DNA of 64,000 nt from Salegentibacter mishustinae (GTDB taxonomy: Bacteria > Bacteroidota > Bacteroidia > Flavobacteriales > Flavobacteriaceae): positions 1,736,001-1,800,000 of the forward strand of contig NZ_LLKN01000002.1 in NCBI RefSeq assembly GCF_002900095.1, read 5' to 3'. The position numbers and the translations under genes were made by a program. The notes under the pieces were generated by a model, which saw only the letters and a list, made by a program, of their open reading frames with translations, was not told where the DNA came from and searched no databases. Below are positions 1-64,000 of this stretch, in pieces. Numbering within the stretch: position 1 is the stretch's first letter; every line of letters starts with the position of its first letter.

Positions 1-916
1 AGTATTTAACTGGCCTGTAGATACAGTAAACGCTTTTCAGCAATATGGTGATGGGAAATATTATTACAAACCTATAGATAAGAAATCTAATTACGTAAAA
101 CGAGCGGTTGGACTTCCGGGAGACTCACTTCAGGTAAGTGAAGGAAAGGTAATTGTAAACAACGAACCACTTCAACTTCCCGGTCGGGCAAAACCACAGT
201 TTACCTATTATGGTACCACGAATGGTCAGGGCTTCAATCCAAGATATTTATATGAAGAATATGATATTACCGATGGATATTATCACGATCCCAATACCAA
301 TCAATTCTATATAAAAGCTTTAACCGAAGCTGCGTATAACAGAATTAAAAATCATCCACACGTTACCAGCATCCAAAGATATTCTGATTCTTTAGGGGCT
401 AAAAACCGAAGTATTTTTCCTAACGATGGAAAATTAAGTTGGAATAACGATCATATGGGACCAATTTATATCCCAAAAGAAGGAGTAACTGTAGATCTTA
501 CTTCTGAATCGATGCCATTCTATAAGCGAATTATAGAAACTTATGAAGGCAGCGAAATGGGCATAAATAATAAATTAAGCCTAAACGGCACCCAGGTTTT
601 ATTAAACGGTCAACCTACAAATTCTTACACCTTCAAGCAGAATTATTACTGGATGATGGGAGATAACCGCCATAACAGTGAAGACAGCCGTACCTGGGGC
701 TTTGTACCGGAAAATCACGTGGTAGGAAAACCTGTTTTTGTATGGATGAGCTGGGATGCCAATGCGCAGGGCTTTTTTAATAAAATTAGATGGGATCGCG
801 TTTTTACAACGGTAAAAGGAGACGCTCGACCTACCTCCTACTTACCTTATTTCCTTATTATAGTCGTTATTATTATTGCCTTCAATTACTTTAAAAAACG
901 CAGGAAAAACGCTTAA
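1..916 (+). CDS. lepB: Signal peptidase I, 3' part (start lies before the window)
   Basis: The reading frame is open from base 2 without a start, so only the C-terminal 304 codons are present. The general-base lysine of the family is visible in NYVKRAVGLPGD (Lys codon 98-100), and the late conserved box GDNRHNSEDSRTWGFVP is at about 658-705. The serine nucleophile and N-terminal membrane anchor must lie upstream. Between the lysine box and the late box there is a long insertion, as in Bacteroidota LepB proteins. The protein ends with a hydrophobic helix and a basic KKRRK tail, so it probably has a second membrane anchor. It would cleave signal peptides of exported proteins at the outer face of the inner membrane. 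The next gene starts on the base after the stop codon, which indicates co-transcription. Confidence 0.95.
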   Translation, partial: VFNWPVDTVNAFQQYGDGKYYYKPIDKKSNYVKRAVGLPGDSLQVSEGKVIVNNEPLQLPGRAKPQFTYYGTTNGQGFNPRYLYEEYDITDGYYHDPNTNQFYIKALTEAAYNRIKNHPHVTSIQRYSDSLGAKNRSIFPNDGKLSWNNDHMGPIYIPKEGVTVDLTSESMPFYKRIIETYEGSEMGINNKLSLNGTQVLLNGQPTNSYTFKQNYYWMMGDNRHNSEDSRTWGFVPENHVVGKPVFVWMSWDANAQGFFNKIRWDRVFTTVKGDARPTSYLPYFLIIVVIIIAFNYFKKRRKNA

Positions 917-1567
917 ATGGAAGAAATTCTAATACATCCGGCCTATTTTGGGCCGGTTTCTCAATTTGTTGTGCTGGTAAAAGCAGATAAAGTTCATTTT
1001 GAAAATGAAGATAATTATCAGAAACAAACCTATAGAAACCGGATGTATATCTATGATTCTAACGGAAAATTACTACTTAATATTCCCATTAAGCATCGGT
1101 CGGCTTTAACGGGTGAGCCTAAAAAAGCAGGAAAGCACCAACTCTATAAAGAGGTGCAAATTGAAAACGATTTTGAATGGCAAAAGCAACATTGGCGAGC
1201 CCTAAAAGCTTCTTACCAAACTTCACCATTTTTCGAGTTTTATGAAGATGAAATTTACCCGCTTTATCATAAGAAATACGATTACCTATTAGACTTTAAT
1301 TACGCCTGTTTGGAGTTTGTAACCGAAGCACTTCAGTTGGATATGAATTTCAGTAAAACTTCAGAATACATTCTTCATCCTGAAGATAAAAAAGACTTAA
1401 GACCTCTGATAAATGCAAAAGGAAAGTTCAACTTTCAGCATCAGGAATACACTCAGGTTTTTCAGGATAAACTCGGTTTTCTACCGAATTTAAGCATCTT
1501 AGACTTGATTTTTAATGAAGGTCCAAATAGTTTAAATTTTCTGGAAGCGCAGGAATTTAAATTTTAA
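917..1567 (+). CDS. WbqC-like family protein
   Basis: A 216-residue protein recognised by its N-terminus (IHPAYFGPVSQF, then NRMYIYDSNGKLLLNIPIKH) as WbqC family. The family is named after a gene in O-antigen clusters; its chemistry is not settled. No signal peptide or membrane helix is seen, so it is likely cytosolic. The ATG directly abuts the lepB stop codon, and a lepB-WbqC pair is a common arrangement in this phylum. Its last 11 bases overlap the 3' end of the convergent EEP gene. Family assignment is good; function is unknown. Confidence 0.85.
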   Translation: MEEILIHPAYFGPVSQFVVLVKADKVHFENEDNYQKQTYRNRMYIYDSNGKLLLNIPIKHRSALTGEPKKAGKHQLYKEVQIENDFEWQKQHWRALKASYQTSPFFEFYEDEIYPLYHKKYDYLLDFNYACLEFVTEALQLDMNFSKTSEYILHPEDKKDLRPLINAKGKFNFQHQEYTQVFQDKLGFLPNLSILDLIFNEGPNSLNFLEAQEFKF

Positions 1568-2579
1568 ACCGGGTCATAACCGGATAATGATCGGAGTATT
1601 CATTTTTAAAGCGCTCAAAGGAGTTAATCTGTATCCCAGCATCAAATAGCATAAAGTCTATTCGTAACGGGAAATAATTCAGTTTAAAGGTTTGCCCAAA
1701 ACCTTCTCCAGATTCCAGGAAAGCATCTTTAAACCTTTCATCGTTTATAAACTCATATATATAGGAGAAGGCGGTATTATTAAAATCTCCTGCAATAATA
1801 GTTTTACGCGAAGATTCCCGTACTTTCTTCATCATCATCTCGGCTTGTTCTTGTTGCATTCCAAATCCCTGCCCTATTCTGCCCAATAATTTTTTAGAAT
1901 CTTCCTTTCGTAAATTATCAATTTCGGGCTTTACATTTAAAGATTGGAAGTGAACATTGTAGATACGCAGCGTATCTGTTTTTACGACTATATCGGTATA
2001 AATAGCGTTATTATTTCCGTTGTGTGGAAAATCAACTGAATACTGTTCTACAATAGGAAATTTGGAAAATATAGCCGAACCAAATTCTGAATTCCTTCCT
2101 TTTCTGTGCACAAAATGAAACGGATAAATCTCCTTTAAATTGGTTTCATCTACCGTATGCTCCTGGGTAAGTAAAATATCAGGATCTTTCTCCTTTATAA
2201 AATCTGTGATTCTTTCGGGAATATTTTCTTCATCAGTCCAATCATAAGTATTGAACATACGAACATTATAGCTCATAATACTTATCTCTTTTTCAGAAGT
2301 TTGCGTATTGGAGCTAAACTGGTAAAGGCTGGACACATAATTATACCCAATTAGCAACACAATAAAAGATAACAGGAATTGCCTTTTTAGTCGAATAATC
2401 CAATAAACCATAAAACCAAGGTTTACAAGTATTAAAACAGGTACTCCAAGACTTAATACCGATAATAAAGGAAATGATTTCGGAGGAATAAAGGCTAATA
2501 AATAAGATAGTAGTAATGCCGTACCAAGAAGAGAATTAAAGATAAAAATGATCTTATCTATAAGGCCAAGCTTTTTCAT
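1557..2579 (-). CDS. Membrane-anchored endonuclease/exonuclease/phosphatase family protein
   Basis: A 340-residue protein. Three hydrophobic helices occupy roughly residues 10-90. The EEP fold follows, with SYNVRMFN (first metal-binding Asn), QEH (metal-binding Glu), the NVHFQSL strand, AGDFNNT and the final SDHYPV with the catalytic Asp-His. All core EEP motifs are present, so it should be an active metal-dependent phosphodiesterase or phosphatase at the membrane. The substrate cannot be told from sequence; relatives act on nucleic acids, inositol phosphates or sphingomyelin. It lies directly downstream of two rhomboid genes (the next gene ends at 2580) and is the last gene of a compact minus-strand group that starts upstream with mutL. 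Confidence 0.85.
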   Translation of the reverse strand: MKKLGLIDKIIFIFNSLLGTALLLSYLLAFIPPKSFPLLSVLSLGVPVLILVNLGFMVYWIIRLKRQFLLSFIVLLIGYNYVSSLYQFSSNTQTSEKEISIMSYNVRMFNTYDWTDEENIPERITDFIKEKDPDILLTQEHTVDETNLKEIYPFHFVHRKGRNSEFGSAIFSKFPIVEQYSVDFPHNGNNNAIYTDIVVKTDTLRIYNVHFQSLNVKPEIDNLRKEDSKKLLGRIGQGFGMQQEQAEMMMKKVRESSRKTIIAGDFNNTAFSYIYEFINDERFKDAFLESGEGFGQTFKLNYFPLRIDFMLFDAGIQINSFERFKNEYSDHYPVMTRFKI

Positions 2580-3497
2580 TTAATCTTCTTTACCGGCTTT
2601 AAATAAAAAGTCTTTCTCGCTTTTACTCAAGCTATCGTAACCGCTTTTACTTATTTTATCTAAAATAGCATCAATTTGCTTCTGCTTTTCATCCTTGTCT
2701 AATTTTCGAGAAGAAAAAGGTTTGCGCTGTTCGGTAGCCGACTTTTTATTTGTGTTTTTTCGGTATACAGTTTTCATTTTGGCTTTGCGTTCGGTGGTTT
2801 TAAATAAAGACGCGAAACTATCCATTATTTTTTCAAACCAGGAACCAATATCATTACCTTTTTGCAATTGTTTGGTATAAACATAACCCAAAGCCGCACC
2901 ACCAAGGTGTGCAAGATGACCGCCCGCATTACTCATTGGAATTTGGATGATATCCAGTGCCACCAGAAAAGCAGCAATGTACCAGAATTTAATACTTCCT
3001 ATTAAAAGCAGTTTAACCCGCATATTAGGAATATAAGTAGCTATCCCTACTAAAACCGCCATAACTCCGGCAGATGCTCCTATTAAATAAGAACGCCCCA
3101 TAGATTGAAACGCAGGGAATAAATTATAGCTTAACATATAAACCAGCGCGCCCATAATTACCCCTAAAAAGAAATAATTAAGCAACCGCTTTGGTGAAAA
3201 ATAATTCAGAAAATAAATTCCTGAGAAATATAAGATCAGCATATTAGATAAGATATGCCAAATTCCACCGTGTAAAAAAGAATAGGTGATTATAGACCAG
3301 GGCTTAAAAATGAACTCTCCCGGTTCCTTCGGAAAAACAAACCACTCCAATAAAAAATCTGATGGTAACTGAAATAAATAAGCTATAGTTCTAAATAAAA
3401 AGAACAGGAAGAAAACCAATACGTTAATAGCAATCAGCTTTTCAACTACCGTAGCGGTTTGCAGTTTATATCTTATTTTATCAGATCCTTTCATCAA
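2580..3497 (-). CDS. Rhomboid family intramembrane serine protease (second of two)
   Basis: A 305-residue multi-pass protein. Rhomboid signatures are present: HGGIWHILSNM (His and Asn of the oxyanion region), GASAGVMAVL (nucleophile Ser in GxSxG form) and GHLAHLGGAALG (catalytic His). It should therefore be an active protease cutting helices within the membrane. A basic, Lys-rich cytosolic tail of about 90 residues follows the last helix and ends in a DUF6576-like segment (DAILDKISKSGYDSLSKSEKDFL), a typical tail in Bacteroidota rhomboids. The start overlaps the stop of the upstream rhomboid by 4 bp, indicating translational coupling. Confidence 0.9.
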   Translation of the reverse strand: MMKGSDKIRYKLQTATVVEKLIAINVLVFFLFFLFRTIAYLFQLPSDFLLEWFVFPKEPGEFIFKPWSIITYSFLHGGIWHILSNMLILYFSGIYFLNYFSPKRLLNYFFLGVIMGALVYMLSYNLFPAFQSMGRSYLIGASAGVMAVLVGIATYIPNMRVKLLLIGSIKFWYIAAFLVALDIIQIPMSNAGGHLAHLGGAALGYVYTKQLQKGNDIGSWFEKIMDSFASLFKTTERKAKMKTVYRKNTNKKSATEQRKPFSSRKLDKDEKQKQIDAILDKISKSGYDSLSKSEKDFLFKAGKED

Positions 3498-4237
3498 TCC
3501 CAGCGATTTTGATTAAACTGGTTTTTCTTCCAGTACCACATCATTATAAAGCCAAACAGAGCACCTCCAACGTGGGCAAAGTGTGCTACGCCTCCTCCAA
3601 ATAACGAATATCCTGTAAATCCTGAAAATAAATCTATTAAAATAAGTACAGGAATAAAGTATTTCGCCTTAATAGGTACCGGTACAAATAACAGGAATAA
3701 TTCAACATTAGGAAACATCATTCCAAAAGCTACCAGAATACCGTAAATAGCTCCAGAAGCTCCCACAGCCGGTGTATTGACACTCTGATATAGACTTTGC
3801 AAAGTTTCTTTTGGTACAGAATCCAGAATGGCGGTAGAATACTCTCCCGTTTTAAGCAGTTGCTCTACACTCCCCATACTCATCCCTGCATCTAACAATG
3901 CATTATAACCGGTTTTAAACTCTATATAATTTACTAAAGTATGTAAAAATGCGGCTCCAAGCCCTGCCGAAAAATAGAAGAAAATAAATTTCTTTTGCCC
4001 CAACATTTGTTCAATTGGTCCACCAAAAGCCCATAAGGCATACATATTAAAGATAATATGCATCAAGCTGCCGTGCATAAACATATGGCTAACAAACTGC
4101 CATGGCATAAAGTTTTCGTTCTCAAAGAACCAAAGAGCAAATAATTGATAGGAGTAATCTCCCAAAAACTGGCTACCAACAAAGAAAATAATGTTGATGA
4201 TTAAAAGTACTTTTACAGTTTCGGTAATTCTTCCCAT
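3494..4237 (-). CDS. Rhomboid family intramembrane serine protease (first of two)
   Basis: A 247-residue multi-pass membrane protein with HMFMHGSLMHIIFNM, GASGAIYGIL (nucleophile Ser) and FAHVGGALFG (catalytic His). The full Ser-His dyad is conserved, so it is predicted active. Compared with the second rhomboid it has a longer loop between helices (about residues 110-155) and no basic tail, so the two probably differ in substrate. It starts one base after the mutL stop codon (mutL ends at 4238), and its end overlaps the next rhomboid by 4 bp: a mutL-rhomboid-rhomboid-EEP operon. Confidence 0.9.
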   Translation of the reverse strand: MGRITETVKVLLIINIIFFVGSQFLGDYSYQLFALWFFENENFMPWQFVSHMFMHGSLMHIIFNMYALWAFGGPIEQMLGQKKFIFFYFSAGLGAAFLHTLVNYIEFKTGYNALLDAGMSMGSVEQLLKTGEYSTAILDSVPKETLQSLYQSVNTPAVGASGAIYGILVAFGMMFPNVELFLLFVPVPIKAKYFIPVLILIDLFSGFTGYSLFGGGVAHFAHVGGALFGFIMMWYWKKNQFNQNRWD

Positions 4238-6106
4238 TTACATAAATTTTTTATCCAGCTCGTCTACCGTTAAAGTAACGAAAACCGATCTGTTAGACGG
4301 GCTTAACCCGGGTTCTTTACAAGCAAACAACCTGTTAACGATATGCTGCTGCTCGGTATTGTTTAAAAGTGTTCCAGATTTTACCGCCATTCCTTTTGCA
4401 AGCGACTTTGCCAGCAAATCGGTTTGAGAAAATCCATTATCGGGCACATCGTTTTCAAAATCGGCGATAAGCTGTTCTAATAAGATTTCTACTTCACTTT
4501 CTGAAATTAAAGTTGGAATCCCAACAATTTCTACGGAATCACTTTTTACTTCAGAAAATACAAATCCGGTTTGTTCCAAAGAATCCTTTAGTTGTTTTAA
4601 TATCTCTATTTCGTGCGTGTTAAACTGAAGATTTAACGGAAACAACAACTGTTGGCTCACTGCGGCTGAAACCGTAATATTTTTCAGCATTTCTTCGTAT
4701 AAAATCCTGGTGTGCGCCCGGTGTTGATCTATTACTAAAATACCACTCTTCAGCGTACTTACAATATATTTTTTATGAAGCTGAAAGGTTGATTTTTCTT
4801 CTGTATCTTGAGAAGGCTGAAATAAATTTCCGGTTACTTCTTCGCTTTCAAATTCTATTTCCCTAAAATCTGAATCAGGCTTGGGAACGTCTTCAGTTTG
4901 TAATCCTGCGTAAAGGCTTTCCCAACTTTCTCCGCGTTCTTTTTTAAAGTTTGAAGAAAAGGAATTTGACCCCGTTTTATGAGTTCGGGCATTTTCTTCC
5001 TGAAATGGATTAAAATTACGATCTACTTCTACCTGTGGTACTTCAGCAGATCTATTTTTATAATCGTAAGGTGTATCCAGGTTTGCATCCCGATCAAAAT
5101 CTAAGACCGGAGCTACGTTAAACTGACCTAAACTATGCTTAATAGCGCTTCTTAAAATCGCATACAACGCGTGTTCATCATCAAACTTAATCTCAGTTTT
5201 GGTAGGATGAATATTGATATCTATACTTTTAGGATCAACTTTTAAGAAAAGAAAATAACTGGGATAAGATTTATCTTTCAATAAACCTTCAAAAGCCGCA
5301 ACAACAGCGTGGTTTAGATAAGGGCTTTTTATAAACCGATTATTTACAAAAAAGAATTGTTCTCCCCGCGATTTTTTGGCAAACTCAGGTTTCCCTACAA
5401 ATCCGGAGATTTCAACAATCTCGGTCTCTTCGGTTACCGGCACCAGTTTTTCGTTGGTTTTTCCGCCAAAAATATTAGTAATTCGTTGCCTGTGATTAGT
5501 CTCCGGAAGTTGAAAAAGCTCACTCCCGTTATGAAATAAAGAAAAAGCGATTTGTGGATGCGCCAAAGCTACCCTTTGAAATTCGTCTATAATATGCCGT
5601 GTTTCTACAGCATCAGATTTCAAAAAATTTCTTCTTGCAGGAATATTATAAAACAGGTTTTTTACGCTTACCGAAGTTCCTTTTGGGCAGACACAAACAT
5701 CCTGATTGGCAACTTTACTGCCTTCCACTTTAATTTGTGTTCCAACTTCATCATCCTCTGGTTTAGTCTTTAACTCTACATGCGCAATTGCGGCAATAGA
5801 CGCTAATGCTTCTCCCCTAAAGCCTTTGGTTTGTAAACTAAAAAGATCTTCAGCAGCTTTGATTTTTGAAGTAGCGTGGCGTTCAAAACACATTCTGGCA
5901 TCGGTAAGGCTCATTCCTTTACCATCATCAACTACCTGAATAAGCGTTTTTCCGGCATCTTTTATTACCACCTGGATATTCCCTGAACCTGCGTCAATAG
6001 CATTTTCCACGAGTTCCTTTACCACCGAAGCCGGCCTTTGCACCACTTCCCCGGCAGCAATCTGATTCGCTACATGGTCTGGTAAAAGTTGAATTATATC
6101 TGTCAT
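4238..6106 (-). CDS. mutL: DNA mismatch repair protein MutL
   Basis: 622 residues. The N-terminal GHKL ATPase is clear: IAAGEVVQRPASVVKELVENAIDAG, DDGKGM, ATSK, and GFRGEALASI are all near residues 17-105. The linker is about residues 340-430. The C-terminal dimerisation domain keeps QQLLFPL and the DQH-start of the endonuclease motif. However, the metal-binding motif DQHA-x2-E-x4-E reads DQHRAHTRILYE here, so Ala is Arg and the first Glu is Thr. The C-terminal CPHGRP-type motif is replaced by CKEPGLSPSNR. MutL couples MutS mismatch recognition to downstream repair, and the nicking activity is uncertain in this protein. It starts next to the stop of the small membrane gene at 6107. Confidence 0.97.
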   Translation of the reverse strand: MTDIIQLLPDHVANQIAAGEVVQRPASVVKELVENAIDAGSGNIQVVIKDAGKTLIQVVDDGKGMSLTDARMCFERHATSKIKAAEDLFSLQTKGFRGEALASIAAIAHVELKTKPEDDEVGTQIKVEGSKVANQDVCVCPKGTSVSVKNLFYNIPARRNFLKSDAVETRHIIDEFQRVALAHPQIAFSLFHNGSELFQLPETNHRQRITNIFGGKTNEKLVPVTEETEIVEISGFVGKPEFAKKSRGEQFFFVNNRFIKSPYLNHAVVAAFEGLLKDKSYPSYFLFLKVDPKSIDINIHPTKTEIKFDDEHALYAILRSAIKHSLGQFNVAPVLDFDRDANLDTPYDYKNRSAEVPQVEVDRNFNPFQEENARTHKTGSNSFSSNFKKERGESWESLYAGLQTEDVPKPDSDFREIEFESEEVTGNLFQPSQDTEEKSTFQLHKKYIVSTLKSGILVIDQHRAHTRILYEEMLKNITVSAAVSQQLLFPLNLQFNTHEIEILKQLKDSLEQTGFVFSEVKSDSVEIVGIPTLISESEVEILLEQLIADFENDVPDNGFSQTDLLAKSLAKGMAVKSGTLLNNTEQQHIVNRLFACKEPGLSPSNRSVFVTLTVDELDKKFM

Positions 6107-6400
6107 TTAGGGGTGATTGGAAAAGATGGACAGATCAAAGTCTATTATCCATAAAAAAATGAGAACGAGCACCATTATAATTATAAGCAACCTTTTATTG
6201 ATTTCCCGGTTACCGCGCGTTCTACTGGATTTACGTACTTCAGCCCATTGAGAGCCAAAATCTATAGCATTTGTAGTTTCTTTGTACTTACTAAATTTTG
6301 AATCAAAACTATAAATATTACCCGTATCCTTCCCCTTATAATAACGTGGGGTGTAATTATAGCGGGCATTCTTTCTTGGTTTATAAATTTTGATTTTCAA
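6107..6400 (-). CDS. Small conserved flavobacterial membrane protein of unknown function
   Basis: 97 residues: a basic, Tyr-rich N-terminal half (MKIKIYKPRKNARYNYTPRY), a middle segment ending in RGNREINKR, and one C-terminal membrane helix (about residues 70-88, LLIIIMVLVLIFLWII). The likely topology is N-terminus in the cytosol with a short periplasmic tail. The stop codon abuts the mutL start. Similar proteins next to ribH in flavobacteria are, to my recollection, sometimes mislabelled riboflavin synthase beta subunit; nothing in this sequence supports that. It is a real gene by position and composition, but its function is unknown. Confidence 0.7.
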   Translation of the reverse strand: MKIKIYKPRKNARYNYTPRYYKGKDTGNIYSFDSKFSKYKETTNAIDFGSQWAEVRKSSRTRGNREINKRLLIIIMVLVLIFLWIIDFDLSIFSNHP

Positions 6401-6510
6401 AATATGTCGATTTTCTGTGGTAGTTCAAATTTACTCAAATTGCTTCAAAAAACCGAAGCCAAAGAGCTTAAAAAGAAATCAACAAGAATAATGCCGATAA
6501 AGCGCCTGGC

Positions 6511-7008
6511 TTAATATTTAGCGTCCCTACGTAGTTTTGCCATTTTAATAGCCGCAATGGCAGCTTCAGTACCTTTGTTACCGTGTGCGCCACCACTTCT
6601 GTCCCTGGCTTGTTGCATATTATGATCTGTTAATACACAAAAGATAATTGGAGTATCATTTTTTACATTAAGATCTTTTATGCCTTGGGTAACTCCCTCG
6701 CACACAAAATCAAAATGTTTAGTCTCTCCTTCTATTACGCTACCAATAGCGACAATAGCATCTAGCATATCAAAACTTTCCTGCATTTTTTTACAGCCAT
6801 AAATAAGCTCAAAACTGCCGGGAACATTCCAACGTACAATTTTATTAGGCTCTACATTATTCTCTATAAGCGCGTTGTAAGCGCCATTATAGAGTCCTTC
6901 GGTAATTTCATCGTTCCATTCTGAAACAACAATCCCGATGCGAAAATCACTCGCATCGGGAATTTGGTCTTTATCGTAATCAGAAAGATTATTTCCTGCT
7001 GTTGCCAT
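6511..7008 (-). CDS. ribH: 6,7-dimethyl-8-ribityllumazine synthase
   Basis: 165 residues, the usual length. It makes the riboflavin precursor lumazine from 5-amino-6-ribitylaminouracil and dihydroxybutanone phosphate. Family blocks are intact: RIGIVVSEWNDEIT, VPGSFELIYGC, AIGSVIEGETKHFDFVCEGV, and the phosphate-binding GGAHGNKGTEAAIA. The SVIEGET block carries the substrate-binding residues and the following His (KHFDF) is the proton-transfer candidate. The N-terminal ATG is 3 bp from the stop of the upstream TPR gene. No other rib gene is in the window, and I see no FMN riboswitch upstream. Confidence 0.97.
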   Translation of the reverse strand: MATAGNNLSDYDKDQIPDASDFRIGIVVSEWNDEITEGLYNGAYNALIENNVEPNKIVRWNVPGSFELIYGCKKMQESFDMLDAIVAIGSVIEGETKHFDFVCEGVTQGIKDLNVKNDTPIIFCVLTDHNMQQARDRSGGAHGNKGTEAAIAAIKMAKLRRDAKY

Positions 7009-7011
7009 AAA

Positions 7012-7785
7012 TTATTGTTTTGCAGCACGAGCCTGCCCCATATAGACCGGTACCTGCTCAGCTTCAGGAGCTTCAGGATACTCGTCTTTTATCTGCTGAA
7101 GGTGTTCTTCAGCATCAGCGGGTTGCCCAACTTCCAAAGCGGTAATTGCTGCTTTTAGTAAAAATTTTGGTGTTGTAAACTCATTAGATCTCATAGAAGC
7201 TGCTTTTTCATAATATCCTAAAGCTTCTTCCGGTTGTTCTAATTGCATAAATGCGTCGCCAATTCCTCCGGTAGCTAAAGCTGCCAGAACTTCATCATCA
7301 CTATTAAAATCCTCAAGATAATTGATGGCTTCCTGGTAATTCCCGGTATTCAAATAAGCGAAACCGGCATTATAGGTTGCAAGGTTTGCTGCATCTGTAC
7401 TTCCGTAATTATTTATAATATCAATAAAACCATATTTACCTTCACCACCATTTAAAGACAAGGTGAAAAGTGAATCGCGCTCAGCTCCAGAAGCATTTAA
7501 AGCAGATGCAAAATAATTTTGCGCCTGTGCCATTTCGTTGGCCGCTTCTTCCTGTTTTGGCTCACTTACAAAACGTTCGTAACCAAGGTAACCCAATACG
7601 GCTACAATTGCTACTCCAACAATGATATAAATATACTTTTGATTTTCTGCTACCCAGGTTTCGGTCCTGCCAGCTCCTTCGTCAAGAGTGTTAAATACTT
7701 CAGCAGTTGTAGATTCGTCTTCTACCTGATTTTGCTGTTCTTCCTTGTTAGATGGTTTATATCCTTTTTTCTTGTAAGTTGCCAT
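7012..7785 (-). CDS. Tetratricopeptide-repeat membrane protein (YfgM-like)
   Basis: 257 residues: a Lys/Glu-rich cytosolic N-terminus (about 1-47), one membrane helix (about 50-70, YIYIIVGVAIVAVLGYLGY), and then a periplasmic part of TPR-like helical pairs (for example AGFAYLNTGNYQEAINYLEDF and GYYEKAASM). The layout resembles YfgM/Tol-Pal-associated TPR anchors, which act in envelope protein handling; that role is an inference. It is the promoter-proximal gene of the ribH-containing minus-strand group and faces recF. A TATTTTTG box (minus strand, 7806-7813) lies just upstream and fits a flavobacterial -7 element. Confidence 0.8.
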   Translation of the reverse strand: MATYKKKGYKPSNKEEQQNQVEDESTTAEVFNTLDEGAGRTETWVAENQKYIYIIVGVAIVAVLGYLGYERFVSEPKQEEAANEMAQAQNYFASALNASGAERDSLFTLSLNGGEGKYGFIDIINNYGSTDAANLATYNAGFAYLNTGNYQEAINYLEDFNSDDEVLAALATGGIGDAFMQLEQPEEALGYYEKAASMRSNEFTTPKFLLKAAITALEVGQPADAEEHLQQIKDEYPEAPEAEQVPVYMGQARAAKQ

Positions 7786-7931
7786 AAAAACTGTTTAATG
7801 CGTGGCAAAAATATGATTTTTATTCAAAATTAAAAGGGAAATTATTTGTATTTTTTTAATATTTTCGGGTCATTCGCTTTACTTTCAGAATTCTATTATA
7901 CAAATATCAAAAAGCTGAATAACAGCATTTT

Positions 7932-9011
7932 ATGTTTTTAAAACACCTTTCTTTAGTTAATTACAAAAACCTTGATTCAGCTTCTTTCGAATTTGATACG
8001 AAAATAAATTGTTTTATAGGCAATAATGGCGTTGGTAAAACCAACGTCCTGGATAGTATTTATCATTTGGCTTTTGGAAAAAGTTATTTTAACCCAATAA
8101 CCAGCCAAAACATTAATCACGATGCCGACTTCTTTGTAGTTGAAGGACAATTTGAAAAATTACAAAAAGAGGAGCAAATATTGGTAAGCGCAAAACGCGG
8201 ACAAAAAAAAGTTATAAAGCGGAACAACAAGCCCTATGAAAAATTCAGTGAGCATATTGGCTTTATTCCTACAGTAATTATTTCACCGGCCGATCGTGAC
8301 CTTATTATTGAAGGAAGCGAAACCCGGCGAAAGTTCATGGATGGTGTGATCTCCCAAAGCGATAATGTCTATCTAAATAAGCTTATTCAGTATGGAAAGA
8401 TAAATGCACAGCGTAATTCTTTGCTGAAATACTTTGCCGCCAACCATAGTTTTGATCGTGATACTTTAGAAGTTTACAACCTGCAACTTAGCGACCTGGG
8501 GCAATACATCTTCGAAAAACGAAAAGCCTTTTTAGAAGAATTCATTCCTATTTTTAATAAACGCTATGCTGATATTACTAAAAATGAAGAGCAGGTAGAT
8601 ATCAGTTATAAAAGTCAGCTATTTGACAGTTCTTTAGCATCTTTACTTGAAGCAAACCTTCAAAAGGATATGGCCCTGCAATATACAAGCGTTGGCACAC
8701 ATAAGGACGATCTAAGTTTTGAAATTGAAGGCCATCCTATTAAAAAATTTGGTTCCCAGGGGCAACAAAAATCTTTTTTAGTAGCCTTAAAATTGGCGCA
8801 ATTCGATTTTATAAAAGCTATTAGTAAAGTAAATCCAATTTTACTGCTCGATGATATTTTCGACAAATTAGACGAGCAACGTGTAGCACATATTGTAGCT
8901 TTGGTGGCCACAGATCAATTGGGTCAAATTTTTATTAGTGACACCCACGCAGACCGCACTGAAGCTGTGGTTAAAAGCAGTAAACAATCTTATAAACTCT
9001 TTAAATTGTGA
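7932..9011 (+). CDS. recF: DNA replication and repair protein RecF
   Basis: 359 residues, normal length. It is an SMC-like ATPase that loads RecA at gaps together with RecO and RecR. Walker A GNNGVGKT is at about residues 30-37, the signature region [17 protein letters not shown] at about 274, and Walker [16 protein letters not shown] at about 305; all are intact. It opens a plus-strand group that continues through the lipoprotein, the DUF721 protein and the pseudouridine synthase with overlapping ends. The recF-DUF721 association is common in Bacteroidota. The start is the ATG at 7932, 146 bp from the divergent TPR gene. Confidence 0.97.
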
Positions 9012-9445
9012 ATAAAAAAATTCTCTTTTTTCTCTTCGGAATCGTACATTTAGGATGCCAAAAAAATAATCCTGAAGAACAGTTAGAGCACCTCACCGGT
9101 TACTGGGAAATTGACCGTGTAGAGATCTTTGAAGACTCAGTAATTAATTACAAAATAAACGCCACTGTAGATTATATGGAGTTTGATAGCAATAAAGGTT
9201 TTCGCAAAAAAGTAAAACCACAATTTGATGGCAGTTTTAAAACAAGTGACAATAAAGAAGAAATTTCAGCACGTATAGAAAATGATAGTTTACGTCTTTA
9301 TTATAAAACTCCATTTGATGAGTGGAAAGAAACTGTAATTTCTGCTGAAGAAAAGAAATTTAGCGTCCTAAATCGAGACGGGAAGATATATTATTACACC
9401 AAATTCACATCCTTACTAGATAATGAAGATGAAGAAGAGAAATAG
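9008..9445 (+). CDS. Putative lipoprotein, lipocalin-like
   Basis: 145 residues. The best start is GTG at 9008, overlapping the recF stop in a GTGA arrangement. The N-terminus is a short signal peptide with a lipobox ending at Cys17 ([11 protein letters not shown]), so it should be a lipid-anchored envelope protein. The mature part begins with [15 protein letters not shown], typical of lipocalin-like domains in Bacteroidota lipoproteins, and is predicted to be beta-rich. Its end overlaps the DUF721 gene by 23 bp. Function is unknown. Confidence 0.75.
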
Positions 9446-9725
9446 TGAAAATCAAAGTTTAAGCGAAGTTCTAAAAGAGTTTGTAGATCATAATAAACTC
9501 CAGGGAGGCCTGGATAAAGTAAGCGTTAAAGATGTTTGGTACCGGGAAATGGGACCAGCTATTGAAAAGTACACTACTGCTATTAAACTGCAAAACGAAA
9601 CGCTGTTTGTTCAGTTAAGTTCTTCTGTGCTAAGAGAAGAGCTTAGTTATGGTAAAGGAAAAATAATAGCTATGCTAAACAGAGAATTAGGGAAAGACCT
9701 CATCAAAAAATTGGTTTTACGTTAA
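9423..9725 (+). CDS. DUF721 (DciA-like) protein
   Basis: About 100 residues. The family is recognised from VWYREMGPAIEKYTTAIKLQNETLFVQLSSSVLREELSYGK. In other phyla, DUF721/DciA proteins help load the replicative helicase; here that role is inferred from family and from the recF neighbour. Starts at 9423 or 9429 are both possible (MKM-KKRN). It overlaps the lipoprotein gene upstream by 23 bp, and its TAA shares one base with the ATG of the pseudouridine synthase, so translation is probably coupled. Confidence 0.85.
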   Translation: MKMKKRNSENQSLSEVLKEFVDHNKLQGGLDKVSVKDVWYREMGPAIEKYTTAIKLQNETLFVQLSSSVLREELSYGKGKIIAMLNRELGKDLIKKLVLR

Positions 9726-10300
9726 TGCAGCATCGCTATTTTAAGATTTACAAACCTTACGGCTATTTAAGTCAGTTTATTACCAACGAGCGTCCAAGGA
9801 AAAAAAAGAAACTTTTGGGAGAGTTAGGCGATTTCCCGGATGAAACAATGTCGGTTGGTCGTTTAGACCAGGATTCTGAAGGTCTATTATTTCTTACCAC
9901 CGATGGAAAAGCAAGTGCTGAAGTTACCGGGAATAAAATTGAGAAAGAATATTATGTTCAGGTAGATGGGCAAATCACCCTTGAAGCAATAAAAAAAATA
10001 CAACTTGGAGTAGAGATAAGCATTAATGGTAAAAGCTATAACACACTTCCCTGCAAAGCTTTTATTTTAGAAGAAAGACCAGAATTTCCGGAAAGAGCTA
10101 AGAAAATTCGTGACGAACGCCACGGTCCTACCAGTTGGATTTCGGTAACTTTGGTGGAAGGTAAATTTCGCCAGGTCAAAAAGATGACTGCTGCCGTTGG
10201 ATTCCCCACTTTAAGGTTGGTTCGCGTGAGAATTGGTAATGAAAAACTGGACAAAATGGATGCCGGTGAAGTTATTGAATTAACTGTGTTTTCCTATTAA
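9725..10300 (+). CDS. rRNA pseudouridine synthase, RluE/RsuA type
   Basis: 191 residues. It carries the family start YFKIYKPYGYLSQF, the catalytic block VGRLDQDSEGLLFLTTDG (Asp in GRLD), and the late KFRQVKKMTAAVGFPTLRLVR block. There is no N-terminal S4 domain, which favours the RluE subgroup acting on 23S rRNA over RsuA or RluB. The insert KRPRKKKKLLGEL-like basic stretch near residue 25 is normal for this subgroup. It is the last gene of the recF group; 75 bp separate it from the HipA-like gene. Confidence 0.9.
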   Translation: MQHRYFKIYKPYGYLSQFITNERPRKKKKLLGELGDFPDETMSVGRLDQDSEGLLFLTTDGKASAEVTGNKIEKEYYVQVDGQITLEAIKKIQLGVEISINGKSYNTLPCKAFILEERPEFPERAKKIRDERHGPTSWISVTLVEGKFRQVKKMTAAVGFPTLRLVRVRIGNEKLDKMDAGEVIELTVFSY

Positions 10301-10375
10301 ATGTATTTTCCAATTCATTTTGAATTATTTCATATTAGCCTTACAAACCTTAACTTTGAAGCCTCATAACAACCT

Positions 10376-11167
10376 ATGCAAAACGCAGAATTAAGAACGG
10401 TTACAGTAACCAGGTATATCACTCCGCTTAGAGAAGGAGGCTCCTTACCTGCTCTCACCGAAGCTGACGACGATTTTAAATATGTCCTTAAATTTAAAGG
10501 TGCAGGCCATGGTGTAAAAGCTCTTATTGCCGAATTACTCGGGAGCGAAATTGCGCGCGCATTGGGATTTAAGGTACCAGAACTCGTTTATGCCAATTTA
10601 GATGAAGCTTTCGGCAGAACTGAAGGTGATGAGGAAATTCAGGATCTTTTGCAGGCCAGCCAAGGATTAAATCTTGCGCTGCATTTTCTCTCCGCAGCAA
10701 TCAATTTTGATCCCGTGGTAACTGAAGTTGATGAGTTTGAAGCTTCAAAAATAGTTTGGCTTGATGCATTTATCACTAATGTAGACCGCACCTATAGAAA
10801 TACCAATATGCTTATTTGGCATAAAGAATTATGGCTTATAGATCACGGTGCTTCTTTTTATTTTCACCATTCCTGGAGCAATGTGGAAGAAAAAGCCAAA
10901 ACGCCTTTTGCTTTTATTAAAGATCATGTCTTGCTGCCGCGAGCCAGTAAATTACAAGAAGCCGATAAATTTTGTAGAGAATTAATTACTCCCGAAAAAA
11001 TAAAAGATATCGTATCGCTAATTCCTTCTGAATGGTTGCAATGGGAGGATACCGATGAAACTGAAGAGGAAATAAAAGAAGTTTATACTCAATTTTTAAC
11101 CACCCGGCTTAAACATTCAGGAATTTTTATAAAAGAAGCAGAAAATGCAAGAAAAGCACTTATATGA
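10376..11167 (+). CDS. HipA-like kinase domain protein (HipA_2 type)
   Basis: 263 residues. Kinase-like blocks resemble HipA: LKFKGAGHGVKALIAELLGSEIARALG for the nucleotide-binding N-lobe, WLDAFITNVDRTYRNTNMLI as the D-x-N-x-D-R-x-x-x-N catalytic loop, and LWLIDHGASF in place of the DFG metal-binding segment. It lacks the usual HipA N-terminal domain, and no HipB-like helix-turn-helix antitoxin is nearby. It overlaps by 23 bp with a DUF3037 gene, a pairing I know from many bacteria. It is probably a protein or small-molecule kinase; calling it a toxin would go beyond the evidence. Confidence 0.8.
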   Translation: MQNAELRTVTVTRYITPLREGGSLPALTEADDDFKYVLKFKGAGHGVKALIAELLGSEIARALGFKVPELVYANLDEAFGRTEGDEEIQDLLQASQGLNLALHFLSAAINFDPVVTEVDEFEASKIVWLDAFITNVDRTYRNTNMLIWHKELWLIDHGASFYFHHSWSNVEEKAKTPFAFIKDHVLLPRASKLQEADKFCRELITPEKIKDIVSLIPSEWLQWEDTDETEEEIKEVYTQFLTTRLKHSGIFIKEAENARKALI

Positions 11168-11528
11168 ATATGCTGTAATTAGGCTGGTACCTAAAGTTGA
11201 ACGTGAAGAATTCCTGAACGTTGGCATTATAGTTTTCAGCAAACAGGGAAAATATTTAAAAGCTTTGTTTCAGGTTGATGAAGAGCGACTAAGAGTTTTT
11301 TGCAAAGATCTGGACAAAGATGAAATTTGTTCCAATCTAGATTCTTTTAAGAAAATATGCGAGGGAAGTAAAAATGGAGGGCCTATTGCTCAATTAGATT
11401 TACCATCGCGTTTTAGATGGCTTACTGCAGTGCGAAGTTCTATCATTCAAACCTCACGACCACACCCGGGAATGACCAGTGATCTTGATAAAACGTTACA
11501 GAGGCTTTTTACAGAACTTGTTTTATAA
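11145..11528 (+). CDS. DUF3037 protein, partner of the HipA-like kinase
   Basis: 127 residues. The N-terminus YEYAVIRLVPKVEREEFLNVGIIVFS is the family hallmark of DUF3037. No membrane segment and no recognised DNA-binding motif. The 23-bp overlap with the upstream kinase gene suggests that the two products are made together, perhaps as a complex. Function is unknown in all relatives I know of. Downstream lies a palindromic repeat (11560-11647) and then the convergent wrbA. Confidence 0.85.
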   Translation: MQEKHLYEYAVIRLVPKVEREEFLNVGIIVFSKQGKYLKALFQVDEERLRVFCKDLDKDEICSNLDSFKKICEGSKNGGPIAQLDLPSRFRWLTAVRSSIIQTSRPHPGMTSDLDKTLQRLFTELVL

Positions 11529-11559
11529 AGAAATACTGTTTCAGAACTAAATAAAAAAA

Positions 11560-11647
11560 CGTCATCACGAACAAAGTGAAGTAACCTGTAATTGGATAAC
11601 TAAAAAACTACGGGTTGCTTTCCGATAAAATCAGGATCGCAATGACG
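11560..11647. repeat. Dispersed palindromic repeat between convergent genes
   Basis: The ends CGTCAT and ATGACG are inverted, and inside them AAGTAACCTGTA faces TACGGGTTGCTT, imperfectly complementary. The sequence style (GTCATcACGAACAAAGTGAAG ... CGCAATGACG) matches the REP-like intergenic repeats common in flavobacterial genomes. It sits between convergent genes and may fold in the shared 3' region. Confidence 0.65.
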
Positions 11648-11673
11648 AATATTATCTTTATTGGCTTACTTAA

Positions 11674-12276
11674 TTACCCCTTAAACTTAACAGCCATTTC
11701 TACAGTTCTTTTTGCCTGGTGTTTAACTGCTTTTTTAATATTATCTCCCGGCGTATTCCCATCTGCGGTAACACTTATGCCGTAAGGATTTCCTCCGGCT
11801 TCAAACAAACAAGGGTCAGTATAGCCAGGAGCAACGATTATTGATCCCCAGTGCATCACGGTTTTATACAGAGATAACAAAGTCGCTTCCTGTCCCCCAT
11901 GCGGGTTTGCTGCACTGGTCATTCCGCTAACCACTTTATTAGCTAATTTCCCGCTAGACCAAAGTCCGCCGGTGGTATCAAAAAATGCTTGCAATTGTGA
12001 TGGTAAGTTTCCATAACGAGTTGGGGTACTAAAAATAATAGCATCTGCCCATTCCAGATCATCTAAAGTTGCCGTTGGAAAATCTTTATTTTCCTCAACA
12101 TATTTCTTCCAGTTATCGTTTTGATCTATAGCTTCACGAGGCGCGGTTTCCTGCACTTTCTTCACTCTTACTTCTGCTGCGCCGGCTTCTTTTGCAGCTT
12201 CACCTGCCCATTGGGCTAATTGGTGATTTGTTCCTGTGGCACTATAAAATATTACAGCTACTTTTGGTTGACTCAT
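11674..12276 (-). CDS. wrbA: NAD(P)H:quinone oxidoreductase, WrbA/flavodoxin type
   Basis: 200 residues. FMN-phosphate loop at the N-terminus (IFYSATGTNHQLAQ, close to the S/T-x-T-G-N/H-T pattern), the family block ADAIIFSTPTRYGNLPSQLQAFFDTTGGLW, and SAANPHGGQEATLLSL. It should reduce quinones by two electrons using NAD(P)H, protecting against semiquinone stress. It is separated from ggt by 87 bp on the same strand, so it may have its own promoter. No unusual features. Confidence 0.93.
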   Translation of the reverse strand: MSQPKVAVIFYSATGTNHQLAQWAGEAAKEAGAAEVRVKKVQETAPREAIDQNDNWKKYVEENKDFPTATLDDLEWADAIIFSTPTRYGNLPSQLQAFFDTTGGLWSSGKLANKVVSGMTSAANPHGGQEATLLSLYKTVMHWGSIIVAPGYTDPCLFEAGGNPYGISVTADGNTPGDNIKKAVKHQAKRTVEMAVKFKG

Positions 12277-12363
12277 AATTTCTCTTTTTAAAGTTGATTA
12301 ATCTTTTCAACTAAATATAAAACAAATTAGAGCTAATAGGTTTAAGATTATTATAAAATTGAA

Positions 12364-14079
12364 TTAATAACCAACCGCTCTTCCATCATAGCTTCTAGAA
12401 TCGGCAGCACCGTAAATAATGTGATTCTCCCAGTCAATATAAATTCCCATAGCGCGACCACTACTTCCACCTTCGTAAATTTCGTGACCCATTTCTTCAT
12501 AGATCTTTTTAATATCTGGAGAAAAGCCCCAATCTTCAAAGCGGGTTCGATCTGGTAACCATTGATGATGAATCCTTGGAGATTCTATTGCTTCGGCAAT
12601 ATTCATTTTATAATCCAGGGTGTTTACAATCACCTGCAATACAATATTGATAATGGCTCTACCTCCCGGGCTGCCAATCACTAGAAGCGGCTTTCCGTTC
12701 CTGGATACAATAGTTGGCGACATACTGGAAAGCATACGTTTTCCGGGAGCTACCAAATTTGGGTTGGTGCCAATTAACCCATTAGTATCGGTATACCCAG
12801 GAATTGGATTAAAATCGCCCATTTCATTATTCAGCAAAAATCCGGCACCTTCTACAACGATCTTCGAGCCGTAACTATGCTCTAAAGTATAAGTAAGCGA
12901 AACCGAATTCCTGTCTTTATCTACTATAGAAATATGTGTAGTTTGCGGACTTTCATATTGCAAATGCACTTTATTAAAATTAGCAGAATCGCTTACTGAG
13001 GCAGTTTTTAATTGAATACTTTCTGTTAGATCTTTTGCATATTCTTTTGAAGTTAATTTTTCTAGCGGCATTTCAGGATTAAAATTAGGATCACCTAAAT
13101 GCAAAGCCCTATCGGAAAAAGCCCTTCTCATAGCCTCGGTAAGGAGATGCAAAGATGTAGCAGAATTTGCCCCATATTTTTCCAGATTAAAGCCTTCAAG
13201 AATATTAAGCATTTCAATAACCGCAACACCTCCGGAGCTTGGTGGTGGCATGGCTATGATTTCGTAACCACGATAAGTACCTGTAATTGGTTTTACTTCT
13301 TCAGCTTCGTATTTTGCGAGATCTTCTTCAGTAATCAATCCGCCGTGTTCTTTCATAAAATCGGCCATCAATTTCGCGGTTTTTCCTTTATAAAACCCAT
13401 CGGCACCGTTTTTCTGAATTCGTTTTAAAGTTTTAGCAAGATCTGGCTGTTTAAAGTTTTCACCGGGCTTATAAATATCTTCTCCGTTTTTAAGAAAGGC
13501 CTCTGCAGTAGCGGCATATAGATCTTCGTCTTTATGCTCCTTTATCCAGTTTAAAAATCCATTCATTCGGTAAGTAGATTCAAAACCGTTTTCTGCCAGC
13601 TCAATAGCGGGTTGCAAAAGATCTGCCCAGGCTAAACTACCCATTTTCTGGTGCGCCTTATAAAGTCCGGCCACAGTACCAGGAACTCCTACCGAAAGTA
13701 AACCTTCGTGATTAGAATTGTCTTTAATCTTCCCATCGGGACCAAGAAACATATCCCTTGTGGCAGCCATTGGGGCCTTTTCCCTAAAATTGAAAGCAGT
13801 TTTATCACCATCGCCCCCGTGATATAGCAAAAAACCACCACCGCCAATATTACCGGCTGAAGGTAAAGTAACCGCCAGCGCAAAAGCTGTAGCCACACTG
13901 GCATCTATAGCATTACCTCCTTTTGCAAGAATATCCTTTCCTACTTCTGAAGCCAAATAGTGACTGGTAGCTACCATCCCGTTTTCTGCCCGTACGGGAA
14001 TACGCCCGGTTTGTGAAAAAACTGGAAAACAAAAGCTAAATGCTAAAAAGAGGCAAACTAAAGATTTGATTTTTCTCAT
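12364..14079 (-). CDS. ggt: Gamma-glutamyltransferase (glutathione hydrolase)
   Basis: 571 residues, with a signal peptide (about 1-22, ending in VFSQ), so periplasmic. It cleaves the gamma-glutamyl bond of glutathione and related peptides. The autoprocessing site is intact: the catalytic Thr follows in QTTHISIVDKDRN, and LLNNEMGDF and SSMSPTIV (oxyanion serines) and GSPGGRAI are present, as in the E. coli enzyme. Upstream on the minus strand, TTTG is 17 nt from TAAATTCA, a plausible but imperfect promoter near 14090-14125. Its downstream neighbour is wrbA. A role in sulfur and amino-acid salvage is likely. Confidence 0.96.
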   Translation of the reverse strand: MRKIKSLVCLFLAFSFCFPVFSQTGRIPVRAENGMVATSHYLASEVGKDILAKGGNAIDASVATAFALAVTLPSAGNIGGGGFLLYHGGDGDKTAFNFREKAPMAATRDMFLGPDGKIKDNSNHEGLLSVGVPGTVAGLYKAHQKMGSLAWADLLQPAIELAENGFESTYRMNGFLNWIKEHKDEDLYAATAEAFLKNGEDIYKPGENFKQPDLAKTLKRIQKNGADGFYKGKTAKLMADFMKEHGGLITEEDLAKYEAEEVKPITGTYRGYEIIAMPPPSSGGVAVIEMLNILEGFNLEKYGANSATSLHLLTEAMRRAFSDRALHLGDPNFNPEMPLEKLTSKEYAKDLTESIQLKTASVSDSANFNKVHLQYESPQTTHISIVDKDRNSVSLTYTLEHSYGSKIVVEGAGFLLNNEMGDFNPIPGYTDTNGLIGTNPNLVAPGKRMLSSMSPTIVSRNGKPLLVIGSPGGRAIINIVLQVIVNTLDYKMNIAEAIESPRIHHQWLPDRTRFEDWGFSPDIKKIYEEMGHEIYEGGSSGRAMGIYIDWENHIIYGAADSRSYDGRAVGY

Positions 14080-14284
14080 TTTAATTTATTGAATTTAGAT
14101 TAGCGGTACTATTACAAACAAACAGTAATTACTCTGTGAAAACTATTTCGGAACAAACCGGGCGATTATAGAAAATATTATTTTTCATTTCTAGGAATCC
14201 CGGCCTTTCGGAACAGACCATTACATCACGATTATCGAGTAAACCTAAATAAAACGCCAATGAGAAACAAGCGTAAAGAATAAT

Positions 14285-14857
14285 TTAGCTGATCTTACAA
14301 TTCGGAATTAATGAAGTTTCTTTAAAAACCAACCCGAAGAATTCAAAGGTATCCATCGCCTTTTTTGAGGCTTCGTTTATTTGAGTTTCGGTAAAATCTT
14401 CAGCTTTCAATTCTTTTACAAATTTATTCCAGGATTTTACTCCATCGCGATCGCCATTAAAAAAATGCGGTTGGGGAACTCCATTTAATGCAGGGCAATT
14501 TGGGAGTTCTTTAGAAATATATACTCCACCGAGAGCAGAGCCCAAAACCACGTAGGCAGCCCCTAAAGCTTCCTCATAAGAATTCAACCTGAATTTCTCC
14601 TCAAATTCTTTTGAAATCGAATTATCCACACCTAAAGCCGCAAGATCTTTTGCCAGTTTATCGGTTTTATCTGATTGGTAAGAAGGAATAAATTTTGAAA
14701 TTTCCGCTTCGGTAATTTTATAGGCTATATAATTTTGAAGAAGTAAAAGCTTATAATCATCAAGGCTTATCTCATGAGAAATAATTTGACCTGCAAGATT
14801 TTCCTTTTCAAGTTCTTCGTGAAGCTTTTTGGTAGAATCTCTAAGACTATTCAGCAT
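14285..14857 (-). CDS. bphO: Biliverdin-producing heme oxygenase (phytochrome-linked)
   Basis: 190 residues. Heme oxygenase fold: the proximal His is His13 in RDSTKKLHEELE, and the family segment AAYVVLGSALGGVYISKEL carries the glycine-rich distal helix. It opens heme to biliverdin, the chromophore of the bacteriophytochrome encoded at 16822-19035. Its start overlaps the 3' end of the response regulator by 11 bp, so the two are translated together. The link to the phytochrome is by function and locus; the operon is now interrupted by a GH16 gene. Confidence 0.88.
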   Translation of the reverse strand: MLNSLRDSTKKLHEELEKENLAGQIISHEISLDDYKLLLLQNYIAYKITEAEISKFIPSYQSDKTDKLAKDLAALGVDNSISKEFEEKFRLNSYEEALGAAYVVLGSALGGVYISKELPNCPALNGVPQPHFFNGDRDGVKSWNKFVKELKAEDFTETQINEASKKAMDTFEFFGLVFKETSLIPNCKIS

Positions 14858-15401
14858 CTTCTACATTAAATTTATCAAGATTATTCCTTATTTTTCTAAT
14901 ATTCTCCCTTTGTTCTTTATCATCAGCCTTCATATTATCCAGGTAACTGTAAATTTGATGAACTGCTATTTTATTTTTTCTTATTCGCTCTCTCAGCTCC
15001 TCATGCTGTACCATATTATACACCACCTGTTTTAGGAGTGGCTCTAATTTTTCGTCCAGATTATTCATATGCTTTTTCAGAATAAATCCTGAGGCTCCCG
15101 AAAGAATCGTATCTGCAGCAAGTTCATCATCATCCAGGGCTCCTGTTATAAAAATAAGTGGGATAGCTTCATCTATAGATTTCACCAATTCCATAATATC
15201 TAGGCCGGTACCCGAAGGTAAATTATAATCTGAAATTACTACATCGGGAAGAAAATTGGTAAATAGATTCTCAAAACCGGGTAGGTCCTGCACTATTTTT
15301 ATCTCAGGCGTTTTTACAATCTTCGCAATTTGTCTTTTAATTAATACCGCATCGGTTTCCTCATCTTCAACTAATATAATGCGTAATGGAGTTGTGATCA
15401 T
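14847..15401 (-). CDS. Response regulator, receiver domain plus helical tail
   Basis: 184 residues. Receiver domain at 1-125 with acidic pocket VEDEE, phosphoacceptor Asp in DVVISDYNLPSGTG, Thr in IFITG and Lys in FILKKH. The last 60 residues are charged and helical, with no recognised output domain. This kind of receiver sits beside phytochrome kinases in many bacteria and passes phosphate on by protein contact. It is 60 bp downstream of a decayed kinase 3' end (15462-15623) and overlaps bphO by 11 bp. Confidence 0.9.
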   Translation of the reverse strand: MITTPLRIILVEDEETDAVLIKRQIAKIVKTPEIKIVQDLPGFENLFTNFLPDVVISDYNLPSGTGLDIMELVKSIDEAIPLIFITGALDDDELAADTILSGASGFILKKHMNNLDEKLEPLLKQVVYNMVQHEELRERIRKNKIAVHQIYSYLDNMKADDKEQRENIRKIRNNLDKFNVEDAE

Positions 15402-15461
15402 TCTTCAAAATTTATACAAAAATACTAAACTTGTTGATGAAAAGAACCAAATTGAGATAGA

Positions 15462-15623
15462 TTACAGACCGTAATTAAAAATAAAAAAAGTACTGCCTTT
15501 ACCTGGTTCACTTTCCAAACAAGTTTTTCCATTAGAATTTTCTATAACACCGGCTACTATAGAAATACCAACACCAGTTCTTGAGGAATCATTTTTCAAA
15601 ATCCAGAAAAGCACAATAAAATA
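15462..15623 (-). pseudogene. Remnant of a histidine-kinase C-terminus, paralogous to the phytochrome
   Basis: On the minus strand this stretch reads in frame as 53 codons to a stop at 15462: ILKNDSSRTGVGISIVAG, then about 20 residues, then LESEPGKGSTFFIFNYGL. It aligns without gaps to the last residues of the phytochrome kinase (SKNDFKGTGVGLSIVAR ... ESEPGTGSTFFFYL). DNA of 15475-15615 and 16832-16975 is about 80% identical by eye. There is no start and a stop codon (15624-15626) interrupts it upstream, and the ATP-binding GTGVG has become RTGVG. It is a dead kinase end, now 60 bp before the response regulator. Confidence 0.8.
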
Positions 15624-15655
15624 CTATCCAGATAGATTAGAAATCAATCCATAAT

Positions 15656-16537
15656 CTATTGAATATGGTATACTCGAATATAGTCTATCTCCATTTCAGC
15701 TGGAAAAAGGGTATCATCTACGCCATTATCTCCTATGTATTTACCACCTACTACCATATCTACCAAAAGATAAAAAGGCTTATCAAAGGGCCAATTGTTA
15801 TCATTAGGAGAAGATGGTCGGTTAAAAGTATAAATGATATTATCGGGATCATCAACATAGAATTTAATATATTGATCTGTCCACAATATACCATAAGCGT
15901 GAAATTCTTCTTCGACTGTTTCAAGATTATGATTTGCACTTATTAGTGAACCATTAAAAGCATTATTAGCGGCACTATGCACGTTAATATTGAATTCATT
16001 AGGCTTATGGGTAAAGTATTCCATTATATCGATTTCACCACATTGTGGCCATCCTACTGTAGCCTCATTATCACCAATTAAAACAAGTTTAGCCCAAATT
16101 CCATTTTTTTCCTGTTCCGGAAGTTTTGCACTAATTTCAATACGTCCATATTTAAAAGCATACTTGCTATTTATTCTTGCCGATGTATATACAGCAGCTT
16201 TCTTTTTGGCCGTAATTTTCATTGTTCCCCCGCTTAAACTCACATTTTCTTTGCGGTAAACCTGTAATTGATCTGCAACATCAGGATTAGTGGTGTTCTT
16301 AGATTCAAAAACCCAAATATCGTCTAAGACCGTTGTTTCATTAAATTCCTCATTCCATACCATAGTTGCATTGTCCCAATCTACGTCTACATTCCCCGGA
16401 GGTTCCATATTTATTTTGGTTCTTTCCAAAACAGGTTCAGAATCAGTGGAGTCGTCGGTAGAGCTACACCCAGTGAGAAATAAAGTAATAAGCGTAACTA
16501 CCAAAATTCGGTTAAAGTAAAATTTATTCATTTTCAT
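15656..16537 (-). CDS. Glycoside hydrolase family 16, laminarinase-like lipoprotein
   Basis: 293 residues. Signal peptide with lipobox LFLTGC, so a lipoprotein that probably ends at the cell surface. The GH16 catalytic motif is intact: GEIDIMEYF, with nucleophile and acid/base Glu in the E-I-D-I-M-E form typical of laminarinases. Upstream it has WNEEF and KYAFKYGRIEISAKLPEQ blocks, also GH16. It would cut beta-1,3(-1,4)-glucans such as algal laminarin. No SusC/SusD pair or other carbohydrate enzyme is nearby. The gene stands between a phytochrome and its response regulator/heme oxygenase, with a decayed kinase end on its 3' side, so it was probably inserted. Confidence 0.92.
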   Translation of the reverse strand: MKMNKFYFNRILVVTLITLFLTGCSSTDDSTDSEPVLERTKINMEPPGNVDVDWDNATMVWNEEFNETTVLDDIWVFESKNTTNPDVADQLQVYRKENVSLSGGTMKITAKKKAAVYTSARINSKYAFKYGRIEISAKLPEQEKNGIWAKLVLIGDNEATVGWPQCGEIDIMEYFTHKPNEFNINVHSAANNAFNGSLISANHNLETVEEEFHAYGILWTDQYIKFYVDDPDNIIYTFNRPSSPNDNNWPFDKPFYLLVDMVVGGKYIGDNGVDDTLFPAEMEIDYIRVYHIQ

Positions 16538-16821
16538 GGCGGTGTTAGCTTTTAATAATTAAGAAGAAAATTCTTCCCTTCTAATCTTAAAGTTAATAAA
16601 AAGTGAGGGAATTCGTACTTAAATTCATCAAAAATAATTGACTTTCAGAGGAATAACTCCTTTAACGTCTATAAAAAATAGATGAATATCAATTATTATT
16701 TTTAATTTTTAGCTGAAAAATGATCCTCTTAAAGTAAAGACCGCTTACTAGAAATAAGATTAAAATAGCTAGAAGAACTAAATTAGGGCGCGTGAAAAAA
16801 GATATGAATTCCGGTTAATAT

Positions 16822-19035
16822 TTATAAATAAAAGAAGAAAGTACTGCCTGTACCGGGTTCACTTTCTATCCAAATTTTCCCATTATGTTTTTCTATAATT
16901 CTGGCTACTATAGATAGGCCAACACCAGTTCCTTTAAAATCATTTTTAGAAGCCCGGGAAAACACATTAAAAATTTTATCCTGGTCATTTTTGGCTATCC
17001 CAATCCCATTATCCTTAATATAGAAAATCTCCCTGTTATCTTTTGAAATACTCCCAATTTCAAGTTTTGGAGTTTTAGCTCGCTGGGAATACTTTAAAGC
17101 GTTACCAATTAAATTACTCCATAACTGAAAAACCATTCTGCGGTCTCCATAGGTTCCATGTAAATTTTCTGCTATCACTACCTCTGTATCGGGGAAATTG
17201 ATTTTGATATTAAAACTGGATAAAAGCTCTTCCAACAATTTTTTAGTGCTGAATTTTTCTTTTTCCAGTTCCCCACTAGTGATCTTTGAGAAGGAAAGAA
17301 TATCATCTATAATCCCTTCCATTCTATTGGAAGACTTTAAAATGGTATCTATAGTTTCGGAAGCTTCTGCAGGTAAATCCCCGCTAAAATCCTCTTTTAA
17401 GATTTGTGCGAAACCATTTATTCCACGTAAAGGGCTACGAAGATCATGCGAAATTCCGTAGCTGAATAGTTCAAGGTCTTTATTGACTTCCTCCAGATTT
17501 TGATTCAACCTGCTAATCTCTTCTTTTTGCTTTGCCAGGAGAAACTGGTTTAAATTTTCCCGGAAAACTTTTGCCGTTTCAAGGTCATAATCCTGCCAAC
17601 TATGCGATATCCCATCCAATTTTTCTGTCCATTTTTCAAAAGACTTTCTAGGGCTAAGGCGTTGTTTTTCTTCGTTGTATGACACTTTGTTATTAGGATC
17701 ACCCCCCCAACTTACGGTTTCGGCTACTTCAGGCCTAAACCAAATAATAAAATTATCTTCGGCTCTTCCCAGTTTAAAACTTAAAATGCCTGATGCCGAT
17801 TTTTTATAATTTTCGGCTTTCGGATATTGACTTTTAAGATTTTTAGTATGAAAAATCACCTCATCTTTTTGGGCCAGGAAATCACGTATTTCCAGAACTT
17901 CAGCTTCCTTAGGTGTTTTACCAAAAAGCTTTATTTCGTTATCTAAGATAACTGCTCCTCCTCCGCTTTCAATTAAAGAGGTAAAAGGAACTGAAGTTTT
18001 AGCAAGACCTTCAGCTAAGGAATCTTCAATTTTTAATTCCTCTACGATTCTTTGCCTCAATTCGGAATTTTCATTGATTTTTTTATTAAAAATCCCGGTT
18101 TGTATAGTGGAAATATTATTAGAAAAAATCTGTGTTAAGAACTTACAGGTTTCTCTTTGATAATAATTAATGAATTTAGCCGAATAATGATGACAGGCCA
18201 CTAAACCCCATAAATTTCCGTTTACAATGATAGCCGCTGTTAAGGAAGCACCCACCTTCATATTCTGTAAATATTCAATATGAATGGGAGAAACTCCTCT
18301 TAATGCCGACCGGGAAAGATCTAAAGGCTTGTTAGTTACTGGCGATATTTCTGGAGCGATGGGAACGGGCTCATAATTTACATCTGAAATAATCCTAACC
18401 TTATGATTTAAAAATAACTTCCTGGATTGTGAAGGAATATCACTCGCCGGATAATGTAAATCCAGCCAGCTTTCTAAATGCTCCTCTTTTTCTTCAGCAA
18501 CTACTTCCCCATTCCATTCTTCATCAAAGCGGTACACCATCACGCGATCGTAACCGAAGATATTTTTCATCAACTTAGCTGCTCTATCACATAGAGTCGG
18601 GATACTATTTGTAGTATCCAGGCCATTAATAATACTGGTTAACTGCTGCTGAAAATGAGTGGGATTCCAGGTTTTTCCCAGAATTTCGAAATCCAGAATA
18701 AGATTATCTTCAGACAAATGAGCCAACATCACAAAGTTGTTTTCATTTATCTTCAAATCTTCAGCTGCAAAACCTGATTCTTCAGCAATAGAAGCTTGAA
18801 GTCGCTTTACAGGAAGTTTACCTATTAATTTTTCCAGAGAAATACCTAGAAAATCTTTATGAGAAATTCCGAAGAACTTTAAAGTGTTTTCACTAGCCTG
18901 AGTTACTTCAAAAGTTTTAGGATTCGCAGCTACAATCACCCCATGAGCCTGGGCTTTTCCGATTATATGTATGGGTTCTTTATCACAATTTTGAACATCT
19001 ACCTTTTCGGGGTACGAAAACTGTTCTTCACTCAT
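16822..19035 (-). CDS. bphP: Bacteriophytochrome histidine kinase
   Basis: 737 residues. Order: PAS (about 15-120), GAF (about 140-310), PHY (about 325-495), DHp and ATPase (about 520-737). Chromophore features are intact: Cys17 (biliverdin thioether), PASDIP at 196-201 with Asp199, HIEYLQNM at 252-259, CHHY near 281-284, tongue residues WGGDP at 443-447 and PRKSF at 462-466. The phosphoacceptor is His530 (YGISHDLRSPLRGI), and the ATP-binding lid has GTGVGLSIVARII. A red/far-red sensor that probably autophosphorylates by light state. It follows the CheB/CheR kinase by 6 bp, so both are likely co-transcribed. Confidence 0.96.
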   Translation of the reverse strand: MSEEQFSYPEKVDVQNCDKEPIHIIGKAQAHGVIVAANPKTFEVTQASENTLKFFGISHKDFLGISLEKLIGKLPVKRLQASIAEESGFAAEDLKINENNFVMLAHLSEDNLILDFEILGKTWNPTHFQQQLTSIINGLDTTNSIPTLCDRAAKLMKNIFGYDRVMVYRFDEEWNGEVVAEEKEEHLESWLDLHYPASDIPSQSRKLFLNHKVRIISDVNYEPVPIAPEISPVTNKPLDLSRSALRGVSPIHIEYLQNMKVGASLTAAIIVNGNLWGLVACHHYSAKFINYYQRETCKFLTQIFSNNISTIQTGIFNKKINENSELRQRIVEELKIEDSLAEGLAKTSVPFTSLIESGGGAVILDNEIKLFGKTPKEAEVLEIRDFLAQKDEVIFHTKNLKSQYPKAENYKKSASGILSFKLGRAEDNFIIWFRPEVAETVSWGGDPNNKVSYNEEKQRLSPRKSFEKWTEKLDGISHSWQDYDLETAKVFRENLNQFLLAKQKEEISRLNQNLEEVNKDLELFSYGISHDLRSPLRGINGFAQILKEDFSGDLPAEASETIDTILKSSNRMEGIIDDILSFSKITSGELEKEKFSTKKLLEELLSSFNIKINFPDTEVVIAENLHGTYGDRRMVFQLWSNLIGNALKYSQRAKTPKLEIGSISKDNREIFYIKDNGIGIAKNDQDKIFNVFSRASKNDFKGTGVGLSIVARIIEKHNGKIWIESEPGTGSTFFFYL

Positions 19036-19041
19036 ATAGGT

Positions 19042-22000
19042 TTAAGCTTTTAATTTAAAATAAAAAGTACTTCCCACATCTACCTGGCTTTCTACCCAAA
19101 TGGTGCCTTCGTGCAGTTGAACGATCTTTTCTACGTGCGCCAAACCAACTCCGGTACCTTCGTTTGAATCTGTTTCTTTCACCCGGTTAAAAATGGTGAA
19201 AATGTTCTTTTTATCTTCTTCTGAAATTCCATAACCATTATCGGTTACAGAAAAAACCCAATGAGCACCTTCTCTATAAGATGCTATACGAACATCTGGA
19301 TTTCTATCAGCTGGAGTATATTTAATAGCGTTGCTAATAAGATTTTGAAAAAGCAGGCGCAATTCTACCTCGTACCCCATAATCTTTGGCAATGAACCGG
19401 CATTCACCTTAGCATTGGTATCCTTAATTCTTTTACCAAGATCGTATTTTACAACTTCTACTATCTCTTTAATGTTCACCAGGCTTTTGTCGCCGTGACG
19501 TCCAATTCTGGAATGCTCCAGTAAAGCTTTAATTTGTTCTGAAAGACGAGTTGAAGCATCTTTTATATACTGAATGTAATTTTTTCCCTTTTCATCTAGT
19601 TTCGTAGCATACATTTTCCCCAATACATCGCTACCAAACTTAATGGTGGAAAGCGGCTCCTGAAGATCATGTGAGCAAATGGAGACAAATTGTTCCAGAT
19701 CTTTATTAGCTCGCTGAAGATCGTCGTGTTGTTGCTTTAATTGATTTTCGGCATTTTTCAAGGCTGAAATATCTACACAAGTATATCTTATAGTCATTAC
19801 CTTGCCATCTACATCCTTTTCTGCCGTAGCATTTAAAATAACGGGAAGTAGATCTCCGGCAGCGGTAAGCATTTCCTGCTCCATATTCACTATAGCACCG
19901 GTATGCTTAAATTCTTTATTAGATTTTAAAGCTCTAAGCTGAGACTCTTCATTATAAAGATCATAAACCGGTTTATCTATTAAATCTTCTTTACTTTCAT
20001 AACCCAACTTTGTAACCGCCATTTCATTACATTGAACAATAAGCTGTGTTTGCGGGTCTACACTAATATGAATTACAGGATCCTCTTCATAAAAAGACTT
20101 GAAGCGCTTTTCACTGGCAATTAATTTTTCCTTTGATCTTTGCAATAAGCCAACATCTATAAAAGTAACTACTACTCCACTTATTTCGTCATTAGAATTT
20201 ATATAAGGTGAAATTCTTCGTAAATAATAAGAGTTATCCTTGGTCATCACTTGCTTTTCAAGGATCTTACCTGTTCTAAGTACCCGCTTACAACGTGTAA
20301 TGAGGTTATTTTTCCCCATACTTGAAGTAAAATGCTCTATGGGACGACCTTCATCTGAATCGATTAAATTAAAGTGCCTTTGAATTGCAGGAGTAAATTT
20401 TCTAATTCTTAAATCGGTATCAAGAAAAATAACACCAATTTCAGTGCTTTCCAGCAAATTATGCATATCGGCATTCAAAGCCGCCAGGTCTTCTACTTTC
20501 TGAAGATTTTCGGCATTTACCGTATTAATCTCCTCATTTACACTTTGCAGCTCTTCGTTGGTACTTTGTAATTCTTCATTAGAAGCCAGTAATTCTTCAT
20601 TTGCAGCTTGCAACTCTTCATTACTGGTTTCAATTTCTTCCATAGAAGTTTGTAGCTCTTCCTTGGTCTCTTTGAGTTCCTCTTCTAAATCAGCAACATA
20701 TTCTTTGGTGCGATTGGTTAGCGTTAATTTCTCAAGCGTATCAACATCTTCTAACTTAACTTCTTTTTCTATGAAAGTAATCACGAAACTCGTGCTATCA
20801 TCTTCTATCTTCTGGTGATAAGGCTTTACAATAATATCTACAGAACCTTGCTCACCATTATGCTCAAAAGAGGCATCTTTATATCTAAGTTTTGCATTAT
20901 TCTTTTTAGCCCTTTTCAGGGTGCTTTGAATAATATATTTTAGATCTGGCCCCAGCATATCCAGCAGATTTACAGAAAAACCACTCACCGGTAAATTCGC
21001 ATATTTCCTAAATTCACCAACTGCCTGTAAAATATTAAAATCTTTATCTACAAACACACTGGCACCCCCAAAGGTCTCCAGTATAGTTTCATTAAGTTCT
21101 TCTGCAAGTTTATTCTTAATTGGGTTTGAAGATTTTCTATAGGATGGGCGTTTAATTTCGCGATTATTCGCTGGCAAATTGTTTGATGCAGTTGTTGTTT
21201 GAGAAAGATCTGAAATTAACCGCTTATCTGCATTTTCATTTCGAAAAATTTTCGCTGAACGATCTATAACTTTAAAATTATTTTTTTGAGAGGATACATT
21301 TTCACTAGTTCCTAAAACCAAAATTCCGCCAACTTTTAAGGCATATTGTAAAAAGTTTAATGTTTTATTTTGAATTCCGGGCTGAAAATAAATTAAAAGA
21401 TTTCTACAGGCCACCATATCCATATTACTAAAAGGCGGATTTTTAATAATATTATGCCTGGAGAAAACCACCATTCGGCGCATTTTTTCAACTACTTTAT
21501 AGCCATCGGGTTTACTAACAAAATACTTCAGCAATAATTCTGAATCGATATCGGCAACAATACTTTCTGGGTAAAAAGCTTCACTACCAATATCTAAATG
21601 CTTTTGGGAAATATCTGTAGCAAAGATCTTTAAGTCTACACTTTTATTCTGTCGTTCTATTTCTTCATTGATGATCATCGCAAAAGAATAAGCTTCCTCT
21701 CCACTACTGCAGGCAACATCCCATAATTTAATTACTTCACCATCTTTTTTCTTTTCTACCAGTTGCGGAATTACTTCTTCTCTTAATTTTTTCCAAACTC
21801 TTTCATCTCTAAAAAATTTTGTAACTCCAATTAAAAATTCGCGATGAAGTATATCTATCTCTTCTTCGTTATGAATTAAATACTCATAGTAATCAGACAG
21901 ACTTTTACACTTACAAACATTTACCCTCCTGGCAATTCTTCTTGCAAGCGTGGCGTGCTTATATTCCCTAAAGTCAAGACCGGTTTTTTCATCTACAAAG

Positions 22001-22686
22001 CGAAGAATTTTAATTAATTCGCTTTCGTTATAATTTAAATCTCCATCTTTAAAATGAAATACAGAAGGAGCATCTATAAAGTTTTTAAGCTCTTTGGCCA
22101 TTTTAGAAACTGGCAACACATAATCTACAAGACCGGTGTTTATTGCACTTTGTGGCATCCCGTCAAACTTAGCTTCTTCGGGATCCTGCACCATAACCAT
22201 CCCGTCTCGTTCTTTTATTGCTCTCACCCCCCGCGTGCCGTCGCTTCCGGTTCCGCTTAAGATTACTGCAATAGCTTTCTCCTTTTTTTGTTTTGAAAGC
22301 GATTCGAAAAACATATCTATTGGAAGGTTTAAGCTTTGGTCTTTTGGCTTTTCTACCAGGTGTAGCTTATTATCTTCGTAAGTAAGGTTATTGGCCGGTG
22401 GAATTAAATAAATATGGCCTTGCTTTATTTTTTTTCCATCTTTAACCTCTCGAATAGGTAAATTCGTATTCTTCTTAAGAAGTTCCCCCATCATACTTTT
22501 ATAGTCTGGAGAAAGATGCTGAATAACTACGTAAGCATTCTTATCGGTTTCGGGTATGCCTTCAAAAAAAGCCTTTAGGGCTTCCAAACCTCCGGCACTT
22601 GCTCCTACGGCAATAACACGAGGCTCTTCAGTTTTAAGCTTGTTTTCCAAATCCGATTTGGAAGGGTAGTTATTTACTTTTGTCAT
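19042..22686 (-). CDS. CheB-CheR-PAS-histidine kinase hybrid
   Basis: 1214 residues. CheB methylesterase domain with Ser30 (GASAGG), His57 (IQHLSP) and Asp148 (SGTGSDGT), all present. CheR methyltransferase domain at about 225-485 ([32 protein letters not shown]). Then a PAS-like part, a long heptad coiled coil (about 665-745, repeated SNEEL units), two PAS domains, and a C-terminal DHp ([18 protein letters not shown]) plus ATPase ([13 protein letters not shown]). No Che receptor or CheA is nearby and this group of bacteria lacks swimming flagella, so it is presumably a stress or light kinase. It starts a minus-strand operon that runs into the phytochrome gene. Confidence 0.95.
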
Positions 22687-22961
22687 TTAGAAATGATTAA
22701 GTCAGACTTGTATAGAATAAAAAATAAGTAAACACCAAAAATATAAGTTAAAGCGTAGAATTATGAACTCATTTGCAATTTATATTAACAAAATATCAAT
22801 AAAACCGGGACTTCCCCTATTATACAATTTATAAATTATATTTTTAAATCTTCAAAATTAACGATATTTATAGAATATTTTTGTTAAAAAAATAAATTGT
22901 AAAAAATATTAAACAAAAATATAACTAGATACCTAAGATTATGTGATTTCTTCTAGTTAAC
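22687..22961. other. AT-rich divergent intergenic region, CheB/CheR kinase side
   Basis: About 275 bp of very AT-rich DNA between the divergent CheB/CheR kinase gene and the mla operon. I see no open gene and no strong hairpin. It should hold the minus-strand promoter of the kinase operon, but no convincing TTTG/TAnnTTTG pair could be picked out. Confidence 0.4.
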
Positions 22962-23004
22962 TGATAAATATCATTTCGGCTCAAACTTCCTAGGTTTAAA
23001 TTTA
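22962..23004 (+). promoter_or_regulatory. Fnr-type operator and promoter of the mla operon
   Basis: Palindrome TGATAAATATCA at 22962-22973 (TGA-N6-TCA) with centre 22967.5. A TAAATTTA box at 22997-23004 begins exactly 29.5 bp from the centre. This geometry puts an Fnr/Crp dimer near -41 and is shared with four other sites in the window. mlaE starts at 23019. Confidence 0.7.
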
Positions 23005-23018
23005 ACAGAAATGGCTTT

Positions 23019-23798
23019 ATGAAGTTTTTCTCCTCATATCAATCGGGTTTTAATTCCTTCTTTGTTGAGATAGGGGAAATGGGAAATTTTACCGGAAGAT
23101 ATTTCCGGGAACTTTTTAGCAGACCATTTGAATTCAGGGAATTTCTGAAACAATGTTATCAAATGGGGAATAAATCCCTGCTTTTAGTAAGCGTAACCGG
23201 GTTTATTTTAGGTTTGGTTTTCACTCTGCAATCCAGACCAACCTTAATGGAATTTGGGGCAGTTTCGTGGATGCCATCTATGATAAGTATTTCTATAGTT
23301 CGTGAAATTGGGCCGGTAATCATCGCACTTATATGTGCCGGAAGAATCGGTTCCAGTATAGGTGCCGAGTTGGGCTCTATGAAGGTAACCGAACAAATAG
23401 ATGCTATGGAAGTTTCAGGTACGAATCCGTTTAAATTTTTGGTGGTTACCAGGATTTTAGCAGCAACTATTATGCTACCAATTTTAGTAATTATAGGCGA
23501 CTTTGTGGCATTAATAGGATCGGCGATTATAGAAAACACAAATGGCGATGTCTCATTTTTACTCTATTTTAACCAGGTTTTTGAAGCCCTTGAGTTTACA
23601 GATTTAATACCCGCAACCATAAAGACCTTTTTCTTTGGTTTTGCTATAGGGCTTGTAGGTTGTTTTAAAGGCTATAACAGTAAAAAAGGAACCGCGGGGG
23701 TAGGAAAAGCATCTAACTCTGCAGTGGTTTTTACTTCTATGCTATTGTTTGTACTGGATTTTATCGCTGTTTTTATAACCGATATTTTTTATAACTAA
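23019..23798 (+). CDS. mlaE: MlaE-type ABC transporter permease (phospholipid transport)
   Basis: 259 residues with several membrane helices. The family core is plain: ISIVREIGPVIIALICAGRIGSSIGAELGSMKVTEQIDAMEVSG, then LVVTRILAATIMLPIL. It forms the membrane part of an MCE transporter that moves phospholipids between inner and outer membranes. First gene of an mlaE-mlaF-mlaD-unknown operon with gaps of 2, 6 and 17 bp. The N-terminal 50 residues before the first helix include an amphipathic stretch, normal for the family. Only E, F and D homologues are present; MlaB and MlaC are missing, as is usual in this phylum. Confidence 0.95.
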   Translation: MKFFSSYQSGFNSFFVEIGEMGNFTGRYFRELFSRPFEFREFLKQCYQMGNKSLLLVSVTGFILGLVFTLQSRPTLMEFGAVSWMPSMISISIVREIGPVIIALICAGRIGSSIGAELGSMKVTEQIDAMEVSGTNPFKFLVVTRILAATIMLPILVIIGDFVALIGSAIIENTNGDVSFLLYFNQVFEALEFTDLIPATIKTFFFGFAIGLVGCFKGYNSKKGTAGVGKASNSAVVFTSMLLFVLDFIAVFITDIFYN

Positions 23799-23800
23799 AA

Positions 23801-24532
23801 ATGGAAAAAAAACCGGTAATAGAGATAAGTCATTTATACAAAAGCTTTGGGACGGTTGATGTTCTTAAGGATTTTAATCTGAACCTTTTCGAGGGTGAGA
23901 ACCTTGTTTTAATGGGGAAATCTGGTTCTGGGAAATCGGTGATGATCAAATGTCTGGTAGGCCTAATGGAGGTTGACAAGGGAAGTATTAAAGTTTTAGG
24001 AAAGGATATCGCAGAACTAAAACAAAACGAACTGGATGAATTGCGAACCGATATAGGATTTCTATTCCAGGGCAGCGCTTTGTACGATTCTATGACGGTA
24101 CGGGAGAATTTAGAGTTTCCTCTAAGAAGGCACAGTCATAATTCTGAAAAGAAAACTCAAGCACTGGTAAAGGAGGCTTTAGATAATGTTGGATTACCAG
24201 ACACTATAGATCTTATGCCTGCCGAACTTTCTGGAGGAATGCAACGCCGAATTGCCCTGGCGAGAGCACTTATTCTAAAACCAAAGATCATTATATATGA
24301 CGAACCTACCACCGGATTAGATCCAATAACTGCGAAGGAAATTATTTTATTAATGATGAATATTCAGAAAAAATATGCAACCTCATCGCTAATAATTACC
24401 CACGATGTTGACTGTGCCCGGGTAATTTCAAATAGAATGATCTTGCTATTAGACGGAAAAGATTATGCCGAGGGAAGCTTTAATGATCTCGCTAAATCTG
24501 ATGATCCTAAAATTAAAGCCTTTTTTAAATAA
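23801..24532 (+). CDS. mlaF: MlaF-type ABC transporter ATPase
   Basis: 243 residues. Walker A GKSGSGKS at about residues 38-45, Q-loop LFQGSALYDSMTV, signature LSGGMQRRIALARAL, Walker B KIIIYDEPTTGLDP, and switch His in IITHD: a complete ATPase. It would drive the MlaE/MlaD lipid exchanger from the cytoplasmic side. It starts 2 bp after the mlaE stop codon. The signature motif SGGMQRR and TAKEI after Walker B are typical of MlaF rather than of drug exporters. Confidence 0.95.
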   Translation: MEKKPVIEISHLYKSFGTVDVLKDFNLNLFEGENLVLMGKSGSGKSVMIKCLVGLMEVDKGSIKVLGKDIAELKQNELDELRTDIGFLFQGSALYDSMTVRENLEFPLRRHSHNSEKKTQALVKEALDNVGLPDTIDLMPAELSGGMQRRIALARALILKPKIIIYDEPTTGLDPITAKEIILLMMNIQKKYATSSLIITHDVDCARVISNRMILLLDGKDYAEGSFNDLAKSDDPKIKAFFK

Positions 24533-24538
24533 AATATT

Positions 24539-25525
24539 ATGAAATCAAATTCCGGACAAAATCTAAAATTAGGAATTCTTATTGTGGCTGGACTAACCAT
24601 CTTTACACTTGGAGTTTATTTTATTGGTAATAAACAAAACCTGTTTGGAGATTCCATAATGCTAAGTTCTGTCTTTAAAAATGTGAATGGACTGCAACTT
24701 GGGAATAATGTACGTTATTCTGGAGTTAATGTAGGAACTGTGAAGAACATCAAATTTTTAAACGACACTGCAATTTGTGTAGATATGCTTATTGACCGTG
24801 AATCTGGAAACCTAATTAAACACAGTTCTTTGGCAACCATAAATTCTGACGGTTTAGTAGGAAGTATGGTTTTAAATATTCTTCCCAATAGTGAAGTATC
24901 CTCCCGCACTATAAAAGAAGGCGACACCTTAGAATCGCTTAGCCAGGTAGCTACCGCCGATATGCTTAACACTCTAAACCAAACCAATGAAAATGCTGCC
25001 CTTTTAACAGCCGATCTCTTAAAGATCACTAATAGTATTAATGCCGGAGAAGGTGTTTTAGGAGATTTACTCAAGAATGAAACCCTGGCACATAACATTC
25101 AGGAAAGCGCTGCAAATTTAAATGAAACTACCAATTCTGCCCGGGAAGGATTAAATAAAATAAATCGTATTTTAAACGCTGTAGATTATGAAAATAGCGT
25201 TGCAGGATTACTTCTTAGCGACTCTACCGCTCAAAAAAGCTTTAGCAGCATTATTGAAGATCTAAAAACTACATCCTCACAAATAAAGGAGATAAGCGCA
25301 GATTTGGGAGAGTTTTCCAATAGTCTTAATTCAGAGAAAGGTGCCTTAAATTACGTAGTTAAAGACACCTCATTTGTGAATCATCTTGATGAAAGTATGC
25401 AAAATATTGAAGAGGCTACCTTTCGCTTCAATCAGAACATGGAGGCTTTAAAACACAATATATTATTCCGAGGTTATTTTAGAAAACTGGAGCGACAAAA
25501 AGCAAGAGAAGAGAGAAAACAATAA
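24539..25525 (+). CDS. mlaD: MlaD-family MCE protein
   Basis: 328 residues: one N-terminal membrane helix (about 10-28), an MCE domain (about 37-115; FKNVNGLQLGNNVRYSGVNVGTV, then SDGLVGSMVLNIL), and a long helical C-terminal part (about 130-328) with Asn/Thr-rich heptads, ending in a basic tail RKLERQKAREERK. The extra helical part could build a periplasmic tube as in longer MCE proteins. It is the substrate-contacting part of the phospholipid transporter. Six bases separate it from mlaF. Confidence 0.93.
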   Translation: MKSNSGQNLKLGILIVAGLTIFTLGVYFIGNKQNLFGDSIMLSSVFKNVNGLQLGNNVRYSGVNVGTVKNIKFLNDTAICVDMLIDRESGNLIKHSSLATINSDGLVGSMVLNILPNSEVSSRTIKEGDTLESLSQVATADMLNTLNQTNENAALLTADLLKITNSINAGEGVLGDLLKNETLAHNIQESAANLNETTNSAREGLNKINRILNAVDYENSVAGLLLSDSTAQKSFSSIIEDLKTTSSQIKEISADLGEFSNSLNSEKGALNYVVKDTSFVNHLDESMQNIEEATFRFNQNMEALKHNILFRGYFRKLERQKAREERKQ

Positions 25526-25542
25526 TATATAAGAAGCTTAAT

Positions 25543-26043
25543 ATGAAAATAGAACATCTTGAAGAGCGCATTTTGGAGTATAAAAACTCTATCAAAACAG
25601 TTGTAAAAAAGCGTATTACCTGGGAAAATAGGACTAAAGAACTTATTGTTAACACTCTAAAAGCGGCTGAAACTACTTACCCTGTGGGATGGAAAGTACA
25701 GGAATTAAAATGGATACACACTAACGAAGCTGTGAATATCACCTTTGATTCTTTTCCGGAAGATCTAATAGATTTTACAAATAAAATTCCTACATATCAG
25801 TTTTTGCAAGGTGGAGCGCTGGTCTTTTCGCAATTGCATAATGGAGATATAGAGATATTCGTTACTTTCCCTATCCTGGAAAATTGGATAGTTCCTGAAA
25901 ATGAAATTGTTGAATTAGGAGTTTTCACCCCAGAACAAATTACCGAAAAACTAATTGTAGAAAAGATTGATGAATTTCTTAAGGAAATAATTAAATGGGA
26001 AATTCCTATTATAAAAAGTAAACTTGGCTTTAAAACACAATAA
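25543..26043 (+). CDS. Unknown protein in the mla operon
   Basis: 166 residues, soluble, without signal peptide or membrane helix. The N-terminus (about 1-45) is a charged helix, and the middle is beta-rich (WIHTNEAVNITFDSFPED ... GDIEIFVTFPILENWIVPENE). I do not recognise a family. It lies 17 bp after mlaD, so it should be on the same transcript and may act with the transporter, but nothing in the sequence shows how. It converges with the zinc-ribbon gene at 26084. Confidence 0.7.
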   Translation: MKIEHLEERILEYKNSIKTVVKKRITWENRTKELIVNTLKAAETTYPVGWKVQELKWIHTNEAVNITFDSFPEDLIDFTNKIPTYQFLQGGALVFSQLHNGDIEIFVTFPILENWIVPENEIVELGVFTPEQITEKLIVEKIDEFLKEIIKWEIPIIKSKLGFKTQ

Positions 26044-26083
26044 ATAGATTTTGAGAACTTAAAAAGTATCTCCTACCATAAGC

Positions 26084-26347
26084 CTAAATATGATCCATAC
26101 GCCACCTTTTTAATTCGGGAAGTTTTTTGATAAGTTCCTGTGCCTCTTCCAGGCTAATATCATCATGAACTTCTGCCATTTCCAAAAGCTTCACTTCTAA
26201 TTGATGTAAATTAAGAGACTTGTCAGTAAACGCTCCATCCTGAAAGCAGTCCTGGCAATAATCTTTATTTTTCGTATTATCACGATTTCTCCCGGCGGTA
26301 GCCAGCGTAAATGGCCATCCACAACTTTGGCAAATTAGCGTTTCCAT
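26084..26347 (-). CDS. Small zinc-ribbon protein
   Basis: 87 residues. N-terminal cysteine pairs CQSC (about residues 6-9) and CQDC (about 32-35) form a putative zinc ribbon (CxxC-x22-CxxC). After it come two helices, ISLEEAQELIKKLPELKRWRM being the second. This fits the Zn_ribbon_2-type small proteins often encoded beside stress genes. It follows the TerB-like gene by 11 bp and would share the Fnr-type promoter at 26788-26830. Role unknown; a metal-bound regulator or adaptor is possible. Confidence 0.75.
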   Translation of the reverse strand: METLICQSCGWPFTLATAGRNRDNTKNKDYCQDCFQDGAFTDKSLNLHQLEVKLLEMAEVHDDISLEEAQELIKKLPELKRWRMDHI

Positions 26348-26358
26348 ATTTTTGATCT

Positions 26359-26775
26359 TTAGTTGGTAAGCAATATTTTCAATTTTGAAAGCATAATGAG
26401 TTCAGATTTATTCTTTCCCGAAAAAGATGCTGCAATAGCATCAGCAGTCTCCCATATTAACTGGTTTATCTCTGGAGTAAATGCTTTTTGATGTTCTTTT
26501 TTGTACTCCTCAAATTCATTAAAAGCCCAGGCTGCTTCCGGATCATTTTCTTGTAACCAGTCAAAAGCTATTTCAATTTTATAAGCTTCATCTGTTCCAT
26601 ACTCATCGGTTGCATTATCTACAGGCACCCATTTTTCTTTAACGAGCTCCTTTAAAGTTCTTATTTCTTCGACTCTTACTACTTTATCTGAAGCTGCAAC
26701 GGCGTAAAAAAGCTTTCCGATACTGCTATAAAATTCTTCGGTAAGCGACTGCTTTTTAGAAAGTTTCATATCCAT
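26359..26775 (-). CDS. TerB-like stress protein
   Basis: 138 residues, all helical by composition. The start FYSSIGKLFYAVAASDKVVRVEEIRTLKELV resembles the acidic motif helix pair of TerB/DjlA-like domains (A-x-D-x-x-V-x-x-x-E). No catalytic residues are seen. The likely start is ATG 26775 (MDMKLS), but 26769 is also possible. It is first in a two-gene operon with the zinc-ribbon gene and has an Fnr-type operator with promoter box 13-55 bp upstream. It is probably a low-oxygen or stress response protein; the exact function is unknown. Confidence 0.65.
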   Translation of the reverse strand: MDMKLSKKQSLTEEFYSSIGKLFYAVAASDKVVRVEEIRTLKELVKEKWVPVDNATDEYGTDEAYKIEIAFDWLQENDPEAAWAFNEFEEYKKEHQKAFTPEINQLIWETADAIAASFSGKNKSELIMLSKLKILLTN

Positions 26776-26787
26776 GTGTTTTCCACT

Positions 26788-26830
26788 TAAAGATACAGCC
26801 GTGGGTATTAGTTAAAAATGATAAAAATCA
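26788..26830 (-). promoter_or_regulatory. Fnr-type operator and promoter of the TerB-like/zinc-ribbon operon
   Basis: Palindrome TGATAAAAATCA at 26819-26830, centre 26824.5. On the minus strand TATCTTTA runs from 26795 to 26788, and starts 29.5 bp from the centre, the same spacing as before mla and usp. The first codon is at 26775. Confidence 0.7.
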
Positions 26831-27039
26831 TTTTTCATGTATAATTTCGAATAAATTTAAATTACCAAAATTTTCAATACATTGATTATCAATAATATAT
26901 ATAGATTTTTAAACTTATGAATTTTTAGAATTACTTTGTATATTTAAGTATTGTTTAAGCATTTCTCCCTACTTCCCCCCATCGAAATGCAAAACAGTTC
27001 CCAGATCTTTTTTAAGTATTAATTTTAAGCTCGCCAGAG

Positions 27040-28053
27040 ATGAAGTATGTGGTATTTTTTTCAGAAAAAGATTTCAGCTCTTTTAAACTTGATCAATCTG
27101 CAGTTTTAAAAGATTGGCATTATGCTTATATCAATTCCTTGAAAATTCTAAGAAACTTTATAATTGAAAAAAAGCCTGAACTGATCATTTGGAAACATAC
27201 AACTAAAATTTCCTCTGAACTTTTTAATCTTACCCCAGAGCTTTATAATACCCAGTTACTTTCAATTATTTCTGAAGAAAGTCTTGAGACCTGGCAGCCA
27301 ATTCACAGCAAACACCATTATTTACCAGACTCCTTTTCCACCGTTGAAATCTTGAATAAAATTGATGCTTTGCTATGTCTTAATAATGAAGAAATTATTG
27401 AGAGTGAAAAAGCACAAAGGGGGTTAATTTCAAATATTGAGACTTTAAAAAATTATATAAAAGAAAAAGGAGAAGAGTTAACCTGGCATAAAAATAAAAT
27501 GATATTCAGGGAAAACAGGCATTCCAGCTTTATTTATCTCTTAAACAACGGCCTTGTGAAAACTTCCAGAATGGACCAGCTTGGAAAAGAATTAATCACC
27601 GGAATTTATCGTAATAATGAGTTGCTGGGCTTATATGGTTTTCAGAAAGATCCTATTTGCCCTGAAACTGCTACCACTCTAGAAGCTACCAAAATGTACC
27701 GTATCTTATACAAGGATTTTAAAGAAATACTTCAGGAAAACCCTGGCTTGAGCCTGGACCTGGCCCAACATTTAACCGACACTGTTTCGAGACTCAAATC
27801 ACAATTATTAGAGATGGCATATGCCTCGGTTCTAAAAAAAACTTCCAATACCATTCTTCAATTTGCCGATGATCTACAAAATCCAGATTTCCAGGGATTA
27901 AAAATCTCCAGAACCGATCTTGCAAGCATTGCCGGGATTTCTCCAGAAAGTTTTATACGAAGTCTTTCCTGCCTAAAGAAAGAAGGCATCATCTCAATAA
28001 AAGGAAAAAATATAAATATTTTGAACTCAGAAAAACTGCAACATATCACATAA
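27040..28053 (+). CDS. Crp/Fnr-family regulator with a degenerate receiver-like domain
   Basis: 337 residues. Residues 1-120 have a receiver-like strand/helix pattern (KYVVFFSEKDF, PELIIWKH, then LPDSFSTVEILNKIDALL) but no acidic pair and no phosphoacceptor Asp (WKH at that place). Residues about 145-260 form a cNMP-binding-like domain (KNKMIFRENRHSSFIYLLNNGLVKTSR). The C-terminus is a winged helix: ISRTDLASIAGISPESFIRSLSCLKKEG. Its recognition helix has Glu-x-x-x-Arg (ESFIR), the pattern that reads TGA in Crp/Fnr operators. There is no N-terminal cysteine cluster for an Fe-S centre. It stands in the middle of genes with TGA-N6-TCA operators and is the best candidate for their activator. Confidence 0.88.
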   Translation: MKYVVFFSEKDFSSFKLDQSAVLKDWHYAYINSLKILRNFIIEKKPELIIWKHTTKISSELFNLTPELYNTQLLSIISEESLETWQPIHSKHHYLPDSFSTVEILNKIDALLCLNNEEIIESEKAQRGLISNIETLKNYIKEKGEELTWHKNKMIFRENRHSSFIYLLNNGLVKTSRMDQLGKELITGIYRNNELLGLYGFQKDPICPETATTLEATKMYRILYKDFKEILQENPGLSLDLAQHLTDTVSRLKSQLLEMAYASVLKKTSNTILQFADDLQNPDFQGLKISRTDLASIAGISPESFIRSLSCLKKEGIISIKGKNINILNSEKLQHIT

Positions 28054-28082
28054 TTATAATATTTTGTTAAAAATTAATTTCT

Positions 28083-28125
28083 TGACATTTATCATTTTTT
28101 TTGAGTTCGTCTTCAGCTACTTTTA
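28083..28125 (+). promoter_or_regulatory. Fnr-type operator and promoter with no protein gene directly behind it
   Basis: Palindrome TGACATTTATCA at 28083-28094, centre 28088.5. The box TACTTTTA at 28118-28125 begins exactly 29.5 bp from the centre. Transcription would start near 28131. The following 200 bp have no credible gene and end in a hairpin, and hsp20 has its own operator behind that. Confidence 0.65.
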
Positions 28126-28130
28126 GCTTA

Positions 28131-28338
28131 ATAATCAACTGAAAATAATATAGAAATAATTTGATTTCTTTGCACTTATTAGAGTGAGAAGTCAAATTTA
28201 GAAGATATCAAAGGTATTTTTTAACCAGATATACAAATTTTACTTCGTGTAAGATCACTGATATCAACCAGGTGTTAAAGAGTAAACTTAATATCTTCTT
28301 AGGAAACAGGAGGCAATGGCTTCCTGTTTCTGTGTTTT
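28131..28338 (+). ncRNA. Candidate Fnr-controlled small RNA
   Basis: The predicted transcript begins after the promoter box at 28118-28125 and ends at a hairpin of 28303-28330: GAAACAGGAG pairs with CTTCCTGTTTC-side bases through about 11 bp (one G-U) around the loop CAATGG. A U-rich tail TGTGTTTT follows. About 208 nt. Reading frames inside are short (about 21 codons at most) and overlap the hairpin. An alternative is a long 5' leader of hsp20, but hsp20 has a separate operator at 28379 beyond the hairpin. No known RNA family was recognised. Confidence 0.5.
28303..28338 (+). terminator. Hairpin terminator of the candidate small RNA
   Basis: The stem 28303-28312 / 28320-28330 (AAACAGGAG against TTCCTGTTT, one wobble) is followed by TGTGTTTT. 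It is strong for this AT-rich DNA. The tail is an imperfect U-run, so efficiency is uncertain. Confidence 0.6.
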
Positions 28339-28378
28339 AGAGCCTTTCCTAAGCCACTTTAAAAATTATTCAAATAAC

Positions 28379-28421
28379 TGATTTTCATCATATTAATTCC
28401 TCTTTTTAGATTGTAATTTAA
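28379..28421 (+). promoter_or_regulatory. Fnr-type operator of hsp20
   Basis: Palindrome TGATTTTCATCA at 28379-28390, centre 28384.5. At 29.5 bp the sequence is TAATTTAA (28414-28421), a weaker match than the TAnnTTTA found behind the other sites. hsp20 starts at 28464. Confidence 0.55.
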
Positions 28422-28463
28422 GGTGCTTAAAAACCTAATTATTAACCATTAAATTTTAATGTT

Positions 28464-28943
28464 ATGTCTATCACTAAATCTGGTAATCGTAGAACTCCAG
28501 CAATAGGAAGTTCACTTTTAACTAATGATCCATTTTTTTCTGACTTAATGGATACTAAAAGAGGAATTTTTAATTTAAACCGTTTTTTTAATGGAGATTT
28601 TGACAAAGATCTATTTCCTGCATTAAATGTAAAGGAAAAAGAAAACGAGTTTGAAATTGAACTTGCAGCTCCCGGACTTTCAATAGATGACTTTAAAATC
28701 TTTATCGAAGATGGTATTTTATCAGTTTCTGCCGAAAAGGAAAATAAGATCGAAGAAGAAAAAGAAGGTTTTGTTAGAAAGGAGTTTAACTACAACAGCT
28801 TTTCCAGAAATATAAGTCTGCCAGAAGAAGTAGATATGGATAAAGAAGTAGAAGCCAAATACAAAGAAGGTATTTTAAAAATGAGCCTTAAGAAAAGAAA
28901 GACTGCAAAGGCTAAAAAAGCCAAAACGGTAAATGTATCTTAA
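28464..28943 (+). CDS. Hsp20/alpha-crystallin small heat-shock protein
   Basis: 159 residues. The alpha-crystallin domain spans about 50-145 (FPALNVKEKENEFEIELAAPGLSIDDFKIFIEDGILSVSAEKE, then FSRNISLPEEVD, then YKEGILKMSLKK). A Lys-rich tail (KAKKAKTVNVS) takes the place of the usual I-x-I motif. It holds unfolding proteins as an ATP-independent chaperone in the cytosol. It has its own Fnr-type operator and is followed by a perfect hairpin terminator, so it is transcribed alone. Its position next to usp and Fnr genes suggests induction by low oxygen or growth arrest, not only heat. Confidence 0.95.
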   Translation: MSITKSGNRRTPAIGSSLLTNDPFFSDLMDTKRGIFNLNRFFNGDFDKDLFPALNVKEKENEFEIELAAPGLSIDDFKIFIEDGILSVSAEKENKIEEEKEGFVRKEFNYNSFSRNISLPEEVDMDKEVEAKYKEGILKMSLKKRKTAKAKKAKTVNVS

Positions 28944-28948
28944 AAACG

Positions 28949-28985
28949 ATGCTGTCCCGAAAAATTTCGGGACAGCATTTTGTTT
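28949..28985. terminator. Bidirectional terminator between hsp20 and the WG-repeat gene
   Basis: ATGCTGTCCCGA and TCGGGACAGCAT are perfect inverted arms (28949-28960 and 28967-28978), followed by TTTGTTTTTTT. A-rich DNA on the other side would serve the convergent gene. Confidence 0.85.
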
Positions 28986-28987
28986 TT

Positions 28988-29611
28988 TTATAGTTTATGA
29001 ATTTTCCATTTTCCATTAGGTCCCTTCACGCTTACCATATTTTCTCCCAACCATTTTGCATTAATTGCAGGAGCTGTTCTTAATTTCTTCTTAGAAACTG
29101 TAACCGGAAAAGGCCCTTCCAAATACTTTACTACTTCCCCTTCTTTATTTAGAAGAACTACATCATATTTATAAGAAATAACCCCTTTACCTAGCAGTTG
29201 GTTTTTACCAAGTCTCTCTTCTTCAAGTTTTATGGCCAGCGCTTTGCCATTAGAAAAGTTACTTACATTAAGATATATTGGTTCGATAATGGTTTTTCCG
29301 CGGGTATTTATGAAGCCATAGTAATTAATACCATTTTCCTGCTTTTTGATAATGGCTCGTTCATCTTTTAATTGCGGGTATCGAATTCCCTCTACCCCAA
29401 TTTTTCCACTTTTTGGATCTTCATTAGAAATAAGGTCTTTTCTAAGTGAAACCACCATATCCCCTTTAGCATCTACAAATCCCCAGGTATCGCCTTGTTT
29501 CACAGCTGTAAACCCATTTTCCTGATTAGCTACAAAATCAAATTCTTTCGGTTCTTGCGCGAACAGCACAAATGGAATACTTATTAAGATTCCCAATATT
29601 AAATTTTTCAT
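28988..29611 (-). CDS. WG-repeat exported protein
   Basis: 207 residues. Signal peptide (about 1-19, FVLFAQ). WG-type repeats are visible: DTWGFVDAKGDMV, NYYGFINTRGKTIIEP and NGKWKIHKL. Such repeats build small beta-structures, and most members have no known function. Product is probably periplasmic or surface located. It faces the usp operon; each gene has its own Fnr-type operator in the 180-bp gap (29667-29678 for this gene, 29730-29741 for usp). Confidence 0.85.
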   Translation of the reverse strand: MKNLILGILISIPFVLFAQEPKEFDFVANQENGFTAVKQGDTWGFVDAKGDMVVSLRKDLISNEDPKSGKIGVEGIRYPQLKDERAIIKKQENGINYYGFINTRGKTIIEPIYLNVSNFSNGKALAIKLEEERLGKNQLLGKGVISYKYDVVLLNKEGEVVKYLEGPFPVTVSKKKLRTAPAINAKWLGENMVSVKGPNGKWKIHKL

Positions 29612-29635
29612 CTTTAAAAGTTTTAAAATTACCTT

Positions 29636-29678
29636 TAAATATAAGCCAAAAGCCTATGAATAAATATGATACACGTCA
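29636..29678 (-). promoter_or_regulatory. Fnr-type operator and promoter of the WG-repeat gene
   Basis: Palindrome TGATACACGTCA at 29667-29678, centre 29672.5. On the minus strand TATATTTA runs from 29643 to 29636, starting 29.5 bp from the centre. The first codon is at 29611. Confidence 0.7.
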
Positions 29679-29729
29679 TACTACACAAAAGCTATTTTAA
29701 CTGTAAAGGCCTTAAATTCAGAAACAAAC

Positions 29730-29772
29730 TGATTTTCCTCATAGTTTAAACTTACTTCTTGGATTAAATTTA
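29730..29772 (+). promoter_or_regulatory. Fnr-type operator and promoter of the usp operon
   Basis: Palindrome TGATTTTCCTCA at 29730-29741, centre 29735.5. TAAATTTA at 29765-29772 starts 29.5 bp from the centre. The first usp gene begins at 29792. Confidence 0.7.
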
Positions 29773-29791
29773 TAATTCAAAGGTTTAGAAA

Positions 29792-30646
29792 ATGAGAAAG
29801 ATAATTTTACCCACAGATTTTTCGGAAAATGCATATAATGCTTTGCGATATGCCTGCCAGCTTTTTAAGTATGAAAAAAGTGAATTAATTCTTTTACACG
29901 CTTACGCAGAAAAGGTTTATACCGATGAAAACTTGGTAAGCAACGAATTGATAGATGAGTTAAAAGCAGTCACTAAAAAGAAAGCAGAAACAGAACTGAC
30001 TGCAATAAGTTCAAAAATTCATGATGAGTTTTGCAATCCCAGGCATAGGATAAAATTGATCGCGGCTTTTGGTGATTTGGTAGATGAGGTAAACAATTTA
30101 GTGAATTCAGAAAATGCTGATCTTGTGGTGATGGGAACCCGAGGATTTACCAATAATAGTAAACTGGGAATTGGGAGTAATACCCTACTTGTGCTAAAAT
30201 ATGTGCAATGCCCTGTTTTGGCAATCCCTGCTAATTTTAAATACCAGGATCCGCAGAATATCCTATTCCCAACTAATTTTTTAATTCCGTATCAAAAAAG
30301 AGAATTAAAAGTTGTTGGGGAAATTGCTCGCGATTTCAATTCTAAAATTCACTTTCTATATTTATCTAAGCATAAAGCCACTTCTAACAGGCAAAAGGAC
30401 AACCTGGAATTTTTAAAACAACAATTCTACAATATTATTACAGAAGAACATCAACTAGATGAATCAATAAAGGAAAAGGCCATAGAAGATTTTATAGCAA
30501 CCAATGAAATAGATCTTCTGGTTATGGTAAATTCCCGTCACACCTATTTAGAAGATATGCTATTAACATCTACTATAGATAAAGTAGGCCTACATCCAAA
30601 AGTCCCGCTTCTTGCTTTACAAAATTTTAATAGGGAATGCACTTAA
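29792..30646 (+). CDS. Universal stress protein, double Usp domain (first of three)
   Basis: 284 residues with two Usp domains, about 1-145 and 150-284. The first starts MRKIILPTDFSENAYNALRYA and keeps the nucleotide-binding pattern G-x2-G-x9-G-S (MGTRG ... GS). The second domain lacks that pattern (VMVNSRHTYLEDMLLTSTIDK). Cytosolic, probably ATP-binding. It leads an operon of three such genes, an ATP-cone nuclease and a beta-CASP hydrolase under an Fnr-type operator. Stress survival in low oxygen is the likely role. Confidence 0.93.
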   Translation: MRKIILPTDFSENAYNALRYACQLFKYEKSELILLHAYAEKVYTDENLVSNELIDELKAVTKKKAETELTAISSKIHDEFCNPRHRIKLIAAFGDLVDEVNNLVNSENADLVVMGTRGFTNNSKLGIGSNTLLVLKYVQCPVLAIPANFKYQDPQNILFPTNFLIPYQKRELKVVGEIARDFNSKIHFLYLSKHKATSNRQKDNLEFLKQQFYNIITEEHQLDESIKEKAIEDFIATNEIDLLVMVNSRHTYLEDMLLTSTIDKVGLHPKVPLLALQNFNRECT

Positions 30647-30658
30647 AACTTAGAAATC

Positions 30659-31507
30659 ATGAAAAAAATACTCTTACCCACAGACTTTTCAGAGAACGCA
30701 TATAATGCCATTACCTATGCGCTTAAAGCATTCAAGGACGAAGAATGTAGATTTTACCTTCTAAATACCTACACCCCGGTTTTATACGATTCAGAATATA
30801 TTTTATACAACAGCACTCAACCCAATCTTGCTGAAGCTTACCAGAAAAATTCCCAAACAGGCTTAAAAAAAGTACAACGAAAGATTAAACGTGATTTCGA
30901 TAACCCAAATCATCATTTCGAAAAAATTTCGGCCTTTAATCTTTTAATAGACGAGATGAAAGAACAGGTGAAATCTAAAGAAATAGACCTGGTAGTAATG
31001 GGAACCCAGGGAGCCACCGGTGCCGAAGAGATCTTAATTGGCACCAACACGGTTCAGGCTATTAATAAACTAAAGGTTCCTCTGTTAACCATCCCTTCAG
31101 AATATGAATATAAACCACCTCTAAACATTTTATTTCCTACAGATTTTCAATTGCATTTTAGCGCTCCGCAATTGGAACCTATTTTAAATGTGGCAAAAAA
31201 TCATAACTCGAAACTCAATATTCTGCACATTTTCTTCGGAAAAGATCTTGATGAAAAACAGGAAGAAAATAAAAAGAACCTAAGTAAAGTTCTTGAAGAC
31301 TTTCCGCATCAATTCAATACAATTGAAGATAAAAGTGTAACGAAAGCCATCGAAAAATTTCAGGAGCAAAACACGGTAGATTTACTCTTTATGGTAAACA
31401 ATAAGCGTAGTTTTTTTGAGAACCTTTTGTTTAGACCGGTAGTCAATAAAATAGGTTTTCATATTAAAGTTCCATTTATGGTAATCCCATCAGGAAAATT
31501 CAGCTAA
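30659..31507 (+). CDS. Universal stress protein, double Usp domain (second of three)
   Basis: 282 residues, start MKKILLPTDFSENAYNAITYA. N-terminal domain with MGTQGATGAEEILIGT, i.e. the G-x2-G-x9-G-T nucleotide pattern; the C-terminal domain has lost it (FMVNNKRSFFENLLFRPVVNK). A clear paralogue of the gene 12 bp upstream; the two arose by duplication and have diverged strongly, by eye well under half identical outside the first 20 residues. Cytosolic. Same operon and regulation as its neighbours. Confidence 0.93.
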   Translation: MKKILLPTDFSENAYNAITYALKAFKDEECRFYLLNTYTPVLYDSEYILYNSTQPNLAEAYQKNSQTGLKKVQRKIKRDFDNPNHHFEKISAFNLLIDEMKEQVKSKEIDLVVMGTQGATGAEEILIGTNTVQAINKLKVPLLTIPSEYEYKPPLNILFPTDFQLHFSAPQLEPILNVAKNHNSKLNILHIFFGKDLDEKQEENKKNLSKVLEDFPHQFNTIEDKSVTKAIEKFQEQNTVDLLFMVNNKRSFFENLLFRPVVNKIGFHIKVPFMVIPSGKFS

Positions 31508-31509
31508 TT

Positions 31510-32343
31510 ATGAAAAATATACTCATCCCCACCGATTTTTCAGTCAATGCATGGAAAGCTACTGTTTATGCCTTTAGTTTATTTCAGAATGACTTGTGCA
31601 ATTTTTATTTTTTAAATGCCTGTAAACCTGAGTTCTATACACCAGATGTAAATGGTCACAGCTTATCTCAGGCAAAAGCCGAAAATAAAATTTTAATGGA
31701 AAAATTACTAAAGGAAGTTTCCATTATAAACAAAAACCCAAACCACAGGTTTAAATCTTTAATAGTGGGCTCCTGGCTGAATGATGCAATAATCGAGATT
31801 CAAAAAGATATAATTTTTGACCTTATTGTTATGGGAACACAAGGTGAGAACGAACCCGATGATAAGATTTTTGGGACCAACAGTATGAATGTGATAGAAA
31901 CGGTAGATCACATGCCAGTTTTACTAATTCCAGATCAAAGCGTGCACGTACCGGAAGTAAAAATGGAAATGGTATTAGCCACAAGGTTTGACAAATCTTT
32001 TTCTATCGCCGAAATCAATTTTCTAATCGATATGACCAAGAAATTTAAGGCCAGCATTAGAATTCTCTATATCCAGGATACCGAAGATCTTTCTGAAGAA
32101 CAGGAAAATAAAAAAGAAGAATTGCATGAACATTTTGAGAAAATTTCTCATAGTTTTCATACGTTAACCAACATTGAAGTTACTAAAGGGATTCATAGCT
32201 TTATTCAAAGTAGAAATAGCGATATATTAGTTTTAAACCATAAGAAAAGAGGTTTTTTCAGAAATCTTTTCTCTAAATCCTTACTCAAAGAATTAGGGAA
32301 AAAACCGCAAATTCCTATAATTTTTATGCCCGCAGATCTTTAA
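31510..32343 (+). CDS. Universal stress protein, double Usp domain (third of three)
   Basis: 277 residues, start MKNILIPTDFSVNAWKATVYA. The first domain keeps MGTQGENEPDDKIFGT; the second is degenerate (VLNHKKRGFFRNLFSKSLLKEL). It starts 3 bp after the previous usp gene, and 34 bp before the ATP-cone gene. It is the most diverged of the three. No membrane segment. Function by family: stress endurance, perhaps by ATP-dependent binding of partner proteins. Confidence 0.93.
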   Translation: MKNILIPTDFSVNAWKATVYAFSLFQNDLCNFYFLNACKPEFYTPDVNGHSLSQAKAENKILMEKLLKEVSIINKNPNHRFKSLIVGSWLNDAIIEIQKDIIFDLIVMGTQGENEPDDKIFGTNSMNVIETVDHMPVLLIPDQSVHVPEVKMEMVLATRFDKSFSIAEINFLIDMTKKFKASIRILYIQDTEDLSEEQENKKEELHEHFEKISHSFHTLTNIEVTKGIHSFIQSRNSDILVLNHKKRGFFRNLFSKSLLKELGKKPQIPIIFMPADL

Positions 32344-32377
32344 ATTCAAGAATTATTATTTCTGATAAAACACTAAA

Positions 32378-33214
32378 ATGGATATTTCCAACTTACAAGT
32401 TATTAAAGCTTCTGGCGAAAAAGCGAAGTTTTCTATTGATAGGGTTGCTGAGTCTCTAAGACGCTCTGGCGCCAATGATGAATTGATAAATAGCACCCTG
32501 GAAAAACTAAAAAGCGAGCTTTATGATGGTATCACTACCAAAGAAATTTATAATCGTGCATTTAGCTTGCTTAAGGAAGGAAATAAAACCAGTGCTTCAA
32601 AATATAAATTAAAGACCGCTATTTACGAATTGGGACCAACAGGTTTTCCTTTTGAAAAATTTATTGCCGCGCTATTAAGTCATAGTGGTTATAAAACCGA
32701 AACCGGGAAAATATACCAGGGCAAATGTGTAACTCATGAAATTGACGTTGAAGCTAAAAGCGATAAAAAATTGATATTGATAGAATGTAAATTTCACAAT
32801 GCCGGTAGAAACAGCGATGTGAAAATTCCTCTTTATATAGATTCAAGATTTCGAGATATAAAAAACTTTAGAAATAACGGGAAAAACAAACTGGATTTTG
32901 AGGAAGGTTGGGTAGTTACCAACACAAGGTTTACTGCAGATGCGATAAGATATGGTAAATGCAGTTATCTTAAACTATTAAGCTGGGATTATCCCGAAGG
33001 AGAAGGTATTAAAGATAGAATAGACAAATTGGGCTTATATCCAATTACTGTTTCTACCCTTCTTTCAGAAAGAGAAAAGAACTTTTTACTTAGCCGTGAT
33101 GTGGTTTTATGCCAGGAACTTATTAATGATACTTTTTACCTGGACCATTTAGGAATTCATAATCCTCGCAAAAAAAGGATTTTAAAAGAGATGGAAGAAC
33201 TTTGTAAACATTAA
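32378..33214 (+). CDS. ATP-cone domain fused to a PD-(D/E)XK nuclease
   Basis: 278 residues. Residues about 5-90 are an ATP-cone (VIKASGEKAKFSIDRVAESLRRSGA), the nucleotide-sensing domain of NrdR and class I/III ribonucleotide reductases. Residues about 95-200 are an Mrr-like restriction-endonuclease fold: HEIDVEAKSD and LILIECKFH give D...ExK, the metal-binding set. The last 70 residues are helical and may bind DNA. It may cut DNA in response to the (d)ATP level; that is inference. It sits between usp genes and a beta-CASP hydrolase, 4 bp before the latter. No methylase is near, so it is not a restriction system. Confidence 0.82.
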   Translation: MDISNLQVIKASGEKAKFSIDRVAESLRRSGANDELINSTLEKLKSELYDGITTKEIYNRAFSLLKEGNKTSASKYKLKTAIYELGPTGFPFEKFIAALLSHSGYKTETGKIYQGKCVTHEIDVEAKSDKKLILIECKFHNAGRNSDVKIPLYIDSRFRDIKNFRNNGKNKLDFEEGWVVTNTRFTADAIRYGKCSYLKLLSWDYPEGEGIKDRIDKLGLYPITVSTLLSEREKNFLLSRDVVLCQELINDTFYLDHLGIHNPRKKRILKEMEELCKH

Positions 33215-33218
33215 AGCT

Positions 33219-34592
33219 ATGGAAAATCAGGTGAAAATTCATTTCCTGGGGGCGGCTGGTACAGTAACCGGCTCTAAATTCCTTTTGGAAACATCGGAAT
33301 TAAATATTTTAATAGACTGCGGACTTTTCCAGGGAATTAAAAGTTTACGTGAACTCAACTGGAAAGATTTCCCTTTTGATCCCAAAAAGATAGACCTTAT
33401 ATTGTTAACCCACGGTCACCTGGACCATACCGGATATTTGCCACGCTTAGTAAAACAAGGTTATAAAAATCCAATTTTAGGCACACCTCCAAGCTTGGGA
33501 ATTGCTGAGGTGATATTAAACGATAGTGCGAAAATCCAGGAAGAAGATGCGGAAAGAGCTAACAAAGAAGAATACAGCAAACACGAACCCGCTTTACCTT
33601 TATATACTACAAAGGATGCCGAAAGAGCAATTGGTTTATTCCAAAGCATAAACCTGGATGAATGGTATCAAATTTCAGAAAATATAAAATATAGTTATCA
33701 GGCCAATGGTCATATCCTTGGATCGGCATTTATTGAACTGGATATTTTTAATAAACGTTTTGTTTTTTCAGGAGATATTGGGAGAAAAAAAGACTTACTT
33801 TTGGAACCGCCAAAGAAACCAGAAAAAGCCGATTATTTATTTTTGGAAAGCACCTACGGTGACAGGCTTCATCCAGAAGATGACTCAGATGAAATATTTA
33901 CTGAAGCTATAAAAGACACTATTAGAAATAATGGAAACCTAATTATTCCAAGTTTCGCTGTAGAACGTTTGCAGGGCATTATGTACAGGCTATATTTATT
34001 AATGAAATCAAACAGGATTCCCGAAATCACTATTTATATAGATAGCCCAATGGGAAACAAAGTGCTGGGCTTGTTTGAAAGATTTAGCAAATGGCACAAA
34101 GTAGATGCTGCTGAATTTCGAAAAATGCTTTCTTATTTTAATATTATCACTTCATACCGCGACACCTGGAAAACCATAGATGAAAAACGGACCAAGGTAG
34201 TAATTGCCGGAAGCGGTATGGTTACTGGCGGTAGGGTACTCACCTATTTACGCTATTTAATAGATAAGCCCGAAACTACTGTTTTATTAGCAGGCTACCA
34301 GGCCGAAGGTACACGAGGAAGGCAGTTGGAAAATGGAGCCGCCGAAATAAAGATCTTCGGAAAGTATTGCCCTGTAAAAGCAAAGGTTTTAAAAATCGAT
34401 AGTCTCTCTGCTCATGCAGATCAGCAAGAATTATTAGACTGGCTTTCAGAAATTAAAAATGTTCCGGAAAAGGTGTTCTTAATTCATGGCGAGCCTACAG
34501 CCTTAGATTCTCTAAGGGTCAAAATTAAAGATTTTTATAATGTTGAGGTGAATGTTCCGCAACTTCATGATATTGTAAGTTTAAAGCTTTAA
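33219..34592 (+). CDS. MBL-fold beta-CASP ribonuclease-like hydrolase
   Basis: 457 residues. Metallo-beta-lactamase core with LTHGHLDHTGYLP (H-x-H-x-D-H), then NGHILGSAF, FSGDIGR, the beta-CASP region (FAVERLQGIMYRLYLL ... IYIDSPMG), and the C-terminal LSAHADQQELLDWL and FLIHGEP. All metal ligands and CASP motifs of the CPSF73/YSH1-like group are present, so an RNA-cutting enzyme is likely. It ends the usp operon. Together with the ATP-cone nuclease it makes two nucleases in one stress operon, perhaps for RNA turnover in arrested cells. Confidence 0.88.
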   Translation: MENQVKIHFLGAAGTVTGSKFLLETSELNILIDCGLFQGIKSLRELNWKDFPFDPKKIDLILLTHGHLDHTGYLPRLVKQGYKNPILGTPPSLGIAEVILNDSAKIQEEDAERANKEEYSKHEPALPLYTTKDAERAIGLFQSINLDEWYQISENIKYSYQANGHILGSAFIELDIFNKRFVFSGDIGRKKDLLLEPPKKPEKADYLFLESTYGDRLHPEDDSDEIFTEAIKDTIRNNGNLIIPSFAVERLQGIMYRLYLLMKSNRIPEITIYIDSPMGNKVLGLFERFSKWHKVDAAEFRKMLSYFNIITSYRDTWKTIDEKRTKVVIAGSGMVTGGRVLTYLRYLIDKPETTVLLAGYQAEGTRGRQLENGAAEIKIFGKYCPVKAKVLKIDSLSAHADQQELLDWLSEIKNVPEKVFLIHGEPTALDSLRVKIKDFYNVEVNVPQLHDIVSLKL

Positions 34593-35057
34593 ACTCCCGG
34601 ATCTTACAGCGAAAACCTTTTCGTTCAATTTTGCGCATATCTTGCTGCAATAATGGCAGGAATATGTCAGTTATTCTCTAGAATCAATCTAAATTATTGC
34701 TTATAGTTTTTTCTTATTTCTCTTTATATATAAGGCTGAATTTCTTCATTTTAAGAAAAAAATAATACTCTTGATTAATTTAAGTATTTCAAAAGATAAA
34801 ATTGAAATTGCGCATAGCTATCTTAATCATAGGACTTAACTCGTTTTTTCCAATACTTATATTCCAGATCCTGAAATTGATTTTTAGATTAGTTTAACCT
34901 TATATTTTATTAGTTCCGACAAAATTAATTTAATTTAATCCTGGCTTTTGGCCGGCAAAGCTGGTTTGGCAGGAAACATTGTATGGTCTTTGTTCTTTAC
35001 AGCCCGGATTTGATTATTCAAAAGCCGAAAAAGAATTAATTAACCAAAAAATATAGA
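34593..35057. other. 465-bp intergenic region before proC
   Basis: AT-rich. Near its start is CGAAAACCTTTTCG (34610-34623), a weak hairpin that could end the usp operon. Around 34943-34972 there is a locally GC-richer patch with GCTTT/AAAGC arms around TGGCCGGC. I found no leader peptide rich in Pro codons, no riboswitch that I recognise, and no TGA-N6-TCA site. The promoter of the pro operon should lie here, but I could not place it. Confidence 0.4.
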
Positions 35058-35861
35058 ATGAAAGTATTAGTTATTGGAGCAGGAAATATGGGACTAACTT
35101 ACGCTGAAGGCATGGCGAAGTCTAGTCTGCTTAATCATCGAAACCTTATGATTTTCGATAAATCTGCCGAGGTTATTACCACCCTTAGTAAGATAGATCA
35201 TTTTGACGTATATGATGATATAGAAGAATGTCTTCCAAAAGCAGACATCGTATTTATTGCTGTAAAACCATATCACTGTGATTCTTTATTCGAAGAGATT
35301 AGACATCTGGTAAACGATCAGCAAATTTTTGTATCGTTAATGGCTGGAGTAACAATAGATAAAATTCAGGAAGGCCTGGACGTTAAAAAAGTTGTTCGTT
35401 CAATGCCAAATCTCCCAGCTCAGGTAGGAAAAGGAGTTACTTCTTTTACAGAAGCTGAAGAAGTTTCCAGGGTAGAACTTTTAATGGTAAGAAATTTACT
35501 GGACACTACAGGAGCTTCTATTCATGTACAGACTGAGAATTTTATAGATGCCTCTACAGGAATTTCAGGAAGTGGACCGGCTTATGTATTCTACTTTATG
35601 AATTCCATGTTGGAAGCAGCTTTAAAAATGGGCTTCTCTAAAAACGACTCTAAAGTATTGGTTAGCCAAACGTTTGAAGGTGCTGTAAAACTTTTCAATG
35701 AATCAGACCTTTCACCGAGTACCTGGATGGAGCGTGTTGCTTCTAAAGGAGGTACAACTCGAGCAGCTTTAGACTCTATGGACGATAATAATGTGGAAGA
35801 ACTTATTAAAGATGCTGCGTATGCTGCCTTTGATAGAGCCGTAGAATTAGGTAAAGAGTAA
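35058..35861 (+). CDS. proC: Pyrroline-5-carboxylate reductase
   Basis: 267 residues. NAD(P)-binding GAGNMGLTYAEG at residues 7-18, the core VRSMPNLPAQVGKGVT, and the C-terminal block STGISGSGPAYVFYFMNSMLEAALKMG and ASKGGTTRAALDSM. It performs the last step of proline synthesis. First gene of proC-proB-proA. The gap to proB is 39 bp, and to proA 102 bp. The order with proC first is seen in several Bacteroidota. Confidence 0.96.
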   Translation: MKVLVIGAGNMGLTYAEGMAKSSLLNHRNLMIFDKSAEVITTLSKIDHFDVYDDIEECLPKADIVFIAVKPYHCDSLFEEIRHLVNDQQIFVSLMAGVTIDKIQEGLDVKKVVRSMPNLPAQVGKGVTSFTEAEEVSRVELLMVRNLLDTTGASIHVQTENFIDASTGISGSGPAYVFYFMNSMLEAALKMGFSKNDSKVLVSQTFEGAVKLFNESDLSPSTWMERVASKGGTTRAALDSMDDNNVEELIKDAAYAAFDRAVELGKE

Positions 35862-35900
35862 TTTCAGTTTAAAAAAGAAGTTTAAATATAACTTTATAAA

Positions 35901-36671
35901 ATGGAAAAAAAGAGAATTGTAGTTAAAGTCGGAACCAATGTAATGACCAATAAAGATAACAGGATCTTAGGCCCGGTGCTTAAGCATCTTGTTGAACAAA
36001 TAGCTACACTATATGAAGAAGATGTAATGGTGGTTCTTGTATCTTCAGGATCAGCCATTGCCGGTAAGGAAGTTCTTGGTGATGTGAATATTGAAGATGC
36101 TTCCAAGAGAAGACAGGTATTCTCCGCCGTAGGCCAACCTCGTATGATGCGCCATTACTATAGTATTTTTCACGATTATGGAATGCGTTGCGCACAGGTG
36201 CTAGCTACCAAGAGAGACTTTAGTCCTGGAATTCACCGTGAGAATATGATTAACTGTTACGAATCTCTACTATCTGAAGGGATAATCCCAATTGCTAATG
36301 AAGATGATGCCGTTTCAGTTACCATGTCTATGTTCTCTGATAATGATGAACTTGCCAGCCTTGTAGCTGAATTAATCAAAGCTGATGCCCTTATTATTTT
36401 GAGTGATACCGACGGTTTATATACTGGTCACCCGGAAGATGATGAATCAGAAAAATTAAACAAAGTTACGGTTGATGAGAACGTTGAAAAATATGTTCAG
36501 GAATCTGGAAAAGGAGAAGGTGAAGGCCGTGGTGGTATGGAGTCTAAAATAAAGATTGCCAAAGGCACCGCAGCAAAAAATATTACCACTTACATCGCTA
36601 ATGGTAAACGTAAAAATGTGATTTTAGATATCGTAGCTGGTAAACCGGTTGGAACTAAATTCACGGCTTAA
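35901..36671 (+). CDS. proB: Glutamate 5-kinase
   Basis: 256 residues: the amino-acid-kinase domain only, without the C-terminal PUA domain present in the E. coli enzyme (367 residues). Motifs: VVKVGTNVMTNKDN, VLVSSGSAIAGKEVLG, NEDDAVSVT, FSDNDELASLVAELIKADALIILSDTDGLY, GRGGMESKIKIAK. It activates glutamate to glutamyl phosphate. The missing PUA domain is typical of this group of bacteria and is not a truncation, since the frame ends cleanly with motifs complete. Feedback inhibition by proline likely remains, as it depends on the kinase domain. Confidence 0.95.
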   Translation: MEKKRIVVKVGTNVMTNKDNRILGPVLKHLVEQIATLYEEDVMVVLVSSGSAIAGKEVLGDVNIEDASKRRQVFSAVGQPRMMRHYYSIFHDYGMRCAQVLATKRDFSPGIHRENMINCYESLLSEGIIPIANEDDAVSVTMSMFSDNDELASLVAELIKADALIILSDTDGLYTGHPEDDESEKLNKVTVDENVEKYVQESGKGEGEGRGGMESKIKIAKGTAAKNITTYIANGKRKNVILDIVAGKPVGTKFTA

Positions 36672-36773
36672 ACTAAATTAGAAATTCCTACATTTTTTGA
36701 GTGTTTAGGTTTTCTAAAGCTCATTTTATGAGCAAAAAATTGAAGTTTAATCAAACTAAAATATAATCAAGTA

Positions 36774-37973
36774 ATGAAATTATTAGATTCTAAAACTAAA
36801 AATAACGTACTGCAATCCATGATTAATATTCTGGATAAAAGACGTGAAGAAATAGTAGCCGCAAACAAAAAAGACCTTGACGCTTTTGGTGAAGGAGATC
36901 AGGCTATGTACGATAGATTGGTAGTAAATAATGCCAAAGTAGACGATATGATTCGCTCTGTAAAAGAGGTAATGGATCAGGAAGATCCTGTTGGCCAGGT
37001 TATAGAGCATAGAAAATTAGATACCGGGCTGGATATCACTAATAAAACTGCACCTTTTGGAACCATCATGATTATTTATGAGTCTCGTCCCGATGTTACC
37101 ATTGAGGCTGCGGTTCTTGCTTTTAAAGCAAATAATAAGATTTATTTAAAAGGTGGTAAAGAAGCAAATAATTCTAATAAAATTCTTGAAGAATGCTGGC
37201 ACGAAGCGCTTAAGGAAAATAACTTAGAAAAAGACTGGATCGAGCTGTTACAAATGAACAGAACCGAAACACAGGATTTCCTTAAAAATCCACCGCAACA
37301 TATTGACCTGGTAGTACCAAGAGGTGGAGAGAAACTTATCGCCTTTGTTAAGGAACATTCAACAGGTGCTGTCTTAGTAAGTGGCCGTGGAAATAACTTC
37401 CTATATGTTTCTAAAAACGCCGACTTTGACACTGCTAAAAAAGTAATGTTGAATGCCAAGACAGATAAGATTTCTGGATGTAATGCTTTAGACAAAGTAT
37501 TAATCGATAAAGATCTTCCAGATTTTGAAAAAAGAGTAAAAGAGCTTTACGATATGTTTACTCAGAATAAAGTACATATTCAGGTAGATGATGATATTGC
37601 TAAAATATTACCTAACGAAGAAAAAATACCTTCAGAAGATACATGGTATGAAGAATTTTTGGCCATGAGAATTGTTCTGGGTGCTATTGATGGTAATGAC
37701 GCTGCAATTGAAAAGATTAATAAATACTCAGGTGGGCACTCTGCAGTAATTGTCACTACAGATAAAAAAGAAGCTGCTACCTTTATGGAACAGGTAGATA
37801 GTGCTGCTGTATACCATAACGCCTCTACCCGTTTTACCGATGGTGGCCAAATGGGTGTTGGAGCAGAGCTCGCTATTAGTACAGATAAACTTCACCACCG
37901 TGGGCCACTTGGTTTAAAACAATTGGTTACCAATAAATATTATGTATTAGGTGAAGGCCACATTAGAGAGTAA
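36774..37973 (+). CDS. proA: Glutamate-5-semialdehyde dehydrogenase (gamma-glutamyl phosphate reductase)
   Basis: 399 residues. Blocks: PFGTIMIIYESRPDVTIEAAVLAFKANNKIYLKGGKEA (cofactor region), VVPRGGEKL, and the catalytic Cys in TDKISGCNALDKVLI; ends with GPLGLKQLVTNKYYVLGEGHIR. It reduces glutamyl phosphate to the semialdehyde that closes to pyrroline-carboxylate for ProC. The gap after proB (102 bp) has a small hairpin (36719-36733) but no U-run, so the operon probably reads through. A perfect terminator follows at 37998-38026. Confidence 0.96.
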   Translation: MKLLDSKTKNNVLQSMINILDKRREEIVAANKKDLDAFGEGDQAMYDRLVVNNAKVDDMIRSVKEVMDQEDPVGQVIEHRKLDTGLDITNKTAPFGTIMIIYESRPDVTIEAAVLAFKANNKIYLKGGKEANNSNKILEECWHEALKENNLEKDWIELLQMNRTETQDFLKNPPQHIDLVVPRGGEKLIAFVKEHSTGAVLVSGRGNNFLYVSKNADFDTAKKVMLNAKTDKISGCNALDKVLIDKDLPDFEKRVKELYDMFTQNKVHIQVDDDIAKILPNEEKIPSEDTWYEEFLAMRIVLGAIDGNDAAIEKINKYSGGHSAVIVTTDKKEAATFMEQVDSAAVYHNASTRFTDGGQMGVGAELAISTDKLHHRGPLGLKQLVTNKYYVLGEGHIRE

Positions 37974-37997
37974 TCTATTCTTTATTTGAAAAACAAA

Positions 37998-38026
37998 AAC
38001 CGCTGATGATCTCAGCGGTTTTTTTA
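37998..38026 (+). terminator. Terminator of the pro operon
   Basis: AACCGCTGA and TCAGCGGTT pair perfectly around TGATC, followed by a run of T. Located 25 bp after the proA stop. Confidence 0.93.
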
Positions 38027-38180
38027 TGTTTTATATTGATCTATAGTGCAAATTCAATAATACGCTTTTTTATCCTTTAGCTAATTTTAGTTCACAAATT
38101 TTATAAAATTCTCATTTTTTCTTTACCAAAATGTAACTTTTAAGTGTTTTGGGAGTCCTATAAAAAAGAAACGTTTATAC

Positions 38181-40046
38181 ATGAAAAAAGCAATTTATAC
38201 GCTGGCGCTCGTTGGCGCACTTTACAGCTGTAAAACTACACAAACCCAAAAAGAAGAACAACCGGTAATTGCAAGCATAGACCTTGTAAATGTTGAAGAA
38301 GACAAAGTTTCGGTAAGTATTGATCCCGATAGATTCACCACAGAAAATACCACTTTTTATATTCCTAAAACCGTTCCCGGCACCTACTCTACCGATAATT
38401 ACGGAAAATTTATCGAAAATTTTAAAGCGATAGATTATGATGGAAATGAACTGGAATTCGAGAAAATTGATGATAATTCCTGGTCCATTCCTAATGCTAA
38501 GAACTTAGATAAAGTGAGTTACCAGGTTAATGACACTTATGATAATGACGGAGAAGAAGGAGTTTTTTCACCATCAGGAACAAATATTGAAGCCGGCGAA
38601 AATTTTATGCTTAATCTTCACGGTTTTGTAGGTTACTTTGAAAACGAGAAAGAAGAGGCATACCGCTTACTGGTTAAAAGACCTCATTCGCTTATTCCCG
38701 GAACCGCACTGAGTAAAACTGTATCGGCTTCAACCAGTATGGAATTCAAAGAAGACATCTATTCTTTAGACAGATATTTTGAAGTTATTGATAATCCAAT
38801 TATGTACGCCAAACCCGACACCACCAGTTTTATGGTAGAAGGTATGGAAGTACTTATTAACGTATACTCGCCAAACGAAAAATACACTTCAGAAAGTATT
38901 AAACCGGGAATTGAAGAGATGATTAGTGCTCAAAAGAGATTCCTGGGTGAGGTAGATAATACAGGGAAATATGCGATCCTGTTATATCTTTCAGACAGCG
39001 AGAAACAGGATGCCCGCGGTTTTGGAGCTTTAGAGCACCACACTTCTACCGTTGTAGTACTTCCGGAAGCTATGCAGCCTGAGCAATTACAAAAAACGAT
39101 GACCGATGTAGTTTCTCATGAATTCTTCCACATTTTAACTCCGTTAAATGTTCATTCAAAAGAAGTTCATTATTTCGACTATAATGATCCTAAAATGTCT
39201 CAGCATTTATGGATGTATGAAGGAGTAACCGAATATTTCGCAAATCTTTTTCAAATTAACCAGGAGCTTATAGAAAAGCAGGATTTTTACGATAGGATTT
39301 CAGGTAAAATAAAAAGTTCGCAGCAGTTTGACGATACTATGCCATTTACAGAAATGAGCAAAAATATCCTGGAAGAACCTTATAAAGATAGTTACTATAA
39401 TGTGTACCAAAAAGGAGCTCTAATTGGGATGGCCCTGGATATTCGCTTAAGAGAATTAAGCGATGGCCAAATTGGAATTCTAGACCTTATGAAAGCCCTA
39501 AGCGATAAGTACGGAATGGATAAACCCTTTAATGATGAAGAATTATTTGATGATATAGTCGCTTTAACCTATCCTGAAATAAGAACATTCCTGGAAACTT
39601 ATGTGAGTGGTTCTACTCCTATTCCCTACGATGGATTTTTCGCAAAAGTAGGGCTGAAAGAAGCTGAAACCAAGGTTAACACCGGCTATTTTATAAAAGG
39701 ACAAACTCCTTATATAGATGGTGATCCAGCCAGTAAAGAATTGTTCTTTAGAGAAAACATCGAATTTAATTCTTTTCTTGAAAAACTTGGTGTAGAAGGC
39801 GGTGATGTAATTAAGTCTGTAAATGAGGAAGAATATAATGTTCAGAACGTTTACAATTTAATTATGAAAGCTGAATCTTGGGAAGAAGGAGAAGAAGTAA
39901 GTTTTGTAGTAATGCGAGATGGTGAAGAGCTAGAACTTACTGCTACTACAGCCCAACCTACTGATACAGAAACTACACTTACAGAAAAAGACCTGCCTGA
40001 AAGCAGTGAAGAAGTTAAACTTAGAAATGCTTGGTTAAAAGGTTAA
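38181..40046 (+). CDS. M61-family metallopeptidase lipoprotein with PDZ domain
   Basis: 621 residues. Lipobox near residue 17 (VGALYSC), so a lipid-anchored protein. Glycyl aminopeptidase-like M61 core: VVSHEFFHILTPLNVH (zinc motif HEFFH) and WMYEGVTEYFA (third ligand Glu). A PDZ domain is near residues 520-600 (LGVEGGDVIKSVNEEEYNV). It should trim peptides in the periplasm or at the surface. It has no partner gene and ends with a strong GC-rich terminator at 40071. Confidence in family is high; substrate unknown. Confidence 0.92.
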   Translation: MKKAIYTLALVGALYSCKTTQTQKEEQPVIASIDLVNVEEDKVSVSIDPDRFTTENTTFYIPKTVPGTYSTDNYGKFIENFKAIDYDGNELEFEKIDDNSWSIPNAKNLDKVSYQVNDTYDNDGEEGVFSPSGTNIEAGENFMLNLHGFVGYFENEKEEAYRLLVKRPHSLIPGTALSKTVSASTSMEFKEDIYSLDRYFEVIDNPIMYAKPDTTSFMVEGMEVLINVYSPNEKYTSESIKPGIEEMISAQKRFLGEVDNTGKYAILLYLSDSEKQDARGFGALEHHTSTVVVLPEAMQPEQLQKTMTDVVSHEFFHILTPLNVHSKEVHYFDYNDPKMSQHLWMYEGVTEYFANLFQINQELIEKQDFYDRISGKIKSSQQFDDTMPFTEMSKNILEEPYKDSYYNVYQKGALIGMALDIRLRELSDGQIGILDLMKALSDKYGMDKPFNDEELFDDIVALTYPEIRTFLETYVSGSTPIPYDGFFAKVGLKEAETKVNTGYFIKGQTPYIDGDPASKELFFRENIEFNSFLEKLGVEGGDVIKSVNEEEYNVQNVYNLIMKAESWEEGEEVSFVVMRDGEELELTATTAQPTDTETTLTEKDLPESSEEVKLRNAWLKG

Positions 40047-40070
40047 TAGATTTTAATTTAAGTATTTTGG

Positions 40071-40099
40071 AGCGGCGGGGAATTCCCGCCGCTTTTTTA
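40071..40099 (+). terminator. Terminator of the M61 peptidase gene
   Basis: AGCGGCGGG and CCCGCCGCT (40071-40093) are perfect arms around GAATT, followed by a T run. An unusually GC-rich hairpin in AT-rich DNA. Confidence 0.93.
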
Positions 40100-40159
40100 T
40101 TTCCATAATCGGGTTATATCCTTTAAATTAGGACGGCCAACCAACTTGAAAATTCATTT

Positions 40160-42166
40160 ATGGAAATTCCTATCTTACAGGATATTGTTATTATTCTGGG
40201 ACTCTCAATATTGATCATTCTTTTATTTCAAAAGATAAAAGTGCCTTCAATCCTGGGATTTCTTTTGGCAGGAATAATTGCAGGGCCCCATGCCTTTAAC
40301 CTCATTAGCTCTTCCCACGAAGTAGAATTACTTTCTGAGATTGGTATTATTTTTCTCCTATTTGTCATAGGAATAGAGCTTTCAGTAAAAGAGCTTATCT
40401 CTATGAAGAACACCGTTTTAATTGGCGGCGGACTTCAAGTTGGAGGTACTATTCTTTTTACTGCAATAATTGCATATCTTCTTGGATTACCATTAAACTC
40501 AGCTATTTTCCTTGGGTTTCTTTTTTCACTAAGTAGTACGGCAATAGTTTTAAAGCTCATACAGGAACGGGGCGAAATTACCGCACCACACGGCAGGGTT
40601 GCATTAGGCATTCTTATTTTCCAGGATATAATTGTGGTTCCTATGATGCTACTCACCCCTATTCTGGCCGGAGATGGCGGTGATATTGTCTCCACTGTAC
40701 TTTTTCTTATCCTAAAAATTATAGGTGTAGGCGCCGTAATCTATTTACTGGCAAGGTATATTGTACCTCGCATTTTTAGTATGGTAGTAAAAACAAAGAG
40801 TAAAGAACTTTTTATTCTCACCACCGTTGTTTTCTGTTTCGCGATTGCCTGGCTTACATCCTCGGTTGGATTGTCTTTGGCGCTGGGAGCCTTTTTCGCA
40901 GGACTCATTATTTCGGAATCTGAATATAGCCACCAGGCGACCGTAAATGTATTGCCGTTTCGCGAGATCTTTATCAGTTTCTTCTTCATATCGGTAGGTA
41001 CACTTCTGAATTTAGAGTTTTTTATCCAAAACATTTTAGTGATCCTGGCCCTGGTTATTGGAGTTGTGCTGTTAAAAATGCTAGTAGTAGGCGCAACAGT
41101 ACTCTTACTTAAATACCCTCCAAGAACTATATTTCTAAGTTTATTTAGCTTATTTCAGGTAGGTGAATTTTCCTTATTACTTTCGGGAGTGGGATTAGAT
41201 AATAATATTATTCCAGATAGTATTTATCAGTATTTCCTGGCTATTTCTATTATCACTATGGGCCTTACTCCTTTCCTTATTGCAGCAGCTCCAAAAATCA
41301 CCTATTCTATTTTAAAATCCAGAATTCCTGCTTCGGTAAGGCATAGGTTGGAGAGTTTTAATAAACAAAAATCTACTGAAGAAAACAGTAATGAACCCAA
41401 AAAACTGGAAGATCATCTAATTATTATCGGCTACGGAATTAATGGGGAAAATATTGCTAAAGCTGCCCGAAACGCTGAAATTCCATATGTAATTGTAGAT
41501 ACCGATCCGGTTACTTTTAGGAAAGCTAAAAATAATAACGAACCGGTTATTTTTGGTGATGCTACAAACTCACTTATTTTAAAACATCTACACGTTCAGG
41601 AAGCAAGGGTTGTAGTAATTGCGATTTCAGATCCCGGTGCTACAAAGAAGATTATCAGTAATGTTCGCTTATATACCAAAACAGCTTTTATAATTGTGAG
41701 AACCCGTTATGTACGTGAGATTGAAGAAAATATTAAGCTGGGAGCTGACGAAGTGATTCCTGAAGAATTTGAAACCTCTATAGAAATATTTAACCGGGTT
41801 CTAAAAAAATACCTGGTTCCCTATAATGAAATAATGGATTTTACAGCCAGTATACGTTCTTCAGATTACGAAATGCTAACTTCAGTAAAAGGCAGGCCGC
41901 ACAAACCCTCGCTGCAACATTTACACATTCCAAACCGGGAAATCGTGACTTTAAGTGTTCAACAAAATAACAGGGATATTGTGGGTAAAAGTATTCAGAA
42001 TTCTGGCATTGGTAAAAACTTTAGGGTTACCGTATTAGCTATAAAAAGAGATACCCAGTATATTACCGAAATTCTCCCCGGAACAAAAATTAAACAGGGA
42101 GATTTATTATATATTTTTGGTAATCCGGTAAATATCAATAGGCTGAACGAAGAGCTCTCTTACTAG
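40160..42166 (+). CDS. KefB-type monovalent cation:proton antiporter
   Basis: 668 residues. About 12 membrane helices (about 1-390), starting IVIILGLSILIILLFQKI and including SSTAIVLKLIQERGE, IFQDIIVVPMML and ALGAFFAGLIISESEYSHQ, as in CPA2 exchangers. Then a cytosolic RCK/TrkA-N domain (about 415-540; HLIIIGYGINGENIAKAAR, the Rossmann GxGxxG) and TrkA-C (about 590-668). It exports K+ or Na+ against H+; the RCK part gates it by nucleotide. No KefF-like ancillary gene is near. Transcribed alone. Confidence 0.93.
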   Translation: MEIPILQDIVIILGLSILIILLFQKIKVPSILGFLLAGIIAGPHAFNLISSSHEVELLSEIGIIFLLFVIGIELSVKELISMKNTVLIGGGLQVGGTILFTAIIAYLLGLPLNSAIFLGFLFSLSSTAIVLKLIQERGEITAPHGRVALGILIFQDIIVVPMMLLTPILAGDGGDIVSTVLFLILKIIGVGAVIYLLARYIVPRIFSMVVKTKSKELFILTTVVFCFAIAWLTSSVGLSLALGAFFAGLIISESEYSHQATVNVLPFREIFISFFFISVGTLLNLEFFIQNILVILALVIGVVLLKMLVVGATVLLLKYPPRTIFLSLFSLFQVGEFSLLLSGVGLDNNIIPDSIYQYFLAISIITMGLTPFLIAAAPKITYSILKSRIPASVRHRLESFNKQKSTEENSNEPKKLEDHLIIIGYGINGENIAKAARNAEIPYVIVDTDPVTFRKAKNNNEPVIFGDATNSLILKHLHVQEARVVVIAISDPGATKKIISNVRLYTKTAFIIVRTRYVREIEENIKLGADEVIPEEFETSIEIFNRVLKKYLVPYNEIMDFTASIRSSDYEMLTSVKGRPHKPSLQHLHIPNREIVTLSVQQNNRDIVGKSIQNSGIGKNFRVTVLAIKRDTQYITEILPGTKIKQGDLLYIFGNPVNINRLNEELSY

Positions 42167-42272
42167 AATCAATAAGGTTTAATAATCACAAATCCAGAAG
42201 AAATTAGAAGTTTTAAAACCTAAGAACCTAATTTCTACAAAATGCTTTCTTAAATAATAGCAAAAAATAGCG

Positions 42273-42320
42273 ATGTGGTTAAACACATATTGTTGTTATA
42301 ATTTTAATTGGATATCTTTA
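42273..42320 (+). promoter_or_regulatory. Crp-like palindrome and promoter box of the ABC1/UbiB gene
   Basis: ATGTGGTTAAACACAT (42273-42288) is a palindrome with one mismatched pair, resembling Crp sites (TGTG-N6-CACA). TATCTTTA at 42313-42320 begins 32.5 bp from its centre. It does not match the TGA-N6-TCA set. The gene starts at 42352. Confidence 0.45.
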
Positions 42321-42351
42321 AAAATTAGATAACCTAACAACCAATAATTTT

Positions 42352-44016
42352 ATGTCTGTACTGCCCGATCATCTTCTGCGATACCAGAAATTTATAGGCT
42401 TTATGCTAAAATACTGGAACAGCGATCTGTTTGCAAATACTGCTTCTAAAGTAATGGATGGGGATTCAGATGAAACCCAAAATACTTACGATCAAACTCC
42501 GGAAGAGCTGGTAGAAGATCTAAAAAATATGGGGCCTACTTACATAAAAATGGGTCAATTGCTTTCTACCCGGCCAGATCTTTTACCTGATGCCTATTTA
42601 AAAGCTCTGGCTACGTTGCAGGATGATGTTCCTGCTATTCCCTACGAGCAGGTTCATCATATTGTTGAGGAAGAGATAGGAACCAGAATTTCAAAAGCCT
42701 TTGAAAGTTTTGATGAAAAACCTTTGGCAAGTGCTTCTATTGGGCAGGTACATAAAGCTACCTTAAGATCGGGCCAACCCGTGGCGGTAAAGATTCAGAG
42801 ACCTGGAATTAAAAAGCAGTTTCTTTCAGACTTAGACACTTTAAAAGAGCTTGCCGAGATGGCTGTTAAACACAGCGTTACCGCTCAAAAATATGCTTTC
42901 GATGATGTTTTAGTTGAATTAAGAAGAATTCTATTACAGGAATTAGATTACCATAGAGAAGCACAAAACCTAATTAGCCTCGGTGAAAATTTAAAAGAGT
43001 TTAAAGACCTAATTGTGCCGCAGCCAATCCTCGATTATTCTTCGGGTAAGGTGCTTACCATGGAATATATTGAAGGTCGCAAAATTACTTCTATTTCACC
43101 ACTGAAACAAATTGAAGTAGACTATTCACCTTTAGTAGACCAGTTATTAAATGCTTATTTACAGCAGGTAATTAATGATGGCTTTGTACATGCCGATCCG
43201 CATCCTGGGAATATTCAGTTTACAAAAGACGATAAAATTGCGCTTATAGACCTTGGCATGGTGGCCCGCTTTAGCCCGGCAATCAAACAATATATTTTAG
43301 AGCTTTTACTGGCTATAAGTAAAAATAATGGCGAAGAAACTGCTCGGGTATTGCTAAGTATGAGCGAGATTAAAGAAGACGCTAATCTAAAATACTTTAA
43401 AAAAACTATTAGTGATATTATTATGGATAGTGAGCATAGCAGGGCTAAAGACTTGCAAACCGGCCGCTTACTAATTCAATTAAACCGACTCGCTGCTGAC
43501 AATGGAATCCACATTCCGGTTGAAGTAAATATACTTGGAAAAATTCTTCTAAATATGGATCAAATTATCGCTGTTTTAGATCCAGATTTTGATCTTCGGG
43601 ATGCTATTAAAAGACATTCTCATAAAATTATGCGCGATAAAATGTATGAAGAACTAAAGCCCGAAAACTTCTTCTCTTCTGTACTGGCATCAAAGAAATT
43701 CATAGAATATTTACCCGATCGGTTAAATACCATTTCAAAAAATCTTTCTGAAAATGAATTTGAAATTAAAATTAATGCTTTTGACGAAAAACGCGTGACC
43801 GATGGATTTCAAAAAGTAGCTAACCGCATTACCTTAGGTTTAATAATAGCCGCAATGATTATAGGCGCCTCCATGTTAATGCAAGTACCTTCAGATTTCA
43901 CGATTCTAGGCTATCCCGGGCTCGCCATGATATTTTTTCTTCTGGCTGCAATTGGGGGCATTATTCTTAGTTATATCATTATTTTTAGGGACGATAATCT
44001 GAATAATAAAGATTAA
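42352..44016 (+). CDS. ABC1/UbiB-family atypical kinase
   Basis: 554 residues. Family motifs: PTYIKMGQLLSTRPDLLP (KxGQ), PLASASIGQVHKATLRSGQPVAVKIQRPG (Ala-rich loop and Lys), LLQELDYHREAQN (ExD), HADPHPGNIQFTKDDKIALIDLGMVA (catalytic loop and metal Asp). Two C-terminal membrane helices (about 495-545). Members support quinone biosynthesis or lipid balance as ATPases; in a menaquinone user the exact task is not clear. Upstream is a Crp-like palindrome. It is 15 bp from the S10 gene's possible upstream start, so an operon is possible. Confidence 0.92.
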   Translation: MSVLPDHLLRYQKFIGFMLKYWNSDLFANTASKVMDGDSDETQNTYDQTPEELVEDLKNMGPTYIKMGQLLSTRPDLLPDAYLKALATLQDDVPAIPYEQVHHIVEEEIGTRISKAFESFDEKPLASASIGQVHKATLRSGQPVAVKIQRPGIKKQFLSDLDTLKELAEMAVKHSVTAQKYAFDDVLVELRRILLQELDYHREAQNLISLGENLKEFKDLIVPQPILDYSSGKVLTMEYIEGRKITSISPLKQIEVDYSPLVDQLLNAYLQQVINDGFVHADPHPGNIQFTKDDKIALIDLGMVARFSPAIKQYILELLLAISKNNGEETARVLLSMSEIKEDANLKYFKKTISDIIMDSEHSRAKDLQTGRLLIQLNRLAADNGIHIPVEVNILGKILLNMDQIIAVLDPDFDLRDAIKRHSHKIMRDKMYEELKPENFFSSVLASKKFIEYLPDRLNTISKNLSENEFEIKINAFDEKRVTDGFQKVANRITLGLIIAAMIIGASMLMQVPSDFTILGYPGLAMIFFLLAAIGGIILSYIIIFRDDNLNNKD

Positions 44017-44073
44017 GCCGTTTGGGTAATTGTGCATTTCAGTGTATTTTTCGGTTCTAAAAACTTAGACCAC

Positions 44074-45558
44074 ATGAAGAATATTTTTACCTCTCTATTT
44101 TTACTTGTTTTTATAACAACGGCCTGGAGCCAAAAAGTTGAAATTCCTGTAGACACTACGGTAACTACAAAGCATTCGGTTACTATTAATTCAAAAAATA
44201 TAGATTATACCGCTACCACGGGAATGCAGCCGCTTTGGAATAACGATGGCGAACCTATAGCAAGCCTTTTTTATACCTATTACAAAAGAAGTAATATAAA
44301 AAATACCGAAAACCGCCCTTTGGTTATTTCATTTAATGGCGGTCCAGGTTCGGCTTCGGTTTGGATGCATATTGCTTATACAGGGCCAAGAGTTTTAAAA
44401 ATTGACGATGAAGGTTTCCCGATTCAACCCTACGGAATTAAAGAAAACCCACATTCTATTTTAGATGTTGCTGATATTGTTTATGTAAACCCTGTAAATA
44501 CAGGTTTTTCGCGCCCTATTCCTGATGAAGAAGGGGAAGTAGATAAAGAAAAATTCTTTGGCGTAGATGCCGATGTAAAATATTTAGCCGAATGGTTAAA
44601 CACGTTTGTAAGCCGAAATAATAGGTGGTTAACTCCAAAATATCTTATTGGTGAAAGCTACGGAACCACTCGTATTTCGGGATTGGCTTTGGAGCTTCAA
44701 AACAGCCAGTGGATGTATCTTAACGGAGTGATCCTGGTTTCTCCAACCGAATTGGGAATTGAGCGTGATGGCCCGGTAGGAATTGCAAACAGACTACCCT
44801 ATTTTGCTGCTGCCGCCTGGTATCACGATGCTTTACCTGCCGAGCTTCAAAATAAAGAATTAGAAGACTTACTGGAAGAAGTAGAAAATTACACTATTAA
44901 TGAGCTAACACCGGTACTTGTAAAAGGAGGTTTTACCGAAACTTCTAAAAAAGAAGCTGCAGCCAAAAAAATGGCCTATTATTCTGGAATTTCTAAGGAA
45001 GTAATTCTACAAAATAATCTGGATGTTGACTATCGCTATTTCTGGAAAGAATTAAAAAGAAAAGATGGTGTTACCGTGGGCAGACTTGACTCCAGGTATT
45101 TAGGAATAGATGCTAAAGAAGCCGGAGATTCGCCAGATTACAATGCTGAATTAACTTCCTGGTTACATTCGTTTACACCGGCAATAAATCACTATTTACG
45201 CAACGACCTTAATTTTGAAACCGATCTTAAGTATTTTATGTTTGGTCCCGTACATCCCTGGGATCGCAGTGGGAATAACACCGGTGAAAACCTGAGACAG
45301 GCAATGGCCCAAAACCCAAATCTGGATGTGTTGATTCAATCTGGATATTTTGACGGTGCTACAACTTATTTCAATGCAAAATATACCATGTGGCAGTTAG
45401 ACCAAAGTGGTAAATTAAAAGATCGCTTAAGCTTTAAAGGATATGAAAGCGGACATATGATGTATTTAAGAGCCGAAGATCTTAAAAATGCTAATGAAGA
45501 TATTCGGGAGTTTATAGAAAATAGTCTTCCTGAAGATGGCGCTCCTGCTAAATATTAA
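44074..45558 (+). CDS. S10-family serine carboxypeptidase
   Basis: The frame is open from 44032 (508 residues), but the start at 44074 gives a proper signal peptide (MKNIFTSLFLLVFITTAWSQ) and a 494-residue protein, and is chosen here. Catalytic features: FNGGPGSASVW (oxyanion), GESYGTTR (nucleophile Ser), SGYFDGATTY (Asp) and YESGHMMYL (His). It removes C-terminal residues in the periplasm or outside. A Gly-rich FNGGPGSA motif is standard for the family. Downstream is a nested palindromic repeat between this gene and the convergent thrC. Confidence 0.93.
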   Translation: MKNIFTSLFLLVFITTAWSQKVEIPVDTTVTTKHSVTINSKNIDYTATTGMQPLWNNDGEPIASLFYTYYKRSNIKNTENRPLVISFNGGPGSASVWMHIAYTGPRVLKIDDEGFPIQPYGIKENPHSILDVADIVYVNPVNTGFSRPIPDEEGEVDKEKFFGVDADVKYLAEWLNTFVSRNNRWLTPKYLIGESYGTTRISGLALELQNSQWMYLNGVILVSPTELGIERDGPVGIANRLPYFAAAAWYHDALPAELQNKELEDLLEEVENYTINELTPVLVKGGFTETSKKEAAAKKMAYYSGISKEVILQNNLDVDYRYFWKELKRKDGVTVGRLDSRYLGIDAKEAGDSPDYNAELTSWLHSFTPAINHYLRNDLNFETDLKYFMFGPVHPWDRSGNNTGENLRQAMAQNPNLDVLIQSGYFDGATTYFNAKYTMWQLDQSGKLKDRLSFKGYESGHMMYLRAEDLKNANEDIREFIENSLPEDGAPAKY

Positions 45559-45563
45559 TTTTT

Positions 45564-45687
45564 AAATGATTGGGAAGGTTTTTAAGATAACGTCACCCTG
45601 AACTCGTTTGAGGGTCTAATTTGAGATAATCTTAGATTCTGAAATAAATTCAGAATGACGAAATTTAGATAATCTTCCCAATCATTT
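45564..45687. repeat. Nested palindromic repeat between convergent genes
   Basis: Outer arms AAATGATTGGGAAG (45564-45577) and CTTCCCAATCATTT (45674-45687) are perfect inverted copies. Inside, CGTCACCCTGAA (45591-45602) and TTCAGAATGACG (45649-45660) pair with two mismatches, and ATTCTGAA/TTCAGAAT form a further small hairpin. The inner part matches the dispersed GTCACCCTGAAC-type flavobacterial repeats. It may also work as a shared 3' end for both convergent genes. Confidence 0.75.
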
Positions 45688-45697
45688 TCCTTCTTAA

Positions 45698-46993
45698 TTA
45701 CCGCATCAAAAAATCCTTCAATTCAGCATAATCTGAAATTTCGAAGGATTTTTTTTCCTTATTCATCACTTCTTTAATTGAATCCGGAATTTCTACCTTC
45801 TCTCCTATCACTTCTTCTACAGTTTCCAGGAATTTTACCGGATGCGCAGTTTCTAAAAACGTCCCATAATATTCAGGGTTTTCAGCTAAAAAGTCCTGGA
45901 GTCCTAAATACCCAACTGCACCGTGAGGATCCATGACATAATTATACTTTTGCTTTACCTCTTTTATAGCATTTCGAGTTTCGTCATCTGAATAACTAAA
46001 GGAAGAAAGTTGCTGTGACAGCGAATTAAATTCATTATCAAACAATTCCAGAATCCTAACAAAATTACTTGGAGTTCCAACATCCATAGCGTTAGAGATA
46101 GTTTGTACGCTTTGTTTTGGAGCATATTCCTTCGACTTTAAATAACGTGTCACCACATTATTTTCGTTATTTGATGCAATAAAATGATCAATAGGCAATC
46201 CCATTTGCTTTGCCAGCATCCCAGCACAAATATTCCCAAAGTTTCCACTAGGCACCGAAAAGGCCAGTTTTGCCTTCTTTTCAGCTAATTGTTTGTAAGC
46301 GAAGAAATAGTAGAACATTTGCGGTAACCATCTCGCTACATTTATAGAATTTGCAGAGGTTAATTGCCGTTTCGCACTTATTTCTGAATCAGAAAATGCT
46401 TTTTTAACCATATCTTGGCAATCATCAAAATTACCATTTACTTCAAGCGCTGTGATATTTTGACCTAAGGTAGTAAGTTGTTTTTCCTGAATTTCACTAA
46501 CTTTTCCTTTTGGATATAAGATTACCACATCTATCCCTTCAACTCCTAGAAACCCGTTTGCAACTGCACCACCGGTGTCCCCGGAAGTAGCCACCAATAC
46601 GGTAATTTTACCTAGATTTCCCTTTTTCACAAAATGCCCAAGGCATCCCGCCATAAATCCGGCGCCCACATCTTTGAATGCTAAAGTTGGGCCATGGAAA
46701 AGTTCCAGTGTCCCGATGTTTTCTGAAATGGGCACTACCGGAAATTCAAAATTCAGTGTTTTTTTTAGAATTTCTTGCAGGCTATTTTTTTCAATTTCGT
46801 CACCTACGAAAGCTTTTATGGCTTCATAAGCGATTTCTTCTTTTGAATATTTATCCAGGTTTTGAAAAAAATCCGGGGAGAGCTTCGGAATGTCTTCAGG
46901 AAAGTAGAGCGCTTTTCCCGGAGCCAAACCACGAACTACCGCATCTTCAAAAGAAACTTTATGGTTTTTATCGTTTAAACTTCTGTATTTCAT
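45698..46993 (-). CDS. thrC: Threonine synthase
   Basis: 431 residues. PLP-Lys in LFHGPTLAFKDVGAGFM, ATSGDTGGAVANGF, and SGNFGNICAGMLAKQMGLPI are all present. It converts O-phosphohomoserine to threonine. Last gene of thrA-thrB-thrC on the minus strand. The 97-bp gap from thrB holds a small hairpin (47071-47085, CCAGCA/TGCTGG) without a T-run on this strand. The N-terminus MKYRSLNDKNHKVSFEDAV is normal for the long bacterial form. Confidence 0.97.
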   Translation of the reverse strand: MKYRSLNDKNHKVSFEDAVVRGLAPGKALYFPEDIPKLSPDFFQNLDKYSKEEIAYEAIKAFVGDEIEKNSLQEILKKTLNFEFPVVPISENIGTLELFHGPTLAFKDVGAGFMAGCLGHFVKKGNLGKITVLVATSGDTGGAVANGFLGVEGIDVVILYPKGKVSEIQEKQLTTLGQNITALEVNGNFDDCQDMVKKAFSDSEISAKRQLTSANSINVARWLPQMFYYFFAYKQLAEKKAKLAFSVPSGNFGNICAGMLAKQMGLPIDHFIASNNENNVVTRYLKSKEYAPKQSVQTISNAMDVGTPSNFVRILELFDNEFNSLSQQLSSFSYSDDETRNAIKEVKQKYNYVMDPHGAVGYLGLQDFLAENPEYYGTFLETAHPVKFLETVEEVIGEKVEIPDSIKEVMNKEKKSFEISDYAELKDFLMR

Positions 46994-47090
46994 TTGTTCA
47001 AAATTTATCCCCAGTTTGAGGAATTAGATTCGGGCCTTGAATAACATCCTGTGGTTTGCCATTTTTGCATCCAGCATCATGCTGGTTTCA

Positions 47091-48014
47091 TTAGTTGATT
47101 ATTTTTATTCCTTCAGAATTGATTTTCGATAAATGAAGATCGAAATCTATATTTTTATCCTGATAAAACTCCTGGAATTCGGATTTCACCTTTTCAGCTA
47201 CACCATCGCCTTTGCATAAAGCAAAAACCGAAGGTCCCGAACCGGAAATACCAAAACCCAATGCTCCATTTGCTGAAGCTAAGGCTTTTAAATCGTCGAA
47301 ATAAGGAATCAAAATAGAGCGCACAGGTTCTATAATTTCATCTTTTAAACTTCTACCTAAAAGATTATAATCCTGGGTATAAAGTGCACTTACCAGGGCT
47401 GCAAGGTTTCCCCACTGACTAATGGCTTTTTTTAATTCCACATTCTGCTTAATAATAGATCGGGAATCTTTTGTTTTTAGCTCAATTAACGGATGTAATA
47501 TCAACATTCGTAATTCGGGCAAACTTGGTAAACTTAGTATTTCCAAAGGTTCGTAACTCTTTACGAGACTAAAACCACCCAACAAGGCCGGTGCTACATT
47601 ATCGGCGTGAGCATTCCCGCTGGCAAGGCGTTCTCCTTCCATTGCAAATTTTATCAACTCGTTTGTGGTAAAAGGTTCCCCAAGTAATTTATTAATACCG
47701 AATACAGCTCCAGTCGCACTGGCTGCACTACTGCCAATGCCACTTCCGGCTTTTATATTCTTCTTTATTTCTATATCAAAGCCCTGCTTTTCATCCAATT
47801 CAGCTAATAAAGCTTCTGCCGAAACACCGGCTACATTTGCATTGACCTCTAAAGGCAAATTCTGACCGATAATTTTGGTAATTCTTAATTTTTGTTTTGA
47901 ATTCTTAGAAATAATCATCTCATCTCCAACTCCATCTAAACAACAACCAAGAACATCAAAGCCGCAAGAAAGGTTGGCTACGGTTGCCGGAGCAAAAAGT
48001 TTTATTCTATCCAT
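47091..48014 (-). CDS. thrB: Homoserine kinase
   Basis: 307 residues. GHMP-kinase: APATVANLSCGFDVLGCCLDGVGDEM at the N-terminus, the ATP loop KAGSGIGSSAASATGAV, and the late GFGISGSGPSVFALC. It phosphorylates homoserine using ATP. Three bases separate it from thrA's stop, so translation is probably coupled. Cytosolic. No unusual features. Confidence 0.97.
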   Translation of the reverse strand: MDRIKLFAPATVANLSCGFDVLGCCLDGVGDEMIISKNSKQKLRITKIIGQNLPLEVNANVAGVSAEALLAELDEKQGFDIEIKKNIKAGSGIGSSAASATGAVFGINKLLGEPFTTNELIKFAMEGERLASGNAHADNVAPALLGGFSLVKSYEPLEILSLPSLPELRMLILHPLIELKTKDSRSIIKQNVELKKAISQWGNLAALVSALYTQDYNLLGRSLKDEIIEPVRSILIPYFDDLKALASANGALGFGISGSGPSVFALCKGDGVAEKVKSEFQEFYQDKNIDFDLHLSKINSEGIKIIN

Positions 48015-48017
48015 AAC

Positions 48018-50465
48018 CTATTTTTTTCCTATTCTTATCACATCAGCAAAAATTCCTGAAGCAGTAACCTCAGCTCCGGCACCGGCACCTTTTACAATTA
48101 AAGGTTGTTCTGGGTAACGTTCGGTGAAAAATAATACAATATTGTCGCTACCACTTAAATTATAAAATGGATGTTGAGCATCTACCGATTGTAAACCAAC
48201 CACAGCTTTACCATTTTCCAATTGTGCTACGTATTTGAGTTGCTCTCCTTTTTCTTCAGCCGATTTATATATTTCCTGGAATTTTGGTTCATCTTTCTTC
48301 AGTAATTCAAAGAAGTCTTCATTATTGGTAGTCGCTAAACTATCTTCTGATAGAAAATCTTCACTTTCAATATCTTCCAATTCCATCTTATGACCACTTT
48401 CACGGGCTAGAATTAGAATTTTTCGCGCTACATCTACTCCACTAAGATCAATTTTAGGATCGGGTTCGGTATAGCCTTCTTTCATTGCCATTTCTACGGT
48501 TTTATAGAAAGGTTCTTCAGCTTTATACGTATTAAAAACAAAGTTCAAACTTCCTGAAAGCACCGCCTGGATCTTAGTAATTCTATCTCCTGAAGCCACT
48601 AAATTTTTAAGTGTATCTATAATTGGCAAACCTGCTCCTACATTAGTTTCATATAAAAATGATGCTCCATATTCCCTAGCCAGGTTCTGTAGTTCCTGGT
48701 AATTTTCAAAACTATCTGCGCAGGCAATTTTATTACAGGTCACTACAGAGACCGAATTCGCTAAATATTCTTTATACCAGGCAGAAATTTCTGCACTAGC
48801 CGTATTATCTACAAAAATGCTGTTTCGCAGGTTAAATGAATCCACTTTTTTAAAGAATTCAGCTTTGTCGGCTTTCTCTCCTTTTTCGAGTGCTTTTTCC
48901 CAATTTTGAAGATCAATCCCATTTTCATCAAAAAGCATTTTCCTGGAATTTGAAAGCCCATGTACGCGAACTTTCAACCTTAAATTTTCCAGTAGAAATT
49001 TCTCCTGTTTTTTTAATTGATTCAATAGCTTACTTCCAACATTTCCAACTCCTGTAATAAACAGATTTAGTTCTTTAGAAGGTACTTCAAAGAATTGTTC
49101 GTGTAAAGTATTCAATGCTTTTTTTACGTCCTTCTTTGCGATAACTGCTGAAATATTCCTTTCAGAAGACCCCTGTGCAATTGCACGAATATTAATATTA
49201 TTATTTCCTAATGCACTAAACATTTTTCCGCTTAAACCGTGATGACTTTTCATCCTATCTCCAACCAGCGCAACAATTGCTACATTTTCTTCGATTTCTA
49301 CCGGTTTAATTTTTTTATACTGAATCTCAACCTCAAAAGCTTCATCTAAAGCTTCTTTGGCCAGCTCTGCTTCATCATCCTTTACCGCGATACAGATACT
49401 ATGTTCTGAAGACGCCTGGGTAATTAAAACCACGTTGATATTTTCCTGAAAAAGTACTTCAAAAAAGCGCTTGGAAAAACCTGGAATACCTACCATTCCG
49501 CTGCCTTCAATATTTAGCAACTTTATAGAATCTATATGGGTGATCCCGGTAACCCAACGAAAATTCTTTTCGGAAGACCTGGAAATTAAAGTTCCATCCT
49601 CATCGGGTTTAAAGGTATTTTTAATACGAATACTAATTTGTTTGTCTAATAAGGGCTGCAAGGTTGGCGGATAAAGCACTTTAGCTCCAAAATGTGATAA
49701 CTCCATCGCTTCCTGGTACGAAATATCTTTTAGCGAATAAGCGTGTGGTACGATTTGCGGATTTGCTGTGTACATACCGTTCACATCGGTATAAATCAGT
49801 ACTTCTTTCACATCTAAAGCGGCACCATACAAGGCAGCAGTGAAATCTGATCCGCCACGCCCAAGCGTACTTGGAACACCCTGTTCATTTCTAGAGACAA
49901 ATCCGGGAGCGATAAACAAAGAAGCGTCTTTTTCGGCAAAGTACTTTTCAATATGAGTATTGGTTAACTGATAATTGACCTGTACTTTTTCGTTGGTGTT
50001 TTTACAGACAATTAATTCTCTGGAATCAACATATTGAGAGTTTATACCTAGATTTTTAAAATATTCAGCAATAATTAATGAAGACAAAACTTCCCCAAAT
50101 CCAGAAACTACGTGTCGGGTTTTATTAGAAAGTTCGTTTAAGAGATAGACTCCTTCGTACAGAGTTTCCAGCCTGTTAAGCTCAGTTTTCACCTTGCTTA
50201 AAATACTGCTTTGTGCCTGTACAGGAATTAATTCTTTTACTGCTTCCAGGTGGCGTTTTTCGTTTTTTATGAGCAATTCTTTATAGGCAAGGTCTTCTTT
50301 TGAAGCCAGATCTGCCATTTTCAGCAAATCATTTGTCACCCCACCAAAAGCTGAAAAAACAACCAGAGTTTTATCTTCTTTTAAATGTTTCTGAACAGTT
50401 TTAGCTACGAGTTTTATTCGCTCTGGAGATGCCAAAGAGGTACCTCCGAATTTTAGGACTTTCAT
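48018..50465 (-). CDS. thrA: Bifunctional aspartate kinase/homoserine dehydrogenase
   Basis: 815 residues. Aspartokinase at 1-290 (MKVLKFGGTSLASPERI, GRGGSDFTAALYG, VNGMYTANP), two ACT regulatory domains (about 310-460), and homoserine dehydrogenase (about 465-815; ITGVGNVGSKLL, TCNKIA, LSGSLNFVFNTY, EGYTEPDPKIDLSGVDVARKILIL). It carries the first and third steps toward threonine and methionine, with threonine feedback through the ACT domains. First gene of the thr operon; a Thr/Ile-rich leader frame and promoter lie just upstream (50535-50687). Confidence 0.97.
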   Translation of the reverse strand: MKVLKFGGTSLASPERIKLVAKTVQKHLKEDKTLVVFSAFGGVTNDLLKMADLASKEDLAYKELLIKNEKRHLEAVKELIPVQAQSSILSKVKTELNRLETLYEGVYLLNELSNKTRHVVSGFGEVLSSLIIAEYFKNLGINSQYVDSRELIVCKNTNEKVQVNYQLTNTHIEKYFAEKDASLFIAPGFVSRNEQGVPSTLGRGGSDFTAALYGAALDVKEVLIYTDVNGMYTANPQIVPHAYSLKDISYQEAMELSHFGAKVLYPPTLQPLLDKQISIRIKNTFKPDEDGTLISRSSEKNFRWVTGITHIDSIKLLNIEGSGMVGIPGFSKRFFEVLFQENINVVLITQASSEHSICIAVKDDEAELAKEALDEAFEVEIQYKKIKPVEIEENVAIVALVGDRMKSHHGLSGKMFSALGNNNINIRAIAQGSSERNISAVIAKKDVKKALNTLHEQFFEVPSKELNLFITGVGNVGSKLLNQLKKQEKFLLENLRLKVRVHGLSNSRKMLFDENGIDLQNWEKALEKGEKADKAEFFKKVDSFNLRNSIFVDNTASAEISAWYKEYLANSVSVVTCNKIACADSFENYQELQNLAREYGASFLYETNVGAGLPIIDTLKNLVASGDRITKIQAVLSGSLNFVFNTYKAEEPFYKTVEMAMKEGYTEPDPKIDLSGVDVARKILILARESGHKMELEDIESEDFLSEDSLATTNNEDFFELLKKDEPKFQEIYKSAEEKGEQLKYVAQLENGKAVVGLQSVDAQHPFYNLSGSDNIVLFFTERYPEQPLIVKGAGAGAEVTASGIFADVIRIGKK

Positions 50466-50534
50466 AAGTCAAAATGGTTAAATTAGAATGATTGTGTTTT
50501 AAAAAACAGGTGTGTACAGAAGCGCTATGTAGAA

Positions 50535-50636
50535 TTATACCCCAAAAGGGGTAATACGAATAGTAGTCATGCCAAAAATGCCCAAGCCAAGAACGCTTGT
50601 TGAAGTGCGGAAATTAGTATTTTTTGTAATCTTCAT
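50535..50636 (-). CDS. Candidate thr-operon leader peptide (attenuator)
   Basis: A 33-codon frame from ATG 50636 (an in-frame ATG also lies at 50645) to a stop at 50535, 69 bp before thrA. Seven of 33 residues are Thr and four Ile; the end reads MTTIRITPFGV. Codons 29-33 overlap a perfect hairpin TACCCCTTTTGGGGTA. It begins about 15 nt after the predicted transcription start. The pattern matches amino-acid-operon leader peptides, where charged-tRNA supply sets ribosome stalling (thrL of E. coli also uses Thr and Ile). Whether the hairpin or the later T6 run (about 50495-50500) ends transcription is not clear from sequence. Confidence 0.6.
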   Translation of the reverse strand: MKITKNTNFRTSTSVLGLGIFGMTTIRITPFGV

Positions 50637-50656
50637 TTTTGACATTATTCTGGTAA

Positions 50657-50687
50657 TAAAAGTATATATTTTGAGAGGTATTACAAA
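50657..50687 (-). promoter_or_regulatory. Promoter of the thr leader and operon
   Basis: On the minus strand, TTTG (50687-50684) is followed by a 19-nt spacer and TACTTTTA (50664-50657), a good fit to the flavobacterial TTTG-N19-TAnnTTTG consensus. Transcription would start near 50651, about 15 nt before the leader ATG. Confidence 0.6.
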
Positions 50688-50734
50688 CAAAAATGAGACT
50701 TTCAGTTAAGAATTATGAATTTCTTTTTATTGGA

Positions 50735-50774
50735 TAAAAAAAATACCCGATCATTAAAATAATCGGATATTTTT
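50735..50774 (-). terminator. Terminator of the MoxR/VWA gene group
   Basis: On the minus strand AAATATCCGAT and ATCGGGTATTT pair with one mismatch, followed by eight T. It sits 20-60 bp after the end of the MoxR gene and separates that group from the thr operon. Confidence 0.8.
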
Positions 50775-50794
50775 CGAGCTGAATTATTAAATAC

Positions 50795-52258
50795 TTAAAG
50801 GTCACTGATATAACTACCGTATAGATCTTTAAATTGAACGCCTTTGGCGAACCTATGTTTACTTAATTTTTTAAACTCAACGAGAGCCCACAGCAAAAAC
50901 TCCTTCAAGAAGTAAGAATCTTTTTCTGAAATTTCTGGATGGTATTTTTTAATAAGATCATTTAAAGGTTTTACCGAATCAAGTTTTTGCTTGTAATCTG
51001 CATCTGAAAGATCATCGGGTAATTCAAAACCGCTTTGTTCAAAGAACCATTCTACTAAATCATCGTAAGGTGTGGTTTCGTCTGGTCTTTGTAACTTTTC
51101 AATCTTAGGAAAATACTGTGGGAATAAAGTTTTTACGGCATCGCCAATTAATTGTAAAGCTACACTCGCCGCTCCTTCTTCTTCCCCTTCATATACAAGC
51201 TCTACTTTACCGGTAATTGCGGGTACAACGCCAAGAAAATCACCAAACCTCAACAGGGTTTCCTCTTCTCCAGATTTCAATGAGCGTCTTTCGGCAGTAC
51301 TCAAAAGGTTTTCATATGCTGTTATACTTAATCTTGCACTTATTCCGCTTTTTTCATCTATAAATTCACTTTCTCTTGCCTCAAAACTAATTTGTTCCAG
51401 TAAGTCCTTTGCCAGTTCGGGAACATAAACCAGTTCACTTTGCCTTTTGTCAAGTTTCGCCTCCTGAGCGGTAATAATTTTTGCCGTTTCAATATCATCA
51501 GGATAATGGGTTAGAATTTGAGACCCTATCCTGTCTTTTAACGGAGTTACAATACTACCACGATTTGTATAATCTTCAGGATTTGCAGTAAAGACAAACT
51601 GCAGGTCTAGTGGCAATCTTAATTTAAATCCGCGAATCTGGATATCTCCTTCCTGGAGAATATTGAATAATGCCACCTGGATTCTTGCTTGTAAATCTGG
51701 TAGCTCGTTAATTACAAAAATACTTCTATTTGCACGGGGAATCATCCCGAAGTGAATTACGCGATCATCGGCATAACTCAATTTTAAGTTTGCAGCTTTA
51801 ATAGGATCTACATCTCCAATTAGATCGGCTACCGTCACATCTGGAGTGGCGAGTTTTTCAAAAAATCGTTCTTCTCTATGCACCCAGCTTATTGGAGTTT
51901 CATCTGCTTTCTCTTTTACTAATTCCCTGGCGTACCTGGAAATGGGATTCAAAGGATCGTCGTTGATCTCAGATCCCTGTACCACAGGCATATATTCGTC
52001 AAGCAAATTGACCATTAAACGAGCTAACCTGGTTTTGGCCTGTCCTCTTAAGCCAAGTAAATTGATATTGTGGCGGGATAGAATTGCTCTTTCCAATTCG
52101 GGAATCACACTGTCTTCATAACCATGAATACCGGGAAATGTTGGTTCATTTTTTTTGATCTTTTTAATTAAATTCTCTCTAAGTTCTTCTTTAATACCCC
52201 GACTTTTATATCCGGATTTTTTAAGTTCTCCCAGTGTATTTATATTTTCTTTTTTCAT
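50795..52258 (-). CDS. MoxR-type AAA ATPase (magnesium-chelatase-like)
   Basis: 487 residues. Walker A is degenerate but recognisable in INLLGLRGQAKTRLARLM (GLRGQAKTR), followed by RSIFVINELPDLQARIQVALFNILQEGDIQIRG (Walker B and pore) and the sensor FTANPEDYTNRGSIVTPLKDRIG. The C-terminal half is helical. It forms a pair with the VWA protein at 52792, as MoxR/RavA and Mg-chelatase I/D pairs do: the ATPase remodels a metal-bound partner. Nothing links it to chlorophyll synthesis. The pair is now split by a DUF559 gene. Confidence 0.88.
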   Translation of the reverse strand: MKKENINTLGELKKSGYKSRGIKEELRENLIKKIKKNEPTFPGIHGYEDSVIPELERAILSRHNINLLGLRGQAKTRLARLMVNLLDEYMPVVQGSEINDDPLNPISRYARELVKEKADETPISWVHREERFFEKLATPDVTVADLIGDVDPIKAANLKLSYADDRVIHFGMIPRANRSIFVINELPDLQARIQVALFNILQEGDIQIRGFKLRLPLDLQFVFTANPEDYTNRGSIVTPLKDRIGSQILTHYPDDIETAKIITAQEAKLDKRQSELVYVPELAKDLLEQISFEARESEFIDEKSGISARLSITAYENLLSTAERRSLKSGEEETLLRFGDFLGVVPAITGKVELVYEGEEEGAASVALQLIGDAVKTLFPQYFPKIEKLQRPDETTPYDDLVEWFFEQSGFELPDDLSDADYKQKLDSVKPLNDLIKKYHPEISEKDSYFLKEFLLWALVEFKKLSKHRFAKGVQFKDLYGSYISDL

Positions 52259-52315
52259 GTTTGCTTTTTATTTCTGATTAAACCCTCCGTCTAAATTTCT
52301 ATCGAAATTCAGCCA

Positions 52316-52336
52316 CCTCCCTTTTGAAAAGGGAGG
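52316..52336. repeat. Palindrome on the 3' side of the DUF559 gene
   Basis: CCTCCCTTTT and AAAAGGGAGG are perfect arms around a single G. It lies 5 bp beyond the DUF559 stop codon and has no T-run for either strand. It resembles the T-rich palindromes that flank DUF559 genes in flavobacteria. Confidence 0.6.
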
Positions 52337-52340
52337 AACC

Positions 52341-52715
52341 TTAAGGGGTTTTAAAATTATCTTTAATTTCTTTTAAAACAGTAGGTAAAAAGTCAAATAC
52401 CATTTTATTCTCAAAACGAATAACATTGAAGCCCAAACTTTCTAAATATCTAGTTCGTTTAAAATCTTTTTCTTCTATTGTACTGTTTAAATGTGCTTGA
52501 CCATCTAATTCAACAATTAATTTTTCTGAAGCACAATAAAAATCTACTATATAATTTCCTATGCTATGTTGTCTTGTAAACCTCTTTCCTTCAAGCTTTT
52601 TAGCTTTTAAAAAATTCCACAGAAAAGCTTCAGCCAAAGTCATATTTTCTCTTAGAAACTTACGGTATTCCTTTAATTCCTTGCGCGTATGAATTTGTTG
52701 TCTTTTCAGCATCAT
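52341..52715 (-). CDS. DUF559 endonuclease-like protein
   Basis: 124 residues. The Vsr-like fold of DUF559 is plain: LAEAFLWNFLKAKKLEGKRFTRQHSIGNYIVDFYCASEKLIVELDGQAHL, then RYLESLGFNVIRFENKMV. The D...E-x-D-G core (VDFYC, VELDG) would bind a metal, so a nuclease is likely, though no activity is known to me. It is surrounded by palindromes (52316-52336, 52730-52772) and stands inside a MoxR-VWA operon, so it looks like a guest gene. The start may be MMLKRQQIH at 52715 or the second Met. Confidence 0.85.
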   Translation of the reverse strand: MMLKRQQIHTRKELKEYRKFLRENMTLAEAFLWNFLKAKKLEGKRFTRQHSIGNYIVDFYCASEKLIVELDGQAHLNSTIEEKDFKRTRYLESLGFNVIRFENKMVFDFLPTVLKEIKDNFKTP

Positions 52716-52729
52716 CTTTTTTAATTGCT

Positions 52730-52772
52730 CCCCTCTTTAGGTAAAGAGGGGAAGTTTTGGTTGCAAACCAAA
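52730..52772. repeat. Double palindrome on the 5' side of the DUF559 gene
   Basis: CCCCTCTTTA/TAAAGAGGGG (52730-52751, loop GG), then TTTGGTT/AACCAAA (52756-52772, loop GCA). Both are perfect. Together with the palindrome at 52316-52336 they flank the guest gene. Confidence 0.65.
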
Positions 52773-52791
52773 GCGGGGAGTTTGAATTTTA

Positions 52792-53922
52792 TTAATTCCC
52801 CCTAATTCTCTTTTTTCTATTAGTTTCGTAATCTTCAAAAATCATTTCACCCAAGCCTTTAAGACCTGTATAAAATGCTTTACCCTGGTTTGCATAGGTG
52901 AATTCTTTAACAAACTGCATTAAATAAGGGTCTTTTGCGATCATAAATGTAGTGATGGGGATATGTAATTTCCTGGCCTGTCTTGCCATGGTATAGCATT
53001 TTCCAAGAATATATGGATCCAGCCCCATACTATTTTTATAATAAGAACCATCCCGTTCTCGAAGGCAACTTGGTTTTCCATCGGTGATCATAAAAATTTG
53101 GCGATTGGTACTTCGTTTTCTTCTTAAGATATCCATAGTCAATTTTAAACCTGCAACGGTATTGGTATGATATGGCCCTACTTTTAAATAAGGAAGATCG
53201 GCGATAGAAACCGGCCAGGCATCGTCACCAAAGACAATAATATCCAGGCTATCCTTTGGATACCGGGTAGTGATTAATTCGGCTAGAGCCATGGCGACTT
53301 TTTTTGCCGGAGTAATTCGGTCTTCGCCATAAAGTATCATACTGTGGCTAAGATCTATCATTAATACCGTACTCATTCGGGATTTGTAATGGGTTTCTTC
53401 TACCACCAAATCCTCTTCGGTCATATTAAAATCTCCGATCCCGTGATTAATTTGTGCATTACGCAGACTTTCGGTCACCGAAATTTTATCTGGCGCATCT
53501 CCAAATTGAAAGGCCTTAAAATCGCCGGTATGTTCATCTCCCCGGCCTACGTGATTTGTTCTATGACTGCCAGAGGCGCTTTTTTTAAGTCTTCCAAAGA
53601 TTTGATCTAAGGCCTGCTTTCTAATAGCGCGTTCAGTTTTAGCGGTAATGGCCATTCCACCACCTTCGTCTTCACTTTCTTCTTTGATATAACCTTTTTT
53701 CTTAAGGTCTTCAACGAAATCATCTAGCGTATAATCTTCTGTGGTTAGTTTGTATTCTTCATCAAGCTGTCTTAGCCAATCCAGCGCTTCATCTAGATCG
53801 CCTGAAGTATGGGTTATCAATTCTTTGAAAACCTCGAACAATCTATCAAATGGCGATTTGTCTGGTGCTTCAAATTTATTAAAAACAAATCCGCTGCCCT
53901 GTCTGTAATCTTTCTTCTTCAT
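52792..53922 (-). CDS. VWA-domain protein, partner of the MoxR ATPase
   Basis: 376 residues. The von Willebrand A domain spans about 180-370 with an intact MIDAS: MIDLSHSMILYGEDRI (D-x-S-x-S) and ITDGKPSCL (D for the later metal contact). The N-terminal 170 residues are helical and acidic (KKKGYIKEESEDEGG). It is co-directional with the MoxR gene. Metal-bound VWA proteins of this type act with MoxR ATPases in assembly of other proteins. The MoxR and VWA genes were presumably adjacent before DUF559 came in (the VWA gene comes first in transcription). Confidence 0.88.
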   Translation of the reverse strand: MKKKDYRQGSGFVFNKFEAPDKSPFDRLFEVFKELITHTSGDLDEALDWLRQLDEEYKLTTEDYTLDDFVEDLKKKGYIKEESEDEGGGMAITAKTERAIRKQALDQIFGRLKKSASGSHRTNHVGRGDEHTGDFKAFQFGDAPDKISVTESLRNAQINHGIGDFNMTEEDLVVEETHYKSRMSTVLMIDLSHSMILYGEDRITPAKKVAMALAELITTRYPKDSLDIIVFGDDAWPVSIADLPYLKVGPYHTNTVAGLKLTMDILRRKRSTNRQIFMITDGKPSCLRERDGSYYKNSMGLDPYILGKCYTMARQARKLHIPITTFMIAKDPYLMQFVKEFTYANQGKAFYTGLKGLGEMIFEDYETNRKKRIRGN

Positions 53923-54111
53923 AATCCTAAAATTACAGTATTTTGGCTAGAATTGGAAAAGCTTTAGCTCCAACAGTGATTAAACTTATGTTAATCTATA
54001 AATTTGTGAGTCTTGCAATTGCGCTTTATATTGTTATTCTTTTCTTAAATACTTCAGCAATTAGTAAGGAGTTTAGAGATTTGAATATTACTAAATATAG
54101 ACTGTAAATAA

Positions 54112-54927
54112 ATGAGAAAAATAATACTAAGCCTTTTATGTTTAAGCCTGGTTTTTAGCACTTATGCCCAGGATTCCCCCTATAAAACTAATACCTGGAA
54201 AGATGGTGCATATATTGCCGGTGCTGTTGGTTTAAACGTTTTAGGGTTTACTTTTATTCAAAATAAAGAATCACTAACCGAATCTGAACTTAATGCTCTT
54301 AATAAAAATGACGTTTGGGGAATAGACCGATGGGCAGCCGGAAATTACTCTGAAGATGCAGATGCTGTAAGCTATATTCCTTTTTATGCCGCGTTGGGAA
54401 TGCCGCTCGCCTTTCTACCCAGCGAGGCCGAAAGAAAGAATTTTGGTCAAATAAGTGTTCTTTTTGTTGAAACTATGGCTACTACCGGAGTTTTCTATAC
54501 TATGACGGCTGGTTTAATAGATAAAAGCAGACCATTAGTTTACAATAAAGATCTTCCTACTAGTGAGCGTGCTGAAGGTGGTGCCCAACGCTCCTTTATT
54601 GCGGGACATACAGCCGTTGCTTCTGCTGGAACTTTTTTCGCTGCCAAGGTTTTTAATGATTTTCATCCAGATTCTAAAGCAATACCCTATGTTTGGGGAG
54701 GCGCTACGGGAATTTCGGCACTAATGGGTTATTTGCGCATTAAAGCCGGGAAGCACTTTCTAACCGATAATATTGCCGGATTTGTAGTAGGAGCTGCCAG
54801 TGGTATTTTAATTCCCGAGTTACATAAAAAAGGCAAAGAAAATATTGATCTCTATCCCACTGCCAATTTTAATGTGAATGGCACTGGTATAAACACCAAG
54901 GGCCTTGCCCTAACCTATAAGTTTTAA
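54112..54927 (+). CDS. PAP2-family phosphatase, membrane
   Basis: 271 residues. Signal peptide or first helix at 1-19 (STYAQ). PAP2 blocks: DKSRPLVYNKD (K-x6-RP like), QRSFIAGHTAVASAGTFFAAK (PSGH-like, here FIAGH), and LRIKAGKHFLTDNIAGFVVG (SR-x5-H-x3-D, here GKHFLTD). It should remove phosphate from a lipid phosphate or undecaprenyl pyrophosphate. A TAAATTTG promoter box lies about 105 bp upstream (53999-54006). It is 11 bp from the EEP gene behind it, so the two form an operon. Confidence 0.88.
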   Translation: MRKIILSLLCLSLVFSTYAQDSPYKTNTWKDGAYIAGAVGLNVLGFTFIQNKESLTESELNALNKNDVWGIDRWAAGNYSEDADAVSYIPFYAALGMPLAFLPSEAERKNFGQISVLFVETMATTGVFYTMTAGLIDKSRPLVYNKDLPTSERAEGGAQRSFIAGHTAVASAGTFFAAKVFNDFHPDSKAIPYVWGGATGISALMGYLRIKAGKHFLTDNIAGFVVGAASGILIPELHKKGKENIDLYPTANFNVNGTGINTKGLALTYKF

Positions 54928-54938
54928 GCTAATTCTCT

Positions 54939-56015
54939 ATGGAAATTTCAGAAGTAATAATGCTTATAGCCTGCGGACTATTTTTAATTCCCAGCCTGGC
55001 ATCTGCAACACGTTTTGATCAATGGTGGATAAGAGCTTTCGATTTTCCACGACTGCAAATTTCAATACTTATTAGTGCGGTAATTATTGTAGCTATTATT
55101 GTTTTTGATTTCTCTAAAGTAATTCATTTCGTTGCTGTTGCACTACTTATTATAAGCTTGATTTACCAGCTTGAGAAAATTTATCCCTATACCTGGTTTG
55201 CAAACAAGGAGGTCATGCAATTTGAGGATGGAGATCCATCCGATAATATTTCGATCCTGGTAAGCAATGTACTTACTCCAAATAATGATTATCACAAACT
55301 TCTTGAAATTGTAAACCGAAGGCAACCCGATATTTTACTAACTCTGGAATCTGATGAAAAATGGGAAGAGGCGCTTAAAGACCTGGAAAAGGATTATGAA
55401 TATTGTATAAAAGTACCCCAGGATAATCTCTACGGAATGCACCTATACTCTAAACTGAAGTTGGAAGAAACCGAAATTAGATATTTGGTAAAAGATGATA
55501 TCCCTTCTATTCACGGGGTAGTACGTTTAGAAGATAATTCTAGAATTAGGATTCATTGCATGCACCCGAGGCCTCCTAGTCCTTCTGAAGCTGATACTTC
55601 TACAAATCGTGATGCTGAGTTATTAATGCTGGGAAGAGATGTATGGGAACAGGATGATAGCGTTTTAGTATTTGGGGATCTAAACGATGTGGCCTGGTCC
55701 AGAACCACCAGATTATTTCAGCAAATGAGTGGATTGTTAGATCCAAGGATTGGAAGAGGTTTTTTTAATACTTTCCACGCCGATTATCGTTTTTTCAGAT
55801 GGCCGCTAGATCACGTTTTTCATAGTAATGATTTTACGCTGATAGATATTGCCCGGGAAAAACACATAGGATCAGATCATTTCCCGATGTATATTAAGTT
55901 AAATTTTGAAAGAAAGGCAGAAGTCGAGCAAAATAAGCCGATAGCAGATGAAGAAGAAAAAGAATGGGCGCAGGATAAAATCGATGATGCTCAACCCCGG
56001 GAAAAAGGTGTCTAG
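54939..56015 (+). CDS. Membrane endonuclease/exonuclease/phosphatase family protein
   Basis: 358 residues. About three membrane helices at 1-85, then the EEP domain: ISILVSNVLTPNNDY (Asn), LTLESD (Glu), MHLYSKLKL, IHCMHPRPPSPSEADTS, VLVFGDLNDVAWS and GSDHFPMYI (Asp-His). It is predicted active at the outer face of the inner membrane. A lengthy acidic tail (EEEKEWAQDKIDDAQP) follows. Pairing with a PAP2 phosphatase suggests lipid or nucleotide hydrolysis at the envelope. Its end overlaps the convergent response regulator by 4 bp. Confidence 0.88.
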   Translation: MEISEVIMLIACGLFLIPSLASATRFDQWWIRAFDFPRLQISILISAVIIVAIIVFDFSKVIHFVAVALLIISLIYQLEKIYPYTWFANKEVMQFEDGDPSDNISILVSNVLTPNNDYHKLLEIVNRRQPDILLTLESDEKWEEALKDLEKDYEYCIKVPQDNLYGMHLYSKLKLEETEIRYLVKDDIPSIHGVVRLEDNSRIRIHCMHPRPPSPSEADTSTNRDAELLMLGRDVWEQDDSVLVFGDLNDVAWSRTTRLFQQMSGLLDPRIGRGFFNTFHADYRFFRWPLDHVFHSNDFTLIDIAREKHIGSDHFPMYIKLNFERKAEVEQNKPIADEEEKEWAQDKIDDAQPREKGV

Positions 56016-56422
56016 ACCGGCGCAAAAAAATGACTTATTTCTGGAATTTCTTTGATCTTTTCACAGTCTGAAGAGTGGATAGGTTTTTCAATAAATAAGC
56101 GTACCATGCTATATTTTTTAGCTTCTTCTTTATCCTCTTTATTAATTGAAGAGGTAACCATAACAACGTGATAATGAGATTTTTCCTCGTTGTTTTCTAA
56201 ACAGTCAAGAAAATCCCAGCCATTCATATTAGGCATATTTATATCTAAAAAAATAAGGAATTCCTTTTTATTTTTTAGTTGCTGCTGCTCTTTTAAGTAA
56301 TTTAAGGCAGCATCAGCCTTATTAAAACAAACCGGGTTAGTAGCGATCTCGTGATTTGAGATCATTTTCTTTTGAATAAATACCACAATTTGATCGTCAT
56401 CTACGATAATTACTTCAAGCAT
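56012..56422 (-). CDS. Stand-alone response regulator (receiver domain only)
   Basis: 136 residues. Full receiver domain: EVIIVDDDQIV (acidic pair), phosphoacceptor Asp in FLIFLDINMPNMNGWDF, Thr/Ser in VMVTSS and Lys in FIEKPI. No output domain. It follows the REC-PAS-DHp gene by 22 bp, and presumably receives phosphate from it or from the kinase at 58314. It is the third gene of a minus-strand signalling group. Confidence 0.92.
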   Translation of the reverse strand: MLEVIIVDDDQIVVFIQKKMISNHEIATNPVCFNKADAALNYLKEQQQLKNKKEFLIFLDINMPNMNGWDFLDCLENNEEKSHYHVVMVTSSINKEDKEEAKKYSMVRLFIEKPIHSSDCEKIKEIPEISHFFAPV

Positions 56423-56444
56423 ACGGAGGGTTTAGGACAAGAGC

Positions 56445-58199
56445 TTAAAAATCTTCTTCGGTTTTATTCGTGATTTTTCTAATAACCTTATCAAGCTCTT
56501 CAGACGAATTTAAGATATTATCTATAATTTCCTCAATATTATCAAGGTTATTTCTTTGATTTTTTAATAAATCTATTAAACCCATAATCCTTGCTAAAGG
56601 CGCCCTAACTACGTGAGATTGTGTCCAGGCAATTTCCCGCAATCTTTCATTACTACGCTCTATGGCATTAATATATTTTCTTCTTTCGGTAATGTCCTGT
56701 ACAGAACCAATGATACGCGAAGGTTTGCCTTCTGAATCACTAATCACATAACTACGGTCAAGGATATATTTATAGTTTCCATCAGCACATTTAAAGCGAT
56801 ATTCAATATTCAATAGTTTTTTATGATTATAAAAAATTTCTTTGGTCGCCTCAGTTACGCGTTGGTAATCCTCGGGATGCAGCCGCTCCTTCCACCATTC
56901 TCGGGAAGTTCCCATTTCTTCCGGGCTATATCCAAAAATATCATAGATTGCATTGCTAAACTGAAAAGTATCGTTTTCAATATTATAATCGGTAATTAGA
57001 TCGCTGGTAGCTTTTGCAACAATGTCATAACGCTCCAGGCTTTCTCTTAATTCCTTTTCCTGTATTTTAAAACTGGTAATATCTCTTGAAGTTGCCACCA
57101 AACCATTTACTGCTGGATCGTCTCTTAAATCACTTATAATAGTTTCTAACCATCGCCATTCTCCTTCCCCATTTTTATACCTATAAGAAGGCAATTGGAA
57201 AGATTTTACCTTACCTATAAATTTAATCTTGTCTACTATATGTGGACGATCTTCATTATGAATATATTTAAATGCATTACTTCCTTGCAGTTTTTCAGGG
57301 TTAACACCTAAAATGTTCTTTGCGCTAGGGCTAATATAAGTGTAGTGAAAATTTTCATCTAAAATACTTATTACGTCACTGCCATCCTGCACCAAAGCTT
57401 TAAATCGCTCCTGACTGTGTCTTAATTTTTCTTCAGCTTTAACTTTTTCGGTAATATTGTGCGCCAAAGTAACGCGGGCTTCCCTGCCACCGAACAAAAT
57501 AGGATTAGTTTGGACATCTATAAAGATCATTTCACCATTCTTGGTCAAATGCTTTACTTTAACATTAAAGAAATCGTGAAAATTATCGGCTATGGTTTGT
57601 TCAATTCTATCCTCATCATTTGCCCATAGATCCCTTACAGTCATTTTCATGAATTCTTCTCTAGAATAGCCGTAGAGGTTTATGGCTGCTTGATTAACGT
57701 CTAAAAATTCAAGGGTATGTCTATCTAAAACCCATTTTGGTAAAGGGCTGGAATCAAATAGTGTTCGGTACTTTTCTTCAGACTCATAAAGCTGCCGCTG
57801 TACCTTTTTTCGCTCCATGCTGTAATGGATGCTTTTAGAAAGATTTGAAGCATTAATTTCATCTTTCAGGAGGTAGTCTGAAACGCCCCAGGAAAGGGTT
57901 TTCATTCCATAATCCTTATTGGTATATCCTGTTAGTACCACCACCGGTGCACCATTAGCCAAAGCCAGGATTTCTTTTACTAGAGTTTCGGTATTTTTAA
58001 TATCCGGGAGTGATAGGTCGAGTAAGACGGTATCAAAATTTTTGGAAGCCTGGAGCATTTCTTTCGCCATTTTAAAATTTTCGGCGCGCTGCAATTCCAG
58101 TGCTGCATGTTCTTCGGAAAGATAATCTTCTATAAGAATAAAATCGCCCGGGTTGTCCTCAATAACTAAAACCTTTAATTCCCCGGATTTTTCAACCAT
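56445..58199 (-). CDS. Receiver-PAS-PAS-PAS-DHp protein without ATPase domain
   Basis: 584 residues: receiver (about 1-125, LLDLSLPD with phosphoacceptor Asp), three PAS domains (about 135-250, 262-378, 388-505), and a DHp-like helix pair (about 515-584) with QSHVVRAPLARIMGLIDLL. There the protein stops, at KTEEDF. No HATPase domain follows in any frame, since the next gene starts 22 bp on. The H-box His and the following R-x-P-L are conserved, so the DHp part looks functional. It could be a phosphotransfer or dimerisation partner of another kinase. The gap to the kinase gene upstream is 114 bp. Confidence 0.88.
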   Translation of the reverse strand: MVEKSGELKVLVIEDNPGDFILIEDYLSEEHAALELQRAENFKMAKEMLQASKNFDTVLLDLSLPDIKNTETLVKEILALANGAPVVVLTGYTNKDYGMKTLSWGVSDYLLKDEINASNLSKSIHYSMERKKVQRQLYESEEKYRTLFDSSPLPKWVLDRHTLEFLDVNQAAINLYGYSREEFMKMTVRDLWANDEDRIEQTIADNFHDFFNVKVKHLTKNGEMIFIDVQTNPILFGGREARVTLAHNITEKVKAEEKLRHSQERFKALVQDGSDVISILDENFHYTYISPSAKNILGVNPEKLQGSNAFKYIHNEDRPHIVDKIKFIGKVKSFQLPSYRYKNGEGEWRWLETIISDLRDDPAVNGLVATSRDITSFKIQEKELRESLERYDIVAKATSDLITDYNIENDTFQFSNAIYDIFGYSPEEMGTSREWWKERLHPEDYQRVTEATKEIFYNHKKLLNIEYRFKCADGNYKYILDRSYVISDSEGKPSRIIGSVQDITERRKYINAIERSNERLREIAWTQSHVVRAPLARIMGLIDLLKNQRNNLDNIEEIIDNILNSSEELDKVIRKITNKTEEDF

Positions 58200-58313
58200 T
58201 TAATAGAATTTTAAAATAACGAAATAAGAATCTATGAACTAAATCAACTATTTTATAAACGTAAACCTGAATTTAACGCTTTTAAGTTAGCTTTCCACTA
58301 CCGAGTAAATATA

Positions 58314-60485
58314 CTAAAATTGTTTTGGGATGGTAAAATAAAAGCTGCTTCCTTCTCCAGGTATGGAATCTACCCAAATTTTACCACCAAAATTATCTAC
58401 GATCTTTTTGCATATTGCCAGGCCAATTCCCGTCCCATCATATTCATCCCGCTGATGTAAGCGCTGGAAAATTATAAAAATTTGCTCTTTGAATTCTTCT
58501 TCAATCCCAATACCGTTATCGGTAATTTTAAATTCCCAATATTTCTCCTTTTCTAAAGAGGAAATTTTGATTTTCGGCTGACGTTCTTTTGAATAGTACT
58601 TTAAGGCATTGCCTATTAAATTTGAGAATAATTGCCTTAACACTGGTTCTTCAACTTCTAATTCTGGAAGTACACCTATTTCAATTTTAGCATTTTTTTC
58701 TTCAATAGATTTTTTTTGAAGGGATAGCACCTCAGAAACTAAATGCTCGAGATTAACTGCTGTAACTTTATGCGCTACCCGTCCCACCCTCGAATATTCA
58801 AGTAAATCTAAAATTATTTGGCGCATCCGGGTTGCACCATCGTACGCAAAATAAATATATTGCTGCGCCCTATCATCTAATTTATTGTTGTATTTTTTCT
58901 TGAGCTGCGTTAGAAAACTGGTTACCATTCTGAGAGGCTCCTGCAGGTCGTGGGAAGCTATATAGGCAAATTGTTCAAGTTCTTTGTTAGATAATGCCAA
59001 TTCATCTGCATGTTTTTTGAGCGCCTCGTTTAATTCTTCCAGGGCTTTTTCTTTTTCTTTGATTTCAGTAATATTCCTCGAAATCCCAACCAGGCCTTTT
59101 TTATTATCTCCAAATCTAAAAGGGACTTTGGTTAAAAGTGTATAATTTTTTTTACCGTTAAAATCCTGCACTATATCCTCGCGATTTATTACAGGAATAC
59201 CTTTATTCATGACCTGTGTGTTATCCTCAATAACCCTATTGGCTTCTTCTTTGTCAAAAAATTCTAAGGCCGTTAGTCCTAAACTTTCCTGTTCATTTTC
59301 AACCCCATAATAATTCTTATAAAAACTATGATTGGTTAAAATAGTTTCGTGCTTTTCATTTATCACAAAAATATGATCTGGTATATAATCTATAATTGCC
59401 CGAAACATATTATGTTCTTCCCGCAGTTTTTGTTCTATTTCTACCTGTTTAGTAATGTCTTTCGCAATTCCATAAACTCCGGTTATTTTCTTATTTACGT
59501 ATATTGGAAAGTTCGTTACATCAAGTACCTTTTTTGTTCCTTTAAGACTTATAAAATTAGTTTGATAGCGCTGCACTTCACCAGAAACTGCCTTTGAAGA
59601 GTGCATCATTACACGGTCTCTGTCTTCTGGCGCTATTAAAGGTAAAAAATTGATTTCTCTTGCCTTTTCCCTGGAACCTTCTACAAGATTTAAAGCAGCC
59701 TGGTTAAGATCGACAAAATTACCCTTAAGGTCAAAGGAATATACAGCATCAGGATTATAATCAAATAAAGACTGAAAAGCTTGCTTGCTATTTTCTGCAA
59801 TTAATTCCTGTTTTTTTCTATCTGAAATATCTACAATTGTAGTACTGGTTCTTTTTTCTCCTTCATAATTGGTATAAATAACCGAATGTACCTCACAAGG
59901 AAATGTCTCACCATTCTTTTTAATGCCTACTAACTCCGTTCTTATTTCGCCGGCTTTATTTCTCTGTGCAATCGCCGTTTCCAGATCGGAATTCATTTGA
60001 ATTATATCTTCCCGACTTAATTGTTTCAGTTCTTTTAAACTATAACCAAAAAGTTTACACGCCGCCCTATTAACTTCAACTATAGGGCCGCTAGGATCAG
60101 ATAAAAAAATAGCCAGAGATGAATTCTCTAGAATATTTTTTAATCGCACTATATTCTCAGACGAACCATTTTCCTTTGGAGAAACAGCTTTTAGACATAG
60201 GGAAAAACATTTAATATTCCCCCCATCATCTAAAGAAGGACTACTAAAAACCTCTATAGTTTCAGTTTCTGAAAAAGTATAAATATTGTGAAATATCCCC
60301 TGATTAGTTTTAAAATCGCCATGGAATTTAGTCCATATGCCAGGTGGAAATATTTCTTCTAAGCTTAGCTGAGCCTTCGGACTTTTTTTAAAAATATTGT
60401 TTAAAAATTCCTCTGCGGAAGTATTCCAACTTATAATTTCAAAATTCCGGTCAATTTTTAAAACTGGTGTAGTTACTTTCTTCAT
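58314..60485 (-). CDS. PAS-domain sensor histidine kinase
   Basis: 723 residues, soluble by sequence. An atypical N-terminal PAS-like region (about 1-110), three PAS domains (about 115-230, 240-355, 365-485; S-box motifs such as FGYSLKEL and LVGISRNITEI), then DHp ([20 protein letters not shown]) and ATPase (GTGIGLAICKKIV). It lacks membrane helices, so it senses a cytosolic signal. The DHp matches the phytochrome-type SHDLQEPLR subgroup. It is complete, unlike its neighbour at 56445, and both flank the receiver genes of the block. Confidence 0.9.
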   Translation of the reverse strand: MKKVTTPVLKIDRNFEIISWNTSAEEFLNNIFKKSPKAQLSLEEIFPPGIWTKFHGDFKTNQGIFHNIYTFSETETIEVFSSPSLDDGGNIKCFSLCLKAVSPKENGSSENIVRLKNILENSSLAIFLSDPSGPIVEVNRAACKLFGYSLKELKQLSREDIIQMNSDLETAIAQRNKAGEIRTELVGIKKNGETFPCEVHSVIYTNYEGEKRTSTTIVDISDRKKQELIAENSKQAFQSLFDYNPDAVYSFDLKGNFVDLNQAALNLVEGSREKAREINFLPLIAPEDRDRVMMHSSKAVSGEVQRYQTNFISLKGTKKVLDVTNFPIYVNKKITGVYGIAKDITKQVEIEQKLREEHNMFRAIIDYIPDHIFVINEKHETILTNHSFYKNYYGVENEQESLGLTALEFFDKEEANRVIEDNTQVMNKGIPVINREDIVQDFNGKKNYTLLTKVPFRFGDNKKGLVGISRNITEIKEKEKALEELNEALKKHADELALSNKELEQFAYIASHDLQEPLRMVTSFLTQLKKKYNNKLDDRAQQYIYFAYDGATRMRQIILDLLEYSRVGRVAHKVTAVNLEHLVSEVLSLQKKSIEEKNAKIEIGVLPELEVEEPVLRQLFSNLIGNALKYYSKERQPKIKISSLEKEKYWEFKITDNGIGIEEEFKEQIFIIFQRLHQRDEYDGTGIGLAICKKIVDNFGGKIWVDSIPGEGSSFYFTIPKQF

Positions 60486-60515
60486 TGAAGCGCAGTTTGA
60501 ATTTCCGGTTTCTTT

Positions 60516-61874
60516 TTATAAAAAGGATTTAGAAATAGAAACGCCAGCACCAAAATTAGGACCTTCAGTTTCACTAAAATCGGATCCTAGCTGAAGATTT
60601 AAGTTCACTACATTTTGAAGTAAATTTAAGTCAAGGTAAGTAGAAAGAACGTGTTTCCCATTGGTATTTTCACTTCCTTTTCCGCCATAATTCTTCCTGA
60701 AACTTCCCAAAAATCTATAGGGCACTTTATTGAAAGCCATCCCGCTTAAACCTATATGATGAGCTAGGATTTTGTTATTTGCAATTCTAAAACGATCTGG
60801 CCCGAGTGTAATAAATGGAAGGCCTAGTACCCTATTTTCATAAGTCCAACCAGATCGGTACAAATTATTATTAAAATAATTATCCTCCCCATCCGTAGTG
60901 GGTGTATTTTTACTTTGATTTTTGGTATAATAGAATTCATACATCACCGCCTGAAACCAGGAATCTAATGAAGCCGCAGGATCTTCTATAAAAATTCCAT
61001 ACCGACCATCCGGAGTATTTCTTAGCAAACTACCAGAGCCGTCTTCAAATAAATGATTGTAAATAAGTTCAACATTATAACCAGCTAATATAGTTTTGAT
61101 ATTTATCTCGTAACTCCCCAAATGATTTCCCAAACCATTAATTTCCTGTTCAGAAATTCCATCCCCGGTGTCTTCTCCTGCTCCTCTCCCGGTAATTGCC
61201 CTGATATAGGCTTCAAAATCGGAAGGAAGATCGCCGAATTCCGGATGTGTGCCGCCCCACTGTACAAAGTGCCTTAACCCGGCTGAAATTTGAAATTTAG
61301 GTGAAGATCTATAAACCAAATGGAAACTCTTATGATGAAGCCTCGTATTTTCTACGAAACGCTCATCATCCATAAGGTATTCTTCATACGAAGCCTGAAA
61401 ACCAAGCCCGCGATTATTTTTAAAAAATATGGGTCGTTTAGTAAAGAATCGAATTCCGGGAAGCGGTCTTGCATTTAAAGACCATAAAATGCTTTGGTTA
61501 GTAGCGCTTAACCCTCTGTACAATTCTTCGCGCTGTTTACGTCCCGCCACAATTCCCAACCAGGAATTATTAAAAGCTAAATAGGCTTCATCTAATTGAA
61601 GTTTATCGGCATAACCGTCCTGGTAAAGTGCTCCCAGCCCAAACTCTAAATTAGAATTTTCGGAAAAATTATAAAATCCTTGGGTGGTAATAAAGCCTGA
61701 AAAATTGGTGAGTTCGTCTATTCTCCCTCTTTGATTGGTATGCAACCAAAATGGAGAGTTCTCCTCGCTATACAATAGTCCGGTTGCGTTCACTTGCCCA
61801 CTAATCTCAATATTTTGTGCGTGGACATTTAGAAAAAAGGAAAGAAATAAAAATACTAGTAAAGTTTGTTTCAT
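60516..61874 (-). CDS. Capsule assembly outer-membrane protein, Wzi family
   Basis: 452 residues. Signal peptide (about 1-20, FLNVHAQ) and a beta-barrel-like body with many alternating aromatic strands (for example FWLHTNQRGRIDE, LAFNNSWLGIVAGRK). Family recognised from GRKQREELYRGLSATNQSILWS and the terminal phenylalanine-containing strand ISKSFL. It anchors capsular polysaccharide in the outer membrane. It faces the CpsB-type gene divergently (76 bp gap), with a Wzc-type kinase beyond: the edge of a capsule/EPS locus. The 5' end is next to 61950. Confidence 0.85.
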   Translation of the reverse strand: MKQTLLVFLFLSFFLNVHAQNIEISGQVNATGLLYSEENSPFWLHTNQRGRIDELTNFSGFITTQGFYNFSENSNLEFGLGALYQDGYADKLQLDEAYLAFNNSWLGIVAGRKQREELYRGLSATNQSILWSLNARPLPGIRFFTKRPIFFKNNRGLGFQASYEEYLMDDERFVENTRLHHKSFHLVYRSSPKFQISAGLRHFVQWGGTHPEFGDLPSDFEAYIRAITGRGAGEDTGDGISEQEINGLGNHLGSYEINIKTILAGYNVELIYNHLFEDGSGSLLRNTPDGRYGIFIEDPAASLDSWFQAVMYEFYYTKNQSKNTPTTDGEDNYFNNNLYRSGWTYENRVLGLPFITLGPDRFRIANNKILAHHIGLSGMAFNKVPYRFLGSFRKNYGGKGSENTNGKHVLSTYLDLNLLQNVVNLNLQLGSDFSETEGPNFGAGVSISKSFL

Positions 61875-61950
61875 AAGTAGGCGTTAAGACTTTTCAAATA
61901 TGCTTAATTCGATTTAAAAATATGTAATTTTATGCTTCTAAAACTTAGAA

Positions 61951-62682
61951 ATGCTATCCATTTTTCAGAAAAAATATTTTTTAGTCGATTTACTGGAAGG
62001 TTTCACCGATTTCCACAATCATTTACTGCCCGGTATAGACGATGGTGCTAATAGTGCAGAAGACTCTATAGCAATGATCAAAAAATTCAATGAATTTGGA
62101 GTCACTAATATTGTAGCCAGTCCTCACGTTATGGGAGAATTCTATCCCAATACTCCGGATACCATTCTTCCTGCTTTAGATAAAGTAAAAAAGAACTTGC
62201 CACACGGTAATTCTATTAAAGCGGCAGGAGAATATATGATGGACCAATATTTAATAGATCAGCTGGAAAAAGATAATGTCTTGAATGTGACAGAAAATTA
62301 TGTTTTAGTAGAGATGTCATATTTTCAGGCACCCATTAATTTAGCTGAAATCCTATTTAAAATTCAGAATACCAACCTAAAACCAATACTAGCTCATCCA
62401 GAGCGTTATACTTTTTATCACGATAGCGGTCTTGATAAGTACAAAGACCTAAAAACAAGAGGATGTGATTTCCAATTAAATATGTTATCCCTTACCCCTC
62501 ACTATGGAACAGGTATACAAAAGAAAGCTTTCCAGTTGCTTGAAAACGGGATGATTGATTTTATTAGCAGTGATGCCCACAGAATGGAACACCTGGAAAA
62601 AATTGGGAATATAAAATTAAAGAAAAAGCAGCTTAATCTTCTAGAGCCTATAATTGAAAAATCCAAAGCCTTGTTTAGATAA
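61951..62682 (+). CDS. CpsB/CapC-family tyrosine-protein phosphatase (PHP domain)
   Basis: 243 residues. PHP metal ligands in FTDFHNHLLPGIDDGANS, VASPHVMGEFYP, LAHPERYTFYH and FISSDAHRMEHL. It removes phosphate from tyrosines of the Wzc-like autokinase and so sets polysaccharide length. It lies tail to tail with the Wzc gene (49 bp), sharing a hairpin terminator that overlaps its last codons. The N-terminus MLSIFQKKYFLVDLLEG precedes the PHP start and is normal for this subgroup. Confidence 0.92.
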   Translation: MLSIFQKKYFLVDLLEGFTDFHNHLLPGIDDGANSAEDSIAMIKKFNEFGVTNIVASPHVMGEFYPNTPDTILPALDKVKKNLPHGNSIKAAGEYMMDQYLIDQLEKDNVLNVTENYVLVEMSYFQAPINLAEILFKIQNTNLKPILAHPERYTFYHDSGLDKYKDLKTRGCDFQLNMLSLTPHYGTGIQKKAFQLLENGMIDFISSDAHRMEHLEKIGNIKLKKKQLNLLEPIIEKSKALFR

Positions 62683-62700
62683 ACAAAACTTTGGATTTTC
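62656..62700. terminator. Shared bidirectional terminator of the phosphatase and Wzc genes
   Basis: GAAAAATCCAAAG and CTTTGGATTTTC form the outer stem; TTGTTTA and TAAACAA continue it behind a CC/AA internal bulge. A strong long hairpin with A-runs and T-runs at its ends, partly inside the phosphatase coding end. Confidence 0.8.
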
Positions 62701-62731
62701 AATTCGTTATTATATTTGAACCAAGAAATTC

Positions 62732-64000
62732 TTATTTATTTCCGAACATTTTGTTTCTTATTCGTTGCCAGCGAGATTCTTTATCGGCACCGTAACCATA
62801 TCCGTAGCCATAAGAATACCCATACTTAGCTCCATAAGAGAATTTTGAATAATCCACATCATTCAAAATAATCGCAGGGCTTTTTAGTTTTCCCTGTTGC
62901 TTAAGTTCCTTAGGGAACTCCAGCATCTTTTTGTCGGTAAAATCAGCTCTTACAACATACAACGTAGTATCAGCCAACGGGCTTACTAACAAAGTATCTG
63001 TTACTATCATAGTTGGAGCTGTATCCACCAATACATAATCATAAACTCCGGCTGCATATTCTAACAAACTTTCCAATCGGTCATTCATAAGAAGTTCTGC
63101 AGGGTTAGGTGGGATAGGGCCTGAAAGAACCATATCAACTTTTATCCCTGCCTGTTTTTCTATAGAAATAACCTCATTTTCAGTAACTTCAAAATCGTAT
63201 AAATAATCTGAAAGACCTTTAGGTGCCGCATCGCTTATTTCACCATACCTATGAAGTTTGGGGTTACGAATATCAGCACCAATCAATAAAACTTTCTTTC
63301 CGGTACTCGCCAAAGTACGTGCCATATTATAAGATACAAAGGTCTTTCCTTCTCCTTTTATAGTAGAGGTTACAAAAATTATCTCTCCCCTATCTTTATC
63401 TTTATTTTGAAATAGATAGGCCAGGTTAGTCCTCAAAATCCTAAACGATTCAGCAAGAGGAGTACGATCGTTTAATTCGATACGTTCATTTTGTTCTGCA
63501 CCAATACGTGGCACCTCCCCGATAAAAGGAATATGTTTTATTAATCCACTTAACTCGCCTTTGTGATGCACTTTAGTGTCGAGCATATTCTTAGCGAAAA
63601 TAATCAGAATCGGAATTATTAAGCCAATAATAAAACCTCCCACCAGAATAAGCCATGGTTTAGGATCAACAGGGTTGTTGTTTGTAAAAGGAGCATCAAT
63701 AACCCTGGCAACAGAAGCTGTTGCAGCAAAAGAAATAGCAGCTTCTTCCCTTCTCTGTAACAAGAATAAATAAAGTTGCTCTTTAATTTGTTGTTGGCGT
63801 TCAATGCTTCGCATGCCTTTTTCGAGACCGGGAAAGTTACTGAATTGACCTTGCGCGACATTCCCCCGTTGATTAAGTTCTCTTAATCTAACGTTTAAAG
63901 AACGCCTGGTACTTTCAATATTTTCAAAAAGATTTTCTCTTAAACTATCAAGTTGTTGGGTTATTGTTTTTACGATAGGATTACGCTCCGTACCTCCTTC
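62732..64000 (-). CDS. Wzc-type tyrosine autokinase for polysaccharide export, C-terminal part
   Basis: The 5' end lies beyond the window; the frame is open from 64000 (EGGTERNPIVKTITQQLD...), so about 422 codons are seen. A coiled-coil periplasmic part, the membrane helix LILVGGFIIGLIIPILIIF, then the BY-kinase: FVTSTIKGEGKTFVS (Walker A), VLLIGADIRNPK (Walker A'), YDYVLVDTAPTMI (Walker B). The C-terminus is a tyrosine cluster (YGAKYGYSYGYGYGYG), the autophosphorylation tail. It works with the CpsB-type phosphatase encoded opposite and the Wzi protein. Confidence 0.93.
   Translation of the reverse strand, partial: EGGTERNPIVKTITQQLDSLRENLFENIESTRRSLNVRLRELNQRGNVAQGQFSNFPGLEKGMRSIERQQQIKEQLYLFLLQRREEAAISFAATASVARVIDAPFTNNNPVDPKPWLILVGGFIIGLIIPILIIFAKNMLDTKVHHKGELSGLIKHIPFIGEVPRIGAEQNERIELNDRTPLAESFRILRTNLAYLFQNKDKDRGEIIFVTSTIKGEGKTFVSYNMARTLASTGKKVLLIGADIRNPKLHRYGEISDAAPKGLSDYLYDFEVTENEVISIEKQAGIKVDMVLSGPIPPNPAELLMNDRLESLLEYAAGVYDYVLVDTAPTMIVTDTLLVSPLADTTLYVVRADFTDKKMLEFPKELKQQGKLKSPAIILNDVDYSKFSYGAKYGYSYGYGYGYGADKESRWQRIRNKMFGNK

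Follow-up and report, generated by a model that had tools for sequence, protein, structure and literature searches.

The region under study covers 6.8 kb of the 64,000-nt stretch of Salegentibacter mishustinae DNA analyzed here (the window) and carries six TGA-N6-TCA sites on both strands, five of them with a TAnnTTTA box at exactly 29.5 bp from the palindrome center. On the plus strand, operator TGATAAATATCA (22962..22973; box TAAATTTA, 22997-23004) lies 5' of mlaE (23019), which opens a plus-strand run of permease, ABC ATPase, and MCE-type genes (23019..25525; Pfam MlaE for the first, the other two assigned by eye). The minus-strand operator TGATTTTTATCA (26819..26830; box TATCTTTA, 26795-26788) lies 5' of a TerB-like/zinc-ribbon pair, in which "TerB" is a label from the first-pass annotation and the TerB-like protein has no Pfam match. 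A 337-aa pseudo-receiver plus CRP/FNR regulator is encoded on the plus strand at 27040..28053 (Pfam cNMP_binding and HTH_Crp_2) and is followed by two plus-strand operators, TGACATTTATCA (28083..28094; box TACTTTTA, 28118-28125) before a small RNA and TGATTTTCATCA (28379..28390; box TAATTTAA, 28414-28421) before hsp20 (28464..28943, plus strand; Pfam HSP20). Finally, the minus-strand operator TGACGTGTATCA (29667..29678; box TATATTTA, 29643-29636) precedes the gene of a WG-repeat protein (29611-28988), and the plus-strand operator TGATTTTCCTCA (29730..29741; box again TAAATTTA, 29765-29772) precedes an operon of three usp genes and an ATP-cone plus Mrr_cat nuclease gene (29792..33214, plus strand), delimited from open reading frames, with Pfam matches for the first gene (Usp) and the last and with the middle two recognized as Usp by eye. 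All six operators and their boxes, including the hsp20 box TAATTTAA, lie where the first-pass annotation had placed them.

That annotation regarded the arrangement as hard to obtain by chance, and the counts agree: in the 6.8 kb region the box TAnnTTTA occurs five times at gap 23 and three times in total over the remaining 20 gaps in the range 15-35, and 1,000 dinucleotide shuffles of the region gave a mean of 0.006 and a maximum of 1 at gap 23. The palindrome without the box is not significantly enriched in the window (22 versus 16.9 expected; at least 22 in 14 of 100 shuffles), so the significance of the combination derives from its fixed spacing. In Flavobacterium psychrophilum the sigma-A box spans -12 to -5, according to the available text of PMC9723704. 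Transferring this position to the boxes described here, 29.5 bp from the operator centers, would center the operators at -41.5, in line, by analogy with that species, with the class II geometry proposed earlier.

The operators recur 5' of homologues across genera: before mlaE in 15 of 15 loci with that gene, before the TerB-like/zinc-ribbon pair in 15 of 17, before hsp20 in 13 of 16 (seven with TAnnTTAG and four with TAATTTAA), before the WG-repeat gene in 10 of 10, and before the best usp match in 35 of 35, which supports the targets originally named. A scan of the whole genome with the 43-mer of operator plus TAnnTTTR yielded 21 sites versus 3 for a reversed-pattern control. When gaps of 8-38 were compared, gap 23 held at least 13 sites versus a mean of 2.9 at the 30 other gaps (largest 7; Poisson P about 1e-5), among the 100 of 101 matches listed; the 13 is an undercount, as the entry for one window site gave a different, overlapping box. 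The annotation had made its proposal depend on the combination being commoner genome-wide than chance, and, given the control and the spacing peak, it is. The degenerate TGAYNNNNRTCAT without a box shows no genome-wide enrichment (86 versus 105 reversed), so the signal emerges only when the promoter box is included. Across 120 Flavobacteriaceae genomes, 2087 operator-plus-box arrangements were found versus 308 in the control.

Sixteen of the 21 sites in the S. mishustinae genome fall elsewhere on it; the Fnr-type regulon envisaged by the first-pass annotation therefore stands, but not its local extent. Operators in this genome precede ccoS, ccoN, and hemN (over curated cut-offs), all known low-oxygen genes, with NhaA, Usp, S30AE, and cytochrome c as further targets. 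Two of the 21 matches are likely false, L002 because it falls within a long open frame and L009 because no ORF of at least 40 aa starts within 330 nt. A globin-like ORF suspected by eye behind the L006 site gave no Pfam match and is not claimed.

The small RNA (28130..28338, plus strand, ~209 nt), first noted as probable, proved to be a conserved structured RNA, recognized by fold z, covariation, and terminator, with its start placed from the position of the box. It comprises a 5' hairpin, a long central hairpin, and a 3' terminator hairpin at 28302-28331, with a fold z of -5.64 and strong covariation; the model core is 28158-28335. Operator and box lie 5' of all 16 RNA copies at the regulator locus. 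Homologues, some in tandem, occur in 61 of 397 Flavobacteriaceae genomes, and an operator was found at 24 of 27 homologue loci (antisense control, 2). Four weak opposite-strand nhmmer matches were dropped, and five of 38 distant matches, short or truncated, were left out before the folding test. Rfam gave no match at E ≤ 1 in window positions 22000-33000 and, at 12 distant loci, two weak matches below the gathering score. Operators are missing at L131, an R1 match that is probably false, and at L127, where only ~310 nt of contig precede the RNA match. At L138, the strand of the listed copy is wrong; a minus-strand RNA match there has its own operator. One marginal RNA match beyond the S. mishustinae genome (G407, E 9e-4) appeared in the class draw.

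It is conceivable, and somewhat doubtful, that the RNA is not a base-pairing sRNA and instead serves as a decoy or scaffold for protein binding, its dosage being raised by the tandem copies. In favor of this, tandem units vary in sequence but keep the same hairpin plan, with a 3' hairpin that is nearly constant; however, no binding protein is known, the 3' hairpin is also terminator-like, and only one strong copy is present in the window and in each of eight near Salegentibacter loci. The most likely role, in our view, is that of a trans-acting regulator that resembles Escherichia coli FnrS and is produced when oxygen is low. To our knowledge, Hfq is mostly absent from Flavobacteriaceae.

The protein encoded at 27040 belongs to the CRP superfamily, with PF00027 and PF13545 both over cut-off, and the E-x-x-x-R recognition helix ascribed to it was confirmed, E303 and R307 being invariant in 21 aligned sequences. 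Strictly speaking it is no Fnr: its N terminus has neither a Cys cluster nor a CxxC and instead has a degenerate receiver-like fold. Residues 1-127 adopt this fold in a predicted model (pLDDT 80.6; the AlphaFold input alignment included intact receivers). Foldseek gave 13 matches to the model at E ≤ 1e-3, and response regulators or receivers make up the top ten. Pfam Response_reg does not match the protein, which lacks the phospho-acceptor Asp, acidic pair, and Lys of receivers; D9, D10, D52, and K104 of Salegentibacter sediminis align with E, K, K, and D. These DD/D/K residues are kept in 26 of 36 proteins and lost in the 27040 protein, in eight other Salegentibacter (one clade, 100/100), and in Gillisia marina. 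In S. maritimus (L091) the Asp aligned with the phosphosite is kept and the other key residues are lost; the one genus includes both intact receivers (S. sediminis, S. flavus) and degenerate ones. Twelve of 48 loci (L097-L108) were left out, as their proteins are not of the receiver-CRP family. The first-pass description of a regulon around its own regulator suggests autoregulation, but none of 37 loci has an operator 5' of this gene.

A second gene of the genome, L022, encodes an intact receiver-CRP paralogue with the same recognition helix and all four of D9, D10, D52, and K104 (S. sediminis numbering). It is located at a second cluster of sites. The stretches within 5 kb of either receiver-CRP gene make up 0.6% of the genome and contain, by our count, seven of the 21 sites (P 2e-11). 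L022 adjoins a FixL-like PAS histidine kinase. The best solved relatives of the PAS domain are FixL 1d06 (E 9.5e-20) and DosP, and its proximal His and distal Arg align with those of FixL, a candidate heme site. Among PAS kinases from a motif scan of fetched loci, the His was read by eye in 15 of 15 and the Arg in 14 of 15, one of the two motifs itself demanding a His; a His at this position is also present in PAS domains that bind no heme.

These features raise the rather unlikely prospect that the operators are read only by the kinase-controlled L022 protein and that the 27040 protein is decaying or repurposed, with no direct role there: the L022 receiver is intact, its kinase is next door, and two of the 21 sites occur no more than 3 kb downstream of L022, while the 27040 receiver is degenerate. 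Against this, the HTH of the 27040 family is strongly conserved and the receiver is not; the helix G-I-S-[TP]-E-S-F-I-R-S-L-S stands in open frames of nine Salegentibacter, and at each of these nine loci at least three of the neighbor genes checked have an operator. Both receiver-CRP proteins are candidate readers of the window sites.

No match to Fe-S Fnr at E ≤ 1e-30 was found in the S. mishustinae genome. Among the 120 genomes, those with receiver-CRP and without Fe-S Fnr average 20.0 sites (n = 28; control 2.3), compared with 29.8 in genomes with both regulators (n = 26), 15.4 with Fe-S Fnr only (n = 42), and 4.4 with neither (n = 24); reversed controls over the four classes give 1.8-3.5. 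Because Fe-S-Fnr-only genomes have the sites, other CRP/FNR proteins probably read them as well. Genome G048 has 33 sites and neither regulator was found in its assembly, which is 82% complete, and G098 has receiver-CRP and no site excess (6 versus 7). That L025 (198 aa; E-x-x-x-R helix VETVIRAM), one of five PF13545 proteins of the S. mishustinae genome, or a yet unseen CRP/FNR protein reads the sites and the receiver-CRP neighborhood is incidental appears improbable, since the site clusters sit at the two receiver-CRP genes and the sites are kept in genomes with receiver-CRP and without Fe-S Fnr. Chance co-occurrence of two motifs common in an AT-rich genome, which would fit the lack of enrichment of the palindrome in the window and of TGAYNNNNRTCAT genome-wide, is already refuted for practical purposes by the spacing peak, the reversed control, the conservation before homologues, and the dependence on regulator presence.

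The operators, their spacing and conservation, regulon membership, the RNA structure with its operators, and the receiver degeneracy are established at the level of sequence. We consider it probable that all six palindromes serve as class II operators, that they form part of a low-oxygen regulon read here by receiver-CRP proteins, and that one of them drives the structured RNA. They would act as activator operators centered at -41.5 of sigma-A promoters and would belong to a genome-wide Fnr-type regulon, with oxygen as the presumed signal and activation as the presumed effect. Fe-S Fnr is probably the reader of this regulon in many Flavobacteriaceae; in S. mishustinae and in the 27 other genomes of the sample that lack a clear Fe-S Fnr, the readers are most likely receiver-CRP proteins, which have a recognition helix of the same kind and presumably bind the same sites. 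The intact protein beside the FixL-like kinase probably carries the oxygen signal in S. mishustinae, while its 27040 paralogue, whose receiver has lost the capacity for phosphorylation of the usual kind, probably binds the same operators independent of phosphorylation. One operator appears to drive the ~209-nt RNA, single-copy here, whose family can be tandem elsewhere, its members adjoining receiver-CRP or usp genes. A broader joint reading, which we rate as evenly balanced, is that a clade-restricted RNA family of ~180-nt units with three hairpins each, in single copy or in tandem arrays and expressed from low-oxygen operators, forms a dose-graded post-transcriptional arm of the oxygen response, with Fe-S Fnr or a FixL-like kinase/receiver-CRP pair as reader, and that the local receiver-CRP of Salegentibacter then lost its phospho-switch.

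Flavobacterial Fe-S Fnr (N-terminal KCEQCII) shares operator and spacing in the genomes that have it and a similar recognition helix (TESAIRVLSQFKKEGLI versus PESFIRSLSCLKKEGII), whereas the candidates in S. mishustinae are receiver-CRP fusions. CxxC and TESAIR are present in all 10 Fnr proteins fetched, which represent 10 of the 42 Fnr-only genomes, and we take the Cys residues, by family, to be the Fe-S ligands. This offers a natural case in which one operator set is kept and the regulator class, Fe-S sensor or two-component receiver-CRP, differs by genome, and provides an oxygen-type regulon that can be tested in a major group of marine bacteria. As in FixL-FixJ-FixK of alphaproteobacteria, a FixL-like PAS kinase, here with a putative heme site, lies beside the regulator and the likely targets include cbb3 oxidase and hemN; unlike in that system, receiver and CRP-type DNA-binding domain share one protein, which would merge the steps of FixJ and FixK. 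The 27040 protein resembles atypical or pseudo-receiver response regulators in that its receiver-like fold lacks the conserved acidic residues and the Lys, but differs in its CRP/FNR output domain. The terms used in our literature search found no report of the regulon, the receiver-CRP proteins, or the RNA in the available texts, including those of PMC9723704 and PMC8510549. The Rfp sRNAs of F. psychrophilum (PMC9723704) are likewise independent structured sRNAs from the same family of bacteria, a likeness of kind, and the main text of that study, as available, does not mention "Fnr" or "Crp". Like FnrS of E. coli, the RNA described here comes from an Fnr-type operator and ends in an intrinsic terminator; unlike FnrS, it has no Rfam match and consists of ~180-nt three-hairpin units, some tandem, and so adds a covariation-supported structured RNA family with operators, outside the Rfam families searched.

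The six TGA-N6-TCA operators described in the first-pass annotation (22962-22973, 26819-26830, 28083-28094, 28379-28390, 29667-29678 and 29730-29741) lie, with their promoter boxes, exactly where it placed them, and the regulon that it spotted is real. The palindrome by itself is not significant within the window (22 observed vs. 16.9 expected); combined with TAnnTTTA at a 23-bp gap, it occurs five times in 6.8 kb, against a mean of 0.006 and a maximum of 1 in 1,000 shuffles. A scan of the whole genome (GCF_002900095.1, 3.82 Mb) returned the 43-mer of operator and TAnnTTTR box 21 times and the reversed pattern 3 times, and a scan of gaps from 8 to 38 peaked at 23 with 13 matches, the 30 other gaps averaging 2.9 with a maximum of 7 (gap scan based on 100 of its 101 matches). 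A regulator centered at -41.5 occupies a class II position. The window operators are predicted to have this geometry, because the box starts 29.5 bp from the palindrome center and the Flavobacterium psychrophilum sigma-A box TAnnTTTG is mapped to -12 to -5 (PMC9723704).

Eighteen of the 21 genomic matches lie upstream of an ORF and one upstream of a small RNA; two (L002 and L009) do not resemble promoters. Among the products encoded behind the sites are CcoS, CcoN (truncated by the end of the locus), and HemN, all above curated cut-offs, and, by Pfam, NhaA, Usp, an S30AE hibernation-type factor, cytochrome c, SDR, and an HlyD-type protein. To follow the window targets across loci, we took the best tblastn match per gene in 36 of 48 fetched loci plus the window and counted correctly oriented operators with a TAnnTT box up to 260 nt ahead of it; these matches are not proven orthologues, and some usp matches come from the other paralogue's locus. 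An operator precedes usp1 in 35/35 loci having a match, mlaE in 15/15, the WG-repeat gene in 10/10, the TerB-like gene in 15/17, and hsp20 in 13/16. By the same limits, none precedes the regulator gene (27040..28053, plus strand) in any of the 37 sources. A 128-aa membrane-like protein (LFLAKFWGWYL...; L021, 1092-1475, minus) has its own operator in the window's genome, and in other genera it lies next to usp and to RNA arrays (L112, L114, L116, L119, L126, and others); the copies scanned match nothing in Pfam (L112) or NCBIfam (L021 and L112).

The regulator encoded at 27040, taken at first for an Fnr-type protein, is of another kind, a 337-aa pseudo-receiver joined to a CRP/FNR module. Its genome encodes five PF13545 proteins, two of them ~340 aa, and no Fe-S Fnr at E ≤ 1e-30. 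In 120 family genomes we counted the 43-mer, receiver-CRP homologues (E ≤ 1e-20, frame of at least 345 aa), and Fe-S Fnr (E ≤ 1e-60). Genomes with receiver-CRP only (n = 28) average 20.0 sites (control 2.3), those with both regulators (n = 26) 29.8 (control 2.1), those with Fnr only (n = 42) 15.4 (control 3.5), and those with neither (n = 24) 4.4 (control 1.8). We fetched ten Fnr proteins from as many of the 42 Fnr-only genomes; each has CxxC close to its N-terminus and a TESAIR helix. There are two exceptions: G048 has 33 sites and neither regulator by these cuts, and its regulator may be absent from an assembly that is 82% complete; G098 has receiver-CRP and 6 sites vs. 7 in the control. Because of these counts by class, the lack of a detected Fe-S Fnr in the window's genome, and the presence of 7 of its 21 sites at most 5 kb from one of its two receiver-CRP genes, the sites are very likely read by receiver-CRP proteins, the predicted reader at the window being one or other of the two.

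One of these, the L022 product, has an intact receiver; its gene starts ~40 nt behind that of a PAS histidine kinase, and downstream of it stands a usp gene with an operator. In the window protein, Pfam recognizes no receiver, and residues 1-127 are predicted to adopt a receiver-like fold (pLDDT 80.6, with intact receivers in the alignment used); response regulators or receivers make up its top ten Foldseek matches (lowest E 4e-5). Of 36 proteins, 26 have all four of D9, D10, D52, and K104 (S. sediminis numbering), those of S. sediminis and S. flavus among them; in the window protein these positions read E, K, K, and D. Receiver residues are also lost in eight other Salegentibacter (one clade, 100/100) and in Gillisia marina; as judged from the protein tree, these losses are probably separate, amounting to two changes. 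In S. maritimus (L091), an Asp at the phosphosite is all that remains of the four. The G. marina protein (L085, 10001-11014), off the Salegentibacter clade on the tree, has the phosphosite D changed to N and the Lys to Thr.

The PAS domain of the kinase beside L022 has FixL (1d06, E 9.5e-20) and DosP as its best solved relatives, and the proximal His and distal Arg align. A scan of the fetched loci with two motifs, one of which demands the His, gave 15 such kinases, regardless of receiver-CRP adjacency, with His in 15/15 and Arg in 14/15 as read by eye. The PAS domain is predicted to sense oxygen; non-heme PAS domains with such a His exist. A large protein adjoining the mla operon (19042-22686, minus) looks by eye like a CheB/CheR/PAS/histidine-kinase fusion; a similar protein in S. 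sediminis (L057) may be the partner of that species' intact receiver-CRP.

The most novel element of the regulon is the small RNA (28130, the predicted start, to 28338, plus strand). Suspected in the first pass, it proved conserved and structured: it folds at -58.3 kcal/mol (z -5.64; 0/200 shuffles as low) and ends in a terminator-like hairpin of 13 pairs. The 36 loci and the window, searched with nhmmer, yielded 16 copies from 14 of these 37 sources, all 16 with operator and box at fixed spacing; S. sediminis and S. flavus carry the RNA twice, with a separate operator for each copy, and in a weaker extra match in Gillisia limnaea (L065) an operator with a TATCTTAG box lies 59 nt before the model start. 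Both sides changed in 18 of 52 pairs, and the covariation score was 0.253 vs. 0.181 (0/500 shuffles; slid versions 0.08-0.10), in a test favored by deriving the structure from the same alignment. Rfam gave no family above threshold for positions 22000-33000 of the window or for 12 of the distant loci.

Two models of the RNA family, R1 and R2, found homologues in 30 of 249 and 61 of 397 family genomes (R2 at E ≤ 1e-3 with strict filters), and a class-wide draw of 295 genomes, some of the same family, matched only in the window's genome and one marginal case. At least two matches are listed in 25 of the 61 R2-positive genomes, partly opposite-strand echoes; true neighboring copies come in ~180-nt steps. 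The R2 alignment has compensatory changes in 22 of 33 pairs, and in 33 of 38 distant copies that were folded, all picked by a structure-scoring model, z was below -2 throughout (mean -7.2); with the final 48 nt trimmed off, it averaged -2.7 and was below -2 in 22/33. Among the 120 genomes, the 13 that are R1-positive all have receiver-CRP (13/54 vs. 0/66, P 1e-5), R2 giving 13/54 vs. 1/66 (G051, weak). Among the matches listed, an RNA copy lies within 3 kb of a receiver-CRP gene in 9 of these 13 and within 15 kb in 12, G032 being the exception. At 27 further RNA loci, one per genome, a same-direction operator (box TAnnT, outside the RNA model) lies within 900 nt upstream in 24, vs. 2 in the antisense control. 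In most RNA-array promoters (L112-L138), the box at this spacing is TAnnTTAG instead of TAnnTTTG/A (nearest box in 19/24), and TGA-N6-TCA with TAnnTTAG is enriched in the 120 genomes (208 vs. 72 for the reversed pattern). The tandem RNA units in L112, L116, L126, and L133 seemingly comprise two sequence subtypes per array.
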